Positions 1 to 64,000 of a DNA stretch of 64,000 bases are shown piece by piece. The DNA is taken from contig JAVYNU010000002.1 in assembly GCA_038735125.1 (NCBI GenBank), positions 1 through 64,000 of the forward strand, given 5' to 3'. The stretch comes from Ignisphaera sp. GTDB lineage: Archaea > Thermoproteota > Thermoprotei_A > Sulfolobales > Ignisphaeraceae. The notes under the pieces are model-generated. The model was given only the letters and a program-made list of their open reading frames with translations. It was not told the DNA's origin and ran no database searches. Position 1 is the stretch's first letter. Each line of letters opens with the position of its first letter. The translations under genes and the position numbers were made by a program.

Positions 1-305
1 TACCCACAATACCCCTCAACAGTCTCGTTCTCATCTTCATCCCATTCACCTGTCCCAAGAAATTTGGCACTCCTCAAGAATATTCAAGATTAGTGCATAG
101 AGGCGACCACACGCCTAGGAGGGTAGGCAGATCAAGCAATCGAATGTGGAGGCGCCAGCACGTTAATGTGTAGTCCCCTGGCTTGTTCAAGGTGTTTGCT
201 ACTGCTACTACTGCGGGTTTCTATAAATAGCCTCTTTTGGGTCTCTTCTTCCCGGCGGTTTCTGTTTCTTTGTCTACTGCCACATATTTTCTGGTGGGAG
301 TGAAA
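1..305. other. Unassigned region upstream of the archaellum cluster
   Basis: No gene is supported here. The first 200 bases are more GC-rich than most intergenic stretches in this window, and short open stretches on the minus strand are broken by stops. They vaguely resemble the degenerate C-terminal tail region of a TnpB-type gene, but I cannot support that. A TATA box for the next gene lies near its right end. Confidence 0.4.
219..231 (+). promoter_or_regulatory. TATA box upstream of the archaellum cluster
   Basis: TTCTATAAATAG is a good archaeal TATA element. Initiation about 25 bases downstream would leave a leader of roughly 50 bases before the ATG at 306. It could drive the small unknown gene and the overlapping ArnR-like gene, and possibly the whole archaellum operon by read-through. 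Confidence 0.45.
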
Positions 306-560
306 ATGGGTTTAGCCAAAGAGCTTGCTGTTATTAGGGATGCTAGTGGTGTGGTTGATGTAGATGTTGAGTGTGCTGGTAATAGGGTAGTTGTTAGGGT
401 TACTTTCTTGGGCTCTGTCTCGGTGGGTGAGATTGGTAGGGCTGTTGGTGCTTTGGCAAGGGTTTTCAAGGGCTATAGACTGTCTGGTGTCAACATATCC
501 TCTCCCAGCTTCATCGACGTTTTTATAGAGTTTGTTAGGGGTGGTGATAGGGATGGATAG
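306..560 (+). CDS. Small unknown protein, first gene before the archaellum regulator
   Basis: This 84-residue acidic protein has alternating hydrophobic and charged residues suggesting a small alpha/beta fold, and no signal peptide or membrane helix. I do not recognise the family. The ATG at 306 is chosen over an earlier in-frame TTG because a TATA box lies at about 220. Its stop codon overlaps the ATG of the next gene (ATGGATAG), so the two are translationally coupled. That suggests a role linked to the winged-helix regulator, for example a partner or ligand-sensing subunit, but this is inference from position only. Confidence 0.6.
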   Translation: MGLAKELAVIRDASGVVDVDVECAGNRVVVRVTFLGSVSVGEIGRAVGALARVFKGYRLSGVNISSPSFIDVFIEFVRGGDRDG

Positions 561-1479
561 CTTTGACAGCGTTCCCAACCAGGTTGGCGGTAGTGGTCTG
601 CTAGGCTTAGACTCTAGGCTACAAGTTTTGAGGGAGCTCGACTCTGTCATAGACTTTGCTAGGGGGTTTCTACAGCTAAGAATTGTTCTATGCCTCGGTA
701 TAAAGGGTTCCATGACCAGCAGGGACATAGCGTCTGTTCTTGGCGAGAGGCAGAAGTCTGTTCTTGACGCTATTAGAAAGCTTGTTTCGAAGGGGCTAAT
801 TGTCAAGGAGTCTGATGGTGGGCTGGACCTATACAAGCTTTCTGACACTGGATTGGATTTCTATAGAAGGCTCCAAAATGTTGTTGGCGATGGCTGGAGA
901 CATAGGATTTCTAGAGAGGAGAGAAGGGAGATGATACTAGACATAGCATCTGCAATGACCAAATACACGCATTTGATGGATGCTCTAATAGCTGTTGCAA
1001 CCAGCAAAAATGGTGAGCTACCTCTTGCTGATATAGCAGATGCTATGAAGCTTAGCATAGACAGGGCCAAGACATACATAGAGATGTTTAGCGACAAGAG
1101 AAATGGTGTAAGAATATTTAAGAGAGTTGAGAGAAACTCTAAGATGTTGGAAAAGCTAGCCAAGATACTCAAGCCCCTTGGTATAAACATAAAAACATCT
1201 GTTGTAGTGTACAAGATTACGGAGGAGGGGCTAACAATATTCTATAAACAGCCATACTACCTCAAATACAAGAAGAGCTTGGCCAGCAGAATAGTTACAA
1301 AAATTTTCGGATCGGCGCACCCAAGGATAGTGCTGAAGAGGATGTCGATAGCAATGCTCGCAGCAACCCTGGCAATCGCCATAATAGCACTGGCTATCAG
1401 AACATCATTATCACTTGCTTTATTTGGTAGCGTGGCATTTGCAACAACATTGATGTACATAGGCTATAAAGCTATCTAG
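553..1479 (+). CDS. Membrane-anchored winged-helix regulator, ArnR-like
   Basis: The protein has about 308 residues. Residues 55-110 form a winged helix (SRDIASVLGERQKSVLDAI as recognition region), and a second winged-helix-like block follows at about 145-235 (LPLADIADAMKLSIDRAKTY). The C-terminal 45 residues hold two hydrophobic helices. A DNA-binding N-terminus with two C-terminal membrane helices is the architecture of ArnR/ArnR1, the one-component membrane activators of the archaellum in Sulfolobus, and the gene lies directly upstream of the archaellum operon as arnR does. The duplicated winged helix differs from my memory of ArnR, so this may be a lineage-specific version. Likely role: sensing at the membrane and control of archaellum transcription. 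Confidence 0.7.
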   Translation: MDSFDSVPNQVGGSGLLGLDSRLQVLRELDSVIDFARGFLQLRIVLCLGIKGSMTSRDIASVLGERQKSVLDAIRKLVSKGLIVKESDGGLDLYKLSDTGLDFYRRLQNVVGDGWRHRISREERREMILDIASAMTKYTHLMDALIAVATSKNGELPLADIADAMKLSIDRAKTYIEMFSDKRNGVRIFKRVERNSKMLEKLAKILKPLGINIKTSVVVYKITEEGLTIFYKQPYYLKYKKSLASRIVTKIFGSAHPRIVLKRMSIAMLAATLAIAIIALAIRTSLSLALFGSVAFATTLMYIGYKAI

Positions 1480-1494
1480 CAGGGGGACAAACCA

Positions 1495-2379
1495 ATGGCT
1501 GAGAACAGGGAGAAGAGAGCTGGTGAATGGCCGTGCAACTGCATTTTCTGTAGGGTATTTGTCCACCCATTTATGAGACGCAGGAAAACGGTTGAAAGCG
1601 TTGAAGAGGCTGTGGCTGTGGAGAGTTTAGTTGAGCAGCCTCCAACACCTCAAGAGGCTCAGAAGCCCCAAATAGATTTCAATGGGATTAAAGAGGCTGT
1701 TGCAGAGCATGTGACCCTAATTGTTGATTCTAAACTGAAGGAGTTTTCCTCTAGAATAGATGCTGTCGAGGAGGAGGTTAAAAAGGTTAGAGAGGACATG
1801 GTTAAGAGCATCGATGAAGTGAAGAGTGCTCTAGTGGATATAAGAGCTGCTGTCACTGAGATTGCAAATCCATTCAATGTTCTTAGAACATATGCTCAAC
1901 AAAGTTCTCGAGGAGCTGCCCCAAAGCCAAACCAGATCATAGAGAATTTTGAGAAGATGTTGGCAGGTATGTTGAAAAACGCTCCCCAGGAGTCTAGCGA
2001 GAGTGGGGAAAACCAGGGAGCAGCATCAGTTGAGGACATAGAGGCTATGTCAAAACAGGTTGTGTTAAAGGGGTACAAAAAACTTGGTTTATCAGGTCTG
2101 ATAAAGCTTGTTAAATGGGTTGACGACATGTTGAATAGAGTTCCAAAAGAGGTTATAGAGGAGATAGCAAGGTTTATGAGAGCTGTGAACGCTGTTGATG
2201 AAGAGGATGAGAGGATCATTCTTAGCGTGATAGAGTTTGTGTACAAGGCTAGAAAGATTGGTTTGAAGATCAACGAGCAGATATTGCATATGTACAACTT
2301 GGCAAAGGTCTTTGGGATAGAGGATAGGGAGGCAAGTGAAGAGGTGTTAAAACTGACTATGAATAGCGAGGTTGGGTAG
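1495..2379 (+). CDS. Coiled-coil archaellum accessory protein in the ArlX position
   Basis: The protein has 294 residues and starts at an ATG preceded by AGGGGG. Residues 60-130 are a heptad-rich coiled coil (IDAVEEEVKKVREDMVKSI). A low-complexity linker follows, then a helical C-terminal domain from about 185. The N-terminus holds CNCIFC but no membrane helix. In Sulfolobus the gene between archaellin and arlG is arlX, a membrane-anchored coiled-coil ring protein; in Euryarchaeota the soluble ArlC/D/E proteins link motor and chemotaxis. This protein occupies the ArlX slot but looks soluble, so it could be a functional analogue of ArlX or of ArlC/D/E. It is co-directional with arlG, 5 bases downstream. 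Confidence 0.65.
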   Translation: MAENREKRAGEWPCNCIFCRVFVHPFMRRRKTVESVEEAVAVESLVEQPPTPQEAQKPQIDFNGIKEAVAEHVTLIVDSKLKEFSSRIDAVEEEVKKVREDMVKSIDEVKSALVDIRAAVTEIANPFNVLRTYAQQSSRGAAPKPNQIIENFEKMLAGMLKNAPQESSESGENQGAASVEDIEAMSKQVVLKGYKKLGLSGLIKLVKWVDDMLNRVPKEVIEEIARFMRAVNAVDEEDERIILSVIEFVYKARKIGLKINEQILHMYNLAKVFGIEDREASEEVLKLTMNSEVG

Positions 2380-2384
2380 AGAAG

Positions 2385-2867
2385 ATGGTTTCTGAAAGCA
2401 TAAACACAGCAATAATTGTGACAGCAGGGGTTATACTAGCCGCCATGGTGTCAGCAGCCCTCCTATCACAGTTTGGTGTAATGGACTCTGCAATGAGGTT
2501 AACTGTTAAGAATGCTCAAGACAGGTTGCAGACAGAAATAACAATAGTACTGGCATCCATAAACACCTCTACAACTAGGTACTTCGTCATATATGCAAAG
2601 AACGTGGGAGCAAGATCAATATCGTTGCAAGAGCTGATGCAAACAGATGTATATTTGAAAGACTCCTACAAAACAGTTTTGCTAACATACAATAGTGGTG
2701 GGGGGCCCGGAAAATGGAATTTCACAGAAACTGTTCCTGATGGGGTTTGGGGTGTAGGGGAAACAATAGTTATTAAAGCTTTTAACACAACATCATTCTC
2801 CATCCCAACAACAATAATAATCGCCCTTCCAAATGGTGTTTCTGCAGAATATCAATACACTGGGTGA
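2385..2867 (+). CDS. arlG: Archaellum stator protein ArlG (FlaG)
   Basis: This 160-residue protein has one N-terminal membrane helix (about residues 8-30) followed by a beta-rich domain ending in IIIALPNGVSAEYQY, typical of the FlaG/FlaF immunoglobulin-like fold. ArlG forms filaments capped by ArlF and anchors the archaellum motor to the S-layer. Assignment rests on topology, length and order X-G-F-H-I-J, which matches crenarchaeal operons. There is no class III signal peptide of archaellin type. The gene starts 5 bases after the coiled-coil gene and ends just before arlF, so it is part of one transcript. Confidence 0.75.
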   Translation: MVSESINTAIIVTAGVILAAMVSAALLSQFGVMDSAMRLTVKNAQDRLQTEITIVLASINTSTTRYFVIYAKNVGARSISLQELMQTDVYLKDSYKTVLLTYNSGGGPGKWNFTETVPDGVWGVGETIVIKAFNTTSFSIPTTIIIALPNGVSAEYQYTG

Positions 2868-2872
2868 ACCAC

Positions 2873-3394
2873 ATGGGCAGGGGGATATCATCGCCAATAT
2901 CAGCAGCGATAATAGGGTTCACAATAGTTGCTCTAGCCATATACACAACATATGTTACTGTCAATGCTATACTCCAGGTATATACAACACCTAGAGGCAA
3001 CCAACATACGGAATGCGGATATATAAGGCTGGTGAATTCAACCCTATATCCCAATAATACGATTGAAATTGTTATTGAGAATGATGGTCCCAGCACAGTG
3101 GCTAGTCTAGATGATCTAGGCATGGCCCTAGTTCTATATGCGAATAGTAGCCAGTATACATACTCGCTTAGATACTGCGGCTCTCCAGCCCCTGGCTGCT
3201 GGGTTGCTGAGAGCATTGCTGTCGGCTCAAAAACATTTGAGGCCTATAGTAAAAGACCTTTTAGACCTGGCGAAACGCTCTATGCAAAGGCTTTTCCACC
3301 AATACAGCTGACCTCTGCAGACTACAGCTATCTAGCTGTTTTTACAGGGTGTTCAAGGGCGGAGAGGGTTATTATTCCATTAAGTAGTGGGTGA
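2873..3394 (+). CDS. arlF: Archaellum stator protein ArlF (FlaF)
   Basis: The 173-residue protein has an N-terminal membrane helix (ISAAIIGFTIVALAIYTTYV) followed by a beta-sandwich-like exported domain with three or four cysteines that could form disulfides. ArlF binds S-layer protein and pairs with ArlG as the static part of the archaellum motor. The ATG at 2873 is preferred; a GTG at 2864 overlapping the arlG stop would add three residues. The position between arlG and arlH is diagnostic in Crenarchaeota. Confidence 0.75.
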   Translation: MGRGISSPISAAIIGFTIVALAIYTTYVTVNAILQVYTTPRGNQHTECGYIRLVNSTLYPNNTIEIVIENDGPSTVASLDDLGMALVLYANSSQYTYSLRYCGSPAPGCWVAESIAVGSKTFEAYSKRPFRPGETLYAKAFPPIQLTSADYSYLAVFTGCSRAERVIIPLSSG

Positions 3395-3400
3395 TGGTGC

Positions 3401-4111
3401 TTGGCTAGAAGAGATGTTGTTACAACCGGTAGTGAGGAGCTGGACTCCAGGCTTGGAGGTGGAATACCGGTGCCATCTCTTCTGCTGGTTGAAGGGGATC
3501 ATGGCACGGGTAAAAGTGTCGTTGTTCAGCAGATAGCATACGGGGCTTTGAAGAGCGGTTTAAGGGTTTACTACATAACAACCGAGTCTACAGTTAGAGA
3601 GCTTCTGCTTCAGGCAAAGAGGGTGAGCTTTGATATGACAAACTACTTTCTGAAGGGGTTTCTAAAGATATTTCCTGTGCATATGGAGGGGGCTAGATGG
3701 GCTAAAAACATTGCAAAGCTTCTTCTTCAGATAGTGGGGAACTTCATGGTCAAGACTATGAGCGATTGGGATCTGTTTATAGTAGACTCCTTCTCTGTTC
3801 TAGCAGTATATGCAAGTACAAGTACAGTTCTAGACTTTTTGACTATAGCAAAAAATGTTGTTTCACAAGATAAGCTGGTTATACTATCTGTTCACCCTGG
3901 TGTTCTAAGCGAGGAAATTATGATTAGGGCTAGAAGTGTTTGTGATGGGTATATAAGGCTGAGAGCGATGGAGATAGGGGGTATGATGATAAAAGCTATG
4001 GAGGTGGTAAAGCTTAGGGGGGCTCTAGGACCTGTAGACTCGCTGATAGCATTTGATGTTGATCCAGCCTTCGGAATAAAGGTTCTCCCACTATCACTTG
4101 CAAAGGCGTAG
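3401..4111 (+). CDS. arlH: Archaellum motor ATP-binding regulator ArlH (FlaH)
   Basis: This 236-residue KaiC/RecA-like protein has Walker A GDHGTGKS at residues 32-39 and a Walker B strand DLFIVDSFSVL near 125. ArlH binds ATP and stimulates the ArlI ATPase at the base of the archaellum. Translation starts at a TTG seven bases after arlF, with GGTGATGG upstream as Shine-Dalgarno-like sequence. Length and motif match the FlaH family. The 3' end lies 5 bases before the ATG of arlI. Confidence 0.9.
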   Translation: MARRDVVTTGSEELDSRLGGGIPVPSLLLVEGDHGTGKSVVVQQIAYGALKSGLRVYYITTESTVRELLLQAKRVSFDMTNYFLKGFLKIFPVHMEGARWAKNIAKLLLQIVGNFMVKTMSDWDLFIVDSFSVLAVYASTSTVLDFLTIAKNVVSQDKLVILSVHPGVLSEEIMIRARSVCDGYIRLRAMEIGGMMIKAMEVVKLRGALGPVDSLIAFDVDPAFGIKVLPLSLAKA

Positions 4112-4115
4112 AGAC

Positions 4116-5792
4116 ATGGCGTTGCAAACAGTTCTAGACCCTAAGCTAGCGAAGCATGCTAGAGAACACCCATATCTGCTAAACTACTTGAATAGTGTGG
4201 TAAAAGAGGTTGGGATGCCAATTCTCTACGAGGCTCACGAGCTAAGCTATGATATGAAGAAGCTTAGAAACGTCAACATTATATATTACATAGGCGACGG
4301 GATATACATACATGTTTACATGCCCCCCAAGGGGACGGTCAGCGGCTATAGAAAATATGTTGCTATAGAGCCTCCCAGACCCCATCCCAACCTCTTCAGA
4401 ATTATCGAGCTAAAGCTTGCCGAGACAATCACCGAACAAGATGTGTCAGAGGATCCAAACGAGAAAAGAAATATCCTTCTAAGAAAACTGGAAAAAATTG
4501 TAAAGGTTGTTGATGACCCTGTTAACTATGAGAGGATAAAGCCTGATTCTAGAACAGTACCTGTTTACAGAGGGGATCTAGAGTACCTGAAATACTATGT
4601 GGTAAGAGATAAGATTGGGCTTGGAACCCTAGAACCATTTACCAAGGATCCCTGGCTTGAAGACATAACTTGTAGGGGGCTGGGCTACGTATATGTCTTC
4701 CACAAGATATTCGGGCCACTGGAAACAAATATTGAGTTCAAGACTGAGGAAGAGCTGGACACATTCATAATAAAACTTGCTGAGAGGATCGGGAAGCCAA
4801 TATCCCATGCAAGACCTATAGTAGATGCAACACTGCCAGACGGCTCAAGGATAAACATTGTCTATGGACATGATGTCAGTCTCCACGGCTCCAACTTCAC
4901 AATAAGAAAGTTTAGTAAGATACCAGTCAGCATAACACAGTTGATAGCCTGGAACACCATGGACGCAAGGGTAGCGGCGTATCTATGGATCTTGCTAAAC
5001 AGCAATATGAGTGGGTTCATATGTGGTGAGACAGCGAGTGGAAAAACAACAACGTTAAATGCTATAGCAGTATTCATACCACCAACATATAAAGTGATAT
5101 CTATTGAAGATACCGCAGAGGTTCAGCTACCCCACCTAAACTGGGTCAGAGAGCTAACGAGAGACACTGGAGTGAAGGAGTCATCGATAACAATGTTCGA
5201 CTTGCTAAGAGCAGCATTGAGACAGAGACCAAACTACATAATCGTTGGCGAGATTAGGGGCGCTGAAGCTGCAATAGCTTTTCAGGCTATGCAGACTGGC
5301 CACCCCGTTCTCTCCACATTTCACGCTGCTAGTGTTGAGAGGGTTGTTCAGAGACTCACTGGAGACCCTATAAACATTCCAAAGAGCTTTATGGACAACC
5401 TAAACTTTGTTCTTATCCAGAGCGCTGTCTGGAGAGAGGGTATAATGGTTAGAAGGGTTCTTAGTGTGAATGAAATCATAGGCTACGACCCAAAAGCAGA
5501 TGCTATAGTCTATGTACCGGTCTTTGTCTGGGATCCAGTCAGAGACGTATTTGCATTTAGGGGTAGGGGAGCTAGCTATCTGCTCGAGAACAAAATCGCT
5601 GCCATGAGAGGCATTTCAAGAACCCAGATGAGAAAAATCTATGATGAGATTGAACAGAGGGCATACTTCCTAAGACTTCTTGTCGAGAAGAAGATTTTCA
5701 ACTATTTTGATGTGTGGAACGCTATTATAAAGACCTATGAGATTGGACTGGACACAGCCATTAAAAGACTTGAGAGAGGTAGTTTGGTATAG
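4116..5792 (+). CDS. arlI: Archaellum motor ATPase ArlI (FlaI)
   Basis: The 558-residue secretion ATPase (type II/IV family) has Walker A GETASGKTT at about residues 304-312, an Asp box IEDTAEV, and Walker B IIVGEIRGAEA near 375. The long N-terminal domain, about 290 residues, is typical of FlaI. It hydrolyses ATP to drive both archaellin export/assembly and filament rotation, together with ArlJ and ArlH. The ATG at 4116 is preferred to a TTG at 4098 that would overlap arlH. The TAG stop is embedded in GTATAG, where arlJ appears to begin. Confidence 0.95.
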   Translation: MALQTVLDPKLAKHAREHPYLLNYLNSVVKEVGMPILYEAHELSYDMKKLRNVNIIYYIGDGIYIHVYMPPKGTVSGYRKYVAIEPPRPHPNLFRIIELKLAETITEQDVSEDPNEKRNILLRKLEKIVKVVDDPVNYERIKPDSRTVPVYRGDLEYLKYYVVRDKIGLGTLEPFTKDPWLEDITCRGLGYVYVFHKIFGPLETNIEFKTEEELDTFIIKLAERIGKPISHARPIVDATLPDGSRINIVYGHDVSLHGSNFTIRKFSKIPVSITQLIAWNTMDARVAAYLWILLNSNMSGFICGETASGKTTTLNAIAVFIPPTYKVISIEDTAEVQLPHLNWVRELTRDTGVKESSITMFDLLRAALRQRPNYIIVGEIRGAEAAIAFQAMQTGHPVLSTFHAASVERVVQRLTGDPINIPKSFMDNLNFVLIQSAVWREGIMVRRVLSVNEIIGYDPKADAIVYVPVFVWDPVRDVFAFRGRGASYLLENKIAAMRGISRTQMRKIYDEIEQRAYFLRLLVEKKIFNYFDVWNAIIKTYEIGLDTAIKRLERGSLV

Positions 5793-7387
5793 CACGCCGT
5801 AGAAACATTTTAAAGAGTCCATATCTGTGGAGCTCGATAGCCATAGCAATAATAGCCATTTTTCTACCGCCACCACTAAACTTTGTTCTATTGGCTTTCT
5901 CCCCCCTGCCACTCGTAATCGGATTTGTGATAGATTTTCTCAGGAGGAGAGGCATAACAGCTGTTATAGATGAGGATATGCTTTATCTAGCAACACATAT
6001 GTACGCTGTTTCAACTGGAAAACCTCCACATGAAAGGATATTCAGTCTTGGGAGTGTGTCTGGCAAGGGATATGGTAAATACACACAGGTTTTGAATAGA
6101 ATTGCAAGTCTTGGCAGGAGGTGGGGCTATGGGTTTGTCATAGCAACGAAGCTACAGGCCAAAGAGGTTGAGAATGTTCTTTTCGCAGATTTTCTCAATA
6201 GATTAGCTGAGGCTATAAATGTTGGCGAGGATCTGGAGACTTTTCTCCACATAGAGCACAACACTATGCTTGTTAGCTATGAGGCTGACTATGCAAGGGT
6301 TTTAGAGGCTCTAAAGCTTCTTCTAGGAATATACACAGCATCTATAAGCTCAGCCATATTCATAGTGATTAACATGGTCTTGCTATCCTTCTTCTTCGGA
6401 GGAATAAACATGGTGATAACATCTTTTATAGGAACCATGGTGGCATTAGCCGCTTTAGTGGTTCTGATAAGAAGGTCTCTCCCTAGACAAGCGATAGTTC
6501 ACGATCTAAAGATTAACATGCCTGAGATAAGGTTGTACATATACTCCTTGGCAACATCAATAGCCGCTGCAAGTCTGGTAGGGTTCTACACTCTTGTTAG
6601 ATTTGGGCAACCAGCATATTTTCTTGTGGCATACGGGCTATTCCTACTTATACCAGGTTTGATTGGGAGGAGGATAGAGAACAAGGTTAAAAATATTGAG
6701 AGCTTCTTCACAGTATTCATAAGAAGTTTGGGGCTTACATACAGCACCCTGAGGAACTATGCCCAAAGCGTTAGAAGCATTCTAGCCTCTGATCTAGGTC
6801 TTTTGACAAGGCATCTAAGAAAATTGTATGCTAGGCTTAGAAATGGCATAGACACTAGGGTGGCTTTTCTATACTTCGTTGGTGAAACAGGTAGCGAGAC
6901 TGTTAGAAGAGGTATAGACATATTCTACGATGCTATAGAGGCTGGTGGAGACCCTGTAAAGGTTGGCGAGGCCCTTAGCACAACAATTCAGAGGATACTG
7001 AATCTGAGGAAGCAGAGAGAGCAGGTTGCAAGAGCATTCCAGGGGGTTGTATACATACTGACAATACTTATAGTAGCTCTAGCAGAGTTTGTCTTCACGC
7101 TAACTCTAATACTACAACAAGTATTTGCTGTAGCTGGAGGAAGTGTTCAGATAATTCCATTTACATACATAGAGCCTGCAATAATCACAGCAATTAAAAT
7201 AGGGCTTGTATTCACAATAACAATACTCAACGCATTTGCCCTACAGTTTGCCAGAGGGGGATACACAGGAGCAGCATGGCTCCACGCATCAATTCTGCTC
7301 ATACTAAGTGGGGCGACAATGGTTATATCATCTATGTTTTCGCAAATGCTATACCAAATGATACAGCTGCCACAAATAACACCATAA
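5789..7387 (+). CDS. arlJ: Archaellum membrane platform protein ArlJ (FlaJ), unusual start
   Basis: This is a polytopic membrane protein of the type II secretion F / TadC fold, with several helices and the cytoplasmic loop between them; ArlJ anchors ArlI in the membrane. From the first canonical start (TTG at 5891) it has 498 residues. The frame stays open upstream to a TAG at 5780-5782, however, and that stretch encodes a basic N-terminus (ARRRNILKSPYLW) and a hydrophobic helix that fit the protein well. No ATG, GTG or TTG lies there. An ATA at 5789 overlaps the arlI stop in ATAG fashion and would give 532 residues. I annotate the longer form; the exact start is uncertain. Confidence 0.8.
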   Translation: MARRRNILKSPYLWSSIAIAIIAIFLPPPLNFVLLAFSPLPLVIGFVIDFLRRRGITAVIDEDMLYLATHMYAVSTGKPPHERIFSLGSVSGKGYGKYTQVLNRIASLGRRWGYGFVIATKLQAKEVENVLFADFLNRLAEAINVGEDLETFLHIEHNTMLVSYEADYARVLEALKLLLGIYTASISSAIFIVINMVLLSFFFGGINMVITSFIGTMVALAALVVLIRRSLPRQAIVHDLKINMPEIRLYIYSLATSIAAASLVGFYTLVRFGQPAYFLVAYGLFLLIPGLIGRRIENKVKNIESFFTVFIRSLGLTYSTLRNYAQSVRSILASDLGLLTRHLRKLYARLRNGIDTRVAFLYFVGETGSETVRRGIDIFYDAIEAGGDPVKVGEALSTTIQRILNLRKQREQVARAFQGVVYILTILIVALAEFVFTLTLILQQVFAVAGGSVQIIPFTYIEPAIITAIKIGLVFTITILNAFALQFARGGYTGAAWLHASILLILSGATMVISSMFSQMLYQMIQLPQITP

Positions 7388-7394
7388 AACTTCC

Positions 7395-7649
7395 TCATGG
7401 CGATAAATCATCTAAGCACTTCCTAAACTCTCTACAAAGACTATTGTCATAGACGCAAACAGCTTTCACAATACAGTTTACAGTCTCAGCACTCGACAAA
7501 ACCTTTACAGCCTCTAGAATATGGCACAAATCCTTGCACACAGCACTCGAGCCTCTGGAACTGAAAATGTATAGTCTAAGAAAGTTTCCGTAGCCAGGGA
7601 CAACCCTGTTTATGGCAGCAAAAAACTCTTCGCAGATATGCTCAGACAT
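7395..7649 (-). CDS. Small cysteine-rich unknown protein
   Basis: The 84-residue protein (three more residues if a GTG at 7658 is used) has six cysteines, among them CKDLC and two later pairs. It could bind a metal or form disulfides, but no known motif is evident. It is convergent to arlJ with a gap of only 7 bases and lies downstream of the KaiC-like gene on the same strand. Coding status is likely from its length in a tight gap, but it is not proven. Confidence 0.5.
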   Translation of the reverse strand: MSEHICEEFFAAINRVVPGYGNFLRLYIFSSRGSSAVCKDLCHILEAVKVLSSAETVNCIVKAVCVYDNSLCREFRKCLDDLSP

Positions 7650-7735
7650 GGTACACACAGTATAGTGTGTTGCAAGAGCATTACTTTAAATTGGCTTCTG
7701 AGGGCTACTCCAAATCTACAAAAAAGAGTTGACTG

Positions 7736-9127
7736 CTAACCCCCTATCAACTTTCTCTTGATTAAATCAACAAGCTCTTCAAGACAGCTATCAAGCTCTT
7801 CTTGCTTTATGATGTGGGGCTCCTCACCCCTCCTCCATACATACATCTTATATCTATATTCACCATCAATCTGCTCCACATCATGTCTAATAACAACATC
7901 TGAAAGCATAGAGTTTATATCGTATATCTCTTTATTTGCTATAGACCCTATTCTAATAATGAGCTTACCCATATTCCTCAAGTAGTTGAGCTCGTTATAC
8001 AAACTTCTGATATACTCTTCTCTATTTCTTGTAGCAAATATTTCAATGCCGTGAAAAGCAACTATGTCTGCATCGTTCGGTATCATCAGTAGCTCTCTAA
8101 TTGCAAGCTCATCAGTACTGTAGGTAAACGGATTTATGCTTCTTATTTTGATGTAGTCCTGGATAATCTTATCAACAACCTCTCTACTTATACCAGTCTG
8201 CGAAAAGCTCTTGCGTATTAGATCTTTTATCACATCTGGTGGATAGAGGTATGAGAGAATATGAATCTTTAGATCATTTAGAACCGCTATACCTATGAAC
8301 ATCGGTATGTATATTAGGGGTCTTGCATCTGGTGGGTAGGAGATATATACTGTCATACCTTTGTGCAGGTGCTTTATAATGTTCCTCAGCTTAGTGCAAA
8401 AAACATCAACCTCCGGACCCTCTCTAGCTACTTCCTCGAGTATTGGAGGTGCATAGAGCTCGATGCCCCTACCCTCGACTATTGAGAACGGTATTTCTGC
8501 TACAGATATTGGAGAGCTACGAGACTTCCTAATTTCGAGTTTTCTAACAAGCAGATTGCTCTTTATTCCATGCTTTAAAATCAGTACCGCATCAGCTACA
8601 AACTCTATAGAGCCAAGATCAATAGATTTACTGCCAAACGGGAGCTCAGCCACAAGAATGCAGACGCCATTTATAGTTTTGGGTAGGTTGTAGAAGTAGT
8701 TTTGCAGCCACGCTCTCTTAGCATGGTCGCCTTCAACAGCATTTAGAAGAGGGTTGACAGAGTCTATGACAACAACTCTGAAGTCTTGTGATGCAACAAG
8801 AGAGCTTATCTCATTGATTATCTCCTCAACTGCTGAGGATATGGGGAAGCTAAGGTGTTTTACAAGCCCTTTGGATTCAAGGGCGTAGAAATCCATTCCA
8901 AGTCTCTTCATATTTCTATACAGCTTCTGCTTATCCTCTTGCTGGGATACAAACAAACATTTCTTGCTATTCAATGCGTTTGCATAGCATATTGTTGAGG
9001 CAAATGTTGTTTTTCCAGATCCTGGGTGGCCAGCTATAACAATGGTAGATGGAGGCTCTAGTACAGGTTTGAGAAGTTTGTCAAGTGTGCTGATGCCAAA
9101 GGTGAAATCATTGTCTGTCACAATCAA
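7736..9127 (-). CDS. KaiC/RadA-like ATPase of unknown role
   Basis: The 463-residue protein carries a KaiC-type ATPase core: Walker A GHPGSGKTT at residues 33-41, followed by LFVSQQED (the position of the conserved KaiC Glu) and Walker B FRVVVIDSVNPLL near 125. The C-terminal half, from about 235, contains no second Walker A and resembles a degenerate second ATPase-like lobe (VDVFCTKLRNIIKHL onward). Such proteins are common in Crenarchaeota as regulators or motor accessories; ArlH is a distant relative. It stands alone between the archaellum operon and the exported-protein pair, all transcribed toward arlJ, so no role can be assigned. Confidence 0.7.
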   Translation of the reverse strand: MIVTDNDFTFGISTLDKLLKPVLEPPSTIVIAGHPGSGKTTFASTICYANALNSKKCLFVSQQEDKQKLYRNMKRLGMDFYALESKGLVKHLSFPISSAVEEIINEISSLVASQDFRVVVIDSVNPLLNAVEGDHAKRAWLQNYFYNLPKTINGVCILVAELPFGSKSIDLGSIEFVADAVLILKHGIKSNLLVRKLEIRKSRSSPISVAEIPFSIVEGRGIELYAPPILEEVAREGPEVDVFCTKLRNIIKHLHKGMTVYISYPPDARPLIYIPMFIGIAVLNDLKIHILSYLYPPDVIKDLIRKSFSQTGISREVVDKIIQDYIKIRSINPFTYSTDELAIRELLMIPNDADIVAFHGIEIFATRNREEYIRSLYNELNYLRNMGKLIIRIGSIANKEIYDINSMLSDVVIRHDVEQIDGEYRYKMYVWRRGEEPHIIKQEELDSCLEELVDLIKRKLIGG

Positions 9128-9234
9128 ACCCTCTAGAATTGTTTAACATGTTTGAGGTCTTCATACACCCCTTTACAACTAACTATTTAAAAGCATATAT
9201 AATATGTGTAGCCAATAAAGAAATTGACTGTTGT

Positions 9235-10794
9235 TTAGCTAGACAGCTTCCTTCTTCCAGTGGCAAGAAGCAGAAGCGCTATTGCAATGCTCAAGGCCAA
9301 CACTATTCCTATTCTCACAGCGTTTTCCTTGCTTAGCAGCCATGGGTTTTGTTGAGATTGTTGCGAGATCTGGTTTTGGACTGTGTTCGTCTGCTGTATT
9401 TGTCTAACAACCACATTTATTTCACTGCTTTCAGCCGAAGCCGTTGTGTTTGTCTCTGAGGCTAGGGCTTTGAATGTGTATGTCCCTGGCTTTGAGAAAA
9501 ATTGCAGAGGTGGTATAACTGCTCTCCCCCTCTCATCTGTTTTTGCAGAGGTGTAGACAGCCCATGTGGTGGATCCAGGCTCTCTATACATGATTGTAAT
9601 TGGTATTGGCGTTGGAGGGTTAACTGTTACTAGCATTGTTGGATAGGGGTCTCCAACATAGAGGGTTGTGCTATTCGTCGATAATTTGATGATAGGCACA
9701 ATCTTTGAAATGCTAACGGCAATAACATTGCTTATAGCCTCTTTATAGAGCTCTGTAGGAATGGATCTTGCCCTAACATAGGCTGTGCCCAAAGCTCTGT
9801 CTGGCTTCCATGTATAGTAAAAACAGCCATTTTCATTGCTTTCAACAGATGAGATGTTGTTCCATTCGAAACCATTTAAACTATACTCTAAAACAATTCC
9901 AAGTCTTGCCTTGGGATCAATGCACCCGTTAATCAGTATGCTTTGCCCATATACTATATTTGTTGCGTTTGCCTGTATCGATATTCTAGGCTTCAACGGT
10001 ATGACAATTCTTGTTGCAACTACAAAACTTCTTGACATGCCATACGACGTTATATAACTCACGTTAACATATACTGTGTGTATGCCTGGGTCGAGATATG
10101 CTGGAAAAGAGAATGTTACACTACTGTTTCCAGGTATGGAGTCGCTGTACTGTGTTTTAAGGATAGAGGAATTGGAGAACACAGTTGCATACACCTTGTA
10201 AATAGGTTGAATATCAAAGTTGTTTATAGTGACCTGCACAATAACACCACTATCAATATTTATACTATTCACAAATGCTATGACTGGGGATGGAGGAACA
10301 AATAACATTACTGGAATGTTTTGAGAAAACGACACTTGTCTTCTAGACCCATTATCAAACTCTATATATCCTTGCATAACGAGTTGAAGAGCAGAAGGAA
10401 TTGTGGCACCAGGTTTCAAGGATATGTCAATAACAATTGGTATGTTTAGAGATATAGAGGCTTTTTCCCCAGCCCTACTTAGCATACCAACATAATCTGA
10501 CGTTGACATCTTGCCCAATATAATGCTGATAACAGTTATTGACAGAAATTCTCCCAAACCCTTCTCAACAACAGTAACAGAGGCATTTATAGTTGCTATA
10601 GAGCCCACCTCTAAAATTGCTGGAACATCTAAATCGACTTTAACAATCCAGTTAAACCAGTTTGAAACAACATAGCTATATCTATTCACATTGCCTAACC
10701 CTTGGAGATTTGCATTAACGAAGCTTTGTGTTGTAAAGACCAATAAAACTAGTAAACATATCGAAAACGTCGCATTCTTCATATGTGTTCTCAT
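9235..10794 (-). CDS. Exported membrane-anchored protein with Ig-like domains
   Basis: This 519-residue protein has an N-terminal signal peptide (FSICLLVLLVFTTQSFVNA), many N-glycosylation sequons, repeated beta-rich segments resembling bacterial Ig-like or CARDB-like domains (for example LSTNSTTLYVGDPYPTMLVT), a Gln/Ser/Thr-rich linker near 460, and a single C-terminal membrane helix with a basic tail (GRRKLSS). It should sit on the outer face of the membrane. Its ATG overlaps the stop of the upstream gene by 4 bases (ATGA), so the two proteins are probably made together and may form a surface complex. Confidence 0.75.
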   Translation of the reverse strand: MRTHMKNATFSICLLVLLVFTTQSFVNANLQGLGNVNRYSYVVSNWFNWIVKVDLDVPAILEVGSIATINASVTVVEKGLGEFLSITVISIILGKMSTSDYVGMLSRAGEKASISLNIPIVIDISLKPGATIPSALQLVMQGYIEFDNGSRRQVSFSQNIPVMLFVPPSPVIAFVNSINIDSGVIVQVTINNFDIQPIYKVYATVFSNSSILKTQYSDSIPGNSSVTFSFPAYLDPGIHTVYVNVSYITSYGMSRSFVVATRIVIPLKPRISIQANATNIVYGQSILINGCIDPKARLGIVLEYSLNGFEWNNISSVESNENGCFYYTWKPDRALGTAYVRARSIPTELYKEAISNVIAVSISKIVPIIKLSTNSTTLYVGDPYPTMLVTVNPPTPIPITIMYREPGSTTWAVYTSAKTDERGRAVIPPLQFFSKPGTYTFKALASETNTTASAESSEINVVVRQIQQTNTVQNQISQQSQQNPWLLSKENAVRIGIVLALSIAIALLLLATGRRKLSS

Positions 10795-13079
10795 TTCCTC
10801 TTCGCCAATGAAAGTATTGATAATGCGAGAGAGAATGTCGCCACAATTAACGATATATACAATAGCGTATTTAAAATGTTTTGCTTCTGATGCAGCAAGT
10901 CAAGGTCTTTTTGCATTGTTTGAACATCTTTGCTGATTCTGCTTAGGTTGCTCTCGATCTGCATTGTTAACTGGGATAAAATATTCTTTGTTCTGTTAAT
11001 CTCTATCATCATGGAGTTAACATTGTTTAACACCCCACCTATTGTCCTGTTAACAATGTCTATCTCCTCTTCCTTATGCGCAGATGCCATAGGAATATTG
11101 ACAGATAACACCAATTCTTTGCAATTCCAATTGCTTGTATCTATCGATATCATAGTGTTATTCAGTTTTATTGTAACCCACTTTTCGTTGCATGGAATAT
11201 TGAAAACAGCTGTGCCACTATCGTTTGTATAGCCAAATGCCGAATATCCACTTTCTGTGTAGAGCTCTAGGAAACTATTTTTCGCAGGTATGCCCCCAAT
11301 AAACAGTTTTATGTATATAGGTGCCAAAAACATTTTTTCAAGAACTATAAGAACTCTTTTATAACCGTTGATAATATTGCATGGTATGGCGGTTTCAGGG
11401 TAGTAGAAGGTGTCTAGATAGATTTGAGTGGGTTTGCTCCCCCAGTTAAGATATTGCAAAAAGATTGGCTTTCCACACAAGTATGCTTCAAGTGATGTAT
11501 TTGTCATTGCCATTGGAACATTGGGAGAGAAGGTAATTGTGTCTAAAACTGGCTGTATTCCTAGAAAGCCTCTGAGCACAACCCTATAGAAGTCTATGCA
11601 TGGCATTCCACGGTATAGCACATACATGTAGTAGATAGGCATCATTCTTAGAACGAGATCCAGATGACCATACCTTGAAAAAGCCTCTAGTGCATCTACA
11701 ATAAATCTCCTCTCTATGGGCATTGACGATATGTTGGTTGACGAGATAAAGCTGGCCAGGTATTCCATGTGCTTATCAGAGTTTGGAACACTATAGATAG
11801 CTATTGAAGCCTCTTCAATAACGTTGTCAAGGGAGATAGTCCTGTAGTCGGCTGAGGGGGCATAGGCATAGCCTAGAAAAAGACTTTTCAGCTTATCTAC
11901 AACAGCATTTCTTATAGCCTCTACACGAGTGGCTGTGTAACCATCTCCAACGTATTGAGCGGCCATGTAAACCATTTCGGCTGCACTATATATCTTCGCC
12001 AAATCAGAACTTCTATTCGATGCATCTACAAGTCTTGTTAAAGAGTCTATAAGCTCCTCTATAAGCTCTTTAGGCATTGTTCTTAGGCTCTCTGGATAGT
12101 AATAGATATAGCTGGCTAAGGCAATATAGAAGCTGTGGTTGGAATAGAATTTCTTTGCAAACCACGAAGCATCGGTTCTTATGTTAGACAATTTCGATAG
12201 ATATACATAGGATGAGGCCTCCTCCGGCAACACATTAATCAAATTGTCTTCTATACCACCATGTGTCATCATGTTTACTGTGTTGTAGATGGATAAAACG
12301 TAGAGATTCTTCAACTCAAGGTTGCTCATTTGCGGAACCGGAAAATGCGATACAACATCCGAGAAAGCGTTTTTCGTATAGTCAAGATATTTCACAACAT
12401 TGTTAGCCACTTCATCAAGGATGTTGCCGAAACCTATTAGAGTGTTTACGCACTGTCCTGATGGGATAGTCGCAGAGATGATTATAGACCTGTTCACTGT
12501 TCCAATACCCGCTTTCTCCGCTAGTGTATAAACCTCAAATATAATTCCATTAACATCTGCAACAATTTTTCTATTGCTTGTGTAGAGAACCGAGTAATTT
12601 TCATAAAGCTTTAAATCTATTGTTATTGTGTTGAAAAGGTTTGGCGATGTAGAACAAATTGAGATATAAAAAGATGATGTGTTATAGAGTGGAGCCGTGT
12701 ACAGCCTTATCTCCGAGTTATTAATGGTATACACAGTCTTTGTATAGAACCCTCCAATTTCAATGCTAAAAAATTTGGGGTTCAACTCGCTAAGGCTAGC
12801 ATTATTAAATACAATGTCAATTCCTAAGTAAGTTGAGGTATCGTTGACCTTATAGACAACAAAATTGGGTATACCACCAACCAGATACACAGACGATTCA
12901 ACGCCTCTAGCTATTGACGATACCAAATCCCTTAGAACAGATCTTAAAAGAGGTTTTCCAGATCCATAGAATAACGCTGTTGTCGTTTCCGAGGAACTGG
13001 TTTGGCTTTTAGCAGGTACAGTAATCAACATATCTATAGCAATCAGCAACATCATAACAAATGCTATAGAGCTTCTCAT
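10791..13079 (-). CDS. Large exported protein with C-terminal coiled coil and membrane anchor
   Basis: About 762 residues. There is an N-terminal signal peptide (SIAFVMMLLIAIDMLITV), a large extracellular body rich in Asn, Ser and Tyr, an alpha-helical central part (about 250-500) reminiscent of alpha/alpha-toroid helices, then a coiled coil at about 690-730 (LTMQIESNLSRISKDVQTM) and a C-terminal membrane helix followed by KRK. A stalk plus anchor suggests a surface protein projecting from the membrane. The ATG at 13079 is chosen; a GTG at 13088 is possible. A TATA-like AAGCTTTTTTAG lies about 35 bases upstream. First gene of a two-gene operon. Confidence 0.75.
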   Translation of the reverse strand: MRSSIAFVMMLLIAIDMLITVPAKSQTSSSETTTALFYGSGKPLLRSVLRDLVSSIARGVESSVYLVGGIPNFVVYKVNDTSTYLGIDIVFNNASLSELNPKFFSIEIGGFYTKTVYTINNSEIRLYTAPLYNTSSFYISICSTSPNLFNTITIDLKLYENYSVLYTSNRKIVADVNGIIFEVYTLAEKAGIGTVNRSIIISATIPSGQCVNTLIGFGNILDEVANNVVKYLDYTKNAFSDVVSHFPVPQMSNLELKNLYVLSIYNTVNMMTHGGIEDNLINVLPEEASSYVYLSKLSNIRTDASWFAKKFYSNHSFYIALASYIYYYPESLRTMPKELIEELIDSLTRLVDASNRSSDLAKIYSAAEMVYMAAQYVGDGYTATRVEAIRNAVVDKLKSLFLGYAYAPSADYRTISLDNVIEEASIAIYSVPNSDKHMEYLASFISSTNISSMPIERRFIVDALEAFSRYGHLDLVLRMMPIYYMYVLYRGMPCIDFYRVVLRGFLGIQPVLDTITFSPNVPMAMTNTSLEAYLCGKPIFLQYLNWGSKPTQIYLDTFYYPETAIPCNIINGYKRVLIVLEKMFLAPIYIKLFIGGIPAKNSFLELYTESGYSAFGYTNDSGTAVFNIPCNEKWVTIKLNNTMISIDTSNWNCKELVLSVNIPMASAHKEEEIDIVNRTIGGVLNNVNSMMIEINRTKNILSQLTMQIESNLSRISKDVQTMQKDLDLLHQKQNILNTLLYISLIVATFSLALSILSLAKRK

Positions 13080-13365
13080 AACATACACTACAAACTAATT
13101 GACACACAGCTAAAAAAGCTTAACCAAGGATAGCGACCGAAGAGCTCATCACATATTGAAACATTGTGTTCAAACAAATTCGATTTCTTATTCAATGCTT
13201 GCGACAAACAAATTAAAACTTGTCATCAAGAAGGATCTATATCCTGATTTACTTTATAGCAGAGATTTCAAGAACACTTTGGACGCGAATACATGGTTGC
13301 TAACTATTATGAAAATATTTAATTTATTTTGCAAGATATTTCTACTGTCTCTGGATTGAAATATA

Positions 13366-13701
13366 ATGCCGAAGTATAGACTGGCAATAACATCTATTGC
13401 TATAGCTATTGCTGTAGCTGTGATTCTCTACATTTTTGTGGGTCCAGCAACCCTAGTTGCAGATGTGTTGCAAAACACAGTTGCTCTTGTGGTAATAACG
13501 GTCTTTTCTCTGATAATACTGTTGATTGGAACTACAGTGGTTTTAACAACAGAAAGTGAGTTCATTGCCGCCGTAGCTGCTATAGCAATGTTCCTATCAA
13601 GTATTGTTCTTGCAACAGCGCTTCCCATGCTAATAAATAGAGCGTCCAACTATTTCAACGATCTCTTGTCGAACATTACAAAGAGGGTTGTTGGCCCATA
13701 A
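13366..13701 (+). CDS. Small membrane protein, three helices
   Basis: The 111-residue protein consists of three hydrophobic helices (about 6-28, 37-60, 67-88) and a short amphipathic C-terminal tail. No family recognised. The ATG at 13366 follows an AT-rich stretch. It stands alone between the divergent surface-protein operon and gapN. About 280 bases upstream of it (13089-13365) hold no convincing gene; an open stretch there has biased, non-protein-like composition. Confidence 0.6.
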   Translation: MPKYRLAITSIAIAIAVAVILYIFVGPATLVADVLQNTVALVVITVFSLIILLIGTTVVLTTESEFIAAVAAIAMFLSSIVLATALPMLINRASNYFNDLLSNITKRVVGP

Positions 13702-13833
13702 CCAAGCAATAAATAGTTCGGTCAAGAATTTAGATGGCTGTGACATTTCATCGACATTCAAGCATCATAATATATTTGTCATAGTGGCAAAAAATAAAAT
13801 TATCTATGAGAATATGTAAATATGTGATTGGCT

Positions 13834-15360
13834 ATGGTTTTGGCAAAGCCAAAATCATCTTTATTCAAGGACGTGTTTGTTGAGAGAGATGGGATGGTCT
13901 ACTACAAGACATATCTAGCTGGTGAATGGATTGATAGTGGGGATTACCTAGAGGTAAAAACGCCTATAGATCTAACAGTCATAGCCAAGGTGTCTAAGCT
14001 CAGCTGGGAACACATCGACAGAGCTCTGTCTACTGTTTACAGCTCTGGGAGATGGTCTGTTAGGGATTTGCCTGGCTGGAAACGTTTAGACATTTTGAAA
14101 AGGGCTGCTAAAAAACTTGAGGAGCTGAAAGAAGATTTTGCAGAGGTTCTTGTTCTGAATGCTGGCAAGACACGCTCCCAAGCTCTTGGCGAGGTAAATG
14201 CCAGTATCGATAGGCTTATGTCTGCTGATCTAGATGCGAGAAAGGTCTTCGGAGAGTATATGCCTGGTGACTGGGATCAGACAACTATAGAGACTGAGGC
14301 TATTGTTAGAAGAGAGCCTGTTGGCGTTGTTCTAGCAATTATACCATTTAACTATCCGCTGTTTGACACAGTATCGAAGATTGCATATAGCTTTGTAGCT
14401 GGTAATGCTATTGTTGTTAAACCTCCTTCAGCTGATCCACTACCTGTAATACTGCTTGCGAAGATTCTTGAAGAAAGTGGTTTTCCAAAGGATGCGCTAG
14501 CTGTTTTGACTGTGCCTGGGGAGGAGAGCGATAGGATAGTGTCAGACAATAGGATTAACGCAATTAGCTTTACTGGCAGTAGTGAAACGGGTAGAAAGGT
14601 TATTGAAAAGGCTGGCATAAAGCAGTTTGTTATGGAGCTTGGTGGCGGCGATTCAGCAATTGTTTTGGCGGATGCAGATCTTAAACTAGCTGCAGAGAGG
14701 ATAGCAGCTGGGATATACAGCTATGCTGGGCAGAGATGCGATGCTATAAAGCTTATTCTTGTTGAAGAGCCTGTATACGAGAATTTGAAGAAAATGCTTG
14801 TGGAGGAGCTGTCAAAGGTTAGAGTAGGTGATCCGAGAGAGCAGACCACAGTAATGGGGCCGTTAATAGACTCTAAAGCTGTAGACAATATGATGAATGC
14901 CATTGAAGATGCTGTGAAGTTGGGTGGAATAATACTCTATGGAGGCAAGAGGCTTGGCCCAACATATGTAGAGCCAACGCTGATAGAGTTCAAAGATAAG
15001 AATGCTCTAAAGAACAGTATCCTCTATAGAAAGGAGGTATTCGCTCCAGTAGCCATAATGACAAGTTTTAGAGAGCTTGACGAAGCCATAGAGCTGGCAA
15101 ATGGTAGGAGATATGGTTTAGATGCAGCAATATTTGGAGAGAATATGACTAAGATCAGGAGGCTCATAAGATATTTGGATGTGGGAGCCATATACATAAA
15201 TGATATGCCTAGGCATGGAGTTGGCTACTACCCATTTGGTGGCAGGAAGGACTCTGGGATTGGTAGAGAGGGTATAGGCTACTCCATAGAGTATGTAACA
15301 GCATATAAGACTATTGTCTACAACTATAGGGGTAGAGGAGTCTGGAGATACACGCTATAA
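13834..15360 (+). CDS. gapN: Non-phosphorylating glyceraldehyde-3-phosphate dehydrogenase (GAPN)
   Basis: This 508-residue aldehyde dehydrogenase has the catalytic Cys in GQRCDAIK (C302) and the general-base Glu in VMELGGGD (E268), plus the NAD(P)-binding Rossmann segment with [11 protein letters not shown]. The similarity pattern fits crenarchaeal GAPN, which oxidises glyceraldehyde-3-phosphate irreversibly to 3-phosphoglycerate in the modified Embden-Meyerhof or branched Entner-Doudoroff pathway. GTGAT eight bases before ATG 13834 supports this start over TTG 13828. Other aldehyde dehydrogenase substrates cannot be excluded from sequence alone. Confidence 0.85.
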
Positions 15361-15370
15361 AATAAACTAG

Positions 15371-18040
15371 CTAGCTAATTTTTATCCCCAAAACCTTTCT
15401 TACTTCATCAACTATTATTATGACTATTGGCGCTAGGAATAGAATGGGCCATACCTTAATATCTATTGGTACTATATGGAAATATTTGTTCAAGGGTGTG
15501 TATATTGCTAACAGCTGAAGAGCTAGCGACGATAGGAGAGCTGGTGCAAGCCACTTGTTTCTCGGTAGCTTCCAAAAGTTCTGCTGCTCGCTTCTAGATG
15601 ACAAAGCTCTTCCAAACTCAGATAAAACAATTGCTGTAAAGGCAGCTGTTCTTGCAAACTCTAGTGAGACCCCCCTAAACATGCTGAATATCCATAGCGT
15701 TGTTACCCCTATCAGCGAGCCCATAGCGATGTAGTAACCAAGTTTTCTTCTCGTCACAAACCTTTCTCCTGCTGGTCTAGGAGGCCTATCCATAATGCCT
15801 GGCTCTGGAGGCTCAACACCTAAGGCGGCAGCTGGCAAAGCATCTGTGACAACATTTATCCATAGAAGGTGCACGGGCTCTAGCGGTGATGGCATTAGAA
15901 GGAGTTGTGATCCGAAGATTGTTGCCACTTCGCCCATATTAGCCGTCAAAAGATAGTTTATAGGCTTCTTCAAATTCTCGTATATGATTCTACCCTCTTT
16001 AACAGCCTCCACAATAGTAGCATAATTGTCGTCTAGAAGTATTAGCTGTGAAGCCTCTTTCGCAACATCTGTTCCCCTAACACCCATGGCAATCCCAATG
16101 TGGGCTTCTTTCAAAGCCTGTGCATCATTTACACCATCCCCAGTCATAGCAACTCTATAGCCCTTTCTCTTAAGTACCCTCACAATCCTAGCCTTGTGCT
16201 CTGGGGTCACACGAGCAAATACAACTACCTTGTCAATTATTTTAGCCAGCTCATCGTCGCCCATTCTATCCAGTTCTCTCCCCTCAAGAACAAGCCCATT
16301 ATCGACATCAAGCCCGATCATCCTTGCTATGGCCATGGCAGTTAATTTGTGGTCTCCTGTTACAATAATAGTTTTTATCCCAGCCTTCTTAGCAATTTTA
16401 ATAGCTTCTGCAACCCCCTCTCTAGGGGGGTCGATAATGCCTAGAACAGCATAGAAAACCAAATCCTTTTCAACATCTTCTACAGGTACATCATCAGAGA
16501 AATTGTCTAGAGTCTTAAATGCTATGCCATAGGTTCTATATCCCTGGGATGCAAGCTCCTCGATATACCTAGCAACAGTTTTTCTGATTTGCTCATCAAT
16601 GGGTTTGATATCGCCGTTAGAGTATATCATCTTCGATATCTCTAGGAGTCCTTCTGGAGCACCTGAAACAATGGCTATGTATTTATCCCCAAATCTGTGG
16701 ATAGTTGATTTCCTCTTTCTGAATCTGTCAAACGGATATACCTTCACAAGTTGTAGCTCTGAAACAGCTTTCTCAACACCTTCTCTGCCAAGACCCTTAT
16801 AGGCTAAAACCAGAGCAGCGCCCTCGGTCGGGGAACCCACAACCCTCCAGATACCCTTATCATTAACAAGTTTGACATCGCTGTATGTATGTGCAGCGAT
16901 AAACCTTAGGAGATCTGTTACATTGCTATTGTTGCTGCATCTGATCATTCCCTCTGGGCTGTATCCAGACCCATCAACATTGCACACATCGTCATAGGTT
17001 CTCACAATCTTTACAGTCATCTCGCCCTTGGTGATAGTACCGGTCTTGTCTGTGCAAATGACATCAACCGACCCAAGGGTTTCAACAGCTGCAAGCCTCC
17101 TTACCAAAGCGTTTTTCTTAGCCATTCTATGAGCACCTATTGCTAGAACAGCTGTTGCTATTGCTGGAAGACCCTCTGGTATAGCGGCTACGGCAAGCGC
17201 AACAGATATCATAAATGATTCTAGAATCCCTGCCCAGCCCTCAATAAGAGAAGTTGCAAAAACAACTGCGGCAATGCCTATTATCACAACACCTATCTTC
17301 TTGCCAAAATCGTCTAACTCCATTTCAAGTATGGTCTTCTCTTCTTTAGCTTCTGCAACAGCCTTTGCAATCCTGCCAAGCTCTGTGGAGATCCCAGTTG
17401 CAACCACAACCCCCTTGGCAAATCCCTTAACGATGTATGTCCCCATAAAAACCATGTTAGACCTTTCACTAACAATTGTCGAGGGGTCTAGCACAACGCT
17501 AGCATCTTTTTCAATAGGTGTTGACTCGCCTGTCAATGGAGACTCGTCAACCTCTAGATCAACAGCTTCAATGAGTCTTATATCAGCTGGTACCCTATCA
17601 CCCTCTCTGAGAATTACTATGTCCCCAGGCACAAGCTCTGTAGATGGTATCTCAACTTCTTTGCCATCTCTGATAACCCTGCAACGCGGTGTGGCAAGCC
17701 TCTTTAGAGACTGTATGATCTTCTCAGATCTATACTCTTGGATAAAGCCGAATAGAGCCATCATAACAACTATTATGGCTATGGTAACAGCGTCGAAGAG
17801 CTCGCCAAGAAAGGCTGAAATAGCTGTTGCAATGAGTAGGATTATAATGAGTATGTTATTGAACTGACCAATAAACATTTCAATAGGTGTTTTGGTCTTT
17901 GCCTTTATCTCATTTCTTCCAAACAATCTAAGTCTTCTAGCTGCTTCTGCCTCAGTAAGCCCGCTGGTAATGCTTGTGCCAAGTTTCTTAACAGCATCTT
18001 CTATTGTTAGTGAATGCCATGGTAGACTATCTGCGTTCAT
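15371..18040 (-). CDS. P-type calcium-transporting ATPase (PMR1/SERCA-like)
   Basis: The 889-residue protein has all P-type motifs: phosphorylation site CTDKTGTIT, actuator TGES, PEGLPA in helix M4, KGAPE-like SGAPEGLL in the nucleotide domain, and TGDGVNDAQAL in the hinge. M6 carries NVVTD, and M5 carries the NMGE segment, typical of Ca-ATPases. It should pump Ca2+ (or Mn2+) out of the cell. The ATG at 18040 is preferred because family members begin near WHSLTIEDAVK; an ATG at 18106 would add 22 unusual residues. Confidence 0.9.
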   Translation of the reverse strand: MNADSLPWHSLTIEDAVKKLGTSITSGLTEAEAARRLRLFGRNEIKAKTKTPIEMFIGQFNNILIIILLIATAISAFLGELFDAVTIAIIVVMMALFGFIQEYRSEKIIQSLKRLATPRCRVIRDGKEVEIPSTELVPGDIVILREGDRVPADIRLIEAVDLEVDESPLTGESTPIEKDASVVLDPSTIVSERSNMVFMGTYIVKGFAKGVVVATGISTELGRIAKAVAEAKEEKTILEMELDDFGKKIGVVIIGIAAVVFATSLIEGWAGILESFMISVALAVAAIPEGLPAIATAVLAIGAHRMAKKNALVRRLAAVETLGSVDVICTDKTGTITKGEMTVKIVRTYDDVCNVDGSGYSPEGMIRCSNNSNVTDLLRFIAAHTYSDVKLVNDKGIWRVVGSPTEGAALVLAYKGLGREGVEKAVSELQLVKVYPFDRFRKRKSTIHRFGDKYIAIVSGAPEGLLEISKMIYSNGDIKPIDEQIRKTVARYIEELASQGYRTYGIAFKTLDNFSDDVPVEDVEKDLVFYAVLGIIDPPREGVAEAIKIAKKAGIKTIIVTGDHKLTAMAIARMIGLDVDNGLVLEGRELDRMGDDELAKIIDKVVVFARVTPEHKARIVRVLKRKGYRVAMTGDGVNDAQALKEAHIGIAMGVRGTDVAKEASQLILLDDNYATIVEAVKEGRIIYENLKKPINYLLTANMGEVATIFGSQLLLMPSPLEPVHLLWINVVTDALPAAALGVEPPEPGIMDRPPRPAGERFVTRRKLGYYIAMGSLIGVTTLWIFSMFRGVSLEFARTAAFTAIVLSEFGRALSSRSEQQNFWKLPRNKWLAPALLSSLALQLLAIYTPLNKYFHIVPIDIKVWPILFLAPIVIIIVDEVRKVLGIKIS

Positions 18041-18200
18041 TGCAACCCAGCTGTAGTTAGTTGAATAGGGAAAAAAAGTTTTTGAATGCAAGTTGTGGAA
18101 GTCCATTTTAGCATGTCCACTAGTTGAAAAAGTTTTCTTCTGCTTGATTTGGTAGCAATTTTAAATATATAGAGAATGCAACAAAATCTTTGGTGCAAAC

Positions 18201-18587
18201 ATGAGTAAAAGAAACATTATTTTGAATGAAAACCTCGCAGAAAAGCTTTCAATAGCTTCGAAGAGGCTTGGCATAGACGTAGACACACTTGTTAACAGAG
18301 TTTTGGATGAGTGGGTTAAGAATAATAAGAAGCTTGTGGTATCATTTGACGATGTATTGAATGAATATGAAGCCAGTTTAAGTGGATACTCTGACAAAAC
18401 TAAGAAGACAAAGATTAGGGTTGTAAAAGGATTTGTAGAGTGGTGTGAGGCTAATGGCTTTGAGCCGAGCGAGGAGGTTTTGGAAAAGTATGTTAGCGAC
18501 ATCTCATCCAAGTACTCCCAGTCGTATGTTCAACATGCTAGGTCGGCAATCAAAGACTTTGTTAATTGGTATAAAGAGAGATTTTAG
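18201..18587 (+). CDS. Ribbon-helix-helix fused to a phage-integrase-type core-binding domain
   Basis: In 128 residues, the first 45 look like a ribbon-helix-helix DNA-binding domain (short strand NIILNE followed by two helices). Residues 55-128 look like the SAM-like N-terminal core-binding domain of tyrosine recombinases (VVKGFVEWCEANGFE ... SYVQHARSAIKDFVNWYKE). The catalytic Arg/His/Arg/Tyr domain is absent and the protein ends just after the core-binding domain. A TATA box (TTTTAAATATAT) lies at about 18160-18172. It may be a DNA-binding regulator or a domesticated integrase relic. Its 3' end overlaps the convergent helicase gene by 4 bases. Confidence 0.65.
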   Translation: MSKRNIILNENLAEKLSIASKRLGIDVDTLVNRVLDEWVKNNKKLVVSFDDVLNEYEASLSGYSDKTKKTKIRVVKGFVEWCEANGFEPSEEVLEKYVSDISSKYSQSYVQHARSAIKDFVNWYKERF

Positions 18588-20443
18588 AGTTGTTCATAAA
18601 ACATCTTAACAACTTTTGCAACGTCCTCTAAGCTTTTTGTAACAAATCTTATCCTGAGGCCTAGTCTAGGCGTTATAGAATTTCCGAGGAATCTTCTATC
18701 AGCTAGAATAACTAGTGCATAGTCTTTATCGGATCTTACTGCTCTTCCAACAGCCTGGAGAATTCTAATTGTGGCTTGCTCCCTAAAATAGTCTATGGAT
18801 TCTCCACCGCTCTTCTCAATCTCATTTGCAATAGCGTTTGTATAGTCGTCTGGCTGTGGATAAGGTATGCCAACAACAATCACTGTTTTTATCAGGCTTT
18901 CACCATTGGCCACAATTTCAATACCTTCAGAGAGTCTGCCTCCAGCAACAGCGTTTAGAACAACCTTGTCAAAGCTCTTCACATTTTCGACAATCTCTGA
19001 AAGTGGCTCCGAACCTTCGGAGATCATATTATCGACGTTGGTAACATATCTTAGAATAGACTTCATGACCTCATAGCTTGGGTAAACAGCCATTATAACC
19101 CCCTTTCCAGAGAACCTGTAAACAGTTTCTACGATGTTTGCATATGTTCTATAAACATTCTCGCCTCTAAGCCTATAGCTCGTAGTTGCGCCAGTGAATA
19201 TAACTGCTGTTGTATTCTCCTTGAGAAAGTTTCTAGAGCCAAAATCCTCAACATCAACCCTAATAACGTTTTTAGAGACTCTAACAACATTTCTCAGAAA
19301 CTCGTTTGATGGTGGTGTAGCGCTCATCAACACAATGCCTGCAAACCTCTCAAAGATGTTCCTGAGAAATTCGTAGGATGTGGGCATAGCAGACAACAAA
19401 ATATCTCCACCCAAGCCCCTAGCCAAAAACAGCTCATAATCCTCTTGTACAGCAACATCTGCAAAGTTGGCGACCTTAGATAGAGATGCCACTAGCTTTT
19501 CAACTTTCTCCACATCGGTATCAGAGCCTCTAAGCAATCTAGTCATTGAGTTGAAGACTGTTGCCTCAAGTTTATCAACTAGAGTCTTGTCCAATCCAAT
19601 AATGCTTTTGTCTATATGTTTGTAGCCCCTTGCACCACTTTCTACTGCTAGGGAGCTGAGTTTCTTAAGAAACTCAATTGTATCACTATCTACAGAAAGG
19701 CTCTCAGCCTCTTTAACAGCATCTCTAACACTATTGATGGATATGCTCTCCCCTGCAATACCACCAATATTCAAAAGATTGTGCGCCTCATCAATAACAA
19801 GAACAGCTCTCGAAACATCTTTGTCGCTAAATATAGCGTTCCATATCCTCTCCTTGAATATGTATGGATATGTAGCTACAAAGAGCTGTACATAGTCGAA
19901 TAGGCTTATAGAGGAGAAGTATGGGCAGATGCCAAGATTATCGGCAAGACTCTTTGCGATGCATACATGATCTCTACAGCTAGAAATGGCAGAAGCTACA
20001 ATGGGTTGCGGTAAAGTGTTGGTTCTTGAACGGTATGGGCATTTTCCTTGGATGCTGAGAGCATTGCATATAAACCAGAAGCCCTCAACAGAAATGCTAC
20101 TGTTTCTGACAATTGGACACATCCTCCTAGCGCTATATAGAACAGCGAATCTGAGCCCAAGCAAGCTGACCTCTCTAATAACGGGGTCGATTTCATTTCT
20201 AGTTCTCACAACATATAGAATCTTATCGAAAACATCCTTGTCTAGCAGTATCTTGAGCGAGTATAGGATAGATATAGTCTTGCCAAAACCTGTGGGAGCA
20301 GAGAAAACTAGTACATCCCCCACACCAAATCTGCTAGAAACAAACCTCACAAACTCAGCTTGGCCAGGCCTAGGCCTCTGATATGGAAAATCTCCAAGCT
20401 CTATACAAAACACCGCATCAAAATATGAACACAGAAAACACAA
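18584..20443 (-). CDS. xpd: XPD/Rad3-like DNA helicase
   Basis: This 619-residue superfamily 2 helicase has a Q-motif-like YQRPRPGQ at 21-28, Walker A APTGFGKT at 49-56 and a DEAH box LVIDEAHNLL near 215. Cysteines at about 109, 126, 135 and 173 are placed to ligate the [4Fe-4S] cluster characteristic of XPD-family 5'-3' helicases. The C-terminal lobe has SEGIEI and QAVGRAVRS (motif VI). Expected role: strand separation in nucleotide excision repair or related DNA repair. Length is slightly above that of archaeal XPD. Convergent with the RHH gene. Confidence 0.85.
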   Translation of the reverse strand: MCFLCSYFDAVFCIELGDFPYQRPRPGQAEFVRFVSSRFGVGDVLVFSAPTGFGKTISILYSLKILLDKDVFDKILYVVRTRNEIDPVIREVSLLGLRFAVLYSARRMCPIVRNSSISVEGFWFICNALSIQGKCPYRSRTNTLPQPIVASAISSCRDHVCIAKSLADNLGICPYFSSISLFDYVQLFVATYPYIFKERIWNAIFSDKDVSRAVLVIDEAHNLLNIGGIAGESISINSVRDAVKEAESLSVDSDTIEFLKKLSSLAVESGARGYKHIDKSIIGLDKTLVDKLEATVFNSMTRLLRGSDTDVEKVEKLVASLSKVANFADVAVQEDYELFLARGLGGDILLSAMPTSYEFLRNIFERFAGIVLMSATPPSNEFLRNVVRVSKNVIRVDVEDFGSRNFLKENTTAVIFTGATTSYRLRGENVYRTYANIVETVYRFSGKGVIMAVYPSYEVMKSILRYVTNVDNMISEGSEPLSEIVENVKSFDKVVLNAVAGGRLSEGIEIVANGESLIKTVIVVGIPYPQPDDYTNAIANEIEKSGGESIDYFREQATIRILQAVGRAVRSDKDYALVILADRRFLGNSITPRLGLRIRFVTKSLEDVAKVVKMFYEQL

Positions 20444-20571
20444 TTAAAAGCAGCCACTCCAATAACTGGACACAACATCTCGATTTTTATTCCCAGGCTC
20501 ATGAAGTATAGTATTGAACATTCGGCTGCTTTAATCTGTCAGAAGCTATGGAGATTCTCACAAACTGTCCA

Positions 20572-21567
20572 TCACTTTTGTTCTATGTATGTACATACTG
20601 TTGGCAGAGCCTCTGCTACTATACTCTCTATCTTGTCTATTATGCCATCCAGTTTAGCGTATATGTTTATTGTTGTCGGATATGCTAATAGTGTATAATA
20701 CTCTCTCGCTATTTTGGCTCTCGACCCCTGCAACTCTCCTTTTTCATGATATGCCAAAGCCCTTATGTTTATTTTGAATGGCAGTTTTATCACTATTGTT
20801 GCTACTAATGGTATCGGTTTTGACAGCTCTACCCCTAGTCTTCTACTCAGATAACTGATAACCTCAACGACTTTCTCCACTTCGCTAGCTTTCGACGATA
20901 CATCTACTTTGTTTTGGGTTATCTGCACCCCTAGTCCATGGATCTTTGTTGTTATATACTGCAACTTTCCAATGGATTTGATTTCTGCTCCAAGTGTTTG
21001 TGAAGCATATGCTATGTCTATTTGGTTTCTAAGGGGTTTTGACACCCATCTAACAAGGGTTTTCCCCCTACACCCTCTAATCTCCTGTATAAGTGCATAG
21101 ACAGATGATGTTACTGAAGAACCTTCATAACCTTGAACAACAGACTCTATAGCCTTTATTATCTCTTGAGGCTCTCGACCAATTCTTCTAAAACATCTAT
21201 ATGTAGCCAATCCAGCTAGCCCCGCCAAATCATATGCTCTCGCCTCGTGGACATCTATCTCATCTGCAAGCCTCTTCCTAAGAATCCTCCCTATTATCTG
21301 AGCCCCGTCAGAGCCCCAAATACCACTTAAAACGCTTTCAATCTCAGAGTAGCTAGTGCCACACAAGCTTCTCTTCAGATATAGCTTGAGAAGCTCTACA
21401 AGACCAGGCACAATGCTATTTATAATCCTCTCAACAGCCTCTTCATCAGGACATGCATCAACATTCCACGACACACCATCTGAAAACTCTAGAGGACTCT
21501 CATCGACAACCTCACCAGTCTCAGAATCAACTAAAAAGCCCTCTCTAGTCCTAATTTTCCTGCCCAT
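20572..21567 (-). CDS. Unknown protein with faint TFB-like features
   Basis: I do not recognise the 331-residue protein with confidence. Its N-terminus reads GFLVDSETGEVVDESP, which resembles the end of the zinc ribbon and B-reader of TFB (the archaeal TFIIB), and residues 113-140 (DLAGLAGLATYRCFRRIGRE) resemble a cyclin-fold helix of TFB. The CxxC pairs of a zinc ribbon are absent and the second half does not show a clear second cyclin repeat. It could be a highly divergent TFB-like factor or something unrelated. It is a single gene on its strand, next to the XPD-like gene. Confidence 0.55.
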   Translation of the reverse strand: MGRKIRTREGFLVDSETGEVVDESPLEFSDGVSWNVDACPDEEAVERIINSIVPGLVELLKLYLKRSLCGTSYSEIESVLSGIWGSDGAQIIGRILRKRLADEIDVHEARAYDLAGLAGLATYRCFRRIGREPQEIIKAIESVVQGYEGSSVTSSVYALIQEIRGCRGKTLVRWVSKPLRNQIDIAYASQTLGAEIKSIGKLQYITTKIHGLGVQITQNKVDVSSKASEVEKVVEVISYLSRRLGVELSKPIPLVATIVIKLPFKINIRALAYHEKGELQGSRAKIAREYYTLLAYPTTINIYAKLDGIIDKIESIVAEALPTVCTYIEQK

Positions 21568-21705
21568 TGGATCACACTATCCTCTGCAATCAGAAAACAG
21601 AGTCTTATGCCGAATATAAGCACACTGGTTATTATTGCTCCCTGCGAAAGTTTTATCTAGCCCCCACTGCAATAGAATCCTTCTAAATAAGAGTGTTGAC
21701 ACAGG

Positions 21706-22026
21706 GTGGCAGCTTTGGACGCGGTTATCGTGGAGAGAAACGGTTTTGTAATAGCTATAAAATCTCTTGATGGCGGTGTTAGAGAGGAGGACATTCCGCT
21801 GGTGATCAAAGCGGTTGAGACATTTCTAAACCAGCCGCTGGGGCATGCCACAAGCAGCTTTCCTGGAAATGGGCACAACAACGGCAAAAAGCTGAATGGC
21901 AATGGAGATACAAGAAAAGGTGTTTTATATTCGCCATGGCTTTTGACATGGCTTGCTGAAGCAAATGGCTATAGAGACCATTTCCACGCAGTTCTAAGTG
22001 TTTTTGCAAATAGCAAAAAGCAGTAG
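21706..22026 (+). CDS. Unknown small protein with Gly/Asn linker
   Basis: The 106-residue protein begins at a GTG with CAGG upstream. Residues 1-45 form an alpha/beta-like segment, residues 52-70 are a Gly/Asn/Lys-rich flexible linker, and the rest is helical. It has no known motif. A TATA-like TTCTAAATAA lies 20 bases upstream, so the mRNA may be nearly leaderless. The gap to the next gene (22027-22206) is AT-rich with no gene seen. Confidence 0.5.
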   Translation: MAALDAVIVERNGFVIAIKSLDGGVREEDIPLVIKAVETFLNQPLGHATSSFPGNGHNNGKKLNGNGDTRKGVLYSPWLLTWLAEANGYRDHFHAVLSVFANSKKQ

Positions 22027-22206
22027 TCTTGTTTGTTTTCCATATTAATGCAATAATATAGAAATTTGCAGAGGTTTTTATTTTGGCATAGACCACAAGC
22101 TGTCTAGATGCAGAGCCCTTTAATATGTAAATAATCTATGTAAAACATTTTGTTTCCACCGTGAAATGCTTGTTCAAAAATTTAGTTTAGTGTTGCACAA
22201 TTTCAA

Positions 22207-24219
22207 TTAGATTTGGGTTTTTATGAATCTTAGTGCTATTGCTATGGCTATTATAGCTAATACCACTATTGCAAGGGTTATTATGTTGAATTTTTCCGAT
22301 GTAGTGGGTATGGCACTTTGTGTGACTGTGTATGGTGTTTGATATGTGTATACCTGTGTTTGTGTTGTGGTAACAGTTCTCTCTATTGTTACATAGCTAT
22401 AGACTATGCATGTACCCAAACTCTGCTCAGCTCCCTTTGTTTGTGTAGCAGTTGTAGTGGGCTGAGCTAGTTGTTGTGCTGTCTCTATCTCTAGTATATT
22501 GTATATCGAAAGAAGCATTGAAAGCCTTGCCAAACTATATATCCTTGTCCCGATGTCTCCAGTTGAGCTAAGCTCTAAGAGTAGTGGCACATCAATAGGT
22601 ATTATATCGTCTAGTTTTGTGAGCAGAATCTCGACGGTGCTGTTCAATGCTTCTATAGATGAGTTCATATTCTCCATAAACATTGATAGTAGTGTTAGAT
22701 ACGTGTATCCTATGGAGCTTATTCCAAGGGCTATTCTCTCAATAGATGTATTCACAGTCGACATTATGATATATCTAGCTTGAGCCTCTGAGAATATGCT
22801 TTGAGGTATCGATACAGATGACGAAAACGCTATGATGTAGCTGTATATATTTTGTGCAAGTGCGGATATGACTGTCGCTAAAGAGTCTAGGTCTACCGGC
22901 TTTATGTAAACATTTGTCGATATATTCAAGCCTGTTAGGTTCTGCCAGAACATGGCTGTGTAGAGTCTTGCTGAGGCAAGTGCGAGATACTGTGTAGAGG
23001 TGTCTACATACCCTGTTGAAAGGCTGTTGTTCAGATATATATATGCCTCGTATAGTCTATCAAGAGTGTTTAAAATTGTTGACAGTTGTGATAGATCTAT
23101 TGTCTTTCTAGAGATAGACACAACATACGCTATATCTTTGTATATCTGGTTCCTGAGACTATCTGCAACACTTGGCACATAGCTGCTATTCAAAAAGGCA
23201 TTTAGTAGGTAAAGCCTCCAATATGCATAGATGAGTGCTTGGAAATATGAAGAGGCTGCTGAGTATAGCTGTCCCTGGCTTTCCAAAGCCTTTCCACTAG
23301 CGATATACCCGTTTAGGTTACTGTCTATACTACTCAAAAGCTGGCGAACATAGTAGTTGCTAATCCTTGGCTCTAAAGCCTTGCTTTCATCAACTGTTCT
23401 ATTGATCTCTTTCTTAATATCTGTAATCATATTCTCTAGTTGTGGTTTTAGAGCATCGTATATCTCGCTGATTTTATTTTCATAGCCTCCGACTGTATAT
23501 GAGAACAGCCCATTTGTGAATATATGGAGAGCCTCATAGACATTTGCAACAGGTTTAACAACAACGCCTAGCCTAGCACCATAGGAGACGAGATCAACAG
23601 TCTGTGTGACAGTTCTATAGACAGTCATAGGACCTATTCTCTGGGCCACTACAGTGTATATAACATCTGTTGTCTGTCCATAGGGAACTAGAAACACCTT
23701 CGCACCTCTCGACGCAGCAGCGCCAAGCTTATAGTAAACTCCTCCAACAGGTCCAATACTACCATCAGGCATTATCATACCCGTCATAACAACACTCTCA
23801 TTTAGTGGAAGCCTCAGTAACGCGGCTGCAAAGGCAACAGCTGTTACGCCGCTAGCGCTTGGCCCTCCGATTATGGGTGAGTCGGACTTTATAGAAGCGA
23901 AATAATCACAACTCCAGAAGCTCTTATTCGCAACGGCACTAGCAACAATTGCAGCAACTCTTGTGGATGCCTGCAAATCTATTTCTGACAGCGGATATGT
24001 CTCGACATACACATGTCCTTGGCCAGGGCAAACAACTCTCACGTAGAGATCCGCAGCAACACCTATATACGAATTGTTTGGAAGTTGCGAAACAGCCACT
24101 ATAGTAACATGTCTAGACTCGTCGACTGTATACCCCTGTGAAAAAGCTGTATACAGCCATAGTACAACTGTTAATGTAAGCGCTATTGCCATTATGTTAC
24201 ATATTTTACTAAAAACCAT
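22207..24219 (-). CDS. Exported Lon-like serine protease (S16 domain without ATPase)
   Basis: The 670-residue protein starts with a signal peptide or signal anchor (residues 8-28). An S16 (Lon) protease domain follows: catalytic Ser in GGPSASGV (S121) and Lys in GGVYYKLGAAASRG (K164). No AAA+ module is present. Residues 230-570 are an alpha-helical extracellular region, followed by a Thr/Gln-rich stalk and a C-terminal membrane helix ending in a basic tail. The domain order implies proteolysis outside the membrane, unlike the cytoplasm-facing archaeal LonB. The ATG at 24219 is chosen because the signal peptide follows it directly and a TATA box lies about 55 bases upstream. Confidence 0.75.
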   Translation of the reverse strand: MVFSKICNIMAIALTLTVVLWLYTAFSQGYTVDESRHVTIVAVSQLPNNSYIGVAADLYVRVVCPGQGHVYVETYPLSEIDLQASTRVAAIVASAVANKSFWSCDYFASIKSDSPIIGGPSASGVTAVAFAAALLRLPLNESVVMTGMIMPDGSIGPVGGVYYKLGAAASRGAKVFLVPYGQTTDVIYTVVAQRIGPMTVYRTVTQTVDLVSYGARLGVVVKPVANVYEALHIFTNGLFSYTVGGYENKISEIYDALKPQLENMITDIKKEINRTVDESKALEPRISNYYVRQLLSSIDSNLNGYIASGKALESQGQLYSAASSYFQALIYAYWRLYLLNAFLNSSYVPSVADSLRNQIYKDIAYVVSISRKTIDLSQLSTILNTLDRLYEAYIYLNNSLSTGYVDTSTQYLALASARLYTAMFWQNLTGLNISTNVYIKPVDLDSLATVISALAQNIYSYIIAFSSSVSIPQSIFSEAQARYIIMSTVNTSIERIALGISSIGYTYLTLLSMFMENMNSSIEALNSTVEILLTKLDDIIPIDVPLLLELSSTGDIGTRIYSLARLSMLLSIYNILEIETAQQLAQPTTTATQTKGAEQSLGTCIVYSYVTIERTVTTTQTQVYTYQTPYTVTQSAIPTTSEKFNIITLAIVVLAIIAIAIALRFIKTQI

Positions 24220-24269
24220 TTTATTACCCCATGCATCTAGGACGTAACCAGGATATCTCAATGTTATAC

Positions 24270-24280
24270 AATTAAAAAGT
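24270..24280 (-). promoter_or_regulatory. TATA box of the exported Lon-like protease gene
   Basis: On the minus strand this reads ACTTTTTAATT, a strong archaeal TATA element. Initiation about 25 bases downstream leaves a leader of roughly 25 bases, with GGGGTAA before the ATG at 24219. Confidence 0.5.
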
Positions 24281-24368
24281 TTTTTGTGGAACAGCTCTTC
24301 CAATATGATGAAACATAATGGTTTGCAATAGAATTTGATCAAGCTGAAACATTTAGTACTTGATTTTT

Positions 24369-24818
24369 TTATAGATTCTCAAGAACATTAATAACCTTGT
24401 CTATTGTATCATCAATTCCTTTGAGCATCGCCTTTAGATATTGTGGAGGCAGAGACTGTGAAAACTCTTTTAACAGCTTTGCGCTCTGTACCAAATTTCT
24501 GAACGCCATTGATGCCTCGAGGGAGAGATTTTGTAGATGCTCGTCGATGTCGCTTCTCGCCAGCTTTACCTCCTCAGTCATAATGCTATCACCAATGATT
24601 CTTCTAAGAGTTTGTATAACTTTGTCGAGTTTAAGCATGGTCATTGAGAATGTGTCGTAGAGTTCTCTGAGCCTCCTATCAGCGATATTGTAAAATGATT
24701 CAACCATTTCTTTTCTCACACTCAAGAGGATCGCGTATGCTGCTAAAGCCTCTTCCCTACTCATCTCTGAGGCGCTTTTCCTTCTAATTCTCGTTAAAAC
24801 ATCTTTGAGAAACGCCAT
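24369..24818 (-). CDS. All-helical unknown protein
   Basis: This 149-residue protein is almost entirely alpha-helical and charged, with a basic N-terminus (FLKDVLTRIRRKSAS) and long amphipathic helices. The basic first helix followed by long helices is loosely reminiscent of ESCRT-III/CdvB-type proteins, but it is shorter and has no MIM motif I can identify, so I leave it unassigned. It is divergent from the zinc-finger gene and upstream, on the same strand, of the Lon-like protease. Confidence 0.6.
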   Translation of the reverse strand: MAFLKDVLTRIRRKSASEMSREEALAAYAILLSVRKEMVESFYNIADRRLRELYDTFSMTMLKLDKVIQTLRRIIGDSIMTEEVKLARSDIDEHLQNLSLEASMAFRNLVQSAKLLKEFSQSLPPQYLKAMLKGIDDTIDKVINVLENL

Positions 24819-24896
24819 TTATGCTCACATATTTCGATGATTTCAGAAAAGGTTTTAAATATTTGGTAGATAAGTGTATACAGTAGTGGTGTGTTT

Positions 24897-25160
24897 ATGG
24901 CTTTAAAGAGTAGAGACAGAGACAAGGTCATCAGATCTATTGCGAGGTGGCTTGCTGGGCTAGAACCTCTCTTTGGCTCTAACCACTACTTCGAGAGGTA
25001 TTCAACAGCTAAGAAAGCTATTGAGAAGTTGTCGCCCTATAGGGGTCTTCTCATATGTCCATTCTGCAAAAAAAGATTTTTAAGGGCTTCTGCGTTTGTT
25101 ACACACATTCTTAAAGCGCATGACAAGGAGCTTGAAGAGCTTATAGATACCGGGGCTTAA
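24897..25160 (+). CDS. Small C2H2 zinc-finger protein
   Basis: The 87-residue protein has a basic helical N-terminus and one classical C2H2 finger, CPFCKKRFLRASAFVTHILK followed by AH, with spacing C-2-C-12-H-4-H. Such single-finger proteins occur in Crenarchaeota and their viruses as likely DNA-binding regulators. A TATA box (TTTTAAATATTT, about 24853-24864) and GGTG before the ATG at 24897 support this start. It shares a short divergent promoter region with the helical gene on the other strand. Confidence 0.75.
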   Translation: MALKSRDRDKVIRSIARWLAGLEPLFGSNHYFERYSTAKKAIEKLSPYRGLLICPFCKKRFLRASAFVTHILKAHDKELEELIDTGA

Positions 25161-25206
25161 CAAAAACATTGCTGCATAGTAACATCCGATTTGGAGAGAT
25201 GTAGTC

Positions 25207-26178
25207 ATGATTGTAAAGACAGTCTTTCCACACTCAAGAATAGACATTGAAGAGATTTATACTAGATATCCAATGGAGAGATTAGATAGTCAAATAATAC
25301 TGGATTTTATCAATAATAGGGCAAGGACAATTCCAGTTGATGCTTCATCGGCTTTATCAAAACTTGTAAAAGGAGATTTGAAGGGCTTTGTCGAGGCTTT
25401 TATAGACACTACTGTATGTACAGAGATCATATCTCTTTGTAGAGATCGCGGACCAAGAATAAAATGTGGAATAAGCTTTGACGAGAATGGGATTGAAATA
25501 TACTCTGAATGTTTTGACCCAGAACTCTTTTCGCATATCATATTAGGAGACATTTCAATGTTGTTGCATGTCATCAGTGGCTACAGAGACTTTGTTAGAT
25601 TTAAAAGTATCATAATACCAAATAAGCTTCTAACACAAGATGTAATAGCAGCTATGGAAAATGGTGCATTGAAAAATAAGCTACGAGCAAATATGGCTGT
25701 ACCTGAAGGGGGTGTTGCAAAAAAATTCTACGAAGAACTTACTAGCGGTGATCTGGAGTATTCAGAAGCGATATTGATGATTCCATGCCCTAGCGATTCA
25801 CTGATAGATGTCCTCGCTAATCTCATGGAAAGCGCGGCGAAGAACCATAGAAGGATTTACATAACTACATTGCCCCCATCGCAGGAGAACTCATCTTTTT
25901 GCAAAACCCAGTACAAAGATCACCTATTGCTGTATATACAGCTAATTGAGGAGGCAAAAAGATATGGATTCTTTGTGTGCGATAGCGAGGTTGTTAGCCT
26001 CGGTGCTATAATTGATAGATCGTGGTATCTAATATCAAATGATTTTGCATACTATGAAGAAACATTTTTAGCTCCACTATCAGATTTGAAGTATGCTAAC
26101 GACTATGCAGTATATATACTAAAGCATTGTTTATGTTCAAACAATCTATTGAGGGAGGATAGGAAGGTAATTAAGTAG
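25207..26178 (+). CDS. Unknown protein, about 320 residues
   Basis: The 323-residue protein is of mixed alpha/beta composition with about nine cysteines, several of them in the C-terminal half (CPSD, FCKTQ, CLCSNN). No signal peptide or membrane helix. No family recognised; the segment ILMIPCPSDSLIDVLANLME looks like a Rossmann-type strand-loop-helix. Preceded by GGAGAG shortly before the ATG. It is convergent with the radical SAM gene with only 3 bases between them. Confidence 0.6.
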   Translation: MIVKTVFPHSRIDIEEIYTRYPMERLDSQIILDFINNRARTIPVDASSALSKLVKGDLKGFVEAFIDTTVCTEIISLCRDRGPRIKCGISFDENGIEIYSECFDPELFSHIILGDISMLLHVISGYRDFVRFKSIIIPNKLLTQDVIAAMENGALKNKLRANMAVPEGGVAKKFYEELTSGDLEYSEAILMIPCPSDSLIDVLANLMESAAKNHRRIYITTLPPSQENSSFCKTQYKDHLLLYIQLIEEAKRYGFFVCDSEVVSLGAIIDRSWYLISNDFAYYEETFLAPLSDLKYANDYAVYILKHCLCSNNLLREDRKVIK

Positions 26179-26181
26179 ATA

Positions 26182-27318
26182 CTAGCACTTTACTCTTTTT
26201 AGAGAAACCCTAAGTCTAGTAACTATAGAAATGTGCCAAACAACTTCTCTAGAAACTTCTCCACTATCTCTACAAAACTCTATAAAAATCTTATTTTCAT
26301 TAAAGCGAATATTGAATCTCTTAACTCCTCTAAACTCTAGGTAATCGCCTACATCATTTTCAGATATACTCTCCCTCTTACTTGGGTCTCCACATGGTCC
26401 TAAATAGCACATGTTACAGAATTGGTTATGGGAAGCAATGTTTACTGAACATGCTGATGGATATACTCTATAACCCATATCGCGTGCCATTGAAACAAGC
26501 TTTTTCTTTATATCGGATTCCTTTACTGTTACCTGGTCTCCTCTACCCCTAAACCATCTTGGAATCCTAGGCAAAATCTCATTTATGTTCACGCCCCTAG
26601 TCTCTAAACTCTTCAAGATCCTCTCTGTTACCCTCAGAGAGCCGAAGACAACATCTCTAACCCCAAAATCCAAAGCCTTTGCAAGCATCTTTTTACCTTC
26701 TCTATCCGTCACACTAGGTATTATTGGCCTCACAAACAATGCAACATTCAGACCATTTTTAATAGCTATCGAGGCTCCTTCAAGTCTTTTGACTGGATCT
26801 GGAGCTCTTGGCTCCAGCTCTTTACTCTTATTAAGCGTGGTTATGGATAGAAGTATGCTTATATCAGGCTCTACACTCTTGAGTTGTTTAGCCAAGTTCT
26901 CATCTATAAAACTCTTTGTTGATACTTGGCTAAGCGGCTTAAGCCACCTACCGACTTCTTCAATGTACTCTACTGCAAGATCTCTCGTCGTAGAGTGGAA
27001 AGGCTCTGTAACAGAGCCGTAGGCAAGGAGAGACTTTTCTGGTAGCACATAAGGGTTCAAGGCTATGGCATAAGCCATTTCAAGAGACTTTAGAGGATAT
27101 GGCTTAACCCTTCCAGGAAACCCCATATCATATATGTAGCAATACGCACATGCATAGTCACAACCAACACCTGTGTGGATTGTCAATCCACATGGTCTGG
27201 GAGCTCTCTTGCTATGGCTATCCAAAGATGCTTTTCTAGCACTATTCTCGCCAATCAATTTTTCTAGCTCCTTTACAATCTGAAGCTTCTTTTCATACAA
27301 TTCAGTTATTCTCCCCAT
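26182..27318 (-). CDS. Radical SAM protein, spore-photoproduct-lyase-like (COG1533 type)
   Basis: The 378-residue protein carries the radical SAM motif CDYACAYC (CxxxCxxC, about residues 53-60) after HTGVG, as in the SplB-like COG1533 family. A second Cys-rich site near the C-terminus, CNMCYLGPCGDP, may hold another cluster or a metal. The family includes DNA-repair lyases and many uncharacterised archaeal enzymes; the substrate is unknown. The ATG at 27318 is chosen; a TTG at 27345 would overlap the upstream DUF429 gene. Last gene of the minus-strand cluster running from 29285. Confidence 0.75.
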   Translation of the reverse strand: MGRITELYEKKLQIVKELEKLIGENSARKASLDSHSKRAPRPCGLTIHTGVGCDYACAYCYIYDMGFPGRVKPYPLKSLEMAYAIALNPYVLPEKSLLAYGSVTEPFHSTTRDLAVEYIEEVGRWLKPLSQVSTKSFIDENLAKQLKSVEPDISILLSITTLNKSKELEPRAPDPVKRLEGASIAIKNGLNVALFVRPIIPSVTDREGKKMLAKALDFGVRDVVFGSLRVTERILKSLETRGVNINEILPRIPRWFRGRGDQVTVKESDIKKKLVSMARDMGYRVYPSACSVNIASHNQFCNMCYLGPCGDPSKRESISENDVGDYLEFRGVKRFNIRFNENKIFIEFCRDSGEVSREVVWHISIVTRLRVSLKRVKC

Positions 27319-27335
27319 AAAATACACCAAATATG

Positions 27336-27905
27336 CTAATAGCAAATCTCTTTAACAAGCCATATAACGCCATCAGATTCTTGAACAGGATTGGAGCATC
27401 CCCTGATAAAGCAGTATGCCGCTATAGCAGCCAGGAAAGCATCTTTAATATCTCTGTTCCCTCTATTGATTAGACTAGCATCAATCCCAAGCCTATTGGC
27501 CAGATCTTCCAACGAATTGCATCTGCTACTCTTGAGCACGCTCCTAGGGTGAGTCTCTATGACTGTTAGACCATATCCCAGCAATTTGCTGACAATCGAT
27601 ATTGCTCTTCTTGTCAACTCCCTCATTTGTTGCAAACCTGGTGGAAGAACTCTGTAGCCCATTGATATCATCTTTCTGTCAACTCTTCTAAGATGACCAT
27701 CTCCAAAGCCAAATGGGGCATCTATGGCAATAACAACATTACCATATTTCACAACATTGTGTATAATTTCATCATCTGTGCCTAGACATCTAGCCTCAGC
27801 TACTTGAATATGACTTGTATCTGCTATTACTACAAAACCTGTGCACCTACTTGGCTTGGCAGCTAGATCCAGACCTATGTAGAAGCCCTTAACCTCTACT
27901 TGCAT
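27336..27905 (-). CDS. DUF429 predicted RNase-H-fold nuclease
   Basis: The 189-residue protein starts YIGLDLAAKPSRCTG (first acidic strand of an RNase-H fold), followed by VVIAIDAPFG, DRKMISMGYRVLPP, IETHPRSVL and a late DAFLAAIAAY. These are the landmarks of DUF429, a family predicted to be an RNase-H-like nuclease or phosphohydrolase. Its ATG lies inside the 3' end of the TnpB-like gene (10-base overlap), so the two are translationally coupled. Two different RNase-H-fold proteins are therefore made from one transcript. Confidence 0.75.
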   Translation of the reverse strand: MQVEVKGFYIGLDLAAKPSRCTGFVVIADTSHIQVAEARCLGTDDEIIHNVVKYGNVVIAIDAPFGFGDGHLRRVDRKMISMGYRVLPPGLQQMRELTRRAISIVSKLLGYGLTVIETHPRSVLKSSRCNSLEDLANRLGIDASLINRGNRDIKDAFLAAIAAYCFIRGCSNPVQESDGVIWLVKEICY

Positions 27906-29134
27906 ATACTATCCAGTTCCTCTAGCCTTGCCTTAGCTTTTCTAAGCCCGCTCTTAACATAGTTTCTTCTCATCTTTAGCTCCGCAATTTGTTTATTCAA
28001 CTCCTCCAGCTCTTTCTGGAAAGCGTATAGCTTTTTGCTGATATTTATTGGTTTGTGGTGGGCATTGTTGAAGGGGGTTATTGAGGGTTCTCGTTCTTTA
28101 AGTTTTCTTAATCCCCTATACGCTATCATATACGCTGACGCCATGTGTTTGTCCAGTCCTTTCTCCTTCATTATCTGTCTATGTGTTGTACTACTACTTG
28201 TTCCAATAGGGTTCACTAGCACAACTGTGAATCCTAGTCTCAGAGTCTTGATAATACCATGTCTAATCAGTTCTCTTTTTGCGAATCTAGCAATCTTGCG
28301 ATTAGCATAAGAACTCTCTACAAAACTTCTGTGCTTTATCTTGGCCAGATCCTCAAACACCACATAGTCAACACCTATTCCTCTACACCATTTTAGGGCG
28401 TTGCTCAGTGCATTCAGCCTTAGCCACCTAGCCTTGTTTCTTGGAAATCCAGGTGATGTTATTTCACTGTAGCAGAGGCTCTTCATAGCGACTATGTTGG
28501 CATTGGCATCTATAACAACAACGTTGATTCTATCGCTGTTCAGGTCAAATCCTGCTACCAGTCCATAGCCCCTGGGCTTCTCTGTGCCAAGGTGTTTGAG
28601 GTATAGCCATAGAGGTACCTCTAGGTGGATATACACCTTTCCATTTCTAAATGTTATTGATGCACCATAGCTCTCCCTCTTAGCGTTAGCTAATTGTATC
28701 AACTCTTCGATTAGTGGTAAGTGCTTCCTTCCAAATCTTGTGGCGCATTCTATCCATTCACCATTATAATACCTAACTAGTACTCTATTGGTAGAGACCA
28801 ACCTTATATTCAGATTTCCTTTCCAAATAGTTCCACCTCTAGATGCAATCCACTTTCTTCTAATCCTTACCTTGCTCCCATTGCCTCCCTCCACCAAGAG
28901 CTTTGCATACTTATATGCTGTCTCGCCATAGATGCTACTTGGTAATAGCCTTGCCAGTTCTTTGTATGCATTGCCTTGCGGCACATTGTTTAGAACAAGA
29001 TTTATACCGTGTTTAGCAGCTTGTCTAAAGCGGTAAGCTAGTAAGCAGAGCTTCATATAGTCCTCACTACTCTTCGGTATGAGCATGCCATTAATTGTTA
29101 TGTACATGAACTGCTCCGTCACTTCCTCATCCAC
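27896..29134 (-). CDS. TnpB-like RuvC protein without zinc ribbon
   Basis: The 412-residue relative of IS605/IS1341 TnpB keeps all three RuvC acidic residues: D197 (GFDLNSDRI), E261 (VVFEDLAKI) and D328 (GLDKHMASAYMIA). The CxxC...CxxC zinc ribbon normally between the second and third is missing: GTSSSTTHRQIM runs straight into the last motif. Residues 362-410 form a charged coiled coil not usual in TnpB. No IS ends or downstream omega-RNA site is visible because the DUF429 gene overlaps its 3' end. It looks like an immobile, domesticated TnpB. GTG start, 7 bases after the upstream 47-aa gene. Confidence 0.75.
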   Translation of the reverse strand: MDEEVTEQFMYITINGMLIPKSSEDYMKLCLLAYRFRQAAKHGINLVLNNVPQGNAYKELARLLPSSIYGETAYKYAKLLVEGGNGSKVRIRRKWIASRGGTIWKGNLNIRLVSTNRVLVRYYNGEWIECATRFGRKHLPLIEELIQLANAKRESYGASITFRNGKVYIHLEVPLWLYLKHLGTEKPRGYGLVAGFDLNSDRINVVVIDANANIVAMKSLCYSEITSPGFPRNKARWLRLNALSNALKWCRGIGVDYVVFEDLAKIKHRSFVESSYANRKIARFAKRELIRHGIIKTLRLGFTVVLVNPIGTSSSTTHRQIMKEKGLDKHMASAYMIAYRGLRKLKEREPSITPFNNAHHKPINISKKLYAFQKELEELNKQIAELKMRRNYVKSGLRKAKARLEELDSICK

Positions 29135-29141
29135 TATTATC

Positions 29142-29285
29142 CTAGGTATCTGGCTTGATGACAGCCACTATCACCTCTTGCCCATGCAGATGAAGTATCT
29201 TATCCTCAATACCCTTGGGTATGTATATACACAGCTTCCTCTCGCTACACTTACTAATCCTAGCATGGAAAACGTATTGCTCCAC
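29142..29285 (-). CDS. 47-aa basic protein, TnpB-associated family
   Basis: A GTG at 29285 opens a 47-codon frame directly upstream of the TnpB-like gene. The protein contains YVFHARISK, CIYIPKGIEDKI and LHGQEVIVAVI. It matches the 47-aa protein at 62766-62909 almost along its full length (YVF-A-I-K, IY-PK, LHG--V-V-VI), with a one-residue gap. The strand-Pro-Lys-helix-strand pattern resembles half of an AbrB-type swapped-hairpin DNA-binding domain. A TATA box 30 bases upstream suggests leaderless translation. First gene of the four-gene cluster. Confidence 0.7.
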   Translation of the reverse strand: MEQYVFHARISKCSERKLCIYIPKGIEDKILHLHGQEVIVAVIKPDT

Positions 29286-29313
29286 AGCAGTACACCACAA
29301 AAATAATTTACAT

Positions 29314-29326
29314 AAAAGCTTATAAG
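29314..29326. promoter_or_regulatory. Bidirectional TATA-like element
   Basis: AAAAGCTTATAAG is nearly palindromic and can serve as a TATA box in both directions: about 30 bases from the GTG of the 47-aa gene on the minus strand, and about 28 bases before the 5' end of the structured RNA at 29350 on the plus strand. A near-identical AAAAGTTTATAAG lies at 62938-62950 before the other tnpB. Confidence 0.5.
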
Positions 29327-29349
29327 TCTAGCAGTACCAATTAGTATAT

Positions 29350-29612
29350 GAGATGTGGGGAGTGGACGAGCGATGACCAGTTGGGAGATAAGGATGAGAC
29401 TCCCCAAACCCCTCTACCCTCGCTCAAGGGAGTTTAGCAGAGCGATGCAGGAGGCTAAGGCGATGAAGCTAGGCTCCCGCAGGTGGGGGTAGAGGAAACT
29501 GTGAGGGATGAAGACCCAACATAAGGGTCAGACCTCTGGAGAACCTCAATCTTTCTCTGAAGCACATCTCTGTCAAGGCAGATCTCTTCAACTAGTGTCA
29601 CGGTCTTTTTAC
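29350..29612 (+). ncRNA. Candidate structured RNA, divergent from the TnpB-like operon
   Basis: No protein frame fits this GC-richer stretch. It folds by inspection: a closing 8-bp helix GAGATGTG (29350-29357) with CACATCTC (29563-29570); a 7-bp helix 29357-29363/29399-29405 (sharing one base with the first); a 9-bp helix CCTCTACCC (29411-29419)/29487-29495 continued inward by an 11-bp helix 29428-29438/29468-29478; a 5-bp hairpin 29513-29517/29525-29529; and a 6-bp hairpin 29538-29543/29553-29558. Several pairs are G-U only when read on the plus strand, which favours this orientation. A TATA box lies 28 bases upstream and TTTTT at about 29606 could end it. CGATG recurs three times in loops. 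It does not match SRP RNA, RNase P RNA or a C/D-box RNA that I recognise. Confidence 0.6.
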
Positions 29613-29628
29613 CCAACCAAAGATACAC

Positions 29629-30018
29629 CTATAGCCCCTTTCTCTTCACATACTCTTTATACAACTTATCTACTAAATAACTGTTAACATACTTGCCATG
29701 TGGTCTTAAACCACCTGAGAAGCTCTTTGGTATGTGGAGAAGCTCATGGATAAACACTTTAACCTTCTCCTCGGGTGAAAGGAGATAAAAATTTTTCTCT
29801 ATAATCTCTATGACGTACATGGGCTTCAATCCTAGTACAAATCTCCAAATGGATGGGAGCATATATATTCTTGCAATTGCTCTTGATCTGCACCCCCTAC
29901 AAACAACAATTTTAACGCTATCAATATTTATATGAGAAAAATGGTCTTTTAAGTTATTTACAATATCTCTTAGGAGAGCTTCAAGGCTATGGTCGTAGTA
30001 GTGCTCAGTCCTGGTCAA
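29629..30018 (-). CDS. Predicted zinc metallopeptidase
   Basis: The 129-residue protein contains HELLHIPKSFSGGLRPHGK: an HExxH-like HELLH zinc site followed by GGLRPH, the signature of a small archaeal family of predicted metallopeptidases (COG4900 type). A CxxC (CRGC) lies in the middle. It starts at a TTG with no clear upstream promoter and ends just past the 3' end of the candidate RNA. Cytoplasmic; substrate unknown. Confidence 0.7.
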   Translation of the reverse strand: MTRTEHYYDHSLEALLRDIVNNLKDHFSHINIDSVKIVVCRGCRSRAIARIYMLPSIWRFVLGLKPMYVIEIIEKNFYLLSPEEKVKVFIHELLHIPKSFSGGLRPHGKYVNSYLVDKLYKEYVKRKGL

Positions 30019-30041
30019 GGCCGTTTTCCTAGAAAACGATT

Positions 30042-31316
30042 CTATTTTATATTGTAGATTTTTTCAGCATTTTCATATAGAAGTCCACTTGCAATTTCGA
30101 TTGCTAGATCCTTGTCTATATAACCCTCGTCAACCATTTCCGATAATACATAGGCTATTTGCCTCTTGGCCAACATAGCTTTTCCATGTACCCAGTCAGC
30201 CACATATGCATCGCTGAAAAAGCCGCATGACTTGTTGTATGGGAGCATCTGTAGTCTTAGCCTAAGATACTCCCTTATTATCGATGGGTACATAGAGTAC
30301 CACCAGTATCCACTTACAAAGACATTTCTATAGTTCTTAGCCATAACTGTTAATGGATGTAGTAATCTCATGTCAGCTCCAATAACATCGAATTTGACGT
30401 TGGGGTAAGAGGCAAAGATGTTTGCAAGGTTTAGCAGCTGATCATAATTAACATGGGTTATGGCGTAATCTGGTGGTGCAGCACCTGGAACAGGCCTCTC
30501 AACACCTATCATAAACTGGAAAGCTTTTTTATGTTCATCACACAAATCTAGGAATTTCATGAGTATATATGACGATAGAAGCGATTTGGCATGCGAATCT
30601 ACATAACCTCTAACCTTTAGATCCTTTAGATAAAGCTGTATTTCTGATGGTTTAACGAATCTGTATAACTCTTCAGGAAGAGGGCTTAGAGCCACTGCCA
30701 CGATATCGTTTTCAAATTTTTTGAATAGAGCTTCTATAGCCTTGTCCAGATCCTCAGCTGTTTGTATTTCAAGGCCCGTTACCTTCTCTAGGCTAAGCAA
30801 ACTATCTTTGCTTAGATATGTTACCAGATTGTCTATTCTAAGTACACCGGTAAAAACATCTTTTCTGTAGCCACCAATCTCTGTAAATGGATTTAGAGTC
30901 AGAAACGTTTTTCTGACTTTGCAAACTTTTGTAAGCACCTCGAAAGCCCTGTTCTCATTGCCGGCCTTACTCTCTATAGCGTTAACCACATCTTTCCAGT
31001 TATTCTCGTCAATTATTTTTACATCCAAGTTGTACAAATCCTTTAGTATCTGCCTAAGAGACCAAAATGTTGCCGTATTTCTGATGTATCTAAAGTATTG
31101 AAGCGCATATGTAAGTCTATCAACACCCTTTCTCTTCTCAAATTCGCTTCTATCCATACCAGCAGAGGAAAGTTCGGTGACTATATAGTGGTAAAACAGT
31201 ATGTCTTCGAAGCTAGAGTGGGAGAGCTTAGAGGGATTCAAATGCTCATGAATATCAACAATAGATATCTTCAAAATCTCATTGTAAATCTCATTGAATA
31301 TCTCGCTAAAGCCCAT
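30042..31316 (-). CDS. Amidohydrolase-fold protein related to uronate isomerase
   Basis: This 424-residue protein has the metal-binding IVDIHEHLNPS near its start (HxH-like first strand of the amidohydrolase barrel), and length and motifs such as PEELYRFVKPSE and FISGYWWYS-like VFVSGYWWYS point to the glucuronate/uronate isomerase (UxaC-like) group. UxaC interconverts hexuronates and ketouronates. With GH4 and fucosidase genes nearby this would fit sugar-acid use, but a hydrolase of another substrate is possible. The ATG at 31316 is chosen over one six codons earlier. Confidence 0.6.
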   Translation of the reverse strand: MGFSEIFNEIYNEILKISIVDIHEHLNPSKLSHSSFEDILFYHYIVTELSSAGMDRSEFEKRKGVDRLTYALQYFRYIRNTATFWSLRQILKDLYNLDVKIIDENNWKDVVNAIESKAGNENRAFEVLTKVCKVRKTFLTLNPFTEIGGYRKDVFTGVLRIDNLVTYLSKDSLLSLEKVTGLEIQTAEDLDKAIEALFKKFENDIVAVALSPLPEELYRFVKPSEIQLYLKDLKVRGYVDSHAKSLLSSYILMKFLDLCDEHKKAFQFMIGVERPVPGAAPPDYAITHVNYDQLLNLANIFASYPNVKFDVIGADMRLLHPLTVMAKNYRNVFVSGYWWYSMYPSIIREYLRLRLQMLPYNKSCGFFSDAYVADWVHGKAMLAKRQIAYVLSEMVDEGYIDKDLAIEIASGLLYENAEKIYNIK

Positions 31317-31427
31317 TATCCACCACCAAAACAACTCCTGAAAACCGCATCTATAAAAGTTTATAGTCTCCGATAACAGTTCCTCGTATTATATTTTGAA
31401 TGGTAAATTTTGTAAAAGGTTCATCAG

Positions 31428-32207
31428 ATGCTTTGCAGAGAGCTTGATGTGAGGGGTATCATTGGTGGAGATGATTTATGCAAGGTCTTGTGCTATCCAA
31501 GTGGTGATAGAAGATGTTGTTACAATAGATTAGAAGAGCTTGATAAACTTGGTATAGCAAATGTTTATAACTTTGGAGATGTACAAATAGGAAAAAATGT
31601 GTGGATAGTTGGCAAAGGACATGCAGCCATCGTGGTATTAGCACAGCATAGATTCTACGGTCTTGTAGCTTTGAAGATTAGAAGGGTTGACTCCAAGAGG
31701 GATTCTCTTGAAGGAGAGGCTAAAATAATTGAGATAGCGTATAGGACAGGATATGCACCAAGGTTAATGGCCTACAGCAGAGACATTATTGTGAGACAAT
31801 ACATTGATGGACAGTCACTTGGAAAGGTTCTTAAAGAAGGATATATAGAAAATATTAGAACAGCTGTTACAAGCCTGGTAAAAGCGGCTTTAGAACTGGA
31901 TAAAAATAATATCGATATCATAGAACTTGCAAACCCAGTAAACCAAGTCATTTACATATGTAACAACATGGAGAAGCCCATTTTCATAGACCTAGAAACA
32001 GCAAGGCTCTATCCAAATCCATCAAATATAACAAGAATATTATCGTTCATTCTTAGAAGCAGAATAGAGAATAAATCACTAATATCACTATTGAACATAG
32101 AAAACAAAGTTAATGATTTAACAGAGCTAGGAAAACAGTACAAAAAAGCTTCAAATACTAGAGAAAAGGAAAACATAGTCAACAAATTACTTCAACTATT
32201 ATGCTAG
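31428..32207 (+). CDS. RIO/lipopolysaccharide-kinase-like protein kinase
   Basis: The 259-residue protein starts with a Cys-containing helical N-terminus resembling a small winged helix. A kinase-like core follows: glycine-rich VGKGHAAIVVLAQ, lysine strand ALKIRR, hinge IVRQYIDGQSL, and metal-binding IFIDLETARLY in place of DFG. This fits the predicted Ser/Thr kinases of COG2112. The catalytic HxD loop is poorly recognisable. Divergent from the amidohydrolase gene. Confidence 0.65.
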   Translation: MLCRELDVRGIIGGDDLCKVLCYPSGDRRCCYNRLEELDKLGIANVYNFGDVQIGKNVWIVGKGHAAIVVLAQHRFYGLVALKIRRVDSKRDSLEGEAKIIEIAYRTGYAPRLMAYSRDIIVRQYIDGQSLGKVLKEGYIENIRTAVTSLVKAALELDKNNIDIIELANPVNQVIYICNNMEKPIFIDLETARLYPNPSNITRILSFILRSRIENKSLISLLNIENKVNDLTELGKQYKKASNTREKENIVNKLLQLLC

Positions 32208-32642
32208 CCAAGGGCAACAAAATGATTAATAGTCATTTATATCATGAAGATAATCTAATATGATCCATCAGATATACTAGTTCTCCTATTATGAAAACAC
32301 CTTGGATATCAGTTACCAAACATCATTGAACGAAGAAATGCGATCATTCTATAGAATATCAATATAACTTGCTTGTTAATGCCCTGGGGCACACGTAAGG
32401 CTAAAGATAAGAAATGTGTACTCTCTAGTAGGTTTGACAAACGAAAGTGAGAATATCTAGAGACTTTCCAATACATGTCACTATATATAACATGCAAATA
32501 TATTAAATCAAACTAGAAATAGTTGCTATAATACACAGCTATTCATTGTCGTGTTTTTAGGTGGTTTTTGTTTGGGTGTTGAGCTTTCTCTATGGGCTAA
32601 AATTCTGGTTAGAAAACTGTATTTGGTTTAATCAAAATATTC
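32208..32642. other. 435-bp convergent intergenic region, no gene seen
   Basis: This AT-rich stretch separates the 3' ends of the kinase gene and the GH4 gene. Open frames are short and of poor composition. T-runs near 32560-32580 could terminate the plus-strand transcript. I saw no convincing RNA structure or repeat, though a gap this long between two 3' ends is unusual in this compact region. Confidence 0.5.
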
Positions 32643-34160
32643 TTAGCTAAAATGTTTTGCCATCTCCTCATTACCAGGCATTCTAAGAATAGCATCTATA
32701 ACATCATTAACTTGCTGAATACTCTTTGTTCTAACATCAACTATCAGCCAATTGAATAGAGAGTCCCTACCACCCTTAAGGAAGGCTTCCAAAGCCCACT
32801 CAGCCCTCATAAGCCTATGGAGTAGCACAAATCGGTACAGCTTAGATGGTAGAGGTTCTACAGGTTTCGGATGAATACCCTTACCATCAACTTTAACAGG
32901 TATCTCAACTGCTATGTTGTTTGGTAGCTCCGATAATACTCCATTATTTAATATATTCACATATAATGGTGCTTTTAGTTGTTTTGTTTTCGGAGCTGGT
33001 GATGGCAAGTCATAAGAGTCGATTGATTTATCATTATATAGAGCATCTATTAGAGGTACTAATAGCTCCCCACTTGGTTTTGGAGGCTCGCTCTGTACCA
33101 AAGGAATTGATGTGTTGAAGACTTTTGCAGCCAGTTCTCTAATATTTCTTCTAACATTTAAAACCCTTATAGCGTCTCCTATTTCTGAGTCTGGCCCTCC
33201 GAATGGTCCGTACCAATACTTCTTTGTTTGCAGATCCCAGTGGTATTTCCATGTACCGCCTCTAACGCTATCGCCAATTGGTAAAAAGCCATAGGTTTTG
33301 TACATGTCTATTGCAGCTGGAGCTAAATCCACATCCCATGGGTTACTTGTGTGCTCTCTCCATACACTCCAATACTTTTCAGCATCTTCCTTGATCCAAT
33401 CATCTACATATCTATACGCATTCTCACCCATATACCTAAACCTAGTCAACCAAATAACATGGTTAAAGCCCTTCATTTCAAAATCTATTTCATCAAAGTT
33501 TATGAGACTCATCATAGCCGAATAGCATTCTGGATCGTGCATAGCGCAAAGAGCTGTTATATCCCTACCCAGCTTCTCCTTAGCAAGCCTCATGGCCAAT
33601 ATTTCTAGCGCAGCTCTAAACCCTAGGAATCCGTGGCAAATACCTGCAACCTTTACCTTTGTCTCCCTCCCAACAAGTGTTGTCAGCTCTAACACGGGGT
33701 TGGATATTATGAAGAACCATGCTTGTGGAGCAAGCTCTTCAATGTCTCTAGCAATCTCTAAATGAACTTTAAATTGATAGTAACCCCATATAGTGTGGTA
33801 ATCACCAACATAATTCCACTCAACAGAATTTATACCATATTTATATCCATACTTCTCCGATATCTCCCTCATAGTTTCATAGTATGTATAGCCCATTGCA
33901 AGAACAGTTGATACAACAAAATCAGCATCTTTTATAGCCTCTCTTCTATCCTTAGTAACAAAAACCTTTGTAGGCAACTTCAATTCTTCAACATATCTCT
34001 TAGCAAATGTACCTATAATATTCAGTCTATAGTCATTTATATCCATTAGCCAAATCTCTGAGTTATGCAAATCTTTGTTGAGGAATATGTCTATAAGGAT
34101 TCTACTAGTCCATCTAGCACTACCAGCACCTATAAATGCTATTTTAGGACCTTTCCCCAT
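32643..34160 (-). CDS. GH4 family glycosidase (alpha-glucosidase/galactosidase type)
   Basis: The 505-residue protein opens with a Rossmann NAD site IAFIGAGSARWT. Family landmarks follow: IWLMDIND, DADFVVSTVLAMGY, the SNPVLELT loop and the Mn-ligand VAGICHGFLG (Cys and His). GH4 enzymes cleave glycosides by NAD+- and Mn2+-dependent redox elimination. Length fits the AglA/MelA branch; anomeric and sugar specificity cannot be read from the sequence. A TATA box (CTTTTTAATTTT on the minus strand, about 34190-34202) lies upstream. It is monocistronic as far as visible. Confidence 0.85.
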   Translation of the reverse strand: MGKGPKIAFIGAGSARWTSRILIDIFLNKDLHNSEIWLMDINDYRLNIIGTFAKRYVEELKLPTKVFVTKDRREAIKDADFVVSTVLAMGYTYYETMREISEKYGYKYGINSVEWNYVGDYHTIWGYYQFKVHLEIARDIEELAPQAWFFIISNPVLELTTLVGRETKVKVAGICHGFLGFRAALEILAMRLAKEKLGRDITALCAMHDPECYSAMMSLINFDEIDFEMKGFNHVIWLTRFRYMGENAYRYVDDWIKEDAEKYWSVWREHTSNPWDVDLAPAAIDMYKTYGFLPIGDSVRGGTWKYHWDLQTKKYWYGPFGGPDSEIGDAIRVLNVRRNIRELAAKVFNTSIPLVQSEPPKPSGELLVPLIDALYNDKSIDSYDLPSPAPKTKQLKAPLYVNILNNGVLSELPNNIAVEIPVKVDGKGIHPKPVEPLPSKLYRFVLLHRLMRAEWALEAFLKGGRDSLFNWLIVDVRTKSIQQVNDVIDAILRMPGNEEMAKHFS

Positions 34161-34350
34161 AAATTCACCATCATTATAACAAAAACCGAAAATTAAAAAG
34201 TTTTATGGTAGCAATTCTCCATACTTTTCTATATGACTTTGACTCTTTAATATAATTATGAAAATTATTGTATAATTCAAGAGTTTTCAGCCATATCTAA
34301 CCATATTTAATTAAAGAAGCTGATCAGAAAAGCCCACCTATCATCAAGGT

Positions 34351-34770
34351 TCAGTTACGGCCACAATCATCATCTATCAATTCTATAGGGATTTCAACAA
34401 CATTGTTATTGACTATCCAGGCTTTTGAGGCTCCTGTTGAACTATCTATTATTATCCACGGTATGTTCCACAGCCTCATGCTTTTCATGTCGAGATTGCT
34501 TGGATATGGTGGTGTAGGGTGGCTGTGGATAACAGCCACAATCTCTAACCCATTTTTCTCAGCGTATTTATATGCTGTATATATACATAGGGGATCTGCT
34601 TTAAATTCTATTCTAGTATTTTCAGCCACGTTCTTGCATTTAAAAAGTTCGCTGATTATAATATCACTTCCCTTCGTGCTTCCAATCCCTATGAGGACAA
34701 TCTCCTCAGAGCTTCTAGTAGCCATCTCTATTAGCGCTTCAAAAACTTTTTTCGAGGTCTTTAACCTCAT
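34351..34770 (-). CDS. JAMM/MPN+ metalloprotease
   Basis: The 139-residue JAMM domain has an upstream Glu (EEIVLIG, about 22-23) and the zinc motif HSHPTPPYPSNLD (H82, H84, S91, D94). Archaeal JAMM enzymes release SAMP ubiquitin-like modifiers from target proteins and mature them. The gene overlaps the 3' end of the TtuA-like gene by 4 bases. Since TtuA-type enzymes take sulfur from ubiquitin-like thiocarboxylates, this pair plausibly processes and uses the same sulfur carrier. The carrier itself is not in this window. Confidence 0.85.
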   Translation of the reverse strand: MRLKTSKKVFEALIEMATRSSEEIVLIGIGSTKGSDIIISELFKCKNVAENTRIEFKADPLCIYTAYKYAEKNGLEIVAVIHSHPTPPYPSNLDMKSMRLWNIPWIIIDSSTGASKAWIVNNNVVEIPIELIDDDCGRN

Positions 34771-35759
34771 TTCAGCAGACCTAGGGAAGAAAGCATGTCT
34801 CTTATTTTCAGTCTCACCTCAGCACCAAGCGGTCTCCCGGCTACTCTATTGGTTAGCTTGCAAAATGAACACATGTCATCACTTGATGGAGCTCCACAGA
34901 CTACGCATCTTTTCAATGTTTTTGCGACAGACAGTGTTTTATATACATGGATATTTCGTGCTACAGCCCTTGCAAAGGATATTTTGATCCCAGGGTGCAA
35001 GCTTTCTAGATTATTTAAGAATTCCTTAACTTGTTTATCAAGACTCTTCTTACTTGTGTAGGGACACTCTTCATCTACAAAAGGCAGGTTAGAAAGTTTT
35101 GCGTAGAGCGCTATTTCATGTTCTGAAACATCGTATAGAGGTCTTATCCTACCGACAAAGCCATCCACGCTCTCAGTTTTAGGGCCAAGTTTAGATATTT
35201 CGAAGAGGTTTTGAAGCATGAAATTTTTGAGAATGTATGGCAATAAGTCATCGAGGTGATGCCCAAGTGCTGCAGCATCAGCCTTAATCTCTTGAGCAAC
35301 AACATTTATCAGATACCTTTTTATTAAACCACATATGCTACATGGTGGTCTCCTTGTTTTGTGTACAAGCTCGGGTAGGCTGTAGCCTATGAGGGTCTTG
35401 AGATCTAGAATAATGAGTGGGGTACCAAGTGATTTGCAGAAATGTTCTACGATCTCTCGTGAGATTTTTGAGTATGTTCCTATGCCCAAGTCCATGTGTA
35501 GCGCAATCACTTCGAAACCCATTTTCATAGATGTTTTGTGGAGCAGATAAAGCATGGTGATACTATCTTTGCCCCCAGACACCGCAACAAGCATCCTCTG
35601 ACCTTGACCAGCAAGTCTATATCTATTGATTGACTCGAAAACCCTTTTCTCAATGAACTCAATAAAGTGTTTTTTGCATAGCCACAGCTTTGCATAGGCT
35701 ATTCTTGTGGCAGCTGGTTCTCCGCATAAAGAGCATCTAATCTCTTTGCCAGACTTCAT
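34767..35759 (-). CDS. ttuA: tRNA 2-thiolation enzyme, TtuA/Ncs6 family
   Basis: In 330 residues there is an N-terminal zinc finger (C9, C12, C28, H31), PP-loop SGGKDS at 61-66, a central PPCSICG and a later EECPYT that together supply the three cysteines of the catalytic Fe-S cluster, ALGHHLDD after them, and a C-terminal zinc ribbon (CVVCG...CSFC). TtuA/Ncs6 makes 2-thiouridine in tRNA (position 54 in thermophiles or 34), stabilising tRNA at high temperature. GHHLDD replaces the usual GHNLDD. It is coupled to the JAMM gene downstream and lies 27 bases downstream of the HEPN gene. Confidence 0.9.
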   Translation of the reverse strand: MKSGKEIRCSLCGEPAATRIAYAKLWLCKKHFIEFIEKRVFESINRYRLAGQGQRMLVAVSGGKDSITMLYLLHKTSMKMGFEVIALHMDLGIGTYSKISREIVEHFCKSLGTPLIILDLKTLIGYSLPELVHKTRRPPCSICGLIKRYLINVVAQEIKADAAALGHHLDDLLPYILKNFMLQNLFEISKLGPKTESVDGFVGRIRPLYDVSEHEIALYAKLSNLPFVDEECPYTSKKSLDKQVKEFLNNLESLHPGIKISFARAVARNIHVYKTLSVAKTLKRCVVCGAPSSDDMCSFCKLTNRVAGRPLGAEVRLKIRDMLSSLGLLK

Positions 35760-35786
35760 TTAAAAATATTGCTCTGTTTAGCATAG

Positions 35787-36242
35787 TTAAAGGCTTTTTG
35801 GAGAGTCTACAAACCAGCTATTCAATACCTTGTCTATGTACTCCTTAGCCCTTAAGCTAAATAGCCTAGCCATGTTTAATGTCTCTTCAAGGTCTATGGA
35901 TGGACAAGACGATTCGCAGACCTGGTGCAAAAAGGTGTTTCTTAGGCATCGAAGAGATCTGACAACTCTTCTAATAGATTTGTATTCGTCCTCCGAAAGG
36001 AAACCCCCTTTTCTCAGTATTGCCAAAGCCTTGTTTATCCTCTTTTTAGAAGAGAGTCTACATAGGCTAGCCTTTAGCTTTCTCTCACCAGAAGCCACAA
36101 TGATGTTTGCAGAAACCTTTTCAAAGTATGTGTAGAGCAATATAATTTTTATAGGGTCGGCTAACCGTGGATTCAAAGCCTCTTCTAGAAGATTCTCAAT
36201 ATCGTCACTTGGTCTATACACATACTCCACAAGAGTCACCAA
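35787..36242 (-). CDS. HEPN-like helical protein
   Basis: The 151-residue all-helical protein contains RNTFLH (R101 to H106), the Rx4H signature of HEPN ribonucleases, in the right helical context. HEPN proteins are metal-independent RNases, often toxins or RNA-processing factors. No partner MNT nucleotidyltransferase lies next to it; instead it leads a probable operon with TtuA and JAMM, which suggests a link with tRNA rather than a classic toxin-antitoxin pair. Function is inference from one motif. Confidence 0.55.
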   Translation of the reverse strand: MVTLVEYVYRPSDDIENLLEEALNPRLADPIKIILLYTYFEKVSANIIVASGERKLKASLCRLSSKKRINKALAILRKGGFLSEDEYKSIRRVVRSLRCLRNTFLHQVCESSCPSIDLEETLNMARLFSLRAKEYIDKVLNSWFVDSPKSL

Positions 36243-36335
36243 TTTTTATCACGCTACAAGAATTAAAATAGCTCAAGATAATATAAAGTGGAGGTGCCAT
36301 AAACAATTGGTTTGGTTTGAATAGAAATAACCAGG

Positions 36336-37199
36336 TTATTTTGTGTGGCCCCTCCTAAGCTTTGCATATATAGACTCTGTTACGTGTTCCACAACAGGTT
36401 TTGGATCCGGCATTAAGATGCCAGCCCTCTTGTGGGTAGAGGTAGAGTACATGTGCAGAACTCTCTTTACAACATCCTCGCTAACTCCTGTGGCCTCGGG
36501 TATCACATTTACTGGCATCCCAAGATCGAAAAACGCGAATAGAACTAGATCAATATCTTCATACCTTAGGCTAAGCTCCTCTTCAGCTAGATGGCCGGGC
36601 CAAAGCCTTGGCGAGCTGGGTTTTTCAATAATTTTTCTTGGAACACCTAGAAACCCTCCGAATTTTCTTACCTGGGTCTTCAGCAACACCGTTAGGGGTG
36701 CTATATCTGTTGCACCGTCGCCATATTTTGTGAAGTAGCCAATTAGATACTCGCTCCTATCACTAGTGCCAAGAACCAAATAGTCAAGTTTATTTGCGTA
36801 GTAGTATAGAACACACATTCTGATTCTGGCTCTCAGATTCCCAACAGCAAGTGTGTCGCTGTTTGAGGCTATTGGAATGCTTCTAATATATGATTCGACT
36901 ATATCAGATATTTCAACAATGTTGTATCTCCCGCCAAATCTGTTGACAAGCTCGATGGCGTCATCCACATCCTCTTTTGGTGTTGTATTCTTGTCGGGCA
37001 TTATAATGGCTAGGACATTCTCTCTACCCACACTTCTAACAGCCAATGCATAGGCTGTAGCAGAATCAACACCACCGCTAACTCCGATAACAAAACCTTT
37101 TTTGCCGGAGGCTGCCAGGCTGCTCTTCAAGAATTTTGATAGGTAGTCCTCCACAAAGCTATAGTCTATCTGTGTTATGTCATCTATTGTGATTCTCAT
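36336..37199 (-). CDS. nadE: NH3-dependent NAD+ synthetase
   Basis: The 287-residue adenylating synthetase has the PP-loop GVSGGVDSATA at about 38-48, then LGTSDRSEYLIGYFTKYGDGATDIAPL, the NadE signature, within the central region. It amidates nicotinate adenine dinucleotide with ammonia in the last step of NAD biosynthesis. No glutaminase domain is attached, as usual for archaea. It follows the mobB-like gene at 20 bases, and both are transcribed on the minus strand. Confidence 0.92.
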   Translation of the reverse strand: MRITIDDITQIDYSFVEDYLSKFLKSSLAASGKKGFVIGVSGGVDSATAYALAVRSVGRENVLAIIMPDKNTTPKEDVDDAIELVNRFGGRYNIVEISDIVESYIRSIPIASNSDTLAVGNLRARIRMCVLYYYANKLDYLVLGTSDRSEYLIGYFTKYGDGATDIAPLTVLLKTQVRKFGGFLGVPRKIIEKPSSPRLWPGHLAEEELSLRYEDIDLVLFAFFDLGMPVNVIPEATGVSEDVVKRVLHMYSTSTHKRAGILMPDPKPVVEHVTESIYAKLRRGHTK

Positions 37200-37219
37200 A
37201 CAGCATCGCCGAAATGTGT

Positions 37220-37993
37220 TCAGTCAAGATTTATCTCGATAACAATTTTTCTCCTATTATTCTCAACCCCTTTGAGAGACGATATAAACCCTTCTATGGT
37301 AGACCTCAAAGCGTTTTTAACAAATGGGTTTAGCGGCACATTCCTATCATTTACAAGTAGTTTAACGTCTAGTTTAACGGGGCACCAACTCGTTTTCCCC
37401 ATTGCAAAAGCCTTTGCAAATGTTCTACAAGACTCGAAGCCACAATACCCGCAGTTTAGCTTTGGTGTCTGAGACTCTATATAGCTAATAGCCTTGTCCT
37501 CAACTAGGTTAGCCAGCTCATCTACATCGCTTTTTGTGAAGACCTTAAACTCGTGTTTTCCTCTCAAGGCGTCTGCAAGCTCCTCGCTAGCAACAACGGC
37601 AATGAGGTTTTTAAGGCTCTTTATAGACTCTATCTCCTCAGCCTTGTTGACAATGGCTACAGAGTCTCCCACGCTTGAATCTCTAAACCCTTCAACAACA
37701 ACTATTGGTGTGGTGAGGTAACTAACAACGTGGCTTAGATCGTCAACCCACTTGCTATAGAATACAGCGCCCTTGCTAGGCGCTGAAACAACAACTACAT
37801 CGGCACCAGCACTAGAGTATATATAACTGTCTTTGTCAGCAACATCGATTTCGCCATGGGAATGTTTAATTATGCCAACTATGTAGCCCCTCGACTTGAG
37901 CTTTGCAACTATTTGCGAAGCTAAGCTTGTTTTGCCACTTTTTCTCGCAAAAGAAACGAATCTAATTACATAGGGATTCAAAATCCTTCCCAT
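37220..37993 (-). CDS. mobB: MobB-like GTP-binding protein with C-terminal Fe-S domain
   Basis: The 257-residue protein has a MobB-type P-loop (SFARKSGKTS, residues 14-23, lacking the first Gly of the usual GxKxSGKT) and the IIKHSHGEID segment of MobB. Around residues 180-206 follows CGYCGFESC...WCP, the four-Cys [4Fe-4S] domain seen in corrinoid and ferredoxin-like proteins. MobB assists the insertion of GMP into molybdopterin or tungstopterin. The Fe-S tail suggests redox- or metal-dependent control. moaC lies in the same window at 60285. Confidence 0.8.
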   Translation of the reverse strand: MGRILNPYVIRFVSFARKSGKTSLASQIVAKLKSRGYIVGIIKHSHGEIDVADKDSYIYSSAGADVVVVSAPSKGAVFYSKWVDDLSHVVSYLTTPIVVVEGFRDSSVGDSVAIVNKAEEIESIKSLKNLIAVVASEELADALRGKHEFKVFTKSDVDELANLVEDKAISYIESQTPKLNCGYCGFESCRTFAKAFAMGKTSWCPVKLDVKLLVNDRNVPLNPFVKNALRSTIEGFISSLKGVENNRRKIVIEINLD

Positions 37994-38040
37994 TACTTTA
38001 TGCGGTTACAACCTTATATATCTAATCGTTGTAAGTAATG
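37991..38040. promoter_or_regulatory. Nested inverted repeats across a divergent promoter
   Basis: TTACAAC (38006-38012) and GTTGTAA (38028-38034) form a perfect 7-bp inverted repeat that flanks the TATA-like CTTATATAT (38013-38021). CATTACTT (37991-37998) and AAGTAATG (38033-38040) form a second perfect 8-bp pair around it. A dimeric repressor bound here would cover the core promoter between mobB and the membrane-protein gene. The left outer arm includes the mobB start codon. Confidence 0.5.
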
Positions 38041-38057
38041 CTGTGGTGTAGTATGAT

Positions 38058-38663
38058 ATGCTAGAAGAAATAGTTTATTTCATAGCAGCTTTGGGCTCAG
38101 CGCCAATAATATCGCTAGTAGCTATAAACACCAAGAATAGGAGGTATTGGCAAGCTGCTGTTCCGGGAACTGGGGCACTAGCATCTTTAGCTGTGTTTGT
38201 CTTGGTATTTGCAGCGCCGTGGATTATACAAGGAGGTGAGAGCTACACGCTATACAATGCACACAATGTAATGGGATTGGCAGGCGATGTTTTTGCAAAG
38301 TCGCTATTGCTAACCTCTATATTCGCAGCCTTTGGGGGCGTTCTATGGCTGGCTGACATAGTCAATGGCAGGGAAGTCTTTTTAGCATCATCATCGATAG
38401 GATTTGGTATAGCGCTAGGGTTTATATCATCAGCAACAGCCATAGCGATACTTGGGGATGTTGGCATAGAAGCGATAGGGTGGGGTGCATGGATCTCTAT
38501 AGCTCTATGCTCATTAAACATTGTTCTAGGTTTAATAAGGAGAAGAACCAAGGAGCCAAAGCAGCTAAGCAACAACAGCTTAGCGACTATCTACCCAAGT
38601 AGTACAGAGAATGAGATGGCTAGGAAAATTATTGAAGAGGCTAGAAAAGCCCTCTCTAAATAG
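38058..38663 (+). CDS. Membrane protein with about five helices
   Basis: The 201-residue protein has hydrophobic segments at about 5-25, 38-60, 78-100, 110-132 and 138-158, then a charged cytoplasmic tail. No family recognised. It begins at an ATG 18 bases past the inverted-repeat element and is divergent from mobB. The downstream PEBP frame may overlap its last 50 bases or start just beyond. Confidence 0.65.
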   Translation: MLEEIVYFIAALGSAPIISLVAINTKNRRYWQAAVPGTGALASLAVFVLVFAAPWIIQGGESYTLYNAHNVMGLAGDVFAKSLLLTSIFAAFGGVLWLADIVNGREVFLASSSIGFGIALGFISSATAIAILGDVGIEAIGWGAWISIALCSLNIVLGLIRRRTKEPKQLSNNSLATIYPSSTENEMARKIIEEARKALSK

Positions 38664-38691
38664 CCCCAGTAAGAATTTTAACAGAATAGAG

Positions 38692-39330
38692 TTGTTAAAC
38701 TTAAATTTCTACGAATACTTACATAATTTTGTGGTTGTATTGATAAAAACGGTTTTTTATATAACAATAGCTATAATTGCATTAATTATTGTTACTATAA
38801 TAGCATATAAGTATCTTATCATCCCAGAATCCACCTCAATTGGTATAAGCATAGAGAATGTGGTTAAATCTGCAAGAAAATCTATATTGGTTGTCAGTGC
38901 ATCTTTTAGTAATGGCTCGGTAATACCCCAGAAATACACATGCGATGGGGAGAATGTATCGCCACAATTAACAATATCCAATACACCCCAAGAAGCCAAA
39001 AGCATTGTTTTAATTGTCTATGACCCTGATGCTCCTAGTGGGGTTTTCTATCACTGGATTGTTTACGGATTAAACGGGGCAAAGATAGATATTAGTGAGG
39101 GAGGGTCTAAGAGCGTTAGTCTAAGACAGGGTTTGAATAGCTTTGGATATGTGGGCTATGGGGGGATGTGCCCCCCTAGAGGAGATAAGCCGCATAGATA
39201 CATATTCTTGGCTATGGCCCTCGACATAGATTCTGACTGGGGTAGTGGTCTAAGGCCAGAGGATGTGCTGAGTAGAGTGAATGGACATGTGATTGCATAT
39301 GGGTATATAGTAGGGTTTTACTCGAGGTGA
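38692..39330 (+). CDS. PEBP/YbhB-family protein with N-terminal membrane anchor
   Basis: The protein has a membrane helix (about residues 18-42 counted from TTG 38692), then a phosphatidylethanolamine-binding-protein fold: IPQKYTCDGENVSPQL, VYDPDAPSGVFYHWIVYG (DPDxP and ligand-site His) and CPPRGDKPHRYIF. Archaeal YbhB-like proteins are thought to inhibit proteases or bind anionic ligands; here the domain faces outside. An ATG at 38611 would extend it by 27 residues and overlap the previous gene by 53 bases, which is less likely. Confidence 0.75.
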   Translation: MLNLNFYEYLHNFVVVLIKTVFYITIAIIALIIVTIIAYKYLIIPESTSIGISIENVVKSARKSILVVSASFSNGSVIPQKYTCDGENVSPQLTISNTPQEAKSIVLIVYDPDAPSGVFYHWIVYGLNGAKIDISEGGSKSVSLRQGLNSFGYVGYGGMCPPRGDKPHRYIFLAMALDIDSDWGSGLRPEDVLSRVNGHVIAYGYIVGFYSR

Positions 39331-39335
39331 TGTTA

Positions 39336-40262
39336 TTGACGGTTTTTGTAGCGGGTAGAATAAACTACGATACAATAATATCTGTTGGAGGTGTGTTTGA
39401 AAGGGGTAGGAAATTTGTTGGTAGGGTAATTGCTGAGGGTGTGGGTGGAACAGGCGCAAATATAGCAATATCCATGGCCAGAGCAGGTACAAGGGATGTT
39501 AAACTCTTTGGTGCTGTTGGACACGATCTAAAGGATTTGATTATGAGTTTTCTCAGTTCAGAAGGTGTTGGCACAGAACATATAGTTGTGCTCGGCAAGG
39601 CCACGGGTAAGGCGTATGTTATAATAGACGACTATGGAGAGTCTACAATAGTGTCTATTCCAGGTGCAAACAACGAGCTGGATATTTCCCACATTCCGCA
39701 AGAGATTGAAAAAGCATTGGCTGTAGTGGTGGCTAACATACCGAGGCATGTCGCTGTAGAGGTGCTTGCAAGATTTCGTGGGAACATGGTTTTCATGGAT
39801 CCTGGAAACATTTGGAACCCGCTGGAGATAGTCAACAACGTAGAGTATGAATGTTTTATAATGCCAAATGAAAACGAGTATTTGCACTTCATTAGAACTA
39901 GAAAGGGCGGTGGTGCTGAAGACCCAAAATCGAATTGTCTGATAATTGTTAAGAGAGGTGAGAAGGGGGCAGTGCTATACGACTACAAGAGGGGTAGAGT
40001 CATAGAGGTTAATGCGCTTCCACTAAAAAAGCTTGGCCTAAGACCCTATTCCACATCTGGATGCGGAGACGTCTTCACAGGGGTATTTGCAACGGTATAC
40101 CTAGAGAAAAGAAGAGTTAGCGAAGCGCTGGTATATGCATCTATTGCAGCTGGGTTAAAAGCAACACGCATATTGTCATATGATTCGCCGAAAAGAGAAG
40201 AACTAGAGAAGTTTGTTGAGAGATACTCAAGTCTGCTCAACATAAACGAGTCTAGAATATAA
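39336..40262 (+). CDS. PfkB/ribokinase-family sugar or nucleoside kinase
   Basis: The 308-residue protein has the N-terminal VFVAGRINYDTI and GGTGANIA substrate-binding motifs of ribokinases and the C-terminal active site STSGCGDVFTGVF with the catalytic Asp. The Shine-Dalgarno GAGGTGAT (39324-39331), a perfect match to the crenarchaeal consensus, lies 4 bases before a TTG at 39336 and overlaps ATG 39330, so the TTG start is preferred. Substrate unknown. Confidence 0.85.
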   Translation: MTVFVAGRINYDTIISVGGVFERGRKFVGRVIAEGVGGTGANIAISMARAGTRDVKLFGAVGHDLKDLIMSFLSSEGVGTEHIVVLGKATGKAYVIIDDYGESTIVSIPGANNELDISHIPQEIEKALAVVVANIPRHVAVEVLARFRGNMVFMDPGNIWNPLEIVNNVEYECFIMPNENEYLHFIRTRKGGGAEDPKSNCLIIVKRGEKGAVLYDYKRGRVIEVNALPLKKLGLRPYSTSGCGDVFTGVFATVYLEKRRVSEALVYASIAAGLKATRILSYDSPKREELEKFVERYSSLLNINESRI

Positions 40263-40317
40263 CCAAGGTTTTTAGATCTGCGTATTTTTGTCTTATAGTT
40301 ATTTGGAATCTAATTAA

Positions 40318-40875
40318 TTACTTTTTCAAAGCTTTTATAACAGCATCAATATAGAATGGAATAATGATGAATATTGATATGAGCTCTGATATGGCAGCTC
40401 CAGGAGGCATTTTGTAAAATAGGTGTAGCACCCATGAAGTCACGCCAGCTGCAAGTAGAGCTAATGACAAAATCTTCTTTATTTTGTTTGCTGTGGTTAG
40501 AGAGTATATCACTAGTGATGCTACTAGAGATAGGAAGAATGCTGCGGAGACCCAGAAGTGTAGTCTACCATACCTGTTGTACATCTCATCAAATACTGCT
40601 ACGAGAATTAGGGTGTAGCCAGCTACAGACATGGAGATAGCCAATGCTTTACTAGTCCTGATAATTATTGTGACCGCTGTTACAATGATTAGTGTCCCTC
40701 CCAGGCTGAGACCAAAGTTGAATATTGGAGAGGCTCTGCTATTGATTGCATGACCCAAGTCGCTAAGAGCATTGCCTGTTATGCTGAACCATGGGGAAAG
40801 TGCTATGGAAATGGCTATGCATATCAATGGTATTGCTATGCTGGTTAGGGGGATTAAAAGCATTTTATTTTTCAT
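40318..40875 (-). CDS. DUF998 family membrane protein
   Basis: The 185-residue protein has six hydrophobic helices, with SITGNALSDLGH after the first helix and RLHFWVSAAFF in the middle, the usual marks of DUF998. Function unknown; lipid- or isoprenoid-related roles have been guessed for the family. ATG 40875 overlaps the stop of the GT87-like gene upstream (ATGA), so the two membrane proteins are translationally coupled. Confidence 0.75.
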   Translation of the reverse strand: MKNKMLLIPLTSIAIPLICIAISIALSPWFSITGNALSDLGHAINSRASPIFNFGLSLGGTLIIVTAVTIIIRTSKALAISMSVAGYTLILVAVFDEMYNRYGRLHFWVSAAFFLSLVASLVIYSLTTANKIKKILSLALLAAGVTSWVLHLFYKMPPGAAISELISIFIIIPFYIDAVIKALKK

Positions 40876-42320
40876 GACAAATCTCCATGTCTGCTTCCGC
40901 GAATGAGCTGGGCAATTACATCTAGGAGTATTATGAATAGTAGCAGATTCCTTATGAAAGCGATCCACTGGACTGGCGAGTCTATAGTCCAAGGCGAGAA
41001 AGATGTTGATACACTAACATACTTCGATATCTGGGCTCTGAGAGTTGAGTCCTCAAAAAACAGTAGTATTATCAATGCATTGGCGGAGTCTGCTATGGCA
41101 TATATTGTAAGCATTCTTTGGGGTAGAATAGCTATTGCCAATGGTGTTAGCAATAGCATCATCTGAGGCGAGAACACATAGTTTAGAACAGTGCCCACAG
41201 CAAGAGATGAGAAAGTCACACTAAGTAACTTCCAATTATAATCGAGACTAACCATCATAATAATTAACATGAACAATGTTGTCATTATGTAGAACAGTAT
41301 TCTGTGGAATGGACTATAGATGTTCTGGACAAATAGAAGATATATACAGTTTTCGCAATACCACGAATAATGATGGTTTATGAAGTCTACAAAACCTTTG
41401 CTAAACAATGTTGCTACAATTGCATAGGGAATGCCTCCTGTTGTCCCTAAACCAAGCAGATACATAGTCACATCATCGTATCTATGGTTATTAGAATTTT
41501 TTGCAAATGTTTTTTGCAAAAGATCATAGCCAATTGAAAGCCCTGCTAATATCGGTATGATTTTTGTTGAAACAGCTAAGCCTAGTAGAGATCCACTGAC
41601 GAAATAACGTCTGTTGAGGAAATAGTAAAGGGACATCATGACAAGTGTAACTGTTATGATGTCCCAGTTGTATGTAGAGTAGATAACCGTTGATGGAAGT
41701 AGAAATAGTAGGGCAATTCTTCTATAATCAAAGTTTATAATCTTAGCCATTCTAAGCATATACAAAACCAGAATAAGGGCGAAAGCAACAGTGAGAGAAA
41801 CTTGTATGGCAAAGTGCATCGGAATAACATATTCAGAGACTATGGATCTATACTCCAGAGGATTTCTAGGAACCTTAACAAAGTTGTATGTGTACAGAAA
41901 TGAGGTGCATGTAGAGAAATACCATAGAAGCGCTATCATAGGTGGATACTCAAACTTGTAGTCCTTATATGGAGCAGGACATGTAAATATATTGACATCG
42001 CCGTTAACAAGCCTTGTTAAAGCATCTCTATTATACCAGTAATCAGAAATCTTAGAGTCAATAAGCCCAGCAGAGGAAACCACGTCAAGAAACCTTGGAA
42101 TAAAAACGCCATATACAATATCAGTATACAGAAAACCTGGATCGCCAAAGATCGCCTCCTTATTTGGGGGATAAGGCATATGGATATATATCGACAGAGA
42201 GAATGATGCTACAAAAGCAACTATAATTATAAGAATTGCCATATTCCCTCTAAGTCGCTCTATAAGCATAAATTCAACACCATTGAAAACTATTACACAT
42301 CTATCGAACCTCTCCAACAA
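40872..42320 (-). CDS. Polytopic membrane glycosyltransferase, GT87/DUF2029-like
   Basis: The 482-residue protein has ten or more membrane helices. An early luminal loop carries DIVYGVFIPRF, and KFEYPPMIALLWY resembles the EYPP motif of DUF2029/GT87 polyprenyl-phosphate-mannose-dependent transferases. It likely adds a sugar from a lipid carrier on the outer face of the membrane, perhaps to glycolipids or surface glycoproteins. A TATA-like CTTTAAAAAG lies about 20 bases before its start. It is transcribed with the DUF998 gene. The 219 bases upstream (42321-42539) hold no gene. Confidence 0.7.
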   Translation of the reverse strand: MLERFDRCVIVFNGVEFMLIERLRGNMAILIIIVAFVASFSLSIYIHMPYPPNKEAIFGDPGFLYTDIVYGVFIPRFLDVVSSAGLIDSKISDYWYNRDALTRLVNGDVNIFTCPAPYKDYKFEYPPMIALLWYFSTCTSFLYTYNFVKVPRNPLEYRSIVSEYVIPMHFAIQVSLTVAFALILVLYMLRMAKIINFDYRRIALLFLLPSTVIYSTYNWDIITVTLVMMSLYYFLNRRYFVSGSLLGLAVSTKIIPILAGLSIGYDLLQKTFAKNSNNHRYDDVTMYLLGLGTTGGIPYAIVATLFSKGFVDFINHHYSWYCENCIYLLFVQNIYSPFHRILFYIMTTLFMLIIMMVSLDYNWKLLSVTFSSLAVGTVLNYVFSPQMMLLLTPLAIAILPQRMLTIYAIADSANALIILLFFEDSTLRAQISKYVSVSTSFSPWTIDSPVQWIAFIRNLLLFIILLDVIAQLIRGSRHGDLS

Positions 42321-42539
42321 CTCTATTACATAGACGCACTTTTTAAAGCTTTAAAATGATTTTGTCTGTCTATAAGATCGATAAACAATAAAAGATGGCA
42401 CCAATGTTTAACGTAGGATAAAAAAGATTAAACGAAAGTATGCATTGAGCAACATCTAAAAGATTTCGAAAGGGTATTGGTGTGTTAAATTGGATTAGAT
42501 TAGAATAGATAAATACCAAGCATTAACTGTGAATAATAT

Positions 42540-43532
42540 TCAATTAGTTTTTGCTACCAGCTTTCTAACAGCTTCTATAACTGTCTTCAGTTTATCTATT
42601 GATATTGCATACTCTTTTTCTTCATCCCCTAGGCTTCCCCTTAGACCTCCAAAGCCGCAATCGCCTGATACAAGATCTACCCTGCCTCCAGATCTTTCAT
42701 ACACCTTCAAAAGTGTTGTATATGCTTCGTCCACACCTTCAACCTTTGGTTTTGATGCAGCCACTATTCCAGGTGAGATTATTTTATCATATTTGTTGAG
42801 CATGCTCTTATCTATTAGATCTATATTCGATGGCGTTGCAAAGAATTCGAGGCTTAGATACTTTATTTTGTCAACTCTTGACACAATTTCTAGTAGCTTG
42901 GGGTTCAGATGGCCACATATGTGGATACCCACTTCAGATGCTATAGCGCTCTTAGAGACTTTGCTGAGAACATCTATTATCTCCTCTTCTGTCCACCCAT
43001 AAAGAATTCTTCTGCCAACTATAAATGTGAGTGCTGGTTCATCTATGAAGACTATGTTGTATCCAAGGTTGCTGAGCCTATTAGCTAAGTTACTTACAAA
43101 TGCTGTGAAAAAGTCTTTGACTATATCCTTGTCTGCGAGAACAGTCGACTGCAAACCCTTCGAGATATCCTCAGATAAATAGATCCTAGAGGATAATGTA
43201 AAAGCACCTGTGACAGGTCCTCTCAGCCACTTAAATGCGAGCCCCTCATTTCTAACTATCTCGATGGTTTTTTCAGCATCTTCGATAATAACCTCTGGAG
43301 GGGGTCTTTCAAAGTTTTTCTTGCTAGAGAAATAAATTCCTCTCCTACTATATACAATCCCTAGAGACTCCAAAGGTTTGAGATAGATGTCTATAAATGA
43401 TCTGAGCTGGGGATACGTAGGCACGTCAAGACCTATACTCTTCAAGTCTCTTAAAACTCTTCTAATGTTGTCTTCAGAGTATGACAGAGGGAAACTGCCA
43501 ACATGGCTTGTTCTAATCATCTTCATCCCCAA
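42540..43532 (-). CDS. MetE-like cobalamin-independent methyltransferase
   Basis: The 330-residue protein corresponds to the C-terminal catalytic barrel of methionine synthase: SHVGSFPLSY near the start, FIDEPALTF, GIHICGHLNP (zinc ligands His and Cys) and VSGDCGFGG (zinc ligand Cys). Archaeal MetE homologues of this short form use a methylated donor to make methionine from homocysteine. It is transcribed in the same direction as the CitG-like gene upstream, 76 bases away. Confidence 0.85.
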   Translation of the reverse strand: MGMKMIRTSHVGSFPLSYSEDNIRRVLRDLKSIGLDVPTYPQLRSFIDIYLKPLESLGIVYSRRGIYFSSKKNFERPPPEVIIEDAEKTIEIVRNEGLAFKWLRGPVTGAFTLSSRIYLSEDISKGLQSTVLADKDIVKDFFTAFVSNLANRLSNLGYNIVFIDEPALTFIVGRRILYGWTEEEIIDVLSKVSKSAIASEVGIHICGHLNPKLLEIVSRVDKIKYLSLEFFATPSNIDLIDKSMLNKYDKIISPGIVAASKPKVEGVDEAYTTLLKVYERSGGRVDLVSGDCGFGGLRGSLGDEEKEYAISIDKLKTVIEAVRKLVAKTN

Positions 43533-43608
43533 CCAGTATTACTAACAAGTACATTTGCCACAATTTATATACTTTGTCAATTAGACACAAAATATTGGGT
43601 GAAAAGCT

Positions 43609-44580
43609 TCATCTTATTATTTCAAACCCCTTATCAATTGCATGCAAAGCTATAGTCGCTACGATTATATCTGCTGTGGAACCTGGGTTTACATCCAAAT
43701 CGCCGAGTTCCTTGTCGAAATCATTCAGTGATTTAATGCATGTCCCCCAGTCTTTTTGGCACATGTCTAGCAACTTTGCAGCCCTCTCCATCACCATTTT
43801 AGCCACATCAGCGCCATGTTTTCTTAATATCAAGGTATCTAACTCTCTTGACAATTGGAATAAATATGTCTCTACAACAGCTCTATTCCAATCCTTATGC
43901 CTATTGAATCTGTCTCTTAGGAAAAACATGTTTATCTGAGATCTTGGATACCCATTTACAATTTCATGTGATACCATATCCCATTTAGAGCTATGCAGCA
44001 GTATGTGCCATAGTGTATACCCACCTCTTTTTAACCTAGTCTCATAATGCTCGTCCCAGACGTTGGGAGGCTCCACAACACTATCCTCTTTCCTTATGTA
44101 ACTCGGCTTTACAAATCTGATAGCATTATAAAAGTGTATTGAGTCTAGAACTGTCGAATACTGTTGAAGAAGCGTTACAGCTGTTGTGCAAACAGCTTGG
44201 ATATTCACTAACCCATCACTACATAAGATATAACCACTTGCAACTGCTATTGGGAGTAAGAGGAGAGATGAACCGAGGCATGTATTACCTCCACCAGAAA
44301 CATATTTGTAGTCTCTCATAATACCCTCGATAAGATCTCCAAACAATACCCTGATTCTCCTATCATTCCTACTAGCAATTCTACACCCTCTAGCCACAGC
44401 CTTTGAAATGTAGTAATACCCTATAACACCTGTTATTAGGAAGTCCTCAAACTTTGTATCGGAAAAGTCTCTTGCTCTATGAACATTTCCAGGCTTTGGA
44501 TATGCAGCTACCTCAAGAAGTATTGCGGAGGCTATGAAATATGTTATGAGTCTAGCTCTACTAACATAATTGTCTGTCAA
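43609..44580 (-). CDS. CitG/MdcB-like triphosphoribosyl-dephospho-CoA synthase family protein
   Basis: The 323-residue all-helical protein has the family motifs AAYPKPGNVHRARDF, GGGNTCLGSSLLLLP and LDVNPGSTADIIVAT. In bacteria CitG/MdcB makes the prosthetic-group precursor of citrate lyase or malonate decarboxylase from dephospho-CoA and ATP. Archaea with this protein usually lack those enzymes, and none is seen here, so the real substrate is probably another nucleotide. Its gene starts opposite the YkgJ-like gene across a 400-base gap. Confidence 0.8.
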   Translation of the reverse strand: MTDNYVSRARLITYFIASAILLEVAAYPKPGNVHRARDFSDTKFEDFLITGVIGYYYISKAVARGCRIASRNDRRIRVLFGDLIEGIMRDYKYVSGGGNTCLGSSLLLLPIAVASGYILCSDGLVNIQAVCTTAVTLLQQYSTVLDSIHFYNAIRFVKPSYIRKEDSVVEPPNVWDEHYETRLKRGGYTLWHILLHSSKWDMVSHEIVNGYPRSQINMFFLRDRFNRHKDWNRAVVETYLFQLSRELDTLILRKHGADVAKMVMERAAKLLDMCQKDWGTCIKSLNDFDKELGDLDVNPGSTADIIVATIALHAIDKGFEIIR

Positions 44581-44982
44581 ATTAATCGCCTAAAGAGAAG
44601 CCGTTAAACATAATATATATTTCTATTTAGCAATGTTAATCGTTAATTTGCAACCGAAAGCCTTGTTCTTTAGAGCAGGGTAAGGTCATGTGTTCTATAC
44701 CTATGTTAAGAACTTGAAAAAAAGCTGAGATAGTTCTCATAATAGAGAAAACTATTGTACATGAGAAGCTTTTTCACGGGATTGAATAGATAGTATGTAC
44801 ATTGTCTTGAAGATTTTAAAGTAATAAAAGTGATATACTACACAGAATAATTGGAGCGATCAACAATTGTATTGTAATTTTATTGAACAAGTTAGGTGGA
44901 CATATATTGATTAAAAATCACTGTACCAGTTGAACAACAGCTTAAAACAGTTAAAACAGTGTAAGGTGTTTTTGATGTTTAA
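44581..44982. other. 402-bp divergent intergenic region with an IS605-type end relic
   Basis: This region lies between two divergent genes. Apart from AT-rich promoter sequence it holds a G/C-containing hairpin with the look of the right end of an IS200/IS605 element (listed separately). No tnpB or tnpA coding remnant is seen. Confidence 0.5.
44651..44688 (+). repeat. Solo IS200/IS605-like right-end / omega-RNA-type hairpin
   Basis: CCTTGTTC (44661-44668) pairs with GAGCAGGG (44673-44680), including three G-U pairs, around a TTTA loop, preceded by AAAG and followed by TAAGGTCA. This order, a G/C hairpin with a TTTAG-like loop and then GGTCA, resembles the conserved 3' end of archaeal IS1341/IS605 elements, where the omega-RNA scaffold ends and the guide begins. 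With no tnpB next to it, it may be a relic left by loss of an element. Recognition is from memory of the motif. Confidence 0.45.
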
Positions 44983-45459
44983 ATGAAAAGCGATTTAACT
45001 AAGAAGCTTAGTTTTGTAGATTTCGGGGATATATGCAAAAATTGTAAAGTGAATTGCTGCAGAAGATTCTACGCAGTGTTATTACCAGAAGAAGAGGAGG
45101 ATTTCAAGAACTCGGCGTTTGAAATAGGAACAAGTGTTGGTAGTGTGAAGGCCATTGGTTCGAGAAATGGCCAGCCATGCCAGTTTTTAGATAGTAATGG
45201 CTTTTGCAAGATATATTGTCATAGACCATTTGATTGCAGATTGTGGCCACTAATACTATACTATGATTTTGCTACGGGTGAAAAGGTGCTGTATCTCGAT
45301 TTGGAATGCCCGGCTGCTGAAAAGGGTTTAATAAGCAAGGAGTTCATTGAGAATGTTATGAATGTGCTTAAAAATGCTAAAATTGATGAGGAGTGGCTTA
45401 AGAGGTATACACTCGCTCCATGGCCCAACAGATTAAAAGAGATAGCAAGGTTTAAGTGA
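44983..45459 (+). CDS. YkgJ-family zinc/iron-chelating protein
   Basis: The 158-residue protein carries CKNCKVNCC near residue 19 and PCQFLDSNGFCKIYCHRPFD and CRLWPL further on, the cysteine arrangement of the YkgJ/UPF0153 family, which may bind zinc or an Fe-S cluster. Cytoplasmic, function unknown. It overlaps the convergent next gene by 8 bases. Confidence 0.8.
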   Translation: MKSDLTKKLSFVDFGDICKNCKVNCCRRFYAVLLPEEEEDFKNSAFEIGTSVGSVKAIGSRNGQPCQFLDSNGFCKIYCHRPFDCRLWPLILYYDFATGEKVLYLDLECPAAEKGLISKEFIENVMNVLKNAKIDEEWLKRYTLAPWPNRLKEIARFK

Positions 45460-45835
45460 ATTCAATATCTAGGCACTGAACCCTTCCATGCATTGAATAT
45501 GGTTTGACAAATTTCTCAGCAAATGATATGAGTACGGGATCTTTTGACATAGACACAACTGTGTATAAATGATATGCAAGATCCTCGCATGAAGGATTGT
45601 TCTTCATAATCTTTAGAGCATTCCCATATTTAATGGTGGCCCAGTGCCACCTACCGCTACTCTGAAACATGTTAATGGGGCTTGGAAAACCATCGTCAAA
45701 GCCATAAATTTCAACTGTATTAGATGAAGAAACCCTAATTTGTATGCCATGGCATCTTTTGCTGTCGAGAAATTCTATAAGGTTTATATCATAGCCATTT
45801 TCATGTCTTCTAATGGATATGAGTCTTTTGTTCAT
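45452..45835 (-). CDS. Unknown small protein
   Basis: The 127-residue protein has a basic N-terminus, beta-rich first half (DGFPSPINMFQSSGRWHWAT) and helical second half. No motif recognised. It starts at an ATG with AT-rich sequence upstream and converges on the YkgJ-like gene. Confidence 0.55.
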   Translation of the reverse strand: MNKRLISIRRHENGYDINLIEFLDSKRCHGIQIRVSSSNTVEIYGFDDGFPSPINMFQSSGRWHWATIKYGNALKIMKNNPSCEDLAYHLYTVVSMSKDPVLISFAEKFVKPYSMHGRVQCLDIEFT

Positions 45836-45913
45836 GACGGCTCAGTTTATATCTTAGCTTAAAAGGTGTATTACTCTTTCGCATATTTAAGAATTTTATA
45901 AGTGTTTATGAAG

Positions 45914-47170
45914 TCATTTTTCAAGCCTCGCTATGAAAAAGCCCTCGCTTTCATCTATATGTGGAATTGTTCTCCTAATCTTGTCCCATATCTTATAGTT
46001 TTTATAACCTCTTGAGGCAGGTATCCTAGGATCTACAAGCCTTTGGCTTGGGCTCGTAGCCAGAACCTTTTCAATTACCTCCTCGCCCTCGTCTGGGAGT
46101 ATAGAGCATACCGCATAGACTATTCTCTCTCCATGTTTCAGAGCGTTGAGAAGCATGTTGGTTTGAATAGCACTCATTTTTTGCGGGATTTTGGGGTCTC
46201 TTAGAATAATCTTTATTGCTGGATCCTTTGAAATAGCTCCACTACTACTACAAGTGGCATCGACTAGGATGGCATCAGCCTCTCTACTGAGTGATGTTTT
46301 TGTGCTGTCAGACAGAACTAGATCTACTCTCGATGTGTCTACACCATACCTCTCCAAAAGCGTTTTCATAGACTCTAGTCTTCTTCTAGACAAATCGAAT
46401 GCTACTACCCTAGCCCTATTCTCTGTTAGTTGCATTATAAGAGATGTTTTTATGCCTGGGGCAGCGGCAAAGTCGTATACTAGCATATCAGGCTCTGGCT
46501 CAAGGGCTAGAACAGTCAAGACGCTGGCCTTGTCCTGTATTATTATAGAGCCGTTTTTGAATAGATCTAGCTTTCTAATGGGTTTCCTGCTCTTAACAAC
46601 TCTAAGGAGAAATGGTATGTCTCTATAGGTCTCGTAGTACACATCCTCTTTTTCAAGAAGCTTCAAAGCCTTGTCTACATCTATCTTCAAGGTGTTTACC
46701 CTTATCCATAGAACCCTCTTATTCATAGCGCTAAGCATCTTGACAACCTCTTCAGTAGGCATAACACTTGCAAGTCTTTCGAAAAGCCATTTTGGGTAGG
46801 ATAGAATGGCCCACGGCTCATCAAACGGAATTGCCACATCTATTCTAGGCACATCCCTTTTCACAGATTTTCTAAGCTTAGAATCTATCTTCTCACCTCT
46901 TTCAACAAGCCAAAGGTACATAAATGCCCTTGCCAGCACCCTGTGGCTTGGATTTATGATATTCCCACTATTCTCCACGATGTACAGAACCTTGTAATAG
47001 CTAGAGACAAACTCTTGGGCTAGCCTATACAGAAACTCTCTTTCTAGAAGAGCCTTGCCACATCCAAATCTTTTGCAGGTGTAGGCAAAGGCCTTTCTAG
47101 TACTAACTCTCTTTCTCATAACAGTGTAAAGCACGTTGGCCAGGATAGATACAGTAGCATCGATATTCAT
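45914..47170 (-). CDS. NOL1/NOP2/Sun-family RNA 5-methylcytosine methyltransferase
   Basis: The 418-residue protein has a NusB-like helical N-terminal domain of about 120 residues, a linker, and a SAM methyltransferase domain with AAPGIKTSLIMQL, LVDATCSSSGAI (motif IV, Cys after DAT instead of the usual DAPCSG) and YAVCSILPDEGEEV (motif VI catalytic Cys). The NusB plus methyltransferase architecture resembles bacterial RsmB. The target could be 16S rRNA or tRNA. The T in place of P in the motif IV DAPC is unusual. Confidence 0.85.
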   Translation of the reverse strand: MNIDATVSILANVLYTVMRKRVSTRKAFAYTCKRFGCGKALLEREFLYRLAQEFVSSYYKVLYIVENSGNIINPSHRVLARAFMYLWLVERGEKIDSKLRKSVKRDVPRIDVAIPFDEPWAILSYPKWLFERLASVMPTEEVVKMLSAMNKRVLWIRVNTLKIDVDKALKLLEKEDVYYETYRDIPFLLRVVKSRKPIRKLDLFKNGSIIIQDKASVLTVLALEPEPDMLVYDFAAAPGIKTSLIMQLTENRARVVAFDLSRRRLESMKTLLERYGVDTSRVDLVLSDSTKTSLSREADAILVDATCSSSGAISKDPAIKIILRDPKIPQKMSAIQTNMLLNALKHGERIVYAVCSILPDEGEEVIEKVLATSPSQRLVDPRIPASRGYKNYKIWDKIRRTIPHIDESEGFFIARLEK

Positions 47171-47209
47171 TTGAATCAGGGAAAATGTTTCTAAGCAACC
47201 CTAAAAATG

Positions 47210-47500
47210 CTATCTCTTGTGAAGAACTTTTCTAGGGTCTTTAACAAAGACTATCAGAATCCATATCAGAATCGCTATTAAAAGCATTGAGAAGCCCAGG
47301 ACAGCAGCATCTGCGGAGATCTCCATGAACTCCCCACCCTCGCTGAAATAACTGTAGAGATGGTCTATGAAAACCATGATCGTCGCTCCCCAAAGGATTG
47401 CAGCCAGATATTTATAGCCATAGACATCGTTCTCGGCTTTGCTATACCAAAGCATAGTCGATATGGCTGCCGCATAAGCTAGTATCAAGAGCCACATCAA
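47210..47500 (-). CDS. Three-helix membrane protein, related to its divergent neighbour
   Basis: The 96-residue protein has helices at about 3-17, 27-48 and 62-88. The segment AAILWGATIMVFIDHLYSYF matches EAMLWGGAALLAFEHLWHGE in the divergent gene at 47557, suggesting a common origin. The intervening 56 bases contain both promoters. Function unknown; paired small membrane subunits often belong to one complex. Confidence 0.65.
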   Translation of the reverse strand: MMWLLILAYAAAISTMLWYSKAENDVYGYKYLAAILWGATIMVFIDHLYSYFSEGGEFMEISADAAVLGFSMLLIAILIWILIVFVKDPRKVLHKR

Positions 47501-47556
47501 ACATCACAAAAACTTATATATCTGGTGCACAATAAAAGTTTTTCGGTGCACAAAAA
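47501..47556. promoter_or_regulatory. Divergent promoter with two GGTGCAC sites
   Basis: GGTGCACAA occurs twice, at 47524-47532 and 47545-47553, 21 bases (two helical turns) apart on the same face of the helix; the GTGCAC core is itself a palindrome. ACTTATATAT (minus-strand gene) and AATAAAAGTTTTT (plus-strand gene) serve as TATA boxes. The sites bracket the plus promoter and touch the start region, so they look like operators co-regulating the two membrane proteins. Confidence 0.55.
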
Positions 47557-47925
47557 ATGGCGTGCTTCATAGCACCAACAATACTAGCGGTTATAGTGTC
47601 TATCATAAGACGACTGTTCAAAAGTGTAAGCGAAAAAGTTAATTTAGGTCTTCTAGAAGCAATGCTATGGGGAGGAGCAGCACTACTGGCATTTGAGCAT
47701 CTCTGGCACGGGGAAATAGTGCCATGGCCACCATTTCTAACAGCAATGAGCTCGCCAACAGAATGGGCAACAGCATTACATGAGATAGCGACAGCAGGGG
47801 TGGCGATGAGCATTGCCGTTACAGCCACGTGGGGCGCGATAGTATTGGTCCAAAGACATTTGATGAAAGCTCCCAGAGTTCAGAGCATTGCTATTGAGAA
47901 ACAGATAGTAAAGACTGCTCAGTGA
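47557..47925 (+). CDS. Small membrane protein, divergent relative of its neighbour
   Basis: The 122-residue protein has helices at about 3-19, 31-48 and 74-98 and a charged tail. Its central EAMLWGGAALLAFEHLWHGE resembles the neighbour on the other strand, and His residues in FEHLWHGE and ALHEIA could bind a metal or heme. It is probably translated from a leaderless mRNA. No family recognised. Confidence 0.65.
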   Translation: MACFIAPTILAVIVSIIRRLFKSVSEKVNLGLLEAMLWGGAALLAFEHLWHGEIVPWPPFLTAMSSPTEWATALHEIATAGVAMSIAVTATWGAIVLVQRHLMKAPRVQSIAIEKQIVKTAQ

Positions 47926-48028
47926 AAAGCTAGCTAAAACATTGTTTTTTAAATAATCAGTTATGATGTGTTTTTCGAGATTATGAACTAGATATTGGTT
48001 TCCAAATTTGTTCGCGGCATACACTTAG

Positions 48029-50197
48029 TTAATGCTCCTGACATTTGCTTGGCACACCCTCTAATCCAACCAGCTTTACCCCTGCTATAAGAGATGCTTC
48101 TAGCGTCAACGCTCTTAGATCCTCTTTCTCCAACCCCTTAGGCGAGGTTTTTCCAGCTAGCTGTGAGAACATGCACAACTCTTTTATCATTGAATGCAAG
48201 AGATTCTCTACAGCTTTTGCAGCCCTCTCTACATCTAGTCTTTTCCTGAGAGCAGGGTTCTGAGTTGCTATCCCATAGGGGCACCTACCCGTGTTGCAGA
48301 GTCCACACATTGTGCATCCCATGGCAACTAGAACAGGAGTTCCAACGGCAACAGCATCCGCCCCTAGTGCTATGAGCTTTGCTATGTCAGCACCATTTCT
48401 AATGCCGCCAGATACAACCAGCGATACCTCGTCTCTTAGCCCCAGTTCTCTCAAAGCCCTGTCAGCCTCTACAACAGCTGCAATAACTGGGTATCCAACA
48501 TGGTCTGTGACTAGATTTGGTGAAGCGCCTGTCCCAGCCGGTTTAGCATCGACAACAATGATATCTGCACCAGCCTTAGCCGCTATTTTCACATCGTCTC
48601 TTACTCTCCCAGCAGCAATTTTGACAATTATTGGGATTTTCCAGTCGGTGGCCTCTCTCAGCTCATCTATCTTCATCTTCAGATCTTCGGGTCCAACAAT
48701 GTCCAGATGCCTGGCTGGGCTTATAGCATCTGCTCCAACTGGTATACCCCTTAGCTGCGCTATCTCTTCTGTTACCTTCTCCCCCATCAAAAGGCCTCCT
48801 TGTCCAGGCTTGGCTCCCTGCCCTATCTTAATTTCTATGGCATCGGCATTGAGTAGATAGTCTATTGTTACACCGAACCTTCCGCTAGCATATTGTGCAA
48901 TAAGTATTTTTGCCTCAGCCCTCTCCTCTGGCAGCATACCACCTTCACCAGTGTTAACAGCGATCCCAACTCTTGAAGTTGCCCTAGCAATGGCTATTTT
49001 AGCCTCTTTACTTAGTGAGCCATAGCTCATAGCACCTATAATTATAGGTGCTTTGAGTCTCAAGGGCCTTTCAGCAAATCTAAAGCCTAAAACCACTTCA
49101 GTGTCACAAGGCTCTCTATAGCTATCGATGGGAGGTCTCGATAGTTGTGCAGGAAGGATCAGCAGTTCGTCAAGTGATGGCAAGTTAAAGTTTCTTGCAC
49201 CAGTGCCCCTGACTAGAGGTATTCCAGTAACAGAGGTCTGGATGGTGTAATTAATTGATTCTGTATCCCAAAAGCCAACACGTCTTAGATCTGGCAAGGG
49301 AATTACATGGATAGCTTTATTGGGGCATGCTCTAACACATGCATAGCAACCAACACATTTGTTTATATTGCGTGGCACAACCTTGTATTCACTATCCTTC
49401 TGCACAGCATAGAAAACACCTTGTGGGCATGCCTTAACACATTCTCTACAGCCGTTACAAATATCATACAGAATTTCAACCTTATACTTCGGGATTAGAG
49501 GTTCTGGCACCCCCAAATATTGTTGGTGCCCATATACAGGTCTTCTGCTTTGTGGAACAATTTTGAAATAGCTGCTCTTACCCTTGATTCCATAGCTGCT
49601 CAACACATTGTTTATCTGCTCCTTCTCCTCTTCTGAAGCTTCTTTAACAATTGCATTTTTTCCAAGACTTTCATACCCACCGCCAACATAGATTTCGCCA
49701 CCAATCATAAGCTCTCCTACATATTCTCCAACATTACCCAATACAATGATTTTACCGCCGAACATGTACATACCAGTCATAATATCTGTTTTTCCATTGA
49801 CAATAACAGTTCCTTTCTTCATTAACGCACCTACACGGGCACCGGCATCGCCATTAACAACTATTGTCCCGCCAAGAATGTATTGACCGGTACCATTACC
49901 AGCATCTCCCATTATCACCAGCTCTCCACTAGACATATTCTCCCCTGCGAACCAACCAGCATTGCCTTCTACATATACCCTAGGCCCATGCATTAAAGCT
50001 GCTACGTAGAATCCAACAGACCCTCTAACATATATGTTGATAGATCCTTTTAATCCCACAGCAAGGTAGTGTATACCATTAGGATCGCTAATCTCTACAT
50101 CTTCTACACCCTCACTAACAATTTGCCTTAGAGCTCTGTTAACATCTCGTGGACTTAGATTCTTAGCTGATAGCATTATCATCTTTTTAGCCTCCAT
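48029..50197 (-). CDS. Glutamate synthase core: GXGXG + 2x[4Fe-4S] + FMN domain
   Basis: The 722-residue protein starts with a glutamate-synthase GXGXG beta-helix (about 1-190, repeated GG/GD turns). Two ferredoxin-like [4Fe-4S] motifs follow (CNGCRECVKACP, CVGCYACVRACP). A glutamate synthase FMN domain comes next, with GEGGMLPEER, AKPGQGG and a late CTMCGLCNTGRCPYG that probably ligates a further Fe-S cluster. It transfers ammonia to 2-oxoglutarate using electrons from the ferredoxin domain. The order is permuted compared with bacterial GltB, in which GXGXG is C-terminal. Its start overlaps the glutaminase gene by 19 bases. Confidence 0.9.
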   Translation of the reverse strand: MEAKKMIMLSAKNLSPRDVNRALRQIVSEGVEDVEISDPNGIHYLAVGLKGSINIYVRGSVGFYVAALMHGPRVYVEGNAGWFAGENMSSGELVIMGDAGNGTGQYILGGTIVVNGDAGARVGALMKKGTVIVNGKTDIMTGMYMFGGKIIVLGNVGEYVGELMIGGEIYVGGGYESLGKNAIVKEASEEEKEQINNVLSSYGIKGKSSYFKIVPQSRRPVYGHQQYLGVPEPLIPKYKVEILYDICNGCRECVKACPQGVFYAVQKDSEYKVVPRNINKCVGCYACVRACPNKAIHVIPLPDLRRVGFWDTESINYTIQTSVTGIPLVRGTGARNFNLPSLDELLILPAQLSRPPIDSYREPCDTEVVLGFRFAERPLRLKAPIIIGAMSYGSLSKEAKIAIARATSRVGIAVNTGEGGMLPEERAEAKILIAQYASGRFGVTIDYLLNADAIEIKIGQGAKPGQGGLLMGEKVTEEIAQLRGIPVGADAISPARHLDIVGPEDLKMKIDELREATDWKIPIIVKIAAGRVRDDVKIAAKAGADIIVVDAKPAGTGASPNLVTDHVGYPVIAAVVEADRALRELGLRDEVSLVVSGGIRNGADIAKLIALGADAVAVGTPVLVAMGCTMCGLCNTGRCPYGIATQNPALRKRLDVERAAKAVENLLHSMIKELCMFSQLAGKTSPKGLEKEDLRALTLEASLIAGVKLVGLEGVPSKCQEH

Positions 50198-51111
50198 ACA
50201 ACAACTTCACCTGAGTTCAACTGTTTTTTACGAAACTTTGCATTATATTTAGATTCGAGAACTTGTAGAGCTCTTTCCTCACTTGCAGCAACATGAATAG
50301 TGTCAGAAATGCCAATAACAAGTGGTCTTAGACCAAGTCTATCACATGCTACACCAATCTCGTCGGGAGTAGCGATAATGAATGCAAAAGGACCTTCCAA
50401 CACATTTATAGCATCTTTGAGTGCTGCCTCTAGTGATAGTCCCTTAGACATTTTGTATGCAACATAGTGAACTATTAGCTCAGAATCATTGTCTGTTAGA
50501 AATTCTACGCCCTTCATCTCAAGTAGCGACCTAAGCTTCCAATAGTTGGTTATTTGCCCATTGTGAACAACGGTTATATCGGGATTCTCAAGGTCTTGAA
50601 ATGGATGTGCATGAAATATATCAACACCGCTTTCTGTTGAGAATCTCACATGCCCAATGCCATGAGATCCTTGGAAACCAGAAATATTGAAAATACCATT
50701 GAATTCCCTCACAGTTGTGGTGTATTTGTATATAAGAGCTCTTCTACCAATACTCACAACCTTTGCTACACCAGTAGACTCCACAGCATCATACAAATGC
50801 TTTATAGAGCCCTTATAGACTATCTCTATAGAATCGTAGCTATAGCCTTCCTTCAAATAGAGTCCCATAGTAATATTTCTGATGTCTCCATGAACAGAGG
50901 CAATAGCTGTTGAAACCTTGCTTAAAGCGCCTACAACATCTTTTGTTAGAACATGTAGCTTAATGGCATCCCTCTCTACGTACCCTGCATTATATACAGC
51001 TACACCCACAGAGTCTTTTCCGCGGTGCTGAAGAGCCTCCAAGGAATCTATAAGATAAGCTCCAACGGGGCCAAAACCATCTGTGGACATCACGCCTACT
51101 ATACCACACAT
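50179..51111 (-). CDS. Glutamate synthase class II glutaminase subunit
   Basis: The 310-residue Ntn-type glutamine amidotransferase starts MCGIVGV, leaving Cys as the nucleophile, and has ALQHRGKDSVG, GHVRFST and NGQITNYW motifs typical of class II amidotransferases (PurF/GltB). Coupling to the FMN subunit shows it supplies ammonia from glutamine for glutamate synthesis. The first residues are of PurF type, but no phosphoribosyltransferase domain is attached. Its promoter lies in the AT-rich 51112-51190. Confidence 0.9.
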   Translation of the reverse strand: MCGIVGVMSTDGFGPVGAYLIDSLEALQHRGKDSVGVAVYNAGYVERDAIKLHVLTKDVVGALSKVSTAIASVHGDIRNITMGLYLKEGYSYDSIEIVYKGSIKHLYDAVESTGVAKVVSIGRRALIYKYTTTVREFNGIFNISGFQGSHGIGHVRFSTESGVDIFHAHPFQDLENPDITVVHNGQITNYWKLRSLLEMKGVEFLTDNDSELIVHYVAYKMSKGLSLEAALKDAINVLEGPFAFIIATPDEIGVACDRLGLRPLVIGISDTIHVAASEERALQVLESKYNAKFRKKQLNSGEVVVWRLKR

Positions 51112-51211
51112 AGGTATTGCTACCTTAGTTTTTCTGCTAAATTATAATCAACTAAGTATATCTTAATTGTTTAATAAATTTAAGTATGTATAAGCAAGTA
51201 TAAAATAATGT

Positions 51212-52597
51212 TTAGTAGTTTATATAGTTGTATATTTCTGCTGGCGATGGATATGACTGTATCTTCCTAGCCTCCTCCCTCTTCAACTCTATATAAGTCT
51301 CTATCAACTCGCTTGGATAGATAGGCTTTAGCCACTCGTTATCTGTTTCCAGCTCATCTAATGCCTCGTCCAACGACCCTGGAAGCTCTTTTATCCCAAG
51401 CTCTTTTCTTCTCTGTGGACTCATCTTATACACGTTCTCATCTATTGGGTCGCCGGGGTCTATCTTCTTCTTGACTCCATCTAGACCTGCCAGCACTATT
51501 GCCGATAGGGCTAGGTATGGATTTGCTGTTGGGTCTGGCGGTCTATATTCTATTCTCTTAGAGTGGCTATTGAGTTTGTGGTATGCAGGAACTCTTATGG
51601 CAGCACTTCTATTTGCCTTGCTCCAGACTAGGTAGACTGGAGCTTCATAGCCCGGTATAAGCCTCTTGTAGCTATTAACGGTGGGGCTTACAAGTGCTGA
51701 TAAAGCTCTTCCATGTTCTATCAAGCCTCCTATGAAGTATCTCGCATATTGGCTTATCCCTGCATATTCATCGCTTGGATCATAAAATAGGTTCTCCCCA
51801 TTTCTCCAAATGCTTACATGAACGTGCATGCCAGATCCATTATCTCCGTAGAGAGGCTTTGGCATGAATGTTGCTATATACCCTTTCTTACTGGCAATAG
51901 ATCTAATAACATATTTCACAGTTTGAACAACATCTGCAGTGTTTGTTACCTCACCACCTCTGAAGTTTATTTCATGTTGTGAAGCTCCAGCAACCTCGTG
52001 GTGAAATACCTCGACATTTATGCCAAAGAACTTCTTGAGTGTTTCACCAATCTCGATTTTCAGCTCCTCAAACTTATCATTTGGATAGGTAACGTAGTAG
52101 CCTTCCTTCAGTATATTGAATGGCTGTGAAGAGGTCCAGTACCCCTCAGAACTCATGATCTCGACAAACTGTCTCCAAGTGTCTATAGAGACTGTGACCT
52201 TGTCAAATATGAAGAACTCTAGCTCTGGTGATACAAAAGCCCTTAAGCCATTGTCGCGAAGCAGGCTATCGAGACCTTCAGCAACGTGTCTGGGATCCTT
52301 GGGGAATCTGGCGCCACCTCTATATACAGCACATATCATTCTACCGACTCCGTTGAGCCATGGAATAACAGCAAAAGTCTCTTTAATCGGCTTAAGATTT
52401 AGATCGCTTTCTTCAATACCTGTAAACCCCTTCACACTACTGCCATCAAGCTTTCCCAGCCCATTTTCAAAAGCTTCTGGAGTGAGCAACTCCCTAGACA
52501 CGGTAACCTGGCGGAATATGCCTACAACATCGGTGAATTGGAGGTTGACCCACTTTATCCCAAGCTTATCTAGTTTTTCTGAGATGTCTTCACCCAT
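51212..52597 (-). CDS. glnA: Glutamine synthetase type I
   Basis: The 461-residue enzyme shows VNLQFTDVVG, KLDGSSVKGF, SPELEFFIF, YGDNGSGMHVH, NSYKRLIPGYEAP and RIEYRPPDPTANPYLAL, all standard GS motifs. It makes glutamine from glutamate, ATP and ammonia; with the glutamate synthase downstream it forms a GS-GOGAT cycle. The ATG at 52597 is used; four extra residues are possible from 52609. It does not show the bacterial adenylylation-site context. Confidence 0.95.
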   Translation of the reverse strand: MGEDISEKLDKLGIKWVNLQFTDVVGIFRQVTVSRELLTPEAFENGLGKLDGSSVKGFTGIEESDLNLKPIKETFAVIPWLNGVGRMICAVYRGGARFPKDPRHVAEGLDSLLRDNGLRAFVSPELEFFIFDKVTVSIDTWRQFVEIMSSEGYWTSSQPFNILKEGYYVTYPNDKFEELKIEIGETLKKFFGINVEVFHHEVAGASQHEINFRGGEVTNTADVVQTVKYVIRSIASKKGYIATFMPKPLYGDNGSGMHVHVSIWRNGENLFYDPSDEYAGISQYARYFIGGLIEHGRALSALVSPTVNSYKRLIPGYEAPVYLVWSKANRSAAIRVPAYHKLNSHSKRIEYRPPDPTANPYLALSAIVLAGLDGVKKKIDPGDPIDENVYKMSPQRRKELGIKELPGSLDEALDELETDNEWLKPIYPSELIETYIELKREEARKIQSYPSPAEIYNYINY

Positions 52598-52719
52598 TTT
52601 ATTTCTCACCCATTTTTATTTCGTAGCAAAACTGCTTATACACGTAAAAATATATTCTTACTGGTAATAGCCAATAAAAATCTGTTAAAATGTCCATTCA
52701 ACTATTTCATTATGTCTGT

Positions 52720-52768
52720 GTGAACAGGTCATGTGCATGTTATTCACATAACGTGAACAAGTGTTCAC
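52720..52768. promoter_or_regulatory. Cluster of four GTGAAC half-sites between glnA and guaA
   Basis: GTGAACA (52720-52726), TTCAC (52743-52747), GTGAAC (52753-52758) and GTTCAC (52763-52768) alternate in orientation. The last two form a perfect inverted repeat with 4-base spacer, and the middle two one with 5-base spacer. This is a convincing operator array for a dimeric regulator, located 125-170 bases upstream of glnA and 230-280 upstream of guaA. Control of glutamine metabolism is inference from position. Confidence 0.5.
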
Positions 52769-52972
52769 AAAATTTGCTATAGCCTATGCATGGCAATGCT
52801 TGGGAGGCAGGCAATGAGATTTGGGTACGCATTCATATATACTCAATATAATATTAGGGTATAGCTAAGCAGAAAAGCCTGAATCAAAATTGATCAACAT
52901 TTACAACGCTATTTTGTTGAGTTGCCTAGAGCGCGTTTGAGCTTATAATCCTAGACTTTTACTATACGCTTT

Positions 52973-52984
52973 GAGTTTTTAAGG
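52973..52984 (+). promoter_or_regulatory. TATA box of guaA
   Basis: GAGTTTTTAAGG lies about 22 bases before the guaA ATG at 53001, so the transcript probably starts at or next to the start codon (leaderless). The other 390 bases back to glnA hold the GTGAAC sites and no gene. Confidence 0.5.
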
Positions 52985-53000
52985 CGTTGTAGGTGCTATA

Positions 53001-54569
53001 ATGGAGAGTGGCTGGACTCCATTCAAGGAGTTTGACACTGTAGTCATAGTCAATTTTGGTGGTCAGTATGCTCACTTGATTGCTAGAAGGGTTAGGGAGC
53101 TCAATGTTTATAGCGAGATTGTCAATTACACTGATTTCAGTGTTGATGTTGTTGAGAGGATTAGGCCCAAGGCAATCATATTGTCTGGCGGGCCTAGCAG
53201 TATTATAGCATCTCCCAATCCTCCAGTAATAGGTGGCTGGGTACTTGATGTTGGTGTGCCTGTTCTAGGTATTTGCTATGGACATCAGCTTCTAGCCCAC
53301 TTGATTGGTGGTAGGGTTGAGAGAGGTGTTGGCGAGTATGGGAAAACAGAGATAGAGATTGTAGCACACAATGATATTTTTGCTGGTTGGGGCAAGAGAG
53401 AGTTTGTGTGGATGTCCCACAGCGACTATGTGGCTGAGGTTCCTAGGGACAAAGCCATTGCCTTGGCAAGATCTGTTGAAACAGGCTATATAGCAGCGTT
53501 TAAGCTTATCGATAGACCTGTATATGGTGTTCAGTTCCATCCAGAGGTTTACCACACTCCAAAGGGTAGGAAACTCATTGAAAATTTTGTTATGAGAATA
53601 GCTAAGGCTAGGCAAAACTGGAATCCGGGAAACATAATCGATCGGATTGTAGATGAAATTAAATCTGCTGTGGGAAGGGATGAGAAGGTCTTATGCGCAG
53701 TTAGTGGCGGTGTTGACTCAACTGTAACAGCTCTTCTACTGAAAAGAGCCATTGGAGATAGGCTAGTAGCTGTTTTTGTTAACCACGGTCTTCTTAGAGA
53801 GGATGAGGATAGAGAGGTTTTGAATATGCTTAGAGGCCTTGGTATTAACCCGATATACATCGATGCCTCGCAGAGGTTCTTGAAGGCACTCAAAGGTGTT
53901 AAAGATTGTGAGGAGAAGAGGAGGATCATAGGAGAACTATTTGCAGAAATATTCAAGGAGATCGCCGAAAGCGACAAAGATATAAAGTGGCTTGCCCAGG
54001 GAACAACATACCCAGATGTCATAGAAAGTGGTGGTGCAGTTGGCGCAGATAAGATCAAGAGCCATCACAATGTCGCTGGACTGCCAAAATGGCTAAATCT
54101 AAGGATTTTAGAGCCTATAAGACATCTATACAAAGATGAGGTGAGGAAACTGGCTATAGCGCTTGGAGTGCCAAGAGAATGGGCATATAGACACCCGTTT
54201 CCAGGCCCTGGACTAGCCGTTAGGATAATTGGTGAGGTAACAGAAGAGAAGCTGGCGATAGTCAGAAGGGCTTCTAAAATAGTTGAGGAAGAGCTGAAGA
54301 AGGAGGGGCTGTACGAGAGGGTTTGGCAAGCATTTGCAGTTGTTGGAGAGGATAGATGGGTTGGTGTAAAAGGAGATAGAAGAGAATTGGGATACATAGT
54401 TACTGTGAGGATTGTTGAAAGCGAAGATGCCATGACAGCTGATTGGAGCAAAATACCACTCGAAACTCTTGAAAGGATATCGAATAGAATAGCGCGGGAA
54501 ATACCCAGTGTAACGATGGTTACATATGCAATATCATCGAAACCCCCCTCAACAATAGAGCCATGCTAA
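53001..54569 (+). CDS. guaA: GMP synthase, fused glutaminase and ATP pyrophosphatase
   Basis: The 522-residue protein joins a class I glutamine amidotransferase domain (GICYGHQLLAHLIGG with the Cys nucleophile; FHPEVYHT for His/Glu), an ATP-PPase domain (SGGVDSTVTALL) and the GMPS dimerisation domain (HPFPGPGLAVR, PPSTIEPC-like end). It converts XMP to GMP. Many archaea split GuaA into two polypeptides; here it is fused. The codons near the start look shifted toward G+T, as in other plus-strand genes here. Confidence 0.95.
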   Translation: MESGWTPFKEFDTVVIVNFGGQYAHLIARRVRELNVYSEIVNYTDFSVDVVERIRPKAIILSGGPSSIIASPNPPVIGGWVLDVGVPVLGICYGHQLLAHLIGGRVERGVGEYGKTEIEIVAHNDIFAGWGKREFVWMSHSDYVAEVPRDKAIALARSVETGYIAAFKLIDRPVYGVQFHPEVYHTPKGRKLIENFVMRIAKARQNWNPGNIIDRIVDEIKSAVGRDEKVLCAVSGGVDSTVTALLLKRAIGDRLVAVFVNHGLLREDEDREVLNMLRGLGINPIYIDASQRFLKALKGVKDCEEKRRIIGELFAEIFKEIAESDKDIKWLAQGTTYPDVIESGGAVGADKIKSHHNVAGLPKWLNLRILEPIRHLYKDEVRKLAIALGVPREWAYRHPFPGPGLAVRIIGEVTEEKLAIVRRASKIVEEELKKEGLYERVWQAFAVVGEDRWVGVKGDRRELGYIVTVRIVESEDAMTADWSKIPLETLERISNRIAREIPSVTMVTYAISSKPPSTIEPC

Positions 54570-54648
54570 AACAGTAGAGCTAAGGAGTGCATAAGACTTT
54601 TTGCTAGGTTAGACATTCTGCAGCGGTAAAAGATCTGCGAGAGTGGCT

Positions 54649-55416
54649 ATGCTATACGAGATTTACAATGGTATCTACGGCGTCGATGATCTTCCCATAG
54701 CCTATCTCTCTACCGGTAGCTTGAAATCTCTTGTTGTTGCCGATATCCATCTCGGTTTTGAGGAGTATATGGCTACGAAGGGGGTTTACATTCCTAGAAT
54801 GCAGTTAAACAAGGCTATAGATATCATTGAAAAGGCTCTGAACACAGTAAATGTGGATACACTCATTATTGTTGGGGATATAAAGCATTTGTTCGACAAG
54901 CTTGGTAGAAGAGAGACTAGGGATCTCCATGAGTTTATCCTCTACGTCAAGAAGAGATTCAATAGAGTTGTTCTGGTGAGGGGAAACCACGACAACTTCA
55001 TATACTCTCTGTCGCAGAGATATGGGATAGAGTTTTATGAGACTATGGAGTTTGGAAACATACTTTTTGTTCATGGACATAAGAAATTGGAGTTGGAGGA
55101 CAACACAAAGCTAATTATAATGGGCCATGAACATCCAAGCATAGCGTTAAAAGATCCTGTCACAGAATCTGTTACAAAGCTTCCATGTTTTCTGAGGATA
55201 CCATTTCAGAACGGGTCAACGGCTATTGTGCTACCTGCAGCAGGAGCTTATCAAACGGGTACATCTGTTTCAACATCGCCTGAAAGTTACTTGTCTCCAA
55301 TTATAAAGAGATTTGGTGTTTTACGAGATGCAAAGCCTTTTGCAATAGTCGAGAATGAAGGTTTGTTCGAGCTTCCAACGCTATCTGCCGTAGAAGATCT
55401 TTTAGCAATGTTTTAA
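54649..55416 (+). CDS. Calcineurin-like metallophosphoesterase
   Basis: The 255-residue protein has VVADIHLG, IIVGDIKHLFD, VVLVRGNHDN, LFVHGHKKL and IIMGHEHPS, the five metal-binding blocks of the COG1407 phosphoesterase family. The second block has GDIKH in place of the commoner GDLKH, still metal-competent. Substrate is unknown; in some archaea the family is placed next to DNA-repair helicases. The ATG at 54649 or a GTG at 54643 may start it. Confidence 0.85.
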   Translation: MLYEIYNGIYGVDDLPIAYLSTGSLKSLVVADIHLGFEEYMATKGVYIPRMQLNKAIDIIEKALNTVNVDTLIIVGDIKHLFDKLGRRETRDLHEFILYVKKRFNRVVLVRGNHDNFIYSLSQRYGIEFYETMEFGNILFVHGHKKLELEDNTKLIIMGHEHPSIALKDPVTESVTKLPCFLRIPFQNGSTAIVLPAAGAYQTGTSVSTSPESYLSPIIKRFGVLRDAKPFAIVENEGLFELPTLSAVEDLLAMF

Positions 55417-55458
55417 TTCATTGGCATAATTTAAAAAGAGCTTATAAACCCTGTTAAG

Positions 55459-55470
55459 GGTATATAAGTT
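55459..55470 (+). promoter_or_regulatory. TATA box of the TBP gene
   Basis: GGTATATAAGTT would place initiation near 55490, almost exactly at the first codon of the long TBP frame. A second TATA-like GCTTATAAAC lies about 20 bases upstream at 55440-55449. Confidence 0.45.
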
Positions 55471-55487
55471 TGAGTTAAAAAACTTGA

Positions 55488-56207
55488 ATTGAGAGTGAGA
55501 TTATTTCATCTCTAGATTCCTATTATAAACAATTTTATGAGAAATATCTCCTAGATCTAAACAACCCATTCATAAATGTTAAGGTTGAGAATATAGTTGC
55601 CACAGTATCAATAGGTCAGAACATAGATCTAGACTACCTTGACAAGGTACTGCCAAATGTTGAGTACGATCCGGAGCAGTTTCCAGGGCTTGTACTGAGA
55701 ATGGACAATCCAAAGGTTACAGCACTTGTCTTCAGATCTGGGAGAATGGTTGTTACAGGTGCTAAGAGCACTCCAATGCTTATAAGAGCTGTGAAGAAGA
55801 TAATTAAAATGCTTCTAAAATACTATGTTACAATATCGTCCAAGCCGAGGATACAGATACAAAACATTGTAGCATCTGCAAACATTGGTTCAGAGGTTAT
55901 GCTAGAGAAGGTTGCTTTCCTATTGGAGAACACAATGTATGAACCAGAGCAGTTCCCAGGCCTCATATACAGAATGAGCGATCCTCATGTCGTTCTACTT
56001 ATATTCAGTAGTGGGAAGATGGTTATAACAGGTGCGAAAAGCGAGGATGAAGTATTTCTAGCAGTTAGAAATGTCTTTATTAAGCTCAGAGATCTTGGGT
56101 GCTTGAGGGAAACCAAGAAAGAAGAAGAAATTTTGTCGGAGGAGCTAGAATCAATTGAAAGTGGAAGAAGCAAGAAGAAATTAACGCTAAGAGACTTGGA
56201 GATCTAG
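55488..56207 (+). CDS. tbp: TATA-binding protein (TBP) with non-canonical start
   Basis: TBP is a two-repeat saddle: repeat 1 ([13 protein letters not shown] ... [13 protein letters not shown] ... [18 protein letters not shown]) and repeat 2 ([13 protein letters not shown] ... [13 protein letters not shown] ... [18 protein letters not shown]), then an acidic tail rich in Glu and a basic end. The first repeat begins at 55578, but no ATG, GTG or TTG lies in frame between the TGA at 55485-55487 and ATG 55701, which is inside repeat 1. I annotate from ATT at 55488 (239 residues); ATT at 55500 or 55503 or ATA at 55572 are alternatives. An N-terminal stretch of about 30 residues precedes the saddle. 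Confidence 0.9.
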
Positions 56208-57685
56208 CCTCTTTTTCCATATCTGCTCCAAATACCCACAGCATCAATATCCATACCACTAACTTTTTCGCTAACCAAATCAATTCTGGTGGCAGCTGGT
56301 ATTGGCACCCACTCCCCAAGCAATATGGCCTCTCCAATGTTGAGACCTGGTAGCTCCTCCATAACATCCTGCATAACGGGCTCACAATACTTGGCTATAT
56401 ATGCCTGGTCCTCTGGATGAACTATTCGAAGAATTGCTAGATTTCCTAACTGGCTAAGGATGGTTGGGTCTAATCCCCTGGGTCTCTGAGACACTATAAC
56501 AAGCCCCAAACCAAATTTTCTACCCTCTCTAGCCACAAGCGATGCACTATACTTTGTAGCTGTTTCTTCATCTGCAGGTATGAAAACATGGGCCTCTTCT
56601 ATAACCGCTATAAGTGGTGTTGGAAATCCTCTTGAACCATTGCTCCACACACTAGCCTTCCTAGCCTCCAAGAGTCTTGATAGCCAATGCGCTATCACAG
56701 CATCGGCGTGGTTTAGATGCAACTCACTTAAATCAACAACATTTATAGAGCCTACAACTATCCTGTCCATGACATCACCTGAATCCTCTTTGAGAATTCT
56801 CTTCAAAAAGTTTTCATAGACAGTTAGAGAGTCTAGAACCTTTTGGGCAGAGATACCGTATCTTGCAACCCTCCCCTGAACGCATCTCTTCATGACATTG
56901 AAAAACTCCTTAGCTGATTCTAGATCAATTGAATCCAAACACTCTTTGAGCACCATTCTCTGTCTAGTTGCATTCCTCGGTATGTTCAAAAGTCTTGCAA
57001 GCTCATCTAGGGTTAGCCTCAAAGGGTCTAGAACAGGCTTTATCAAAGTGGTGTTTCTAAGCGATGTGTATTCCCCGTGGTAATCGAATATAACTATGGT
57101 TCCCCCCAATTCCTCAACCCTCTTAGCAATCAATGCAACGAGGTTGCTCTTTCCCATTCCAGTCATCGCAAGCACACCTAAATGCCTAGAGACAATTTTG
57201 TTGATATTCACCCTAACCTCTGTCTCTGGCTCTCTCAGAAGCGCGCCAATCCTCACATAGCCATGTCTCCTTGGGCTAAACACAGTCTCTAAAACAGTTT
57301 TTGGGGCTTTGTACACCTCTGTCCCTGGTGGGGGCGGTATAGCAGGTATGTGGAGCTTGTGGCCATTGTCTTCCATAGAGCCTAGAATCTTAATCACGCC
57401 CCTATGGTAGAAAAGCCTCTCGCCAACTCTCACACTCTTAACAAGTCTCTCAACATCTCGAGGATCAATTAGATCCCTTGATATAATAGTGCTGCCAGTT
57501 ATAGAGTTTGCAACAAATGCTAGCACCCTATACCCATGATACTCCATATACAAGTATTCGCCCATTGCAAGAGGTCTAAAAGCTAGGATCTCTGCTCTAT
57601 AGGGCTTAGACTCTCCAACCACATAGCCAACAACCTCGCCATCCCCAGTAGTATCCCCCAACTCTACAAGTTTTTGTAAAGCCAT
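56204..57685 (-). CDS. herA: HerA DNA translocase
   Basis: The 493-residue protein has an N-terminal HAS-barrel-like beta domain (about 1-130), then a FtsK/HerA ATPase: Walker A TGMGKSNL and Walker [13 protein letters not shown], with a late [14 protein letters not shown] sensor region. HerA forms a hexameric pump that, with the NurA nuclease, resects DNA ends at double-strand breaks together with Mre11-Rad50. It overlaps the TBP gene by 4 bases convergently and follows nurA by 11 bases. Confidence 0.93.
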
Positions 57686-57696
57686 TACCCGATCAC

Positions 57697-58680
57697 CTAC
57701 AGAGGCTCTCTGTCATATGGATCAGAGGAAATGCCTAGTACAGTAGCTATTCTCTCAACATCTCCAATACTGACACGAGCTATTTGGTCTGCCCTCATAA
57801 GTGGGTAGGGGTAGCCAGAGACTATGTATTGCGATAGAACATCTATTAAATGTTTAATTCTAGGCTCTACTGGTTCACCAGCTTCCCCAACAAACTCTAT
57901 TCTGTATATTCTCGAAAATGGCTCGAATCTAGCATAAGACATGTAGATGGTGGCATCAATACCTGTAACTCTCTTTACACTCTGTCTAAAAGTTTTTGCT
58001 GCTACTGCAATGCCTATATGTCTAGAGTTGGTCAGATCCACAGGTTTTGTGTATCCAGGCATGCCATCGGTATATCTCTCAAAATAGTATATATCCCCTT
58101 TGACTAGGCCGAGAACATCTTTAGCTGTAGAGTTCTTTGAAATGAAGAATACTTTGCTTGGATATAGAGAAAGTGTTATTAGCAAGTTATTCAAAACATC
58201 TTTGATGTTAAATCCCTTTGCTTCAACAAGCTCGTTACCCCCATCAAATAGAGCCTTTCTAATCTTGGAGAAAACAGCTATTAGACTACCATCAATCAAA
58301 GCAATGTCAGTATTTTGAATGAGTTGGTATACAAAATCTATTTCTCTTATTGATGAGAGTAGAGAAAGATCATACTCTATATTGCTACTGGATATAACAT
58401 CTATATCGACTACCCCATTGCTTATCTCCTCGCTACTACCATCTATAGAAACCCATACAGTGTTCTGGATATAGAGTGCATATCCTCGGAACTCCCTATA
58501 GTTGTATCCGCTATCAATTGCCGTTATCTTATGTCTCTTTTGGTAAGAGTTTCGATAGCCCTTATAGAAAACCCACATAGACTTGACATTTCTAGCAACA
58601 TCAAAACTTATTACCTCATCAACCTTACTTCTGATAGCACCAAAATATGTTAGTGCAAAGTCGAGGGCATTTGAAAGCAC
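57697..58680 (-). CDS. nurA: NurA 5'-3' nuclease
   Basis: The 327-residue protein has the NurA metal-site strands ITAIDSGYNYREFRG and IALIDGSLIAV and a C-terminal GYPYPLMRADQIARVS that ends the RNase-H-like domain. NurA works with HerA in end resection. The order nurA-herA in one operon is the common crenarchaeal arrangement; Mre11 and Rad50 are not in the window. Confidence 0.9.
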   Translation of the reverse strand: MLSNALDFALTYFGAIRSKVDEVISFDVARNVKSMWVFYKGYRNSYQKRHKITAIDSGYNYREFRGYALYIQNTVWVSIDGSSEEISNGVVDIDVISSSNIEYDLSLLSSIREIDFVYQLIQNTDIALIDGSLIAVFSKIRKALFDGGNELVEAKGFNIKDVLNNLLITLSLYPSKVFFISKNSTAKDVLGLVKGDIYYFERYTDGMPGYTKPVDLTNSRHIGIAVAAKTFRQSVKRVTGIDATIYMSYARFEPFSRIYRIEFVGEAGEPVEPRIKHLIDVLSQYIVSGYPYPLMRADQIARVSIGDVERIATVLGISSDPYDREPL

Positions 58681-58768
58681 ATTTATCAGCCATGGTAATA
58701 CTTGTGAACTACTACAGTATTATTTAATTGAGTGGAAGATTATAAAGGAGAGAGATAACCGAAAATGA

Positions 58769-59350
58769 ATGAGGATGCTAAAAGTGAAGATAGTTGAATG
58801 TGGCATAGAATGTTTAGACACGGTCAAAGCTATCCTTGTTAAAAATATGGGGTGGTATCAAGCCTACTTTGCTGCAGCATGTTTAGAGCTAGGAAGGTGT
58901 AGGGCGTTGGTAGCCTTGGTTAATAATGTTGAGGTAGGGTCGCTATTATTCTATGAGGCTAAGCTTAGCCCAAGCAACTTAGTTGTTATCTACTATGTGG
59001 CTGTTGAGGAAATGTATAGAGGAAGAGGTATAGGCAAAGCCCTTGTATCCTCAGCTGAGTACATTTCTGATGGTAGCATGTATATAGCTACTACACATAG
59101 AGATAATGTGGCATCGAGAAAGATGTTCAAGGATCTTGACTATAGCGAGATACCTTTTGAGCATCTCAAAGAAAGCACCATAGACTTTTTAGAAAGGCTT
59201 GCATGCTCATATGAAGACGACATTGTCTTGTATAAAGGGCATCTAGAGCTAGATTACCTAGCATCACTATCTCTAAATAGGGTTGTTGCTAAGCAGTTGT
59301 GGAAAGAGCTTTGCTTCAATCCTTGGAAAAGAATCAGGCATAAGCACTAA
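58769..59350 (+). CDS. GNAT-family N-acetyltransferase
   Basis: The 193-residue protein holds the acetyl-CoA pyrophosphate loop YRGRGIGKALVSSA and the preceding strand NLVVIYYVAVEE, with RDNVASRKMFKDLDY as helix alpha-4. The last 60 residues are helical and basic. Several ATGs lie within a few codons; the first after the AGGAGAG-like sequence at 58746 is used. Substrate unknown. Divergent from nurA. Confidence 0.75.
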   Translation: MRMLKVKIVECGIECLDTVKAILVKNMGWYQAYFAAACLELGRCRALVALVNNVEVGSLLFYEAKLSPSNLVVIYYVAVEEMYRGRGIGKALVSSAEYISDGSMYIATTHRDNVASRKMFKDLDYSEIPFEHLKESTIDFLERLACSYEDDIVLYKGHLELDYLASLSLNRVVAKQLWKELCFNPWKRIRHKH

Positions 59351-59374
59351 ATACCCCCAAACAGAAATCGAAAA

Positions 59375-59686
59375 TTATCCTATTTTGAGAAGCTTCTCTA
59401 CGGTCTCTAGAAACTTTTCTTTGTGTAAATCAATTATGTACTCTCCTCTTAAAGCATACTCCAGAACATCTCTATGCATCTCAAATATCTTCTCAGCGCA
59501 AACCAGATCCTTGCTACATGACTGTGGATCCACATAGAAAAAGTTCTCTATCCAAGTTAATGAGAATATTAGCAACCTATAGTCTAGCTCATCATCTGAT
59601 TCTAGACACAAGACCCTATACCTCGAACATATCTCCTTAGCTATATTCACAAGCTCTTGCTTCTCATTTTCCACCGCTTGCACCAA
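59375..59686 (-). CDS. Unknown small helical protein
   Basis: The 103-residue acidic protein is helical, with four cysteines (CSRYRVLC, CSKDLVC). No motif recognised. It lies just past the convergent GNAT gene and upstream is another unknown gene on the same strand. Confidence 0.55.
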   Translation of the reverse strand: MVQAVENEKQELVNIAKEICSRYRVLCLESDDELDYRLLIFSLTWIENFFYVDPQSCSKDLVCAEKIFEMHRDVLEYALRGEYIIDLHKEKFLETVEKLLKIG

Positions 59687-59757
59687 GTTTATTGTTTGTA
59701 CTCCTAAAGTAGCTATTATCTAAGGCTATATATAAGTTTTTGAACCTATTTGAAAGG

Positions 59758-60264
59758 CTAAACTTCAAATGTATTTGCAATGTTTTGAATAAATTTAATA
59801 AGACTGGAAATAGACTCTCTTAATAATTCTCTCCAGGCAGTATTGGAGTTGAGGTATATTTCTACATGTTTTGCTGCCTCAGCAGGAATATCATCTCCAT
59901 ATATACTAAGTTTTTTGATGATCTCATAATCAACCGGTATGTAGATTATTGGCTCTATCGGTGCCATCCAGACACCCTTTTCCTTTGCCTTCAGTAGTGC
60001 TTCTATAACTTCTCTATCACTTGCATTGTCTTTAAGATCCATTAAGGCAGCATAGTGATGGTCTATGTAGTGCATTACGAAAACTGCTTTCAGAATCCCA
60101 TCCTGTCTGCATGTGTATAAGCCATATTCCGATGAATCTGGCAGTACTGTATGTGCTTCTTCATCTACAGTGCATCCGATATTCCTCAAATATTCTAGGA
60201 ACTTTAAACCATTTTTAGCGTCTACAAAGGATATTAGCATAGACACCACGAAATTGTTTAACAA
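59758..60264 (-). CDS. Unknown protein, about 168 residues
   Basis: The 168-residue protein has a beta-alpha-beta start (DAKNGLKFLEYLRNIG) and a strongly acidic helical middle, with a WMAPIEPIIYIPVDYE segment resembling a strand-loop-strand. No family recognised. It is divergent from moaC with only 20 bases between the starts, so the two may share a regulatory region. A second ATG at 60240 is possible. Confidence 0.55.
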   Translation of the reverse strand: MLNNFVVSMLISFVDAKNGLKFLEYLRNIGCTVDEEAHTVLPDSSEYGLYTCRQDGILKAVFVMHYIDHHYAALMDLKDNASDREVIEALLKAKEKGVWMAPIEPIIYIPVDYEIIKKLSIYGDDIPAEAAKHVEIYLNSNTAWRELLRESISSLIKFIQNIANTFEV

Positions 60265-60284
60265 GTTTTCAGAGGTTAAAATCT

Positions 60285-60725
60285 ATGTCTGTAAAAATGG
60301 TTGATGTAAGCGAAAAACCAGAGGTTTTTAGAGAAGCTGTTGCAAGAGGGTGTATAAAGCTTAGGAGAGAAACTGTTGAGAGGATTGGGAATAGAGAGGT
60401 TGAGAAAGGCGATGTTATAGTAGCATCATCTCTCGTGGCAATATCATCCGCCAAGCTAGCGCATATGATATTGCCTTTTTGCCACCCCATAAAGATAGAC
60501 TATGTGGAGCCCAGGATTTGGCTAGAGGATGAAAGGCTTTGTATAGAGGTTTTGGTTAAAACTCGTGAGAGAACAGGTGTGGAGATGGAGGCTCTAACAG
60601 CTGTTTCAATAGCTCTTCTGAATGTATGGGATATGGTTAAGAAGTATGAAAAGGATGAGAAGGGCCAATATCCATACACAGAAATTGAGAGTATTAGAGT
60701 TGTTGAAAAAGTGAAAAAGAGTTGA
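60285..60725 (+). CDS. moaC: Cyclic pyranopterin monophosphate synthase MoaC
   Basis: The 146-residue protein has MVDVSEKP at the start, KIDYVE, and the signature TGVEMEALTAVSIALLNVWD followed by MVKKYEKD. MoaC converts the MoaA product to cPMP, the precursor of molybdopterin/tungstopterin. Length is normal for archaea. It is convergent to the fae gene with 3 bases between stops. Together with the MobB-like gene at 37220 it indicates a pterin cofactor pathway, probably for tungsten enzymes in a hyperthermophile. Confidence 0.93.
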   Translation: MSVKMVDVSEKPEVFREAVARGCIKLRRETVERIGNREVEKGDVIVASSLVAISSAKLAHMILPFCHPIKIDYVEPRIWLEDERLCIEVLVKTRERTGVEMEALTAVSIALLNVWDMVKKYEKDEKGQYPYTEIESIRVVEKVKKS

Positions 60726-60728
60726 TTT

Positions 60729-61241
60729 TCACTTCTTTGGCTTGTAGAAGGGGTGCGCAACAGTATCTTTCTTCGCAAGTATTTCATCTATCTTTGGCTC
60801 TCCCTCCATGGCTCTCTTAATAGCTAGCTTCGTAGCTTCGTAATTGAATTTAAACACCTTGTCAGGGTCTTTAGCAGCTGGATGAACAAACACCCCACAG
60901 ATTATCACAACATCTTCAACAATATCCTTTGGTATAATGCCCTCGGCAACGGCATCAGCAACAGCTTTTGCAACAGCATACTGAGCTGCACCAAAAACCA
61001 GCTCTGCCTGCTTCAAATTCTTTATAGTCACCTTGGGGACTATCAGTGTAACAGGCTTGACAAGAAGATTTGGTGTTAGAACAGCAAACAGCTTTGTGTG
61101 TCCATATGTCTGGTGGGCTAGACCAAATGCAAAGCCTATGCCTGCAGGTCCATCTTTATCCCCTATAATCAAGTCTATGTGGGCAATCTCAGGCTCTTCG
61201 CCAACAAGAGCCTCCCCAAATCTAATACCTATTTTTGCCAT
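60729..61241 (-). CDS. fae: Formaldehyde-activating enzyme (Fae) homologue
   Basis: The 170-residue protein has EIAHIDLIIG with the catalytic His, GFAFGLAHQTYGHTKLFAVLTPN and KNLKQAELVFGAAQYAVAKAV, hallmarks of Fae. In methylotrophs and methanogens Fae joins formaldehyde to tetrahydromethanopterin; in some archaea it is fused to Hps for ribulose-monophosphate chemistry. No hps or methanopterin gene is in the window, so the physiological role here is open (formaldehyde removal is plausible). ATG 61241 is used; three more residues are possible. Confidence 0.85.
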   Translation of the reverse strand: MAKIGIRFGEALVGEEPEIAHIDLIIGDKDGPAGIGFAFGLAHQTYGHTKLFAVLTPNLLVKPVTLIVPKVTIKNLKQAELVFGAAQYAVAKAVADAVAEGIIPKDIVEDVVIICGVFVHPAAKDPDKVFKFNYEATKLAIKRAMEGEPKIDEILAKKDTVAHPFYKPKK

Positions 61242-61320
61242 ACAACTCACACCCTCTATAAAAGTTTATTCAAAAACCTATATAAAAATCTTTGTACAAC
61301 ATGGACTTTACTTTATTGAG

Positions 61321-62334
61321 CTACGATTTTTTTATCGGGTAGATGAAATCCCCTGTATCACCAACATATAGTCTATATTTAGTAGGGCCATCACCGTATC
61401 TAAGCAATTCGACGGATCCTCTGGCCAAGACGATGTCGCCTTTCTTAGCTATTTCGTTGAATCTCCCCCTAAGACTATAGACCTCTTCAACGTTGGTAAT
61501 AGTGCCTTCTATGAACTCCTCTACCTCTACCTTATATCTACATGGAGTGAATATTGAATCTGAATCATCTTCTATTCTAAGCTTTAGAGTTGCTACACCG
61601 ATTTTTGTACATGTGTAGGAACTGTACATATCGTCTTTCTCAGGCTCTTTCACCAATCTAATAAAGTATTTTCTTCCTCTGAATAAGCCTTCCAAAACCC
61701 TCTTAGACTCTATCTCAGCGAATTTCTCAAATGGTATAGGGGTCTCGGACACCCTCTCCCTATACAGCTCTCGCAAAGCATCACCAGAGTACTTCGCAAA
61801 GCCAAGGCTCTTATCGTTAACAACATCTTGTAGAAATCTATACATTTTGATGGAGTCGCGCCAGCCATAGACAACAATGTCGATGTCTGAGTCGCGAGTG
61901 TGCAGATCCGCTAGAATAGATCCTGAGATACCAATGTTCCTAACGCCGCCAACTTCATTGGCGAGCAGTATAAACTCTCTAACACTTCTAATAACATCGT
62001 CTTCGACTGCTCTATATGATAATATTTCTTCGGCTTTTTCAAGAGGATTCAAAACTGTTTCTATGTCGCTTAGGGGGACTGTGGGGACTGGCCGGCAGAA
62101 GAAACTATCGTGGGCTATGTAACGGGGGTAGCTATTGAGTAGATACATCGTCTCATTGTCTACACCAGGGATTTTCGCATATCTAAGCCCGGATGGGTGT
62201 ATCCTATCCCCATCGCTTCTAGGTATATACTTGGGAAAGGCCACAACCTTGTTTGGCGGATGGGAAACCCCCTTGACATAGAATATGGACTTGTCTCTCA
62301 GAAGCAGGTAAAAGCCTTCAACAAGTCCGAACAC
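61321..62334 (-). CDS. Predicted nucleotidyltransferase (Pol-beta fold)
   Basis: The 337-residue protein has the nucleotidyltransferase signature GISGSILADLHTRDSDIDIV (GS...DxD) in its middle. An N-terminal 110 residues and a C-terminal beta-rich 90 residues flank it. The combination resembles an archaeal family of predicted nucleotidyltransferases (COG2413-like). Divergent from the truncated fucosidase gene. Function unknown. Confidence 0.7.
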   Translation of the reverse strand: MFGLVEGFYLLLRDKSIFYVKGVSHPPNKVVAFPKYIPRSDGDRIHPSGLRYAKIPGVDNETMYLLNSYPRYIAHDSFFCRPVPTVPLSDIETVLNPLEKAEEILSYRAVEDDVIRSVREFILLANEVGGVRNIGISGSILADLHTRDSDIDIVVYGWRDSIKMYRFLQDVVNDKSLGFAKYSGDALRELYRERVSETPIPFEKFAEIESKRVLEGLFRGRKYFIRLVKEPEKDDMYSSYTCTKIGVATLKLRIEDDSDSIFTPCRYKVEVEEFIEGTITNVEEVYSLRGRFNEIAKKGDIVLARGSVELLRYGDGPTKYRLYVGDTGDFIYPIKKS

Positions 62335-62404
62335 CGTTAAACACCCTTTTCAGCTATCTAGCATCTGGGCTTATTAATAATTGGTATCGATAAGTCGCTG
62401 GGAT

Positions 62405-62710
62405 ATGGCTATGAGCCCCGAGGAGATCTTGTCCACTATTCCAGCCCCTGTGAAAGGGTCTTTCAAGCCGTCATGGGATTCACTAAGCATGTATAAGGTT
62501 CCAAAGTGGTTCACAGACTCGAGATTCGGCATATTCATTCACTGGGGAGCATATTCTGTACCTGCCTTTGGTAACGGGTGGTACCCTAGAAACATGTACG
62601 ACCCTTCACAACCAGAGTACGAGTATCATCTAAAGAACTTTGGCCCCCACAGAGATTTTGGATACAAAGACTTTATACCCATGTTCACAGCCGTAGCAAA
62701 ATTTATATGA
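62405..62710 (+). pseudogene. Alpha-L-fucosidase (GH29) N-terminal fragment, interrupted
   Basis: The first 100 codons are an intact GH29 start: PKWFTDSRFGIFIHWGAYSV, GNGWYPRNMYD and the GYKDFIPMFTA helix. GH29 enzymes have 400-500 residues; here the frame ends in VAKFI and a TGA right after FTA, exactly where an IS605-like element with a 47-aa gene and tnpB follows. The rest of the enzyme would lie beyond the right end of that element, outside the window. Fucosidase activity is probably lost. Start ATG 62405. Confidence 0.85.
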
Positions 62711-62765
62711 CTGCATATAAAAGCATGCTCTTCGTAACTTAGCTTATGTCTCTATTTGATTATTT

Positions 62766-62909
62766 TTAATCACTTTCCTCTATCACCACCACCTTAACCT
62801 TCTTTCCGTGTAGCTTTGATAGCTTCTCTTGGTATTCTTTTGGTGGGTATATCAGGTATTTCCTCATGGTCTTTACAATCTTTGCCTCAAACACGTATAT
62901 CGAGACCAT
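62766..62909 (-). CDS. 47-aa basic protein, TnpB-associated family
   Basis: ATG 62909 to TAA 62766-62768 encodes 47 residues (YVFEAKIVK, LIYPPKEYQEKL, LHGKKVKVVVIEES). It matches the 47-aa protein at 29142-29285 in length and along most of its sequence. Both lie beside a tnpB, but here the gene is divergent from it. The LHG-V-V-VI strand and PK helix suggest an AbrB-like or small antitoxin-like DNA-binding protein. It would be carried by the element. Confidence 0.7.
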   Translation of the reverse strand: MVSIYVFEAKIVKTMRKYLIYPPKEYQEKLSKLHGKKVKVVVIEESD

Positions 62910-62984
62910 AACTCTCACTGCATAAACTATAGAGTGTAAAAGTTTATAAGCTTGTACTCTAAATGCCTAGACTGGCGAAGCCCG

Positions 62985-64000
62985 ATGAAGGCGTCTATCC
63001 ACCTAATCGGTAGGTGGATGCCTGAGGGTACATACTACAAAGCCTTTAAGGCAGAGGCAGAGGTTGTCGAAGGGAATGCTAGCGACTTGCTACGGGATTT
63101 AACAATATATAGGTATGCGTTGCAGAAAGTCGTAGACGCTCTATGGGATTTAGATGAGCTTCCGAAGAAGAGTCAGCTACACCAATTGTTCTACCCAGTG
63201 CTCAGAGAATATGGCTTTAGAGCACATGTAGCTAGAAACATATACTAATATGCTTTAGCTTTAGTCAAAGTCGCTAAAAGTAGCAATGGCAACAAGCCGA
63301 GTATTAGAAGATTGTCTGCTAGGCTAGACCACCAAGACGCAAAAGTCGAATTAGACAAAGGAGTTGTCAGAGTTGTCCTGAGAGACAAGCGGTATACACT
63401 AAGGCTAAGACACAGGAAAGAGTATATTGAGAGATTCAAAAATTTGAAGTGGAAGGAGGTTCACATAAGATACGAGAACAAGAAAATCTTTGTCAGCATA
63501 GTCTTCGAGGTTAAGTATAATCCATATGTTCCAAAAGGCTTCACAGCAGTAGATTTGAACCTGAGAACTATTACAACATTCGATGGCTCTGAGGCTAGGA
63601 GATATAGAACAAGATTTGTTGAAGCATTGAGCAAGAGGGCTAGAGCTGAAGAGATATTCTAAGAGGTGGAGATACAACGAGAGGATTCTAAACAGGGTTA
63701 AGGCTCTACACAGAAGGGCTAGGAACATCATCAATGATTTCTGCTGGAAGCTTGCAAAAGATATTGTTGTAAAAGCACATAAACGAAGACATGCAGTCGT
63801 CTTAGAGGATTTAGAGCACTTGAAAGAATCTGTTAATGGCAAAAGCAGTAGTGTTAGGTGGAAGCTAGCACTATTTGCTTATAGAAGACTTCATCACGCA
63901 GTTATGTCAAAAGCAATTGAGTACAACATTCCAATAATTGTAGTAGACCCTAGGAACACGTCATCGACTTGTCCAAGGTGTGGTTCTAGGCTAGTCTATG
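62985..64000 (+). pseudogene. tnpB: Damaged tnpB (IS1341 type), 5' part only
   Basis: The frame from ATG 62985 runs to an in-frame TAA at 63246-63248 (after ARNIY, where ARNIYKYALALVK would be expected), continues in the same frame with LSARLDHQDAKVELD and the RuvC strand FTAVDLNLRTITTF, then shifts by one base around 63640-63651 (EEIF-stop versus LKRYSKRWRYNE) into the frame with VVLEDLEHL and the zinc-ribbon start STCPRCGSRLVY at the window end. Two lesions imply a pseudogene, unless recoding or sequencing error intervenes. TATA-like AAAAGTTTATAAG lies at 62938-62950. Confidence 0.8.

Follow-up and report, generated by a model that had tools for sequence, protein, structure and literature searches.

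A structured RNA in Ignisphaera is probably the guide, with its own promoter, of a divergently encoded TnpB-like protein lacking a zinc ribbon

The analysed stretch of Ignisphaera sp. DNA (64,000 nucleotides, positions 1 to 64,000 of contig JAVYNU010000002.1, called the window here) raises the question of whether a structured RNA is encoded around position 29,400, and what such an RNA would do. A first-pass annotation had proposed a new structured RNA at 29350-29612. Single-sequence folding of the window copy did only mildly better than chance, with little difference between the strands (z of -2.5 for the plus strand and -2.7 for the minus strand), so the window alone could not settle the matter. 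It is the comparison of copies, and not the folding of the window, that establishes the structured RNA. The window's genome holds six RNA places, which outside the window itself are 80-91% alike and end at about 29540, and one further copy was found in another genus. The comparison bears out a plus-strand structured RNA of about 200 nt, with other limits than those proposed, notably at the 3' end: the RNA runs from about 29343 to 29540. The earlier reading had also missed that the RNA lies at the end of a mobile element, beside a divergent TnpB-like gene, and that six copies exist in the genome.

In an alignment of nine close copies (A5; L006, cut by a contig end, was left out), 18 of 40 pairs had changed on both sides. 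This number was reached in 0 of 500 shuffles, and a slid structure gave at most 4. The two-sided changes were distributed over the helices as 4/7 pairs in P1, 6/11 in P3 and 6/11 in P4. A 36-row alignment (A7), whose fitting to the model biases it towards the structure and which includes two reverse-strand palindromic rows, showed two-sided changes at 38 of 40 pairs, against at most 19 for the slid structure. In the plus-strand reading 37 cells were G-U and 17 A-C, and the U-G wobbles of P3 at columns 103-203 and 104-202 of A7 were kept in 22 and 33 of the 36 rows, respectively. An RNA on the minus strand was rejected on its consensus energy (-34, against -51 for plus) and its fewer wobble pairs.

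The three longer inner helices of the first-pass annotation were present, and the check on relatives that it had suggested was favourable for all of them: compensatory changes were found in the 7-bp helix (P1), which covaries in relatives, in the 9-bp helix (29411-29419 / 29487-29495, within P3) and in the 11-bp helix with G-U pairs (P4). The 5-bp helix (29513-29517 / 29525-29529) is likewise present and covaries in relatives, and the repeated CGATG corresponds to GATGA-type motifs that recur and are conserved. The exception is the 8-bp closing helix. Its segment 29563-29570 is host DNA that two relatives also have at their element-free alleles, and other copies carry unrelated sequence at that place; the pairing is a matter of chance, because one arm reaches into host DNA. 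The supposed single nest of helices gives way to separate domains, namely P1, P3/P4 and a 3' kink-turn hairpin. A 6-bp helix, for which no position had been specified, was not identified, and the downstream T-run belongs to host DNA, outside the RNA. The coordinates of all features are collected in Table 1.

Table 1. Features of the element and of its RNA (window positions).
Feature	Position	Strand	Remark
Whole element, 1,520 bp	28021-29540		Left end is the tnpB 3' side, right end the RNA 3' side
Left-flank motif TTCTGGA, candidate TAM / insertion target	28014-28020	+	
TnpB-like ORF without zinc ribbon, 412 aa	27896-29134	-	RuvC D-E-D kept; part before 28021 is host read-through
Small ORF, 47 aa, GTG start; putative regulator	29142-29285	-	AbrB/MazE-like by relatives
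TATA box CTTATAAG, palindromic	29319-29326	+	Upstream of RNA
Probable guide-RNA scaffold	29343-29540	+	Start estimated from TATA spacing
P1 (29356-29362 / 29400-29406)	29356-29406	+	Small hairpin CCAGTTGG inside
P3 (29411-29421 / 29485-29495) and P4 (29428-29438 / 29468-29478)	29411-29495	+	
Kink-turn hairpin	29503-29536	+	C-stem GAGG/CCTC, 3-nt loop GAT, GA/GA, second stem
Element right tip CTGGA	29536-29540	+	CTRGA throughout the window group
Candidate guide, host flank directly 3' of scaffold	29541-29560	+	Length inferred from known TnpBs

The kink-turn hairpin is the last hairpin of the RNA and adjoins the host flank; in the window its second stem is GACCC/GGGTC, with A-A between. A mechanical search found kink-turns in 29 of 72 upstream regions, where shuffled sequences would give 2.4 and the other strand gave 1 of 72; a few of the 29 lie elsewhere than at the end of the RNA. 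The motif may bind L7Ae, and co-precipitation of Sulfolobus RNAs with this protein has been reported, as cited in a review.

The ends of the element were fixed by element-free alleles in two genomes, G005 (L008) and G006 (L009), in which the left and right flanks are adjacent. In G005, window positions 27000-28034 and 29537-30500 adjoin and the element is absent; in the search for the window copy both genomes matched only window DNA after 29537. An element-free allele of the L004 locus was found in G005 also, while clean empty sites for L002, L003 and L005 were not found, one flank being lost or another repeat lying beside the site. One such neighbour (L005:1306-1394) is a short repeat of another kind, which recurs at several sites in G005 and in the window's genome (G000). 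The ends of the copies were accordingly placed by empty sites (window and L004), by left-end homology (others) or by the motif alone (L063 and L069). Homology among the copies stops at 29540 and the host flank beyond differs copy by copy, the end of the scaffold coinciding exactly with the start of host DNA.

TTCTRGA was found as left-flank motif at all nine window-group copies, and the right tip CCTCTRGA is nearly identical to it. In every copy compared, the R base is the same on the left and on the right (G/G in the window and L063, A/A elsewhere), which would also fit a short target duplication rather than an IS605-type insertion. No Y1 transposase was found in the element, nor PF01797 in the window's genome; tnpB-only elements exist. 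Spread by plasmids or viruses was rejected: the plasmids searched gave no match, and 0 of 16 candidates were confirmed in a viral scan. The interrupted host gene is coiled-coil-like (window 27896-28020 and 29541-29612). Because the element interrupts this gene, the tnpB ORF continues into host sequence at 27896-28020 and is fused by read-through to one part of it, whereas the remaining part runs antisense to the candidate guide. A putative metallopeptidase (PF18894, PhageMetallopep) lies beside the element at 29629-30018 on the minus strand.

The protein of the window matches TIGR01765 and TIGR01766, both below their cut-offs. For comparison, 27 proteins were aligned, without L069 and L077 (stop codons), L072, L073 and L082 (match lengths not multiples of three) and L046. 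The catalytic RuvC residues D, E and D were invariant across this alignment, and TnpB-related NCBIfam models matched 20/27 and 22/27 members. Pfam domains were found in 0/27, the window protein included. A zinc ribbon with two CxxC motifs was present in none of the 27, one member having a single CxxC, and the Pfam TNB domain was equally missing from all. At locus L007 (1651-2562), a copy of genome G015 lies against a canonical TnpB gene, one TnpB element being beside or inside another; this canonical neighbour does have the zinc-ribbon TNB domain (PF07282). A sequence search of the PDB returned only two Cas12X chains (E 0.002-0.004). The predicted structure of the window protein (pLDDT 87, pTM 0.80) was matched over nearly its whole length by Cas12f (9i8y, Z 21.1, 294 residues aligned, rmsd 4.3 Å) and, also among the matches listed, by ISDra2 TnpB (8exa, Z 15.7, 276 aligned, rmsd 4.6 Å). 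Judged by this model, the effector has the TnpB/Cas12f fold together with the RuvC D-E-D. Inspection by eye also showed, at L037:1928-2509 and downstream of a zinc-less tnpB, an ORF resembling an IS607-type serine recombinase, a possible mobiliser.

In order to describe the linkage between RNA and protein, a covariance model (R1) built from nine window-like copies was run over 100 sources, giving 44 matches with E up to 1, of which 35 had E up to 0.01. Once the training loci (L011 and L061 both being the L007 locus), a palindromic match on the reverse strand and three duplicated contigs were set aside, 25 independent distinct places remained at E ≤ 0.01. At 24 of them the RNA is divergent from a zinc-less tnpB, on the upstream side of that gene; the single solitary place, L010, has no tnpB nearby. 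The 25 places span Desulfurococcales, Metallosphaera, Thermofilaceae and Baldrarchaeota. Seen from the protein side, 66 tnpB loci had at least 400 nt upstream, and an R1 match with E ≤ 0.01 was found in 27 and none in 39, L046 and L059 (E 0.016 and 0.069) not being counted as matches. Fifteen of the 39 matchless loci were inspected by eye, and 13 showed a similar-looking divergent RNA.

Across 398 genomes of the phylum, R1 matched at E ≤ 1e-4 in 17 genomes, at 29 places. A tnpB was detected within about 1.5 kb at 14 places (HMM of the 27 proteins), with 13 of them divergent and one, L151, overlapping. The other 15 RNAs are solitary, including four in the window's genome, where two of the six copies adjoin a tnpB; at L002, L003 and L005 tnpB is absent, and promoter and RNA are kept. 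The RNA of L150/L010 (G009:C1:12458-12535) is an internally deleted form of 78 nt, in which only the 5' part and the 3' hairpin are kept.

A TATA box upstream of the RNA, as the first-pass annotation had noted, was located (Table 1). Such a box was found upstream in 29 of 34 RNAs, at a fairly fixed spacing, and downstream in 4 of 34. Reading the same 60 nt on the opposite strand gave a TATA in 28/34, and it is so frequent because CTTATAAG is its own complement. A palindromic TATA alone proves no strand, yet it would fit a shared bidirectional promoter, and the box is probably common to both transcription units. Dyads in the TATA region reached p ≤ 0.05 in 12 of 30 loci (shuffles; 1.5 expected). 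The significant ones are mostly centred on the TATA, e.g. with ACAGAAAA-CTTATAAG-like centres; in the window itself the dyad was not significant in shuffles. The position of the dyads around the TATA therefore suggests a putative operator for the neighbouring regulator ORF. The small ORF of the window copy had no Pfam match. ORFs at the equivalent place in L074 and L075 match PF04014 (AbrB/MazE-like), and that of L053 is ribbon-helix-helix-like (E 1e-4, below cut-off).

The novelty claimed for the RNA stands in part. No Rfam family reached its gathering score in the window, and RF02814 (Sso133, Sulfolobus sRNA133) gave no match up to E 10 in 29200-29700. The core of the Sulfolobales form, on the other hand, is already Sso133: RF02814 matches L077 and L082 (Metallosphaera) at 93.6 bits, inside the core of the divergent RNA. 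It matched in 22 of 398 genomes, over the cut-off in 12, and several matches coincide with R1 places. RF02814 models only 73 nt of the core, and its entry names no TnpB or function. The Sulfolobales form of the RNA is thus already catalogued, without a function as far as searched. A seventh RNA in the window's genome, L174 (G000:C8:94564-94628), was seen only by RF02814 (46 bits), with no tnpB found in the locus. Genome G041 carries seven weak RF02814 matches that stay under the cut-off, and TnpB-like genes adjoin two of these. The hint at RNase P came to nothing, as neither RNase P nor SRP RNA had an Rfam match in the window. The HEARO and RAGATH families had none either (gathering score in the window; E 10 over 29200-29700).

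Among systems with a known nuclease, IscB is a Cas9-type protein whose omega RNA (HEARO) lies upstream of the nuclease gene, as here, but on the same strand. The likeness to omega/reRNAs (ISDra2, SisTnpB) is closer: the protein has the TnpB/Cas12f fold with the RuvC D-E-D, the structured RNA stands at the element end with its 3' end leading into the host flank, and a conserved motif is found in the opposite flank. As described for ISDra2, TnpB guides consist of the transposon end plus flank, the guide being about 16 nt, and the TAM is the insertion site (PMC8612924). In the descriptions consulted, the known omega/reRNA is read in the direction of tnpB and overlaps its 3' end. The RNA of this element lies upstream of tnpB, runs the other way and has its own promoter. 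At L004, the tnpB stop codon is about 31 nt from the element tip. Further differences from known TnpB systems are the effector without zinc ribbon, the regulator-like ORF in between and the guide-proximal kink-turn. The anatomy is omega-RNA-like, with two usual omega features absent (the same-strand tnpB 3' overlap and the zinc ribbon), and the RNA is therefore not a plain member of the omega-RNAs.

The RAGATH-18 / IS607 TnpB reRNA was likewise first seen as an orphan structured RNA, and a possible kink-turn is mentioned for it; according to the same account TnpB is upstream of the RNA there, unlike here (PMC11061315). RNA-257 of Sulfolobus (ISC1904) is, as portrayed in PMC3674436, likewise multi-copy, transposon-derived and expressed from its own promoter; it is homologous to the distal coding part of the ISC1904 transposase and not divergent upstream. 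No description of a TnpB with a divergent guide was found in the open-licence literature searched.

Taken together, the RNA is probably the guide RNA, transcribed from its own promoter, of a zinc-ribbon-less Cas12f/TnpB-like protein encoded divergently, in a gene order that reverses the one seen in previously studied TnpBs. The RNA is widespread in archaea, and the analysis establishes its structure, strand and homology, its linkage to tnpB, the ends of the element and the similarity of the protein fold. Transcription, binding by TnpB, use of the guide and cleavage are what we infer for it, as follows. From a divergent promoter with a palindromic TATA, the RNA would be transcribed rightward and a regulator-tnpB operon leftward. 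The scaffold would fold as P1, P3/P4 and the kink-turn hairpin, and transcription would pass the element tip at 29540 into the flank, the first 16-20 nt of which would serve as guide. The protein-RNA complex would then recognise and cut the element-free allele, in which the flank comes directly after TTCTRGA; repair would restore the element, which would stay in place. The RNA persists in copies without tnpB and could there load a TnpB supplied in trans.

This assignment has weak points. TTCTRGA is so similar to CCTCTRGA that self-cleavage of the locus would be expected from a nuclease that simply depends on a TAM. The TAM and the own tip of SisTnpB7 are reported to differ, and self-cutting is avoided (PMC11043419). 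For the element described here there would be three ways out: the T at -7 may be decisive, the border between scaffold and flank may be protected, or the complex may bind DNA and not cut it. Also against the assignment are the 39 of 66 tnpB loci that are matchless, the 15 of 29 RNA places that lack tnpB within about 1.5 kb, the failure of Pfam to detect a domain in the 27 proteins, the kink-turn search with its 29 hits in 72 regions, and the left-right agreement of the R base, which would fit a target duplication too.

The last of these solutions to self-cutting leads to a different function, in which the RNA would control the divergent tnpB operon or other genes, as an antisense or repressor RNA, or the complex would bind without cutting. 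TldR-like proteins are such binding-only repressors and not cutters. The resemblance of the TAM-like motif to the own tip would fit binding of this kind, as would the lost zinc ribbon, the many solitary RNAs and the small regulator-like ORF that adjoins the RNA; transposon-derived RNAs are also described as antisense regulators in Sulfolobus (PMC3674436). We nevertheless consider such a role rather unlikely, since the catalytic D-E-D is invariant in 27/27 aligned proteins, the RNA has no overlap with tnpB and the scaffold stops exactly at host DNA.

Alternatively, the stretch could be no more than a transposon's right end, with DNA hairpins for the transposase and no RNA function. IS200/IS605 elements typically have hairpins in their single-stranded ends, and the location at the element end, the retention in copies without tnpB and the equally good folding on both strands would agree with this. 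To our knowledge, known transposon ends are far shorter than a branched covarying structure of about 200 nt. The one-sided excess of G-U over A-C cells with conserved P3 wobbles, the TATA box at a fairly fixed distance, the filing of relatives in Rfam as sRNA Sso133 and the failure to find a Y1 transposase in the window's genome all argue for an RNA instead, and a mere DNA end is quite improbable. A free-standing host RNA (box C/D sRNA, RNase P or SRP RNA) that stands beside a transposon by chance can be given hardly any credence. The GATGA motifs do resemble box C, a kink-turn occurs in C/D RNAs and a weak match to the box C/D sRNA sR15, the best of this class, was obtained at 29504-29562 (E 1.4). 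This match, with 17.2 bits against a gathering score of 40, runs over the element border into the host gene; no family reached its gathering score, and the copies travel with the element, whose ends disfavour a host RNA.

A wider reading can be put forward as a tentative possibility, to be taken jointly: a distinct archaeal lineage of RNA-guided effectors with separate, divergent genes for guide and Cas12-like protein, one palindromic promoter, an AbrB or ribbon-helix-helix regulator encoded by the element, L7Ae as a subunit from the host on the guide-proximal kink-turn, and solitary guide genes dispersed over the genomes and acting in trans, in which the protein is perhaps a repressor rather than a cutter.

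If the guide-RNA assignment is true, the orphan Rfam RNA Sso133 would gain a likely function, and the family from which Cas12 descends would gain a zinc-less archaeal branch. The guide RNA would come from its own promoter rather than by processing of the nuclease mRNA, which would be a move in the direction of the separate guide loci that CRISPR systems have. The hyperthermophile would also provide a small effector with a separate guide, which is directly testable.
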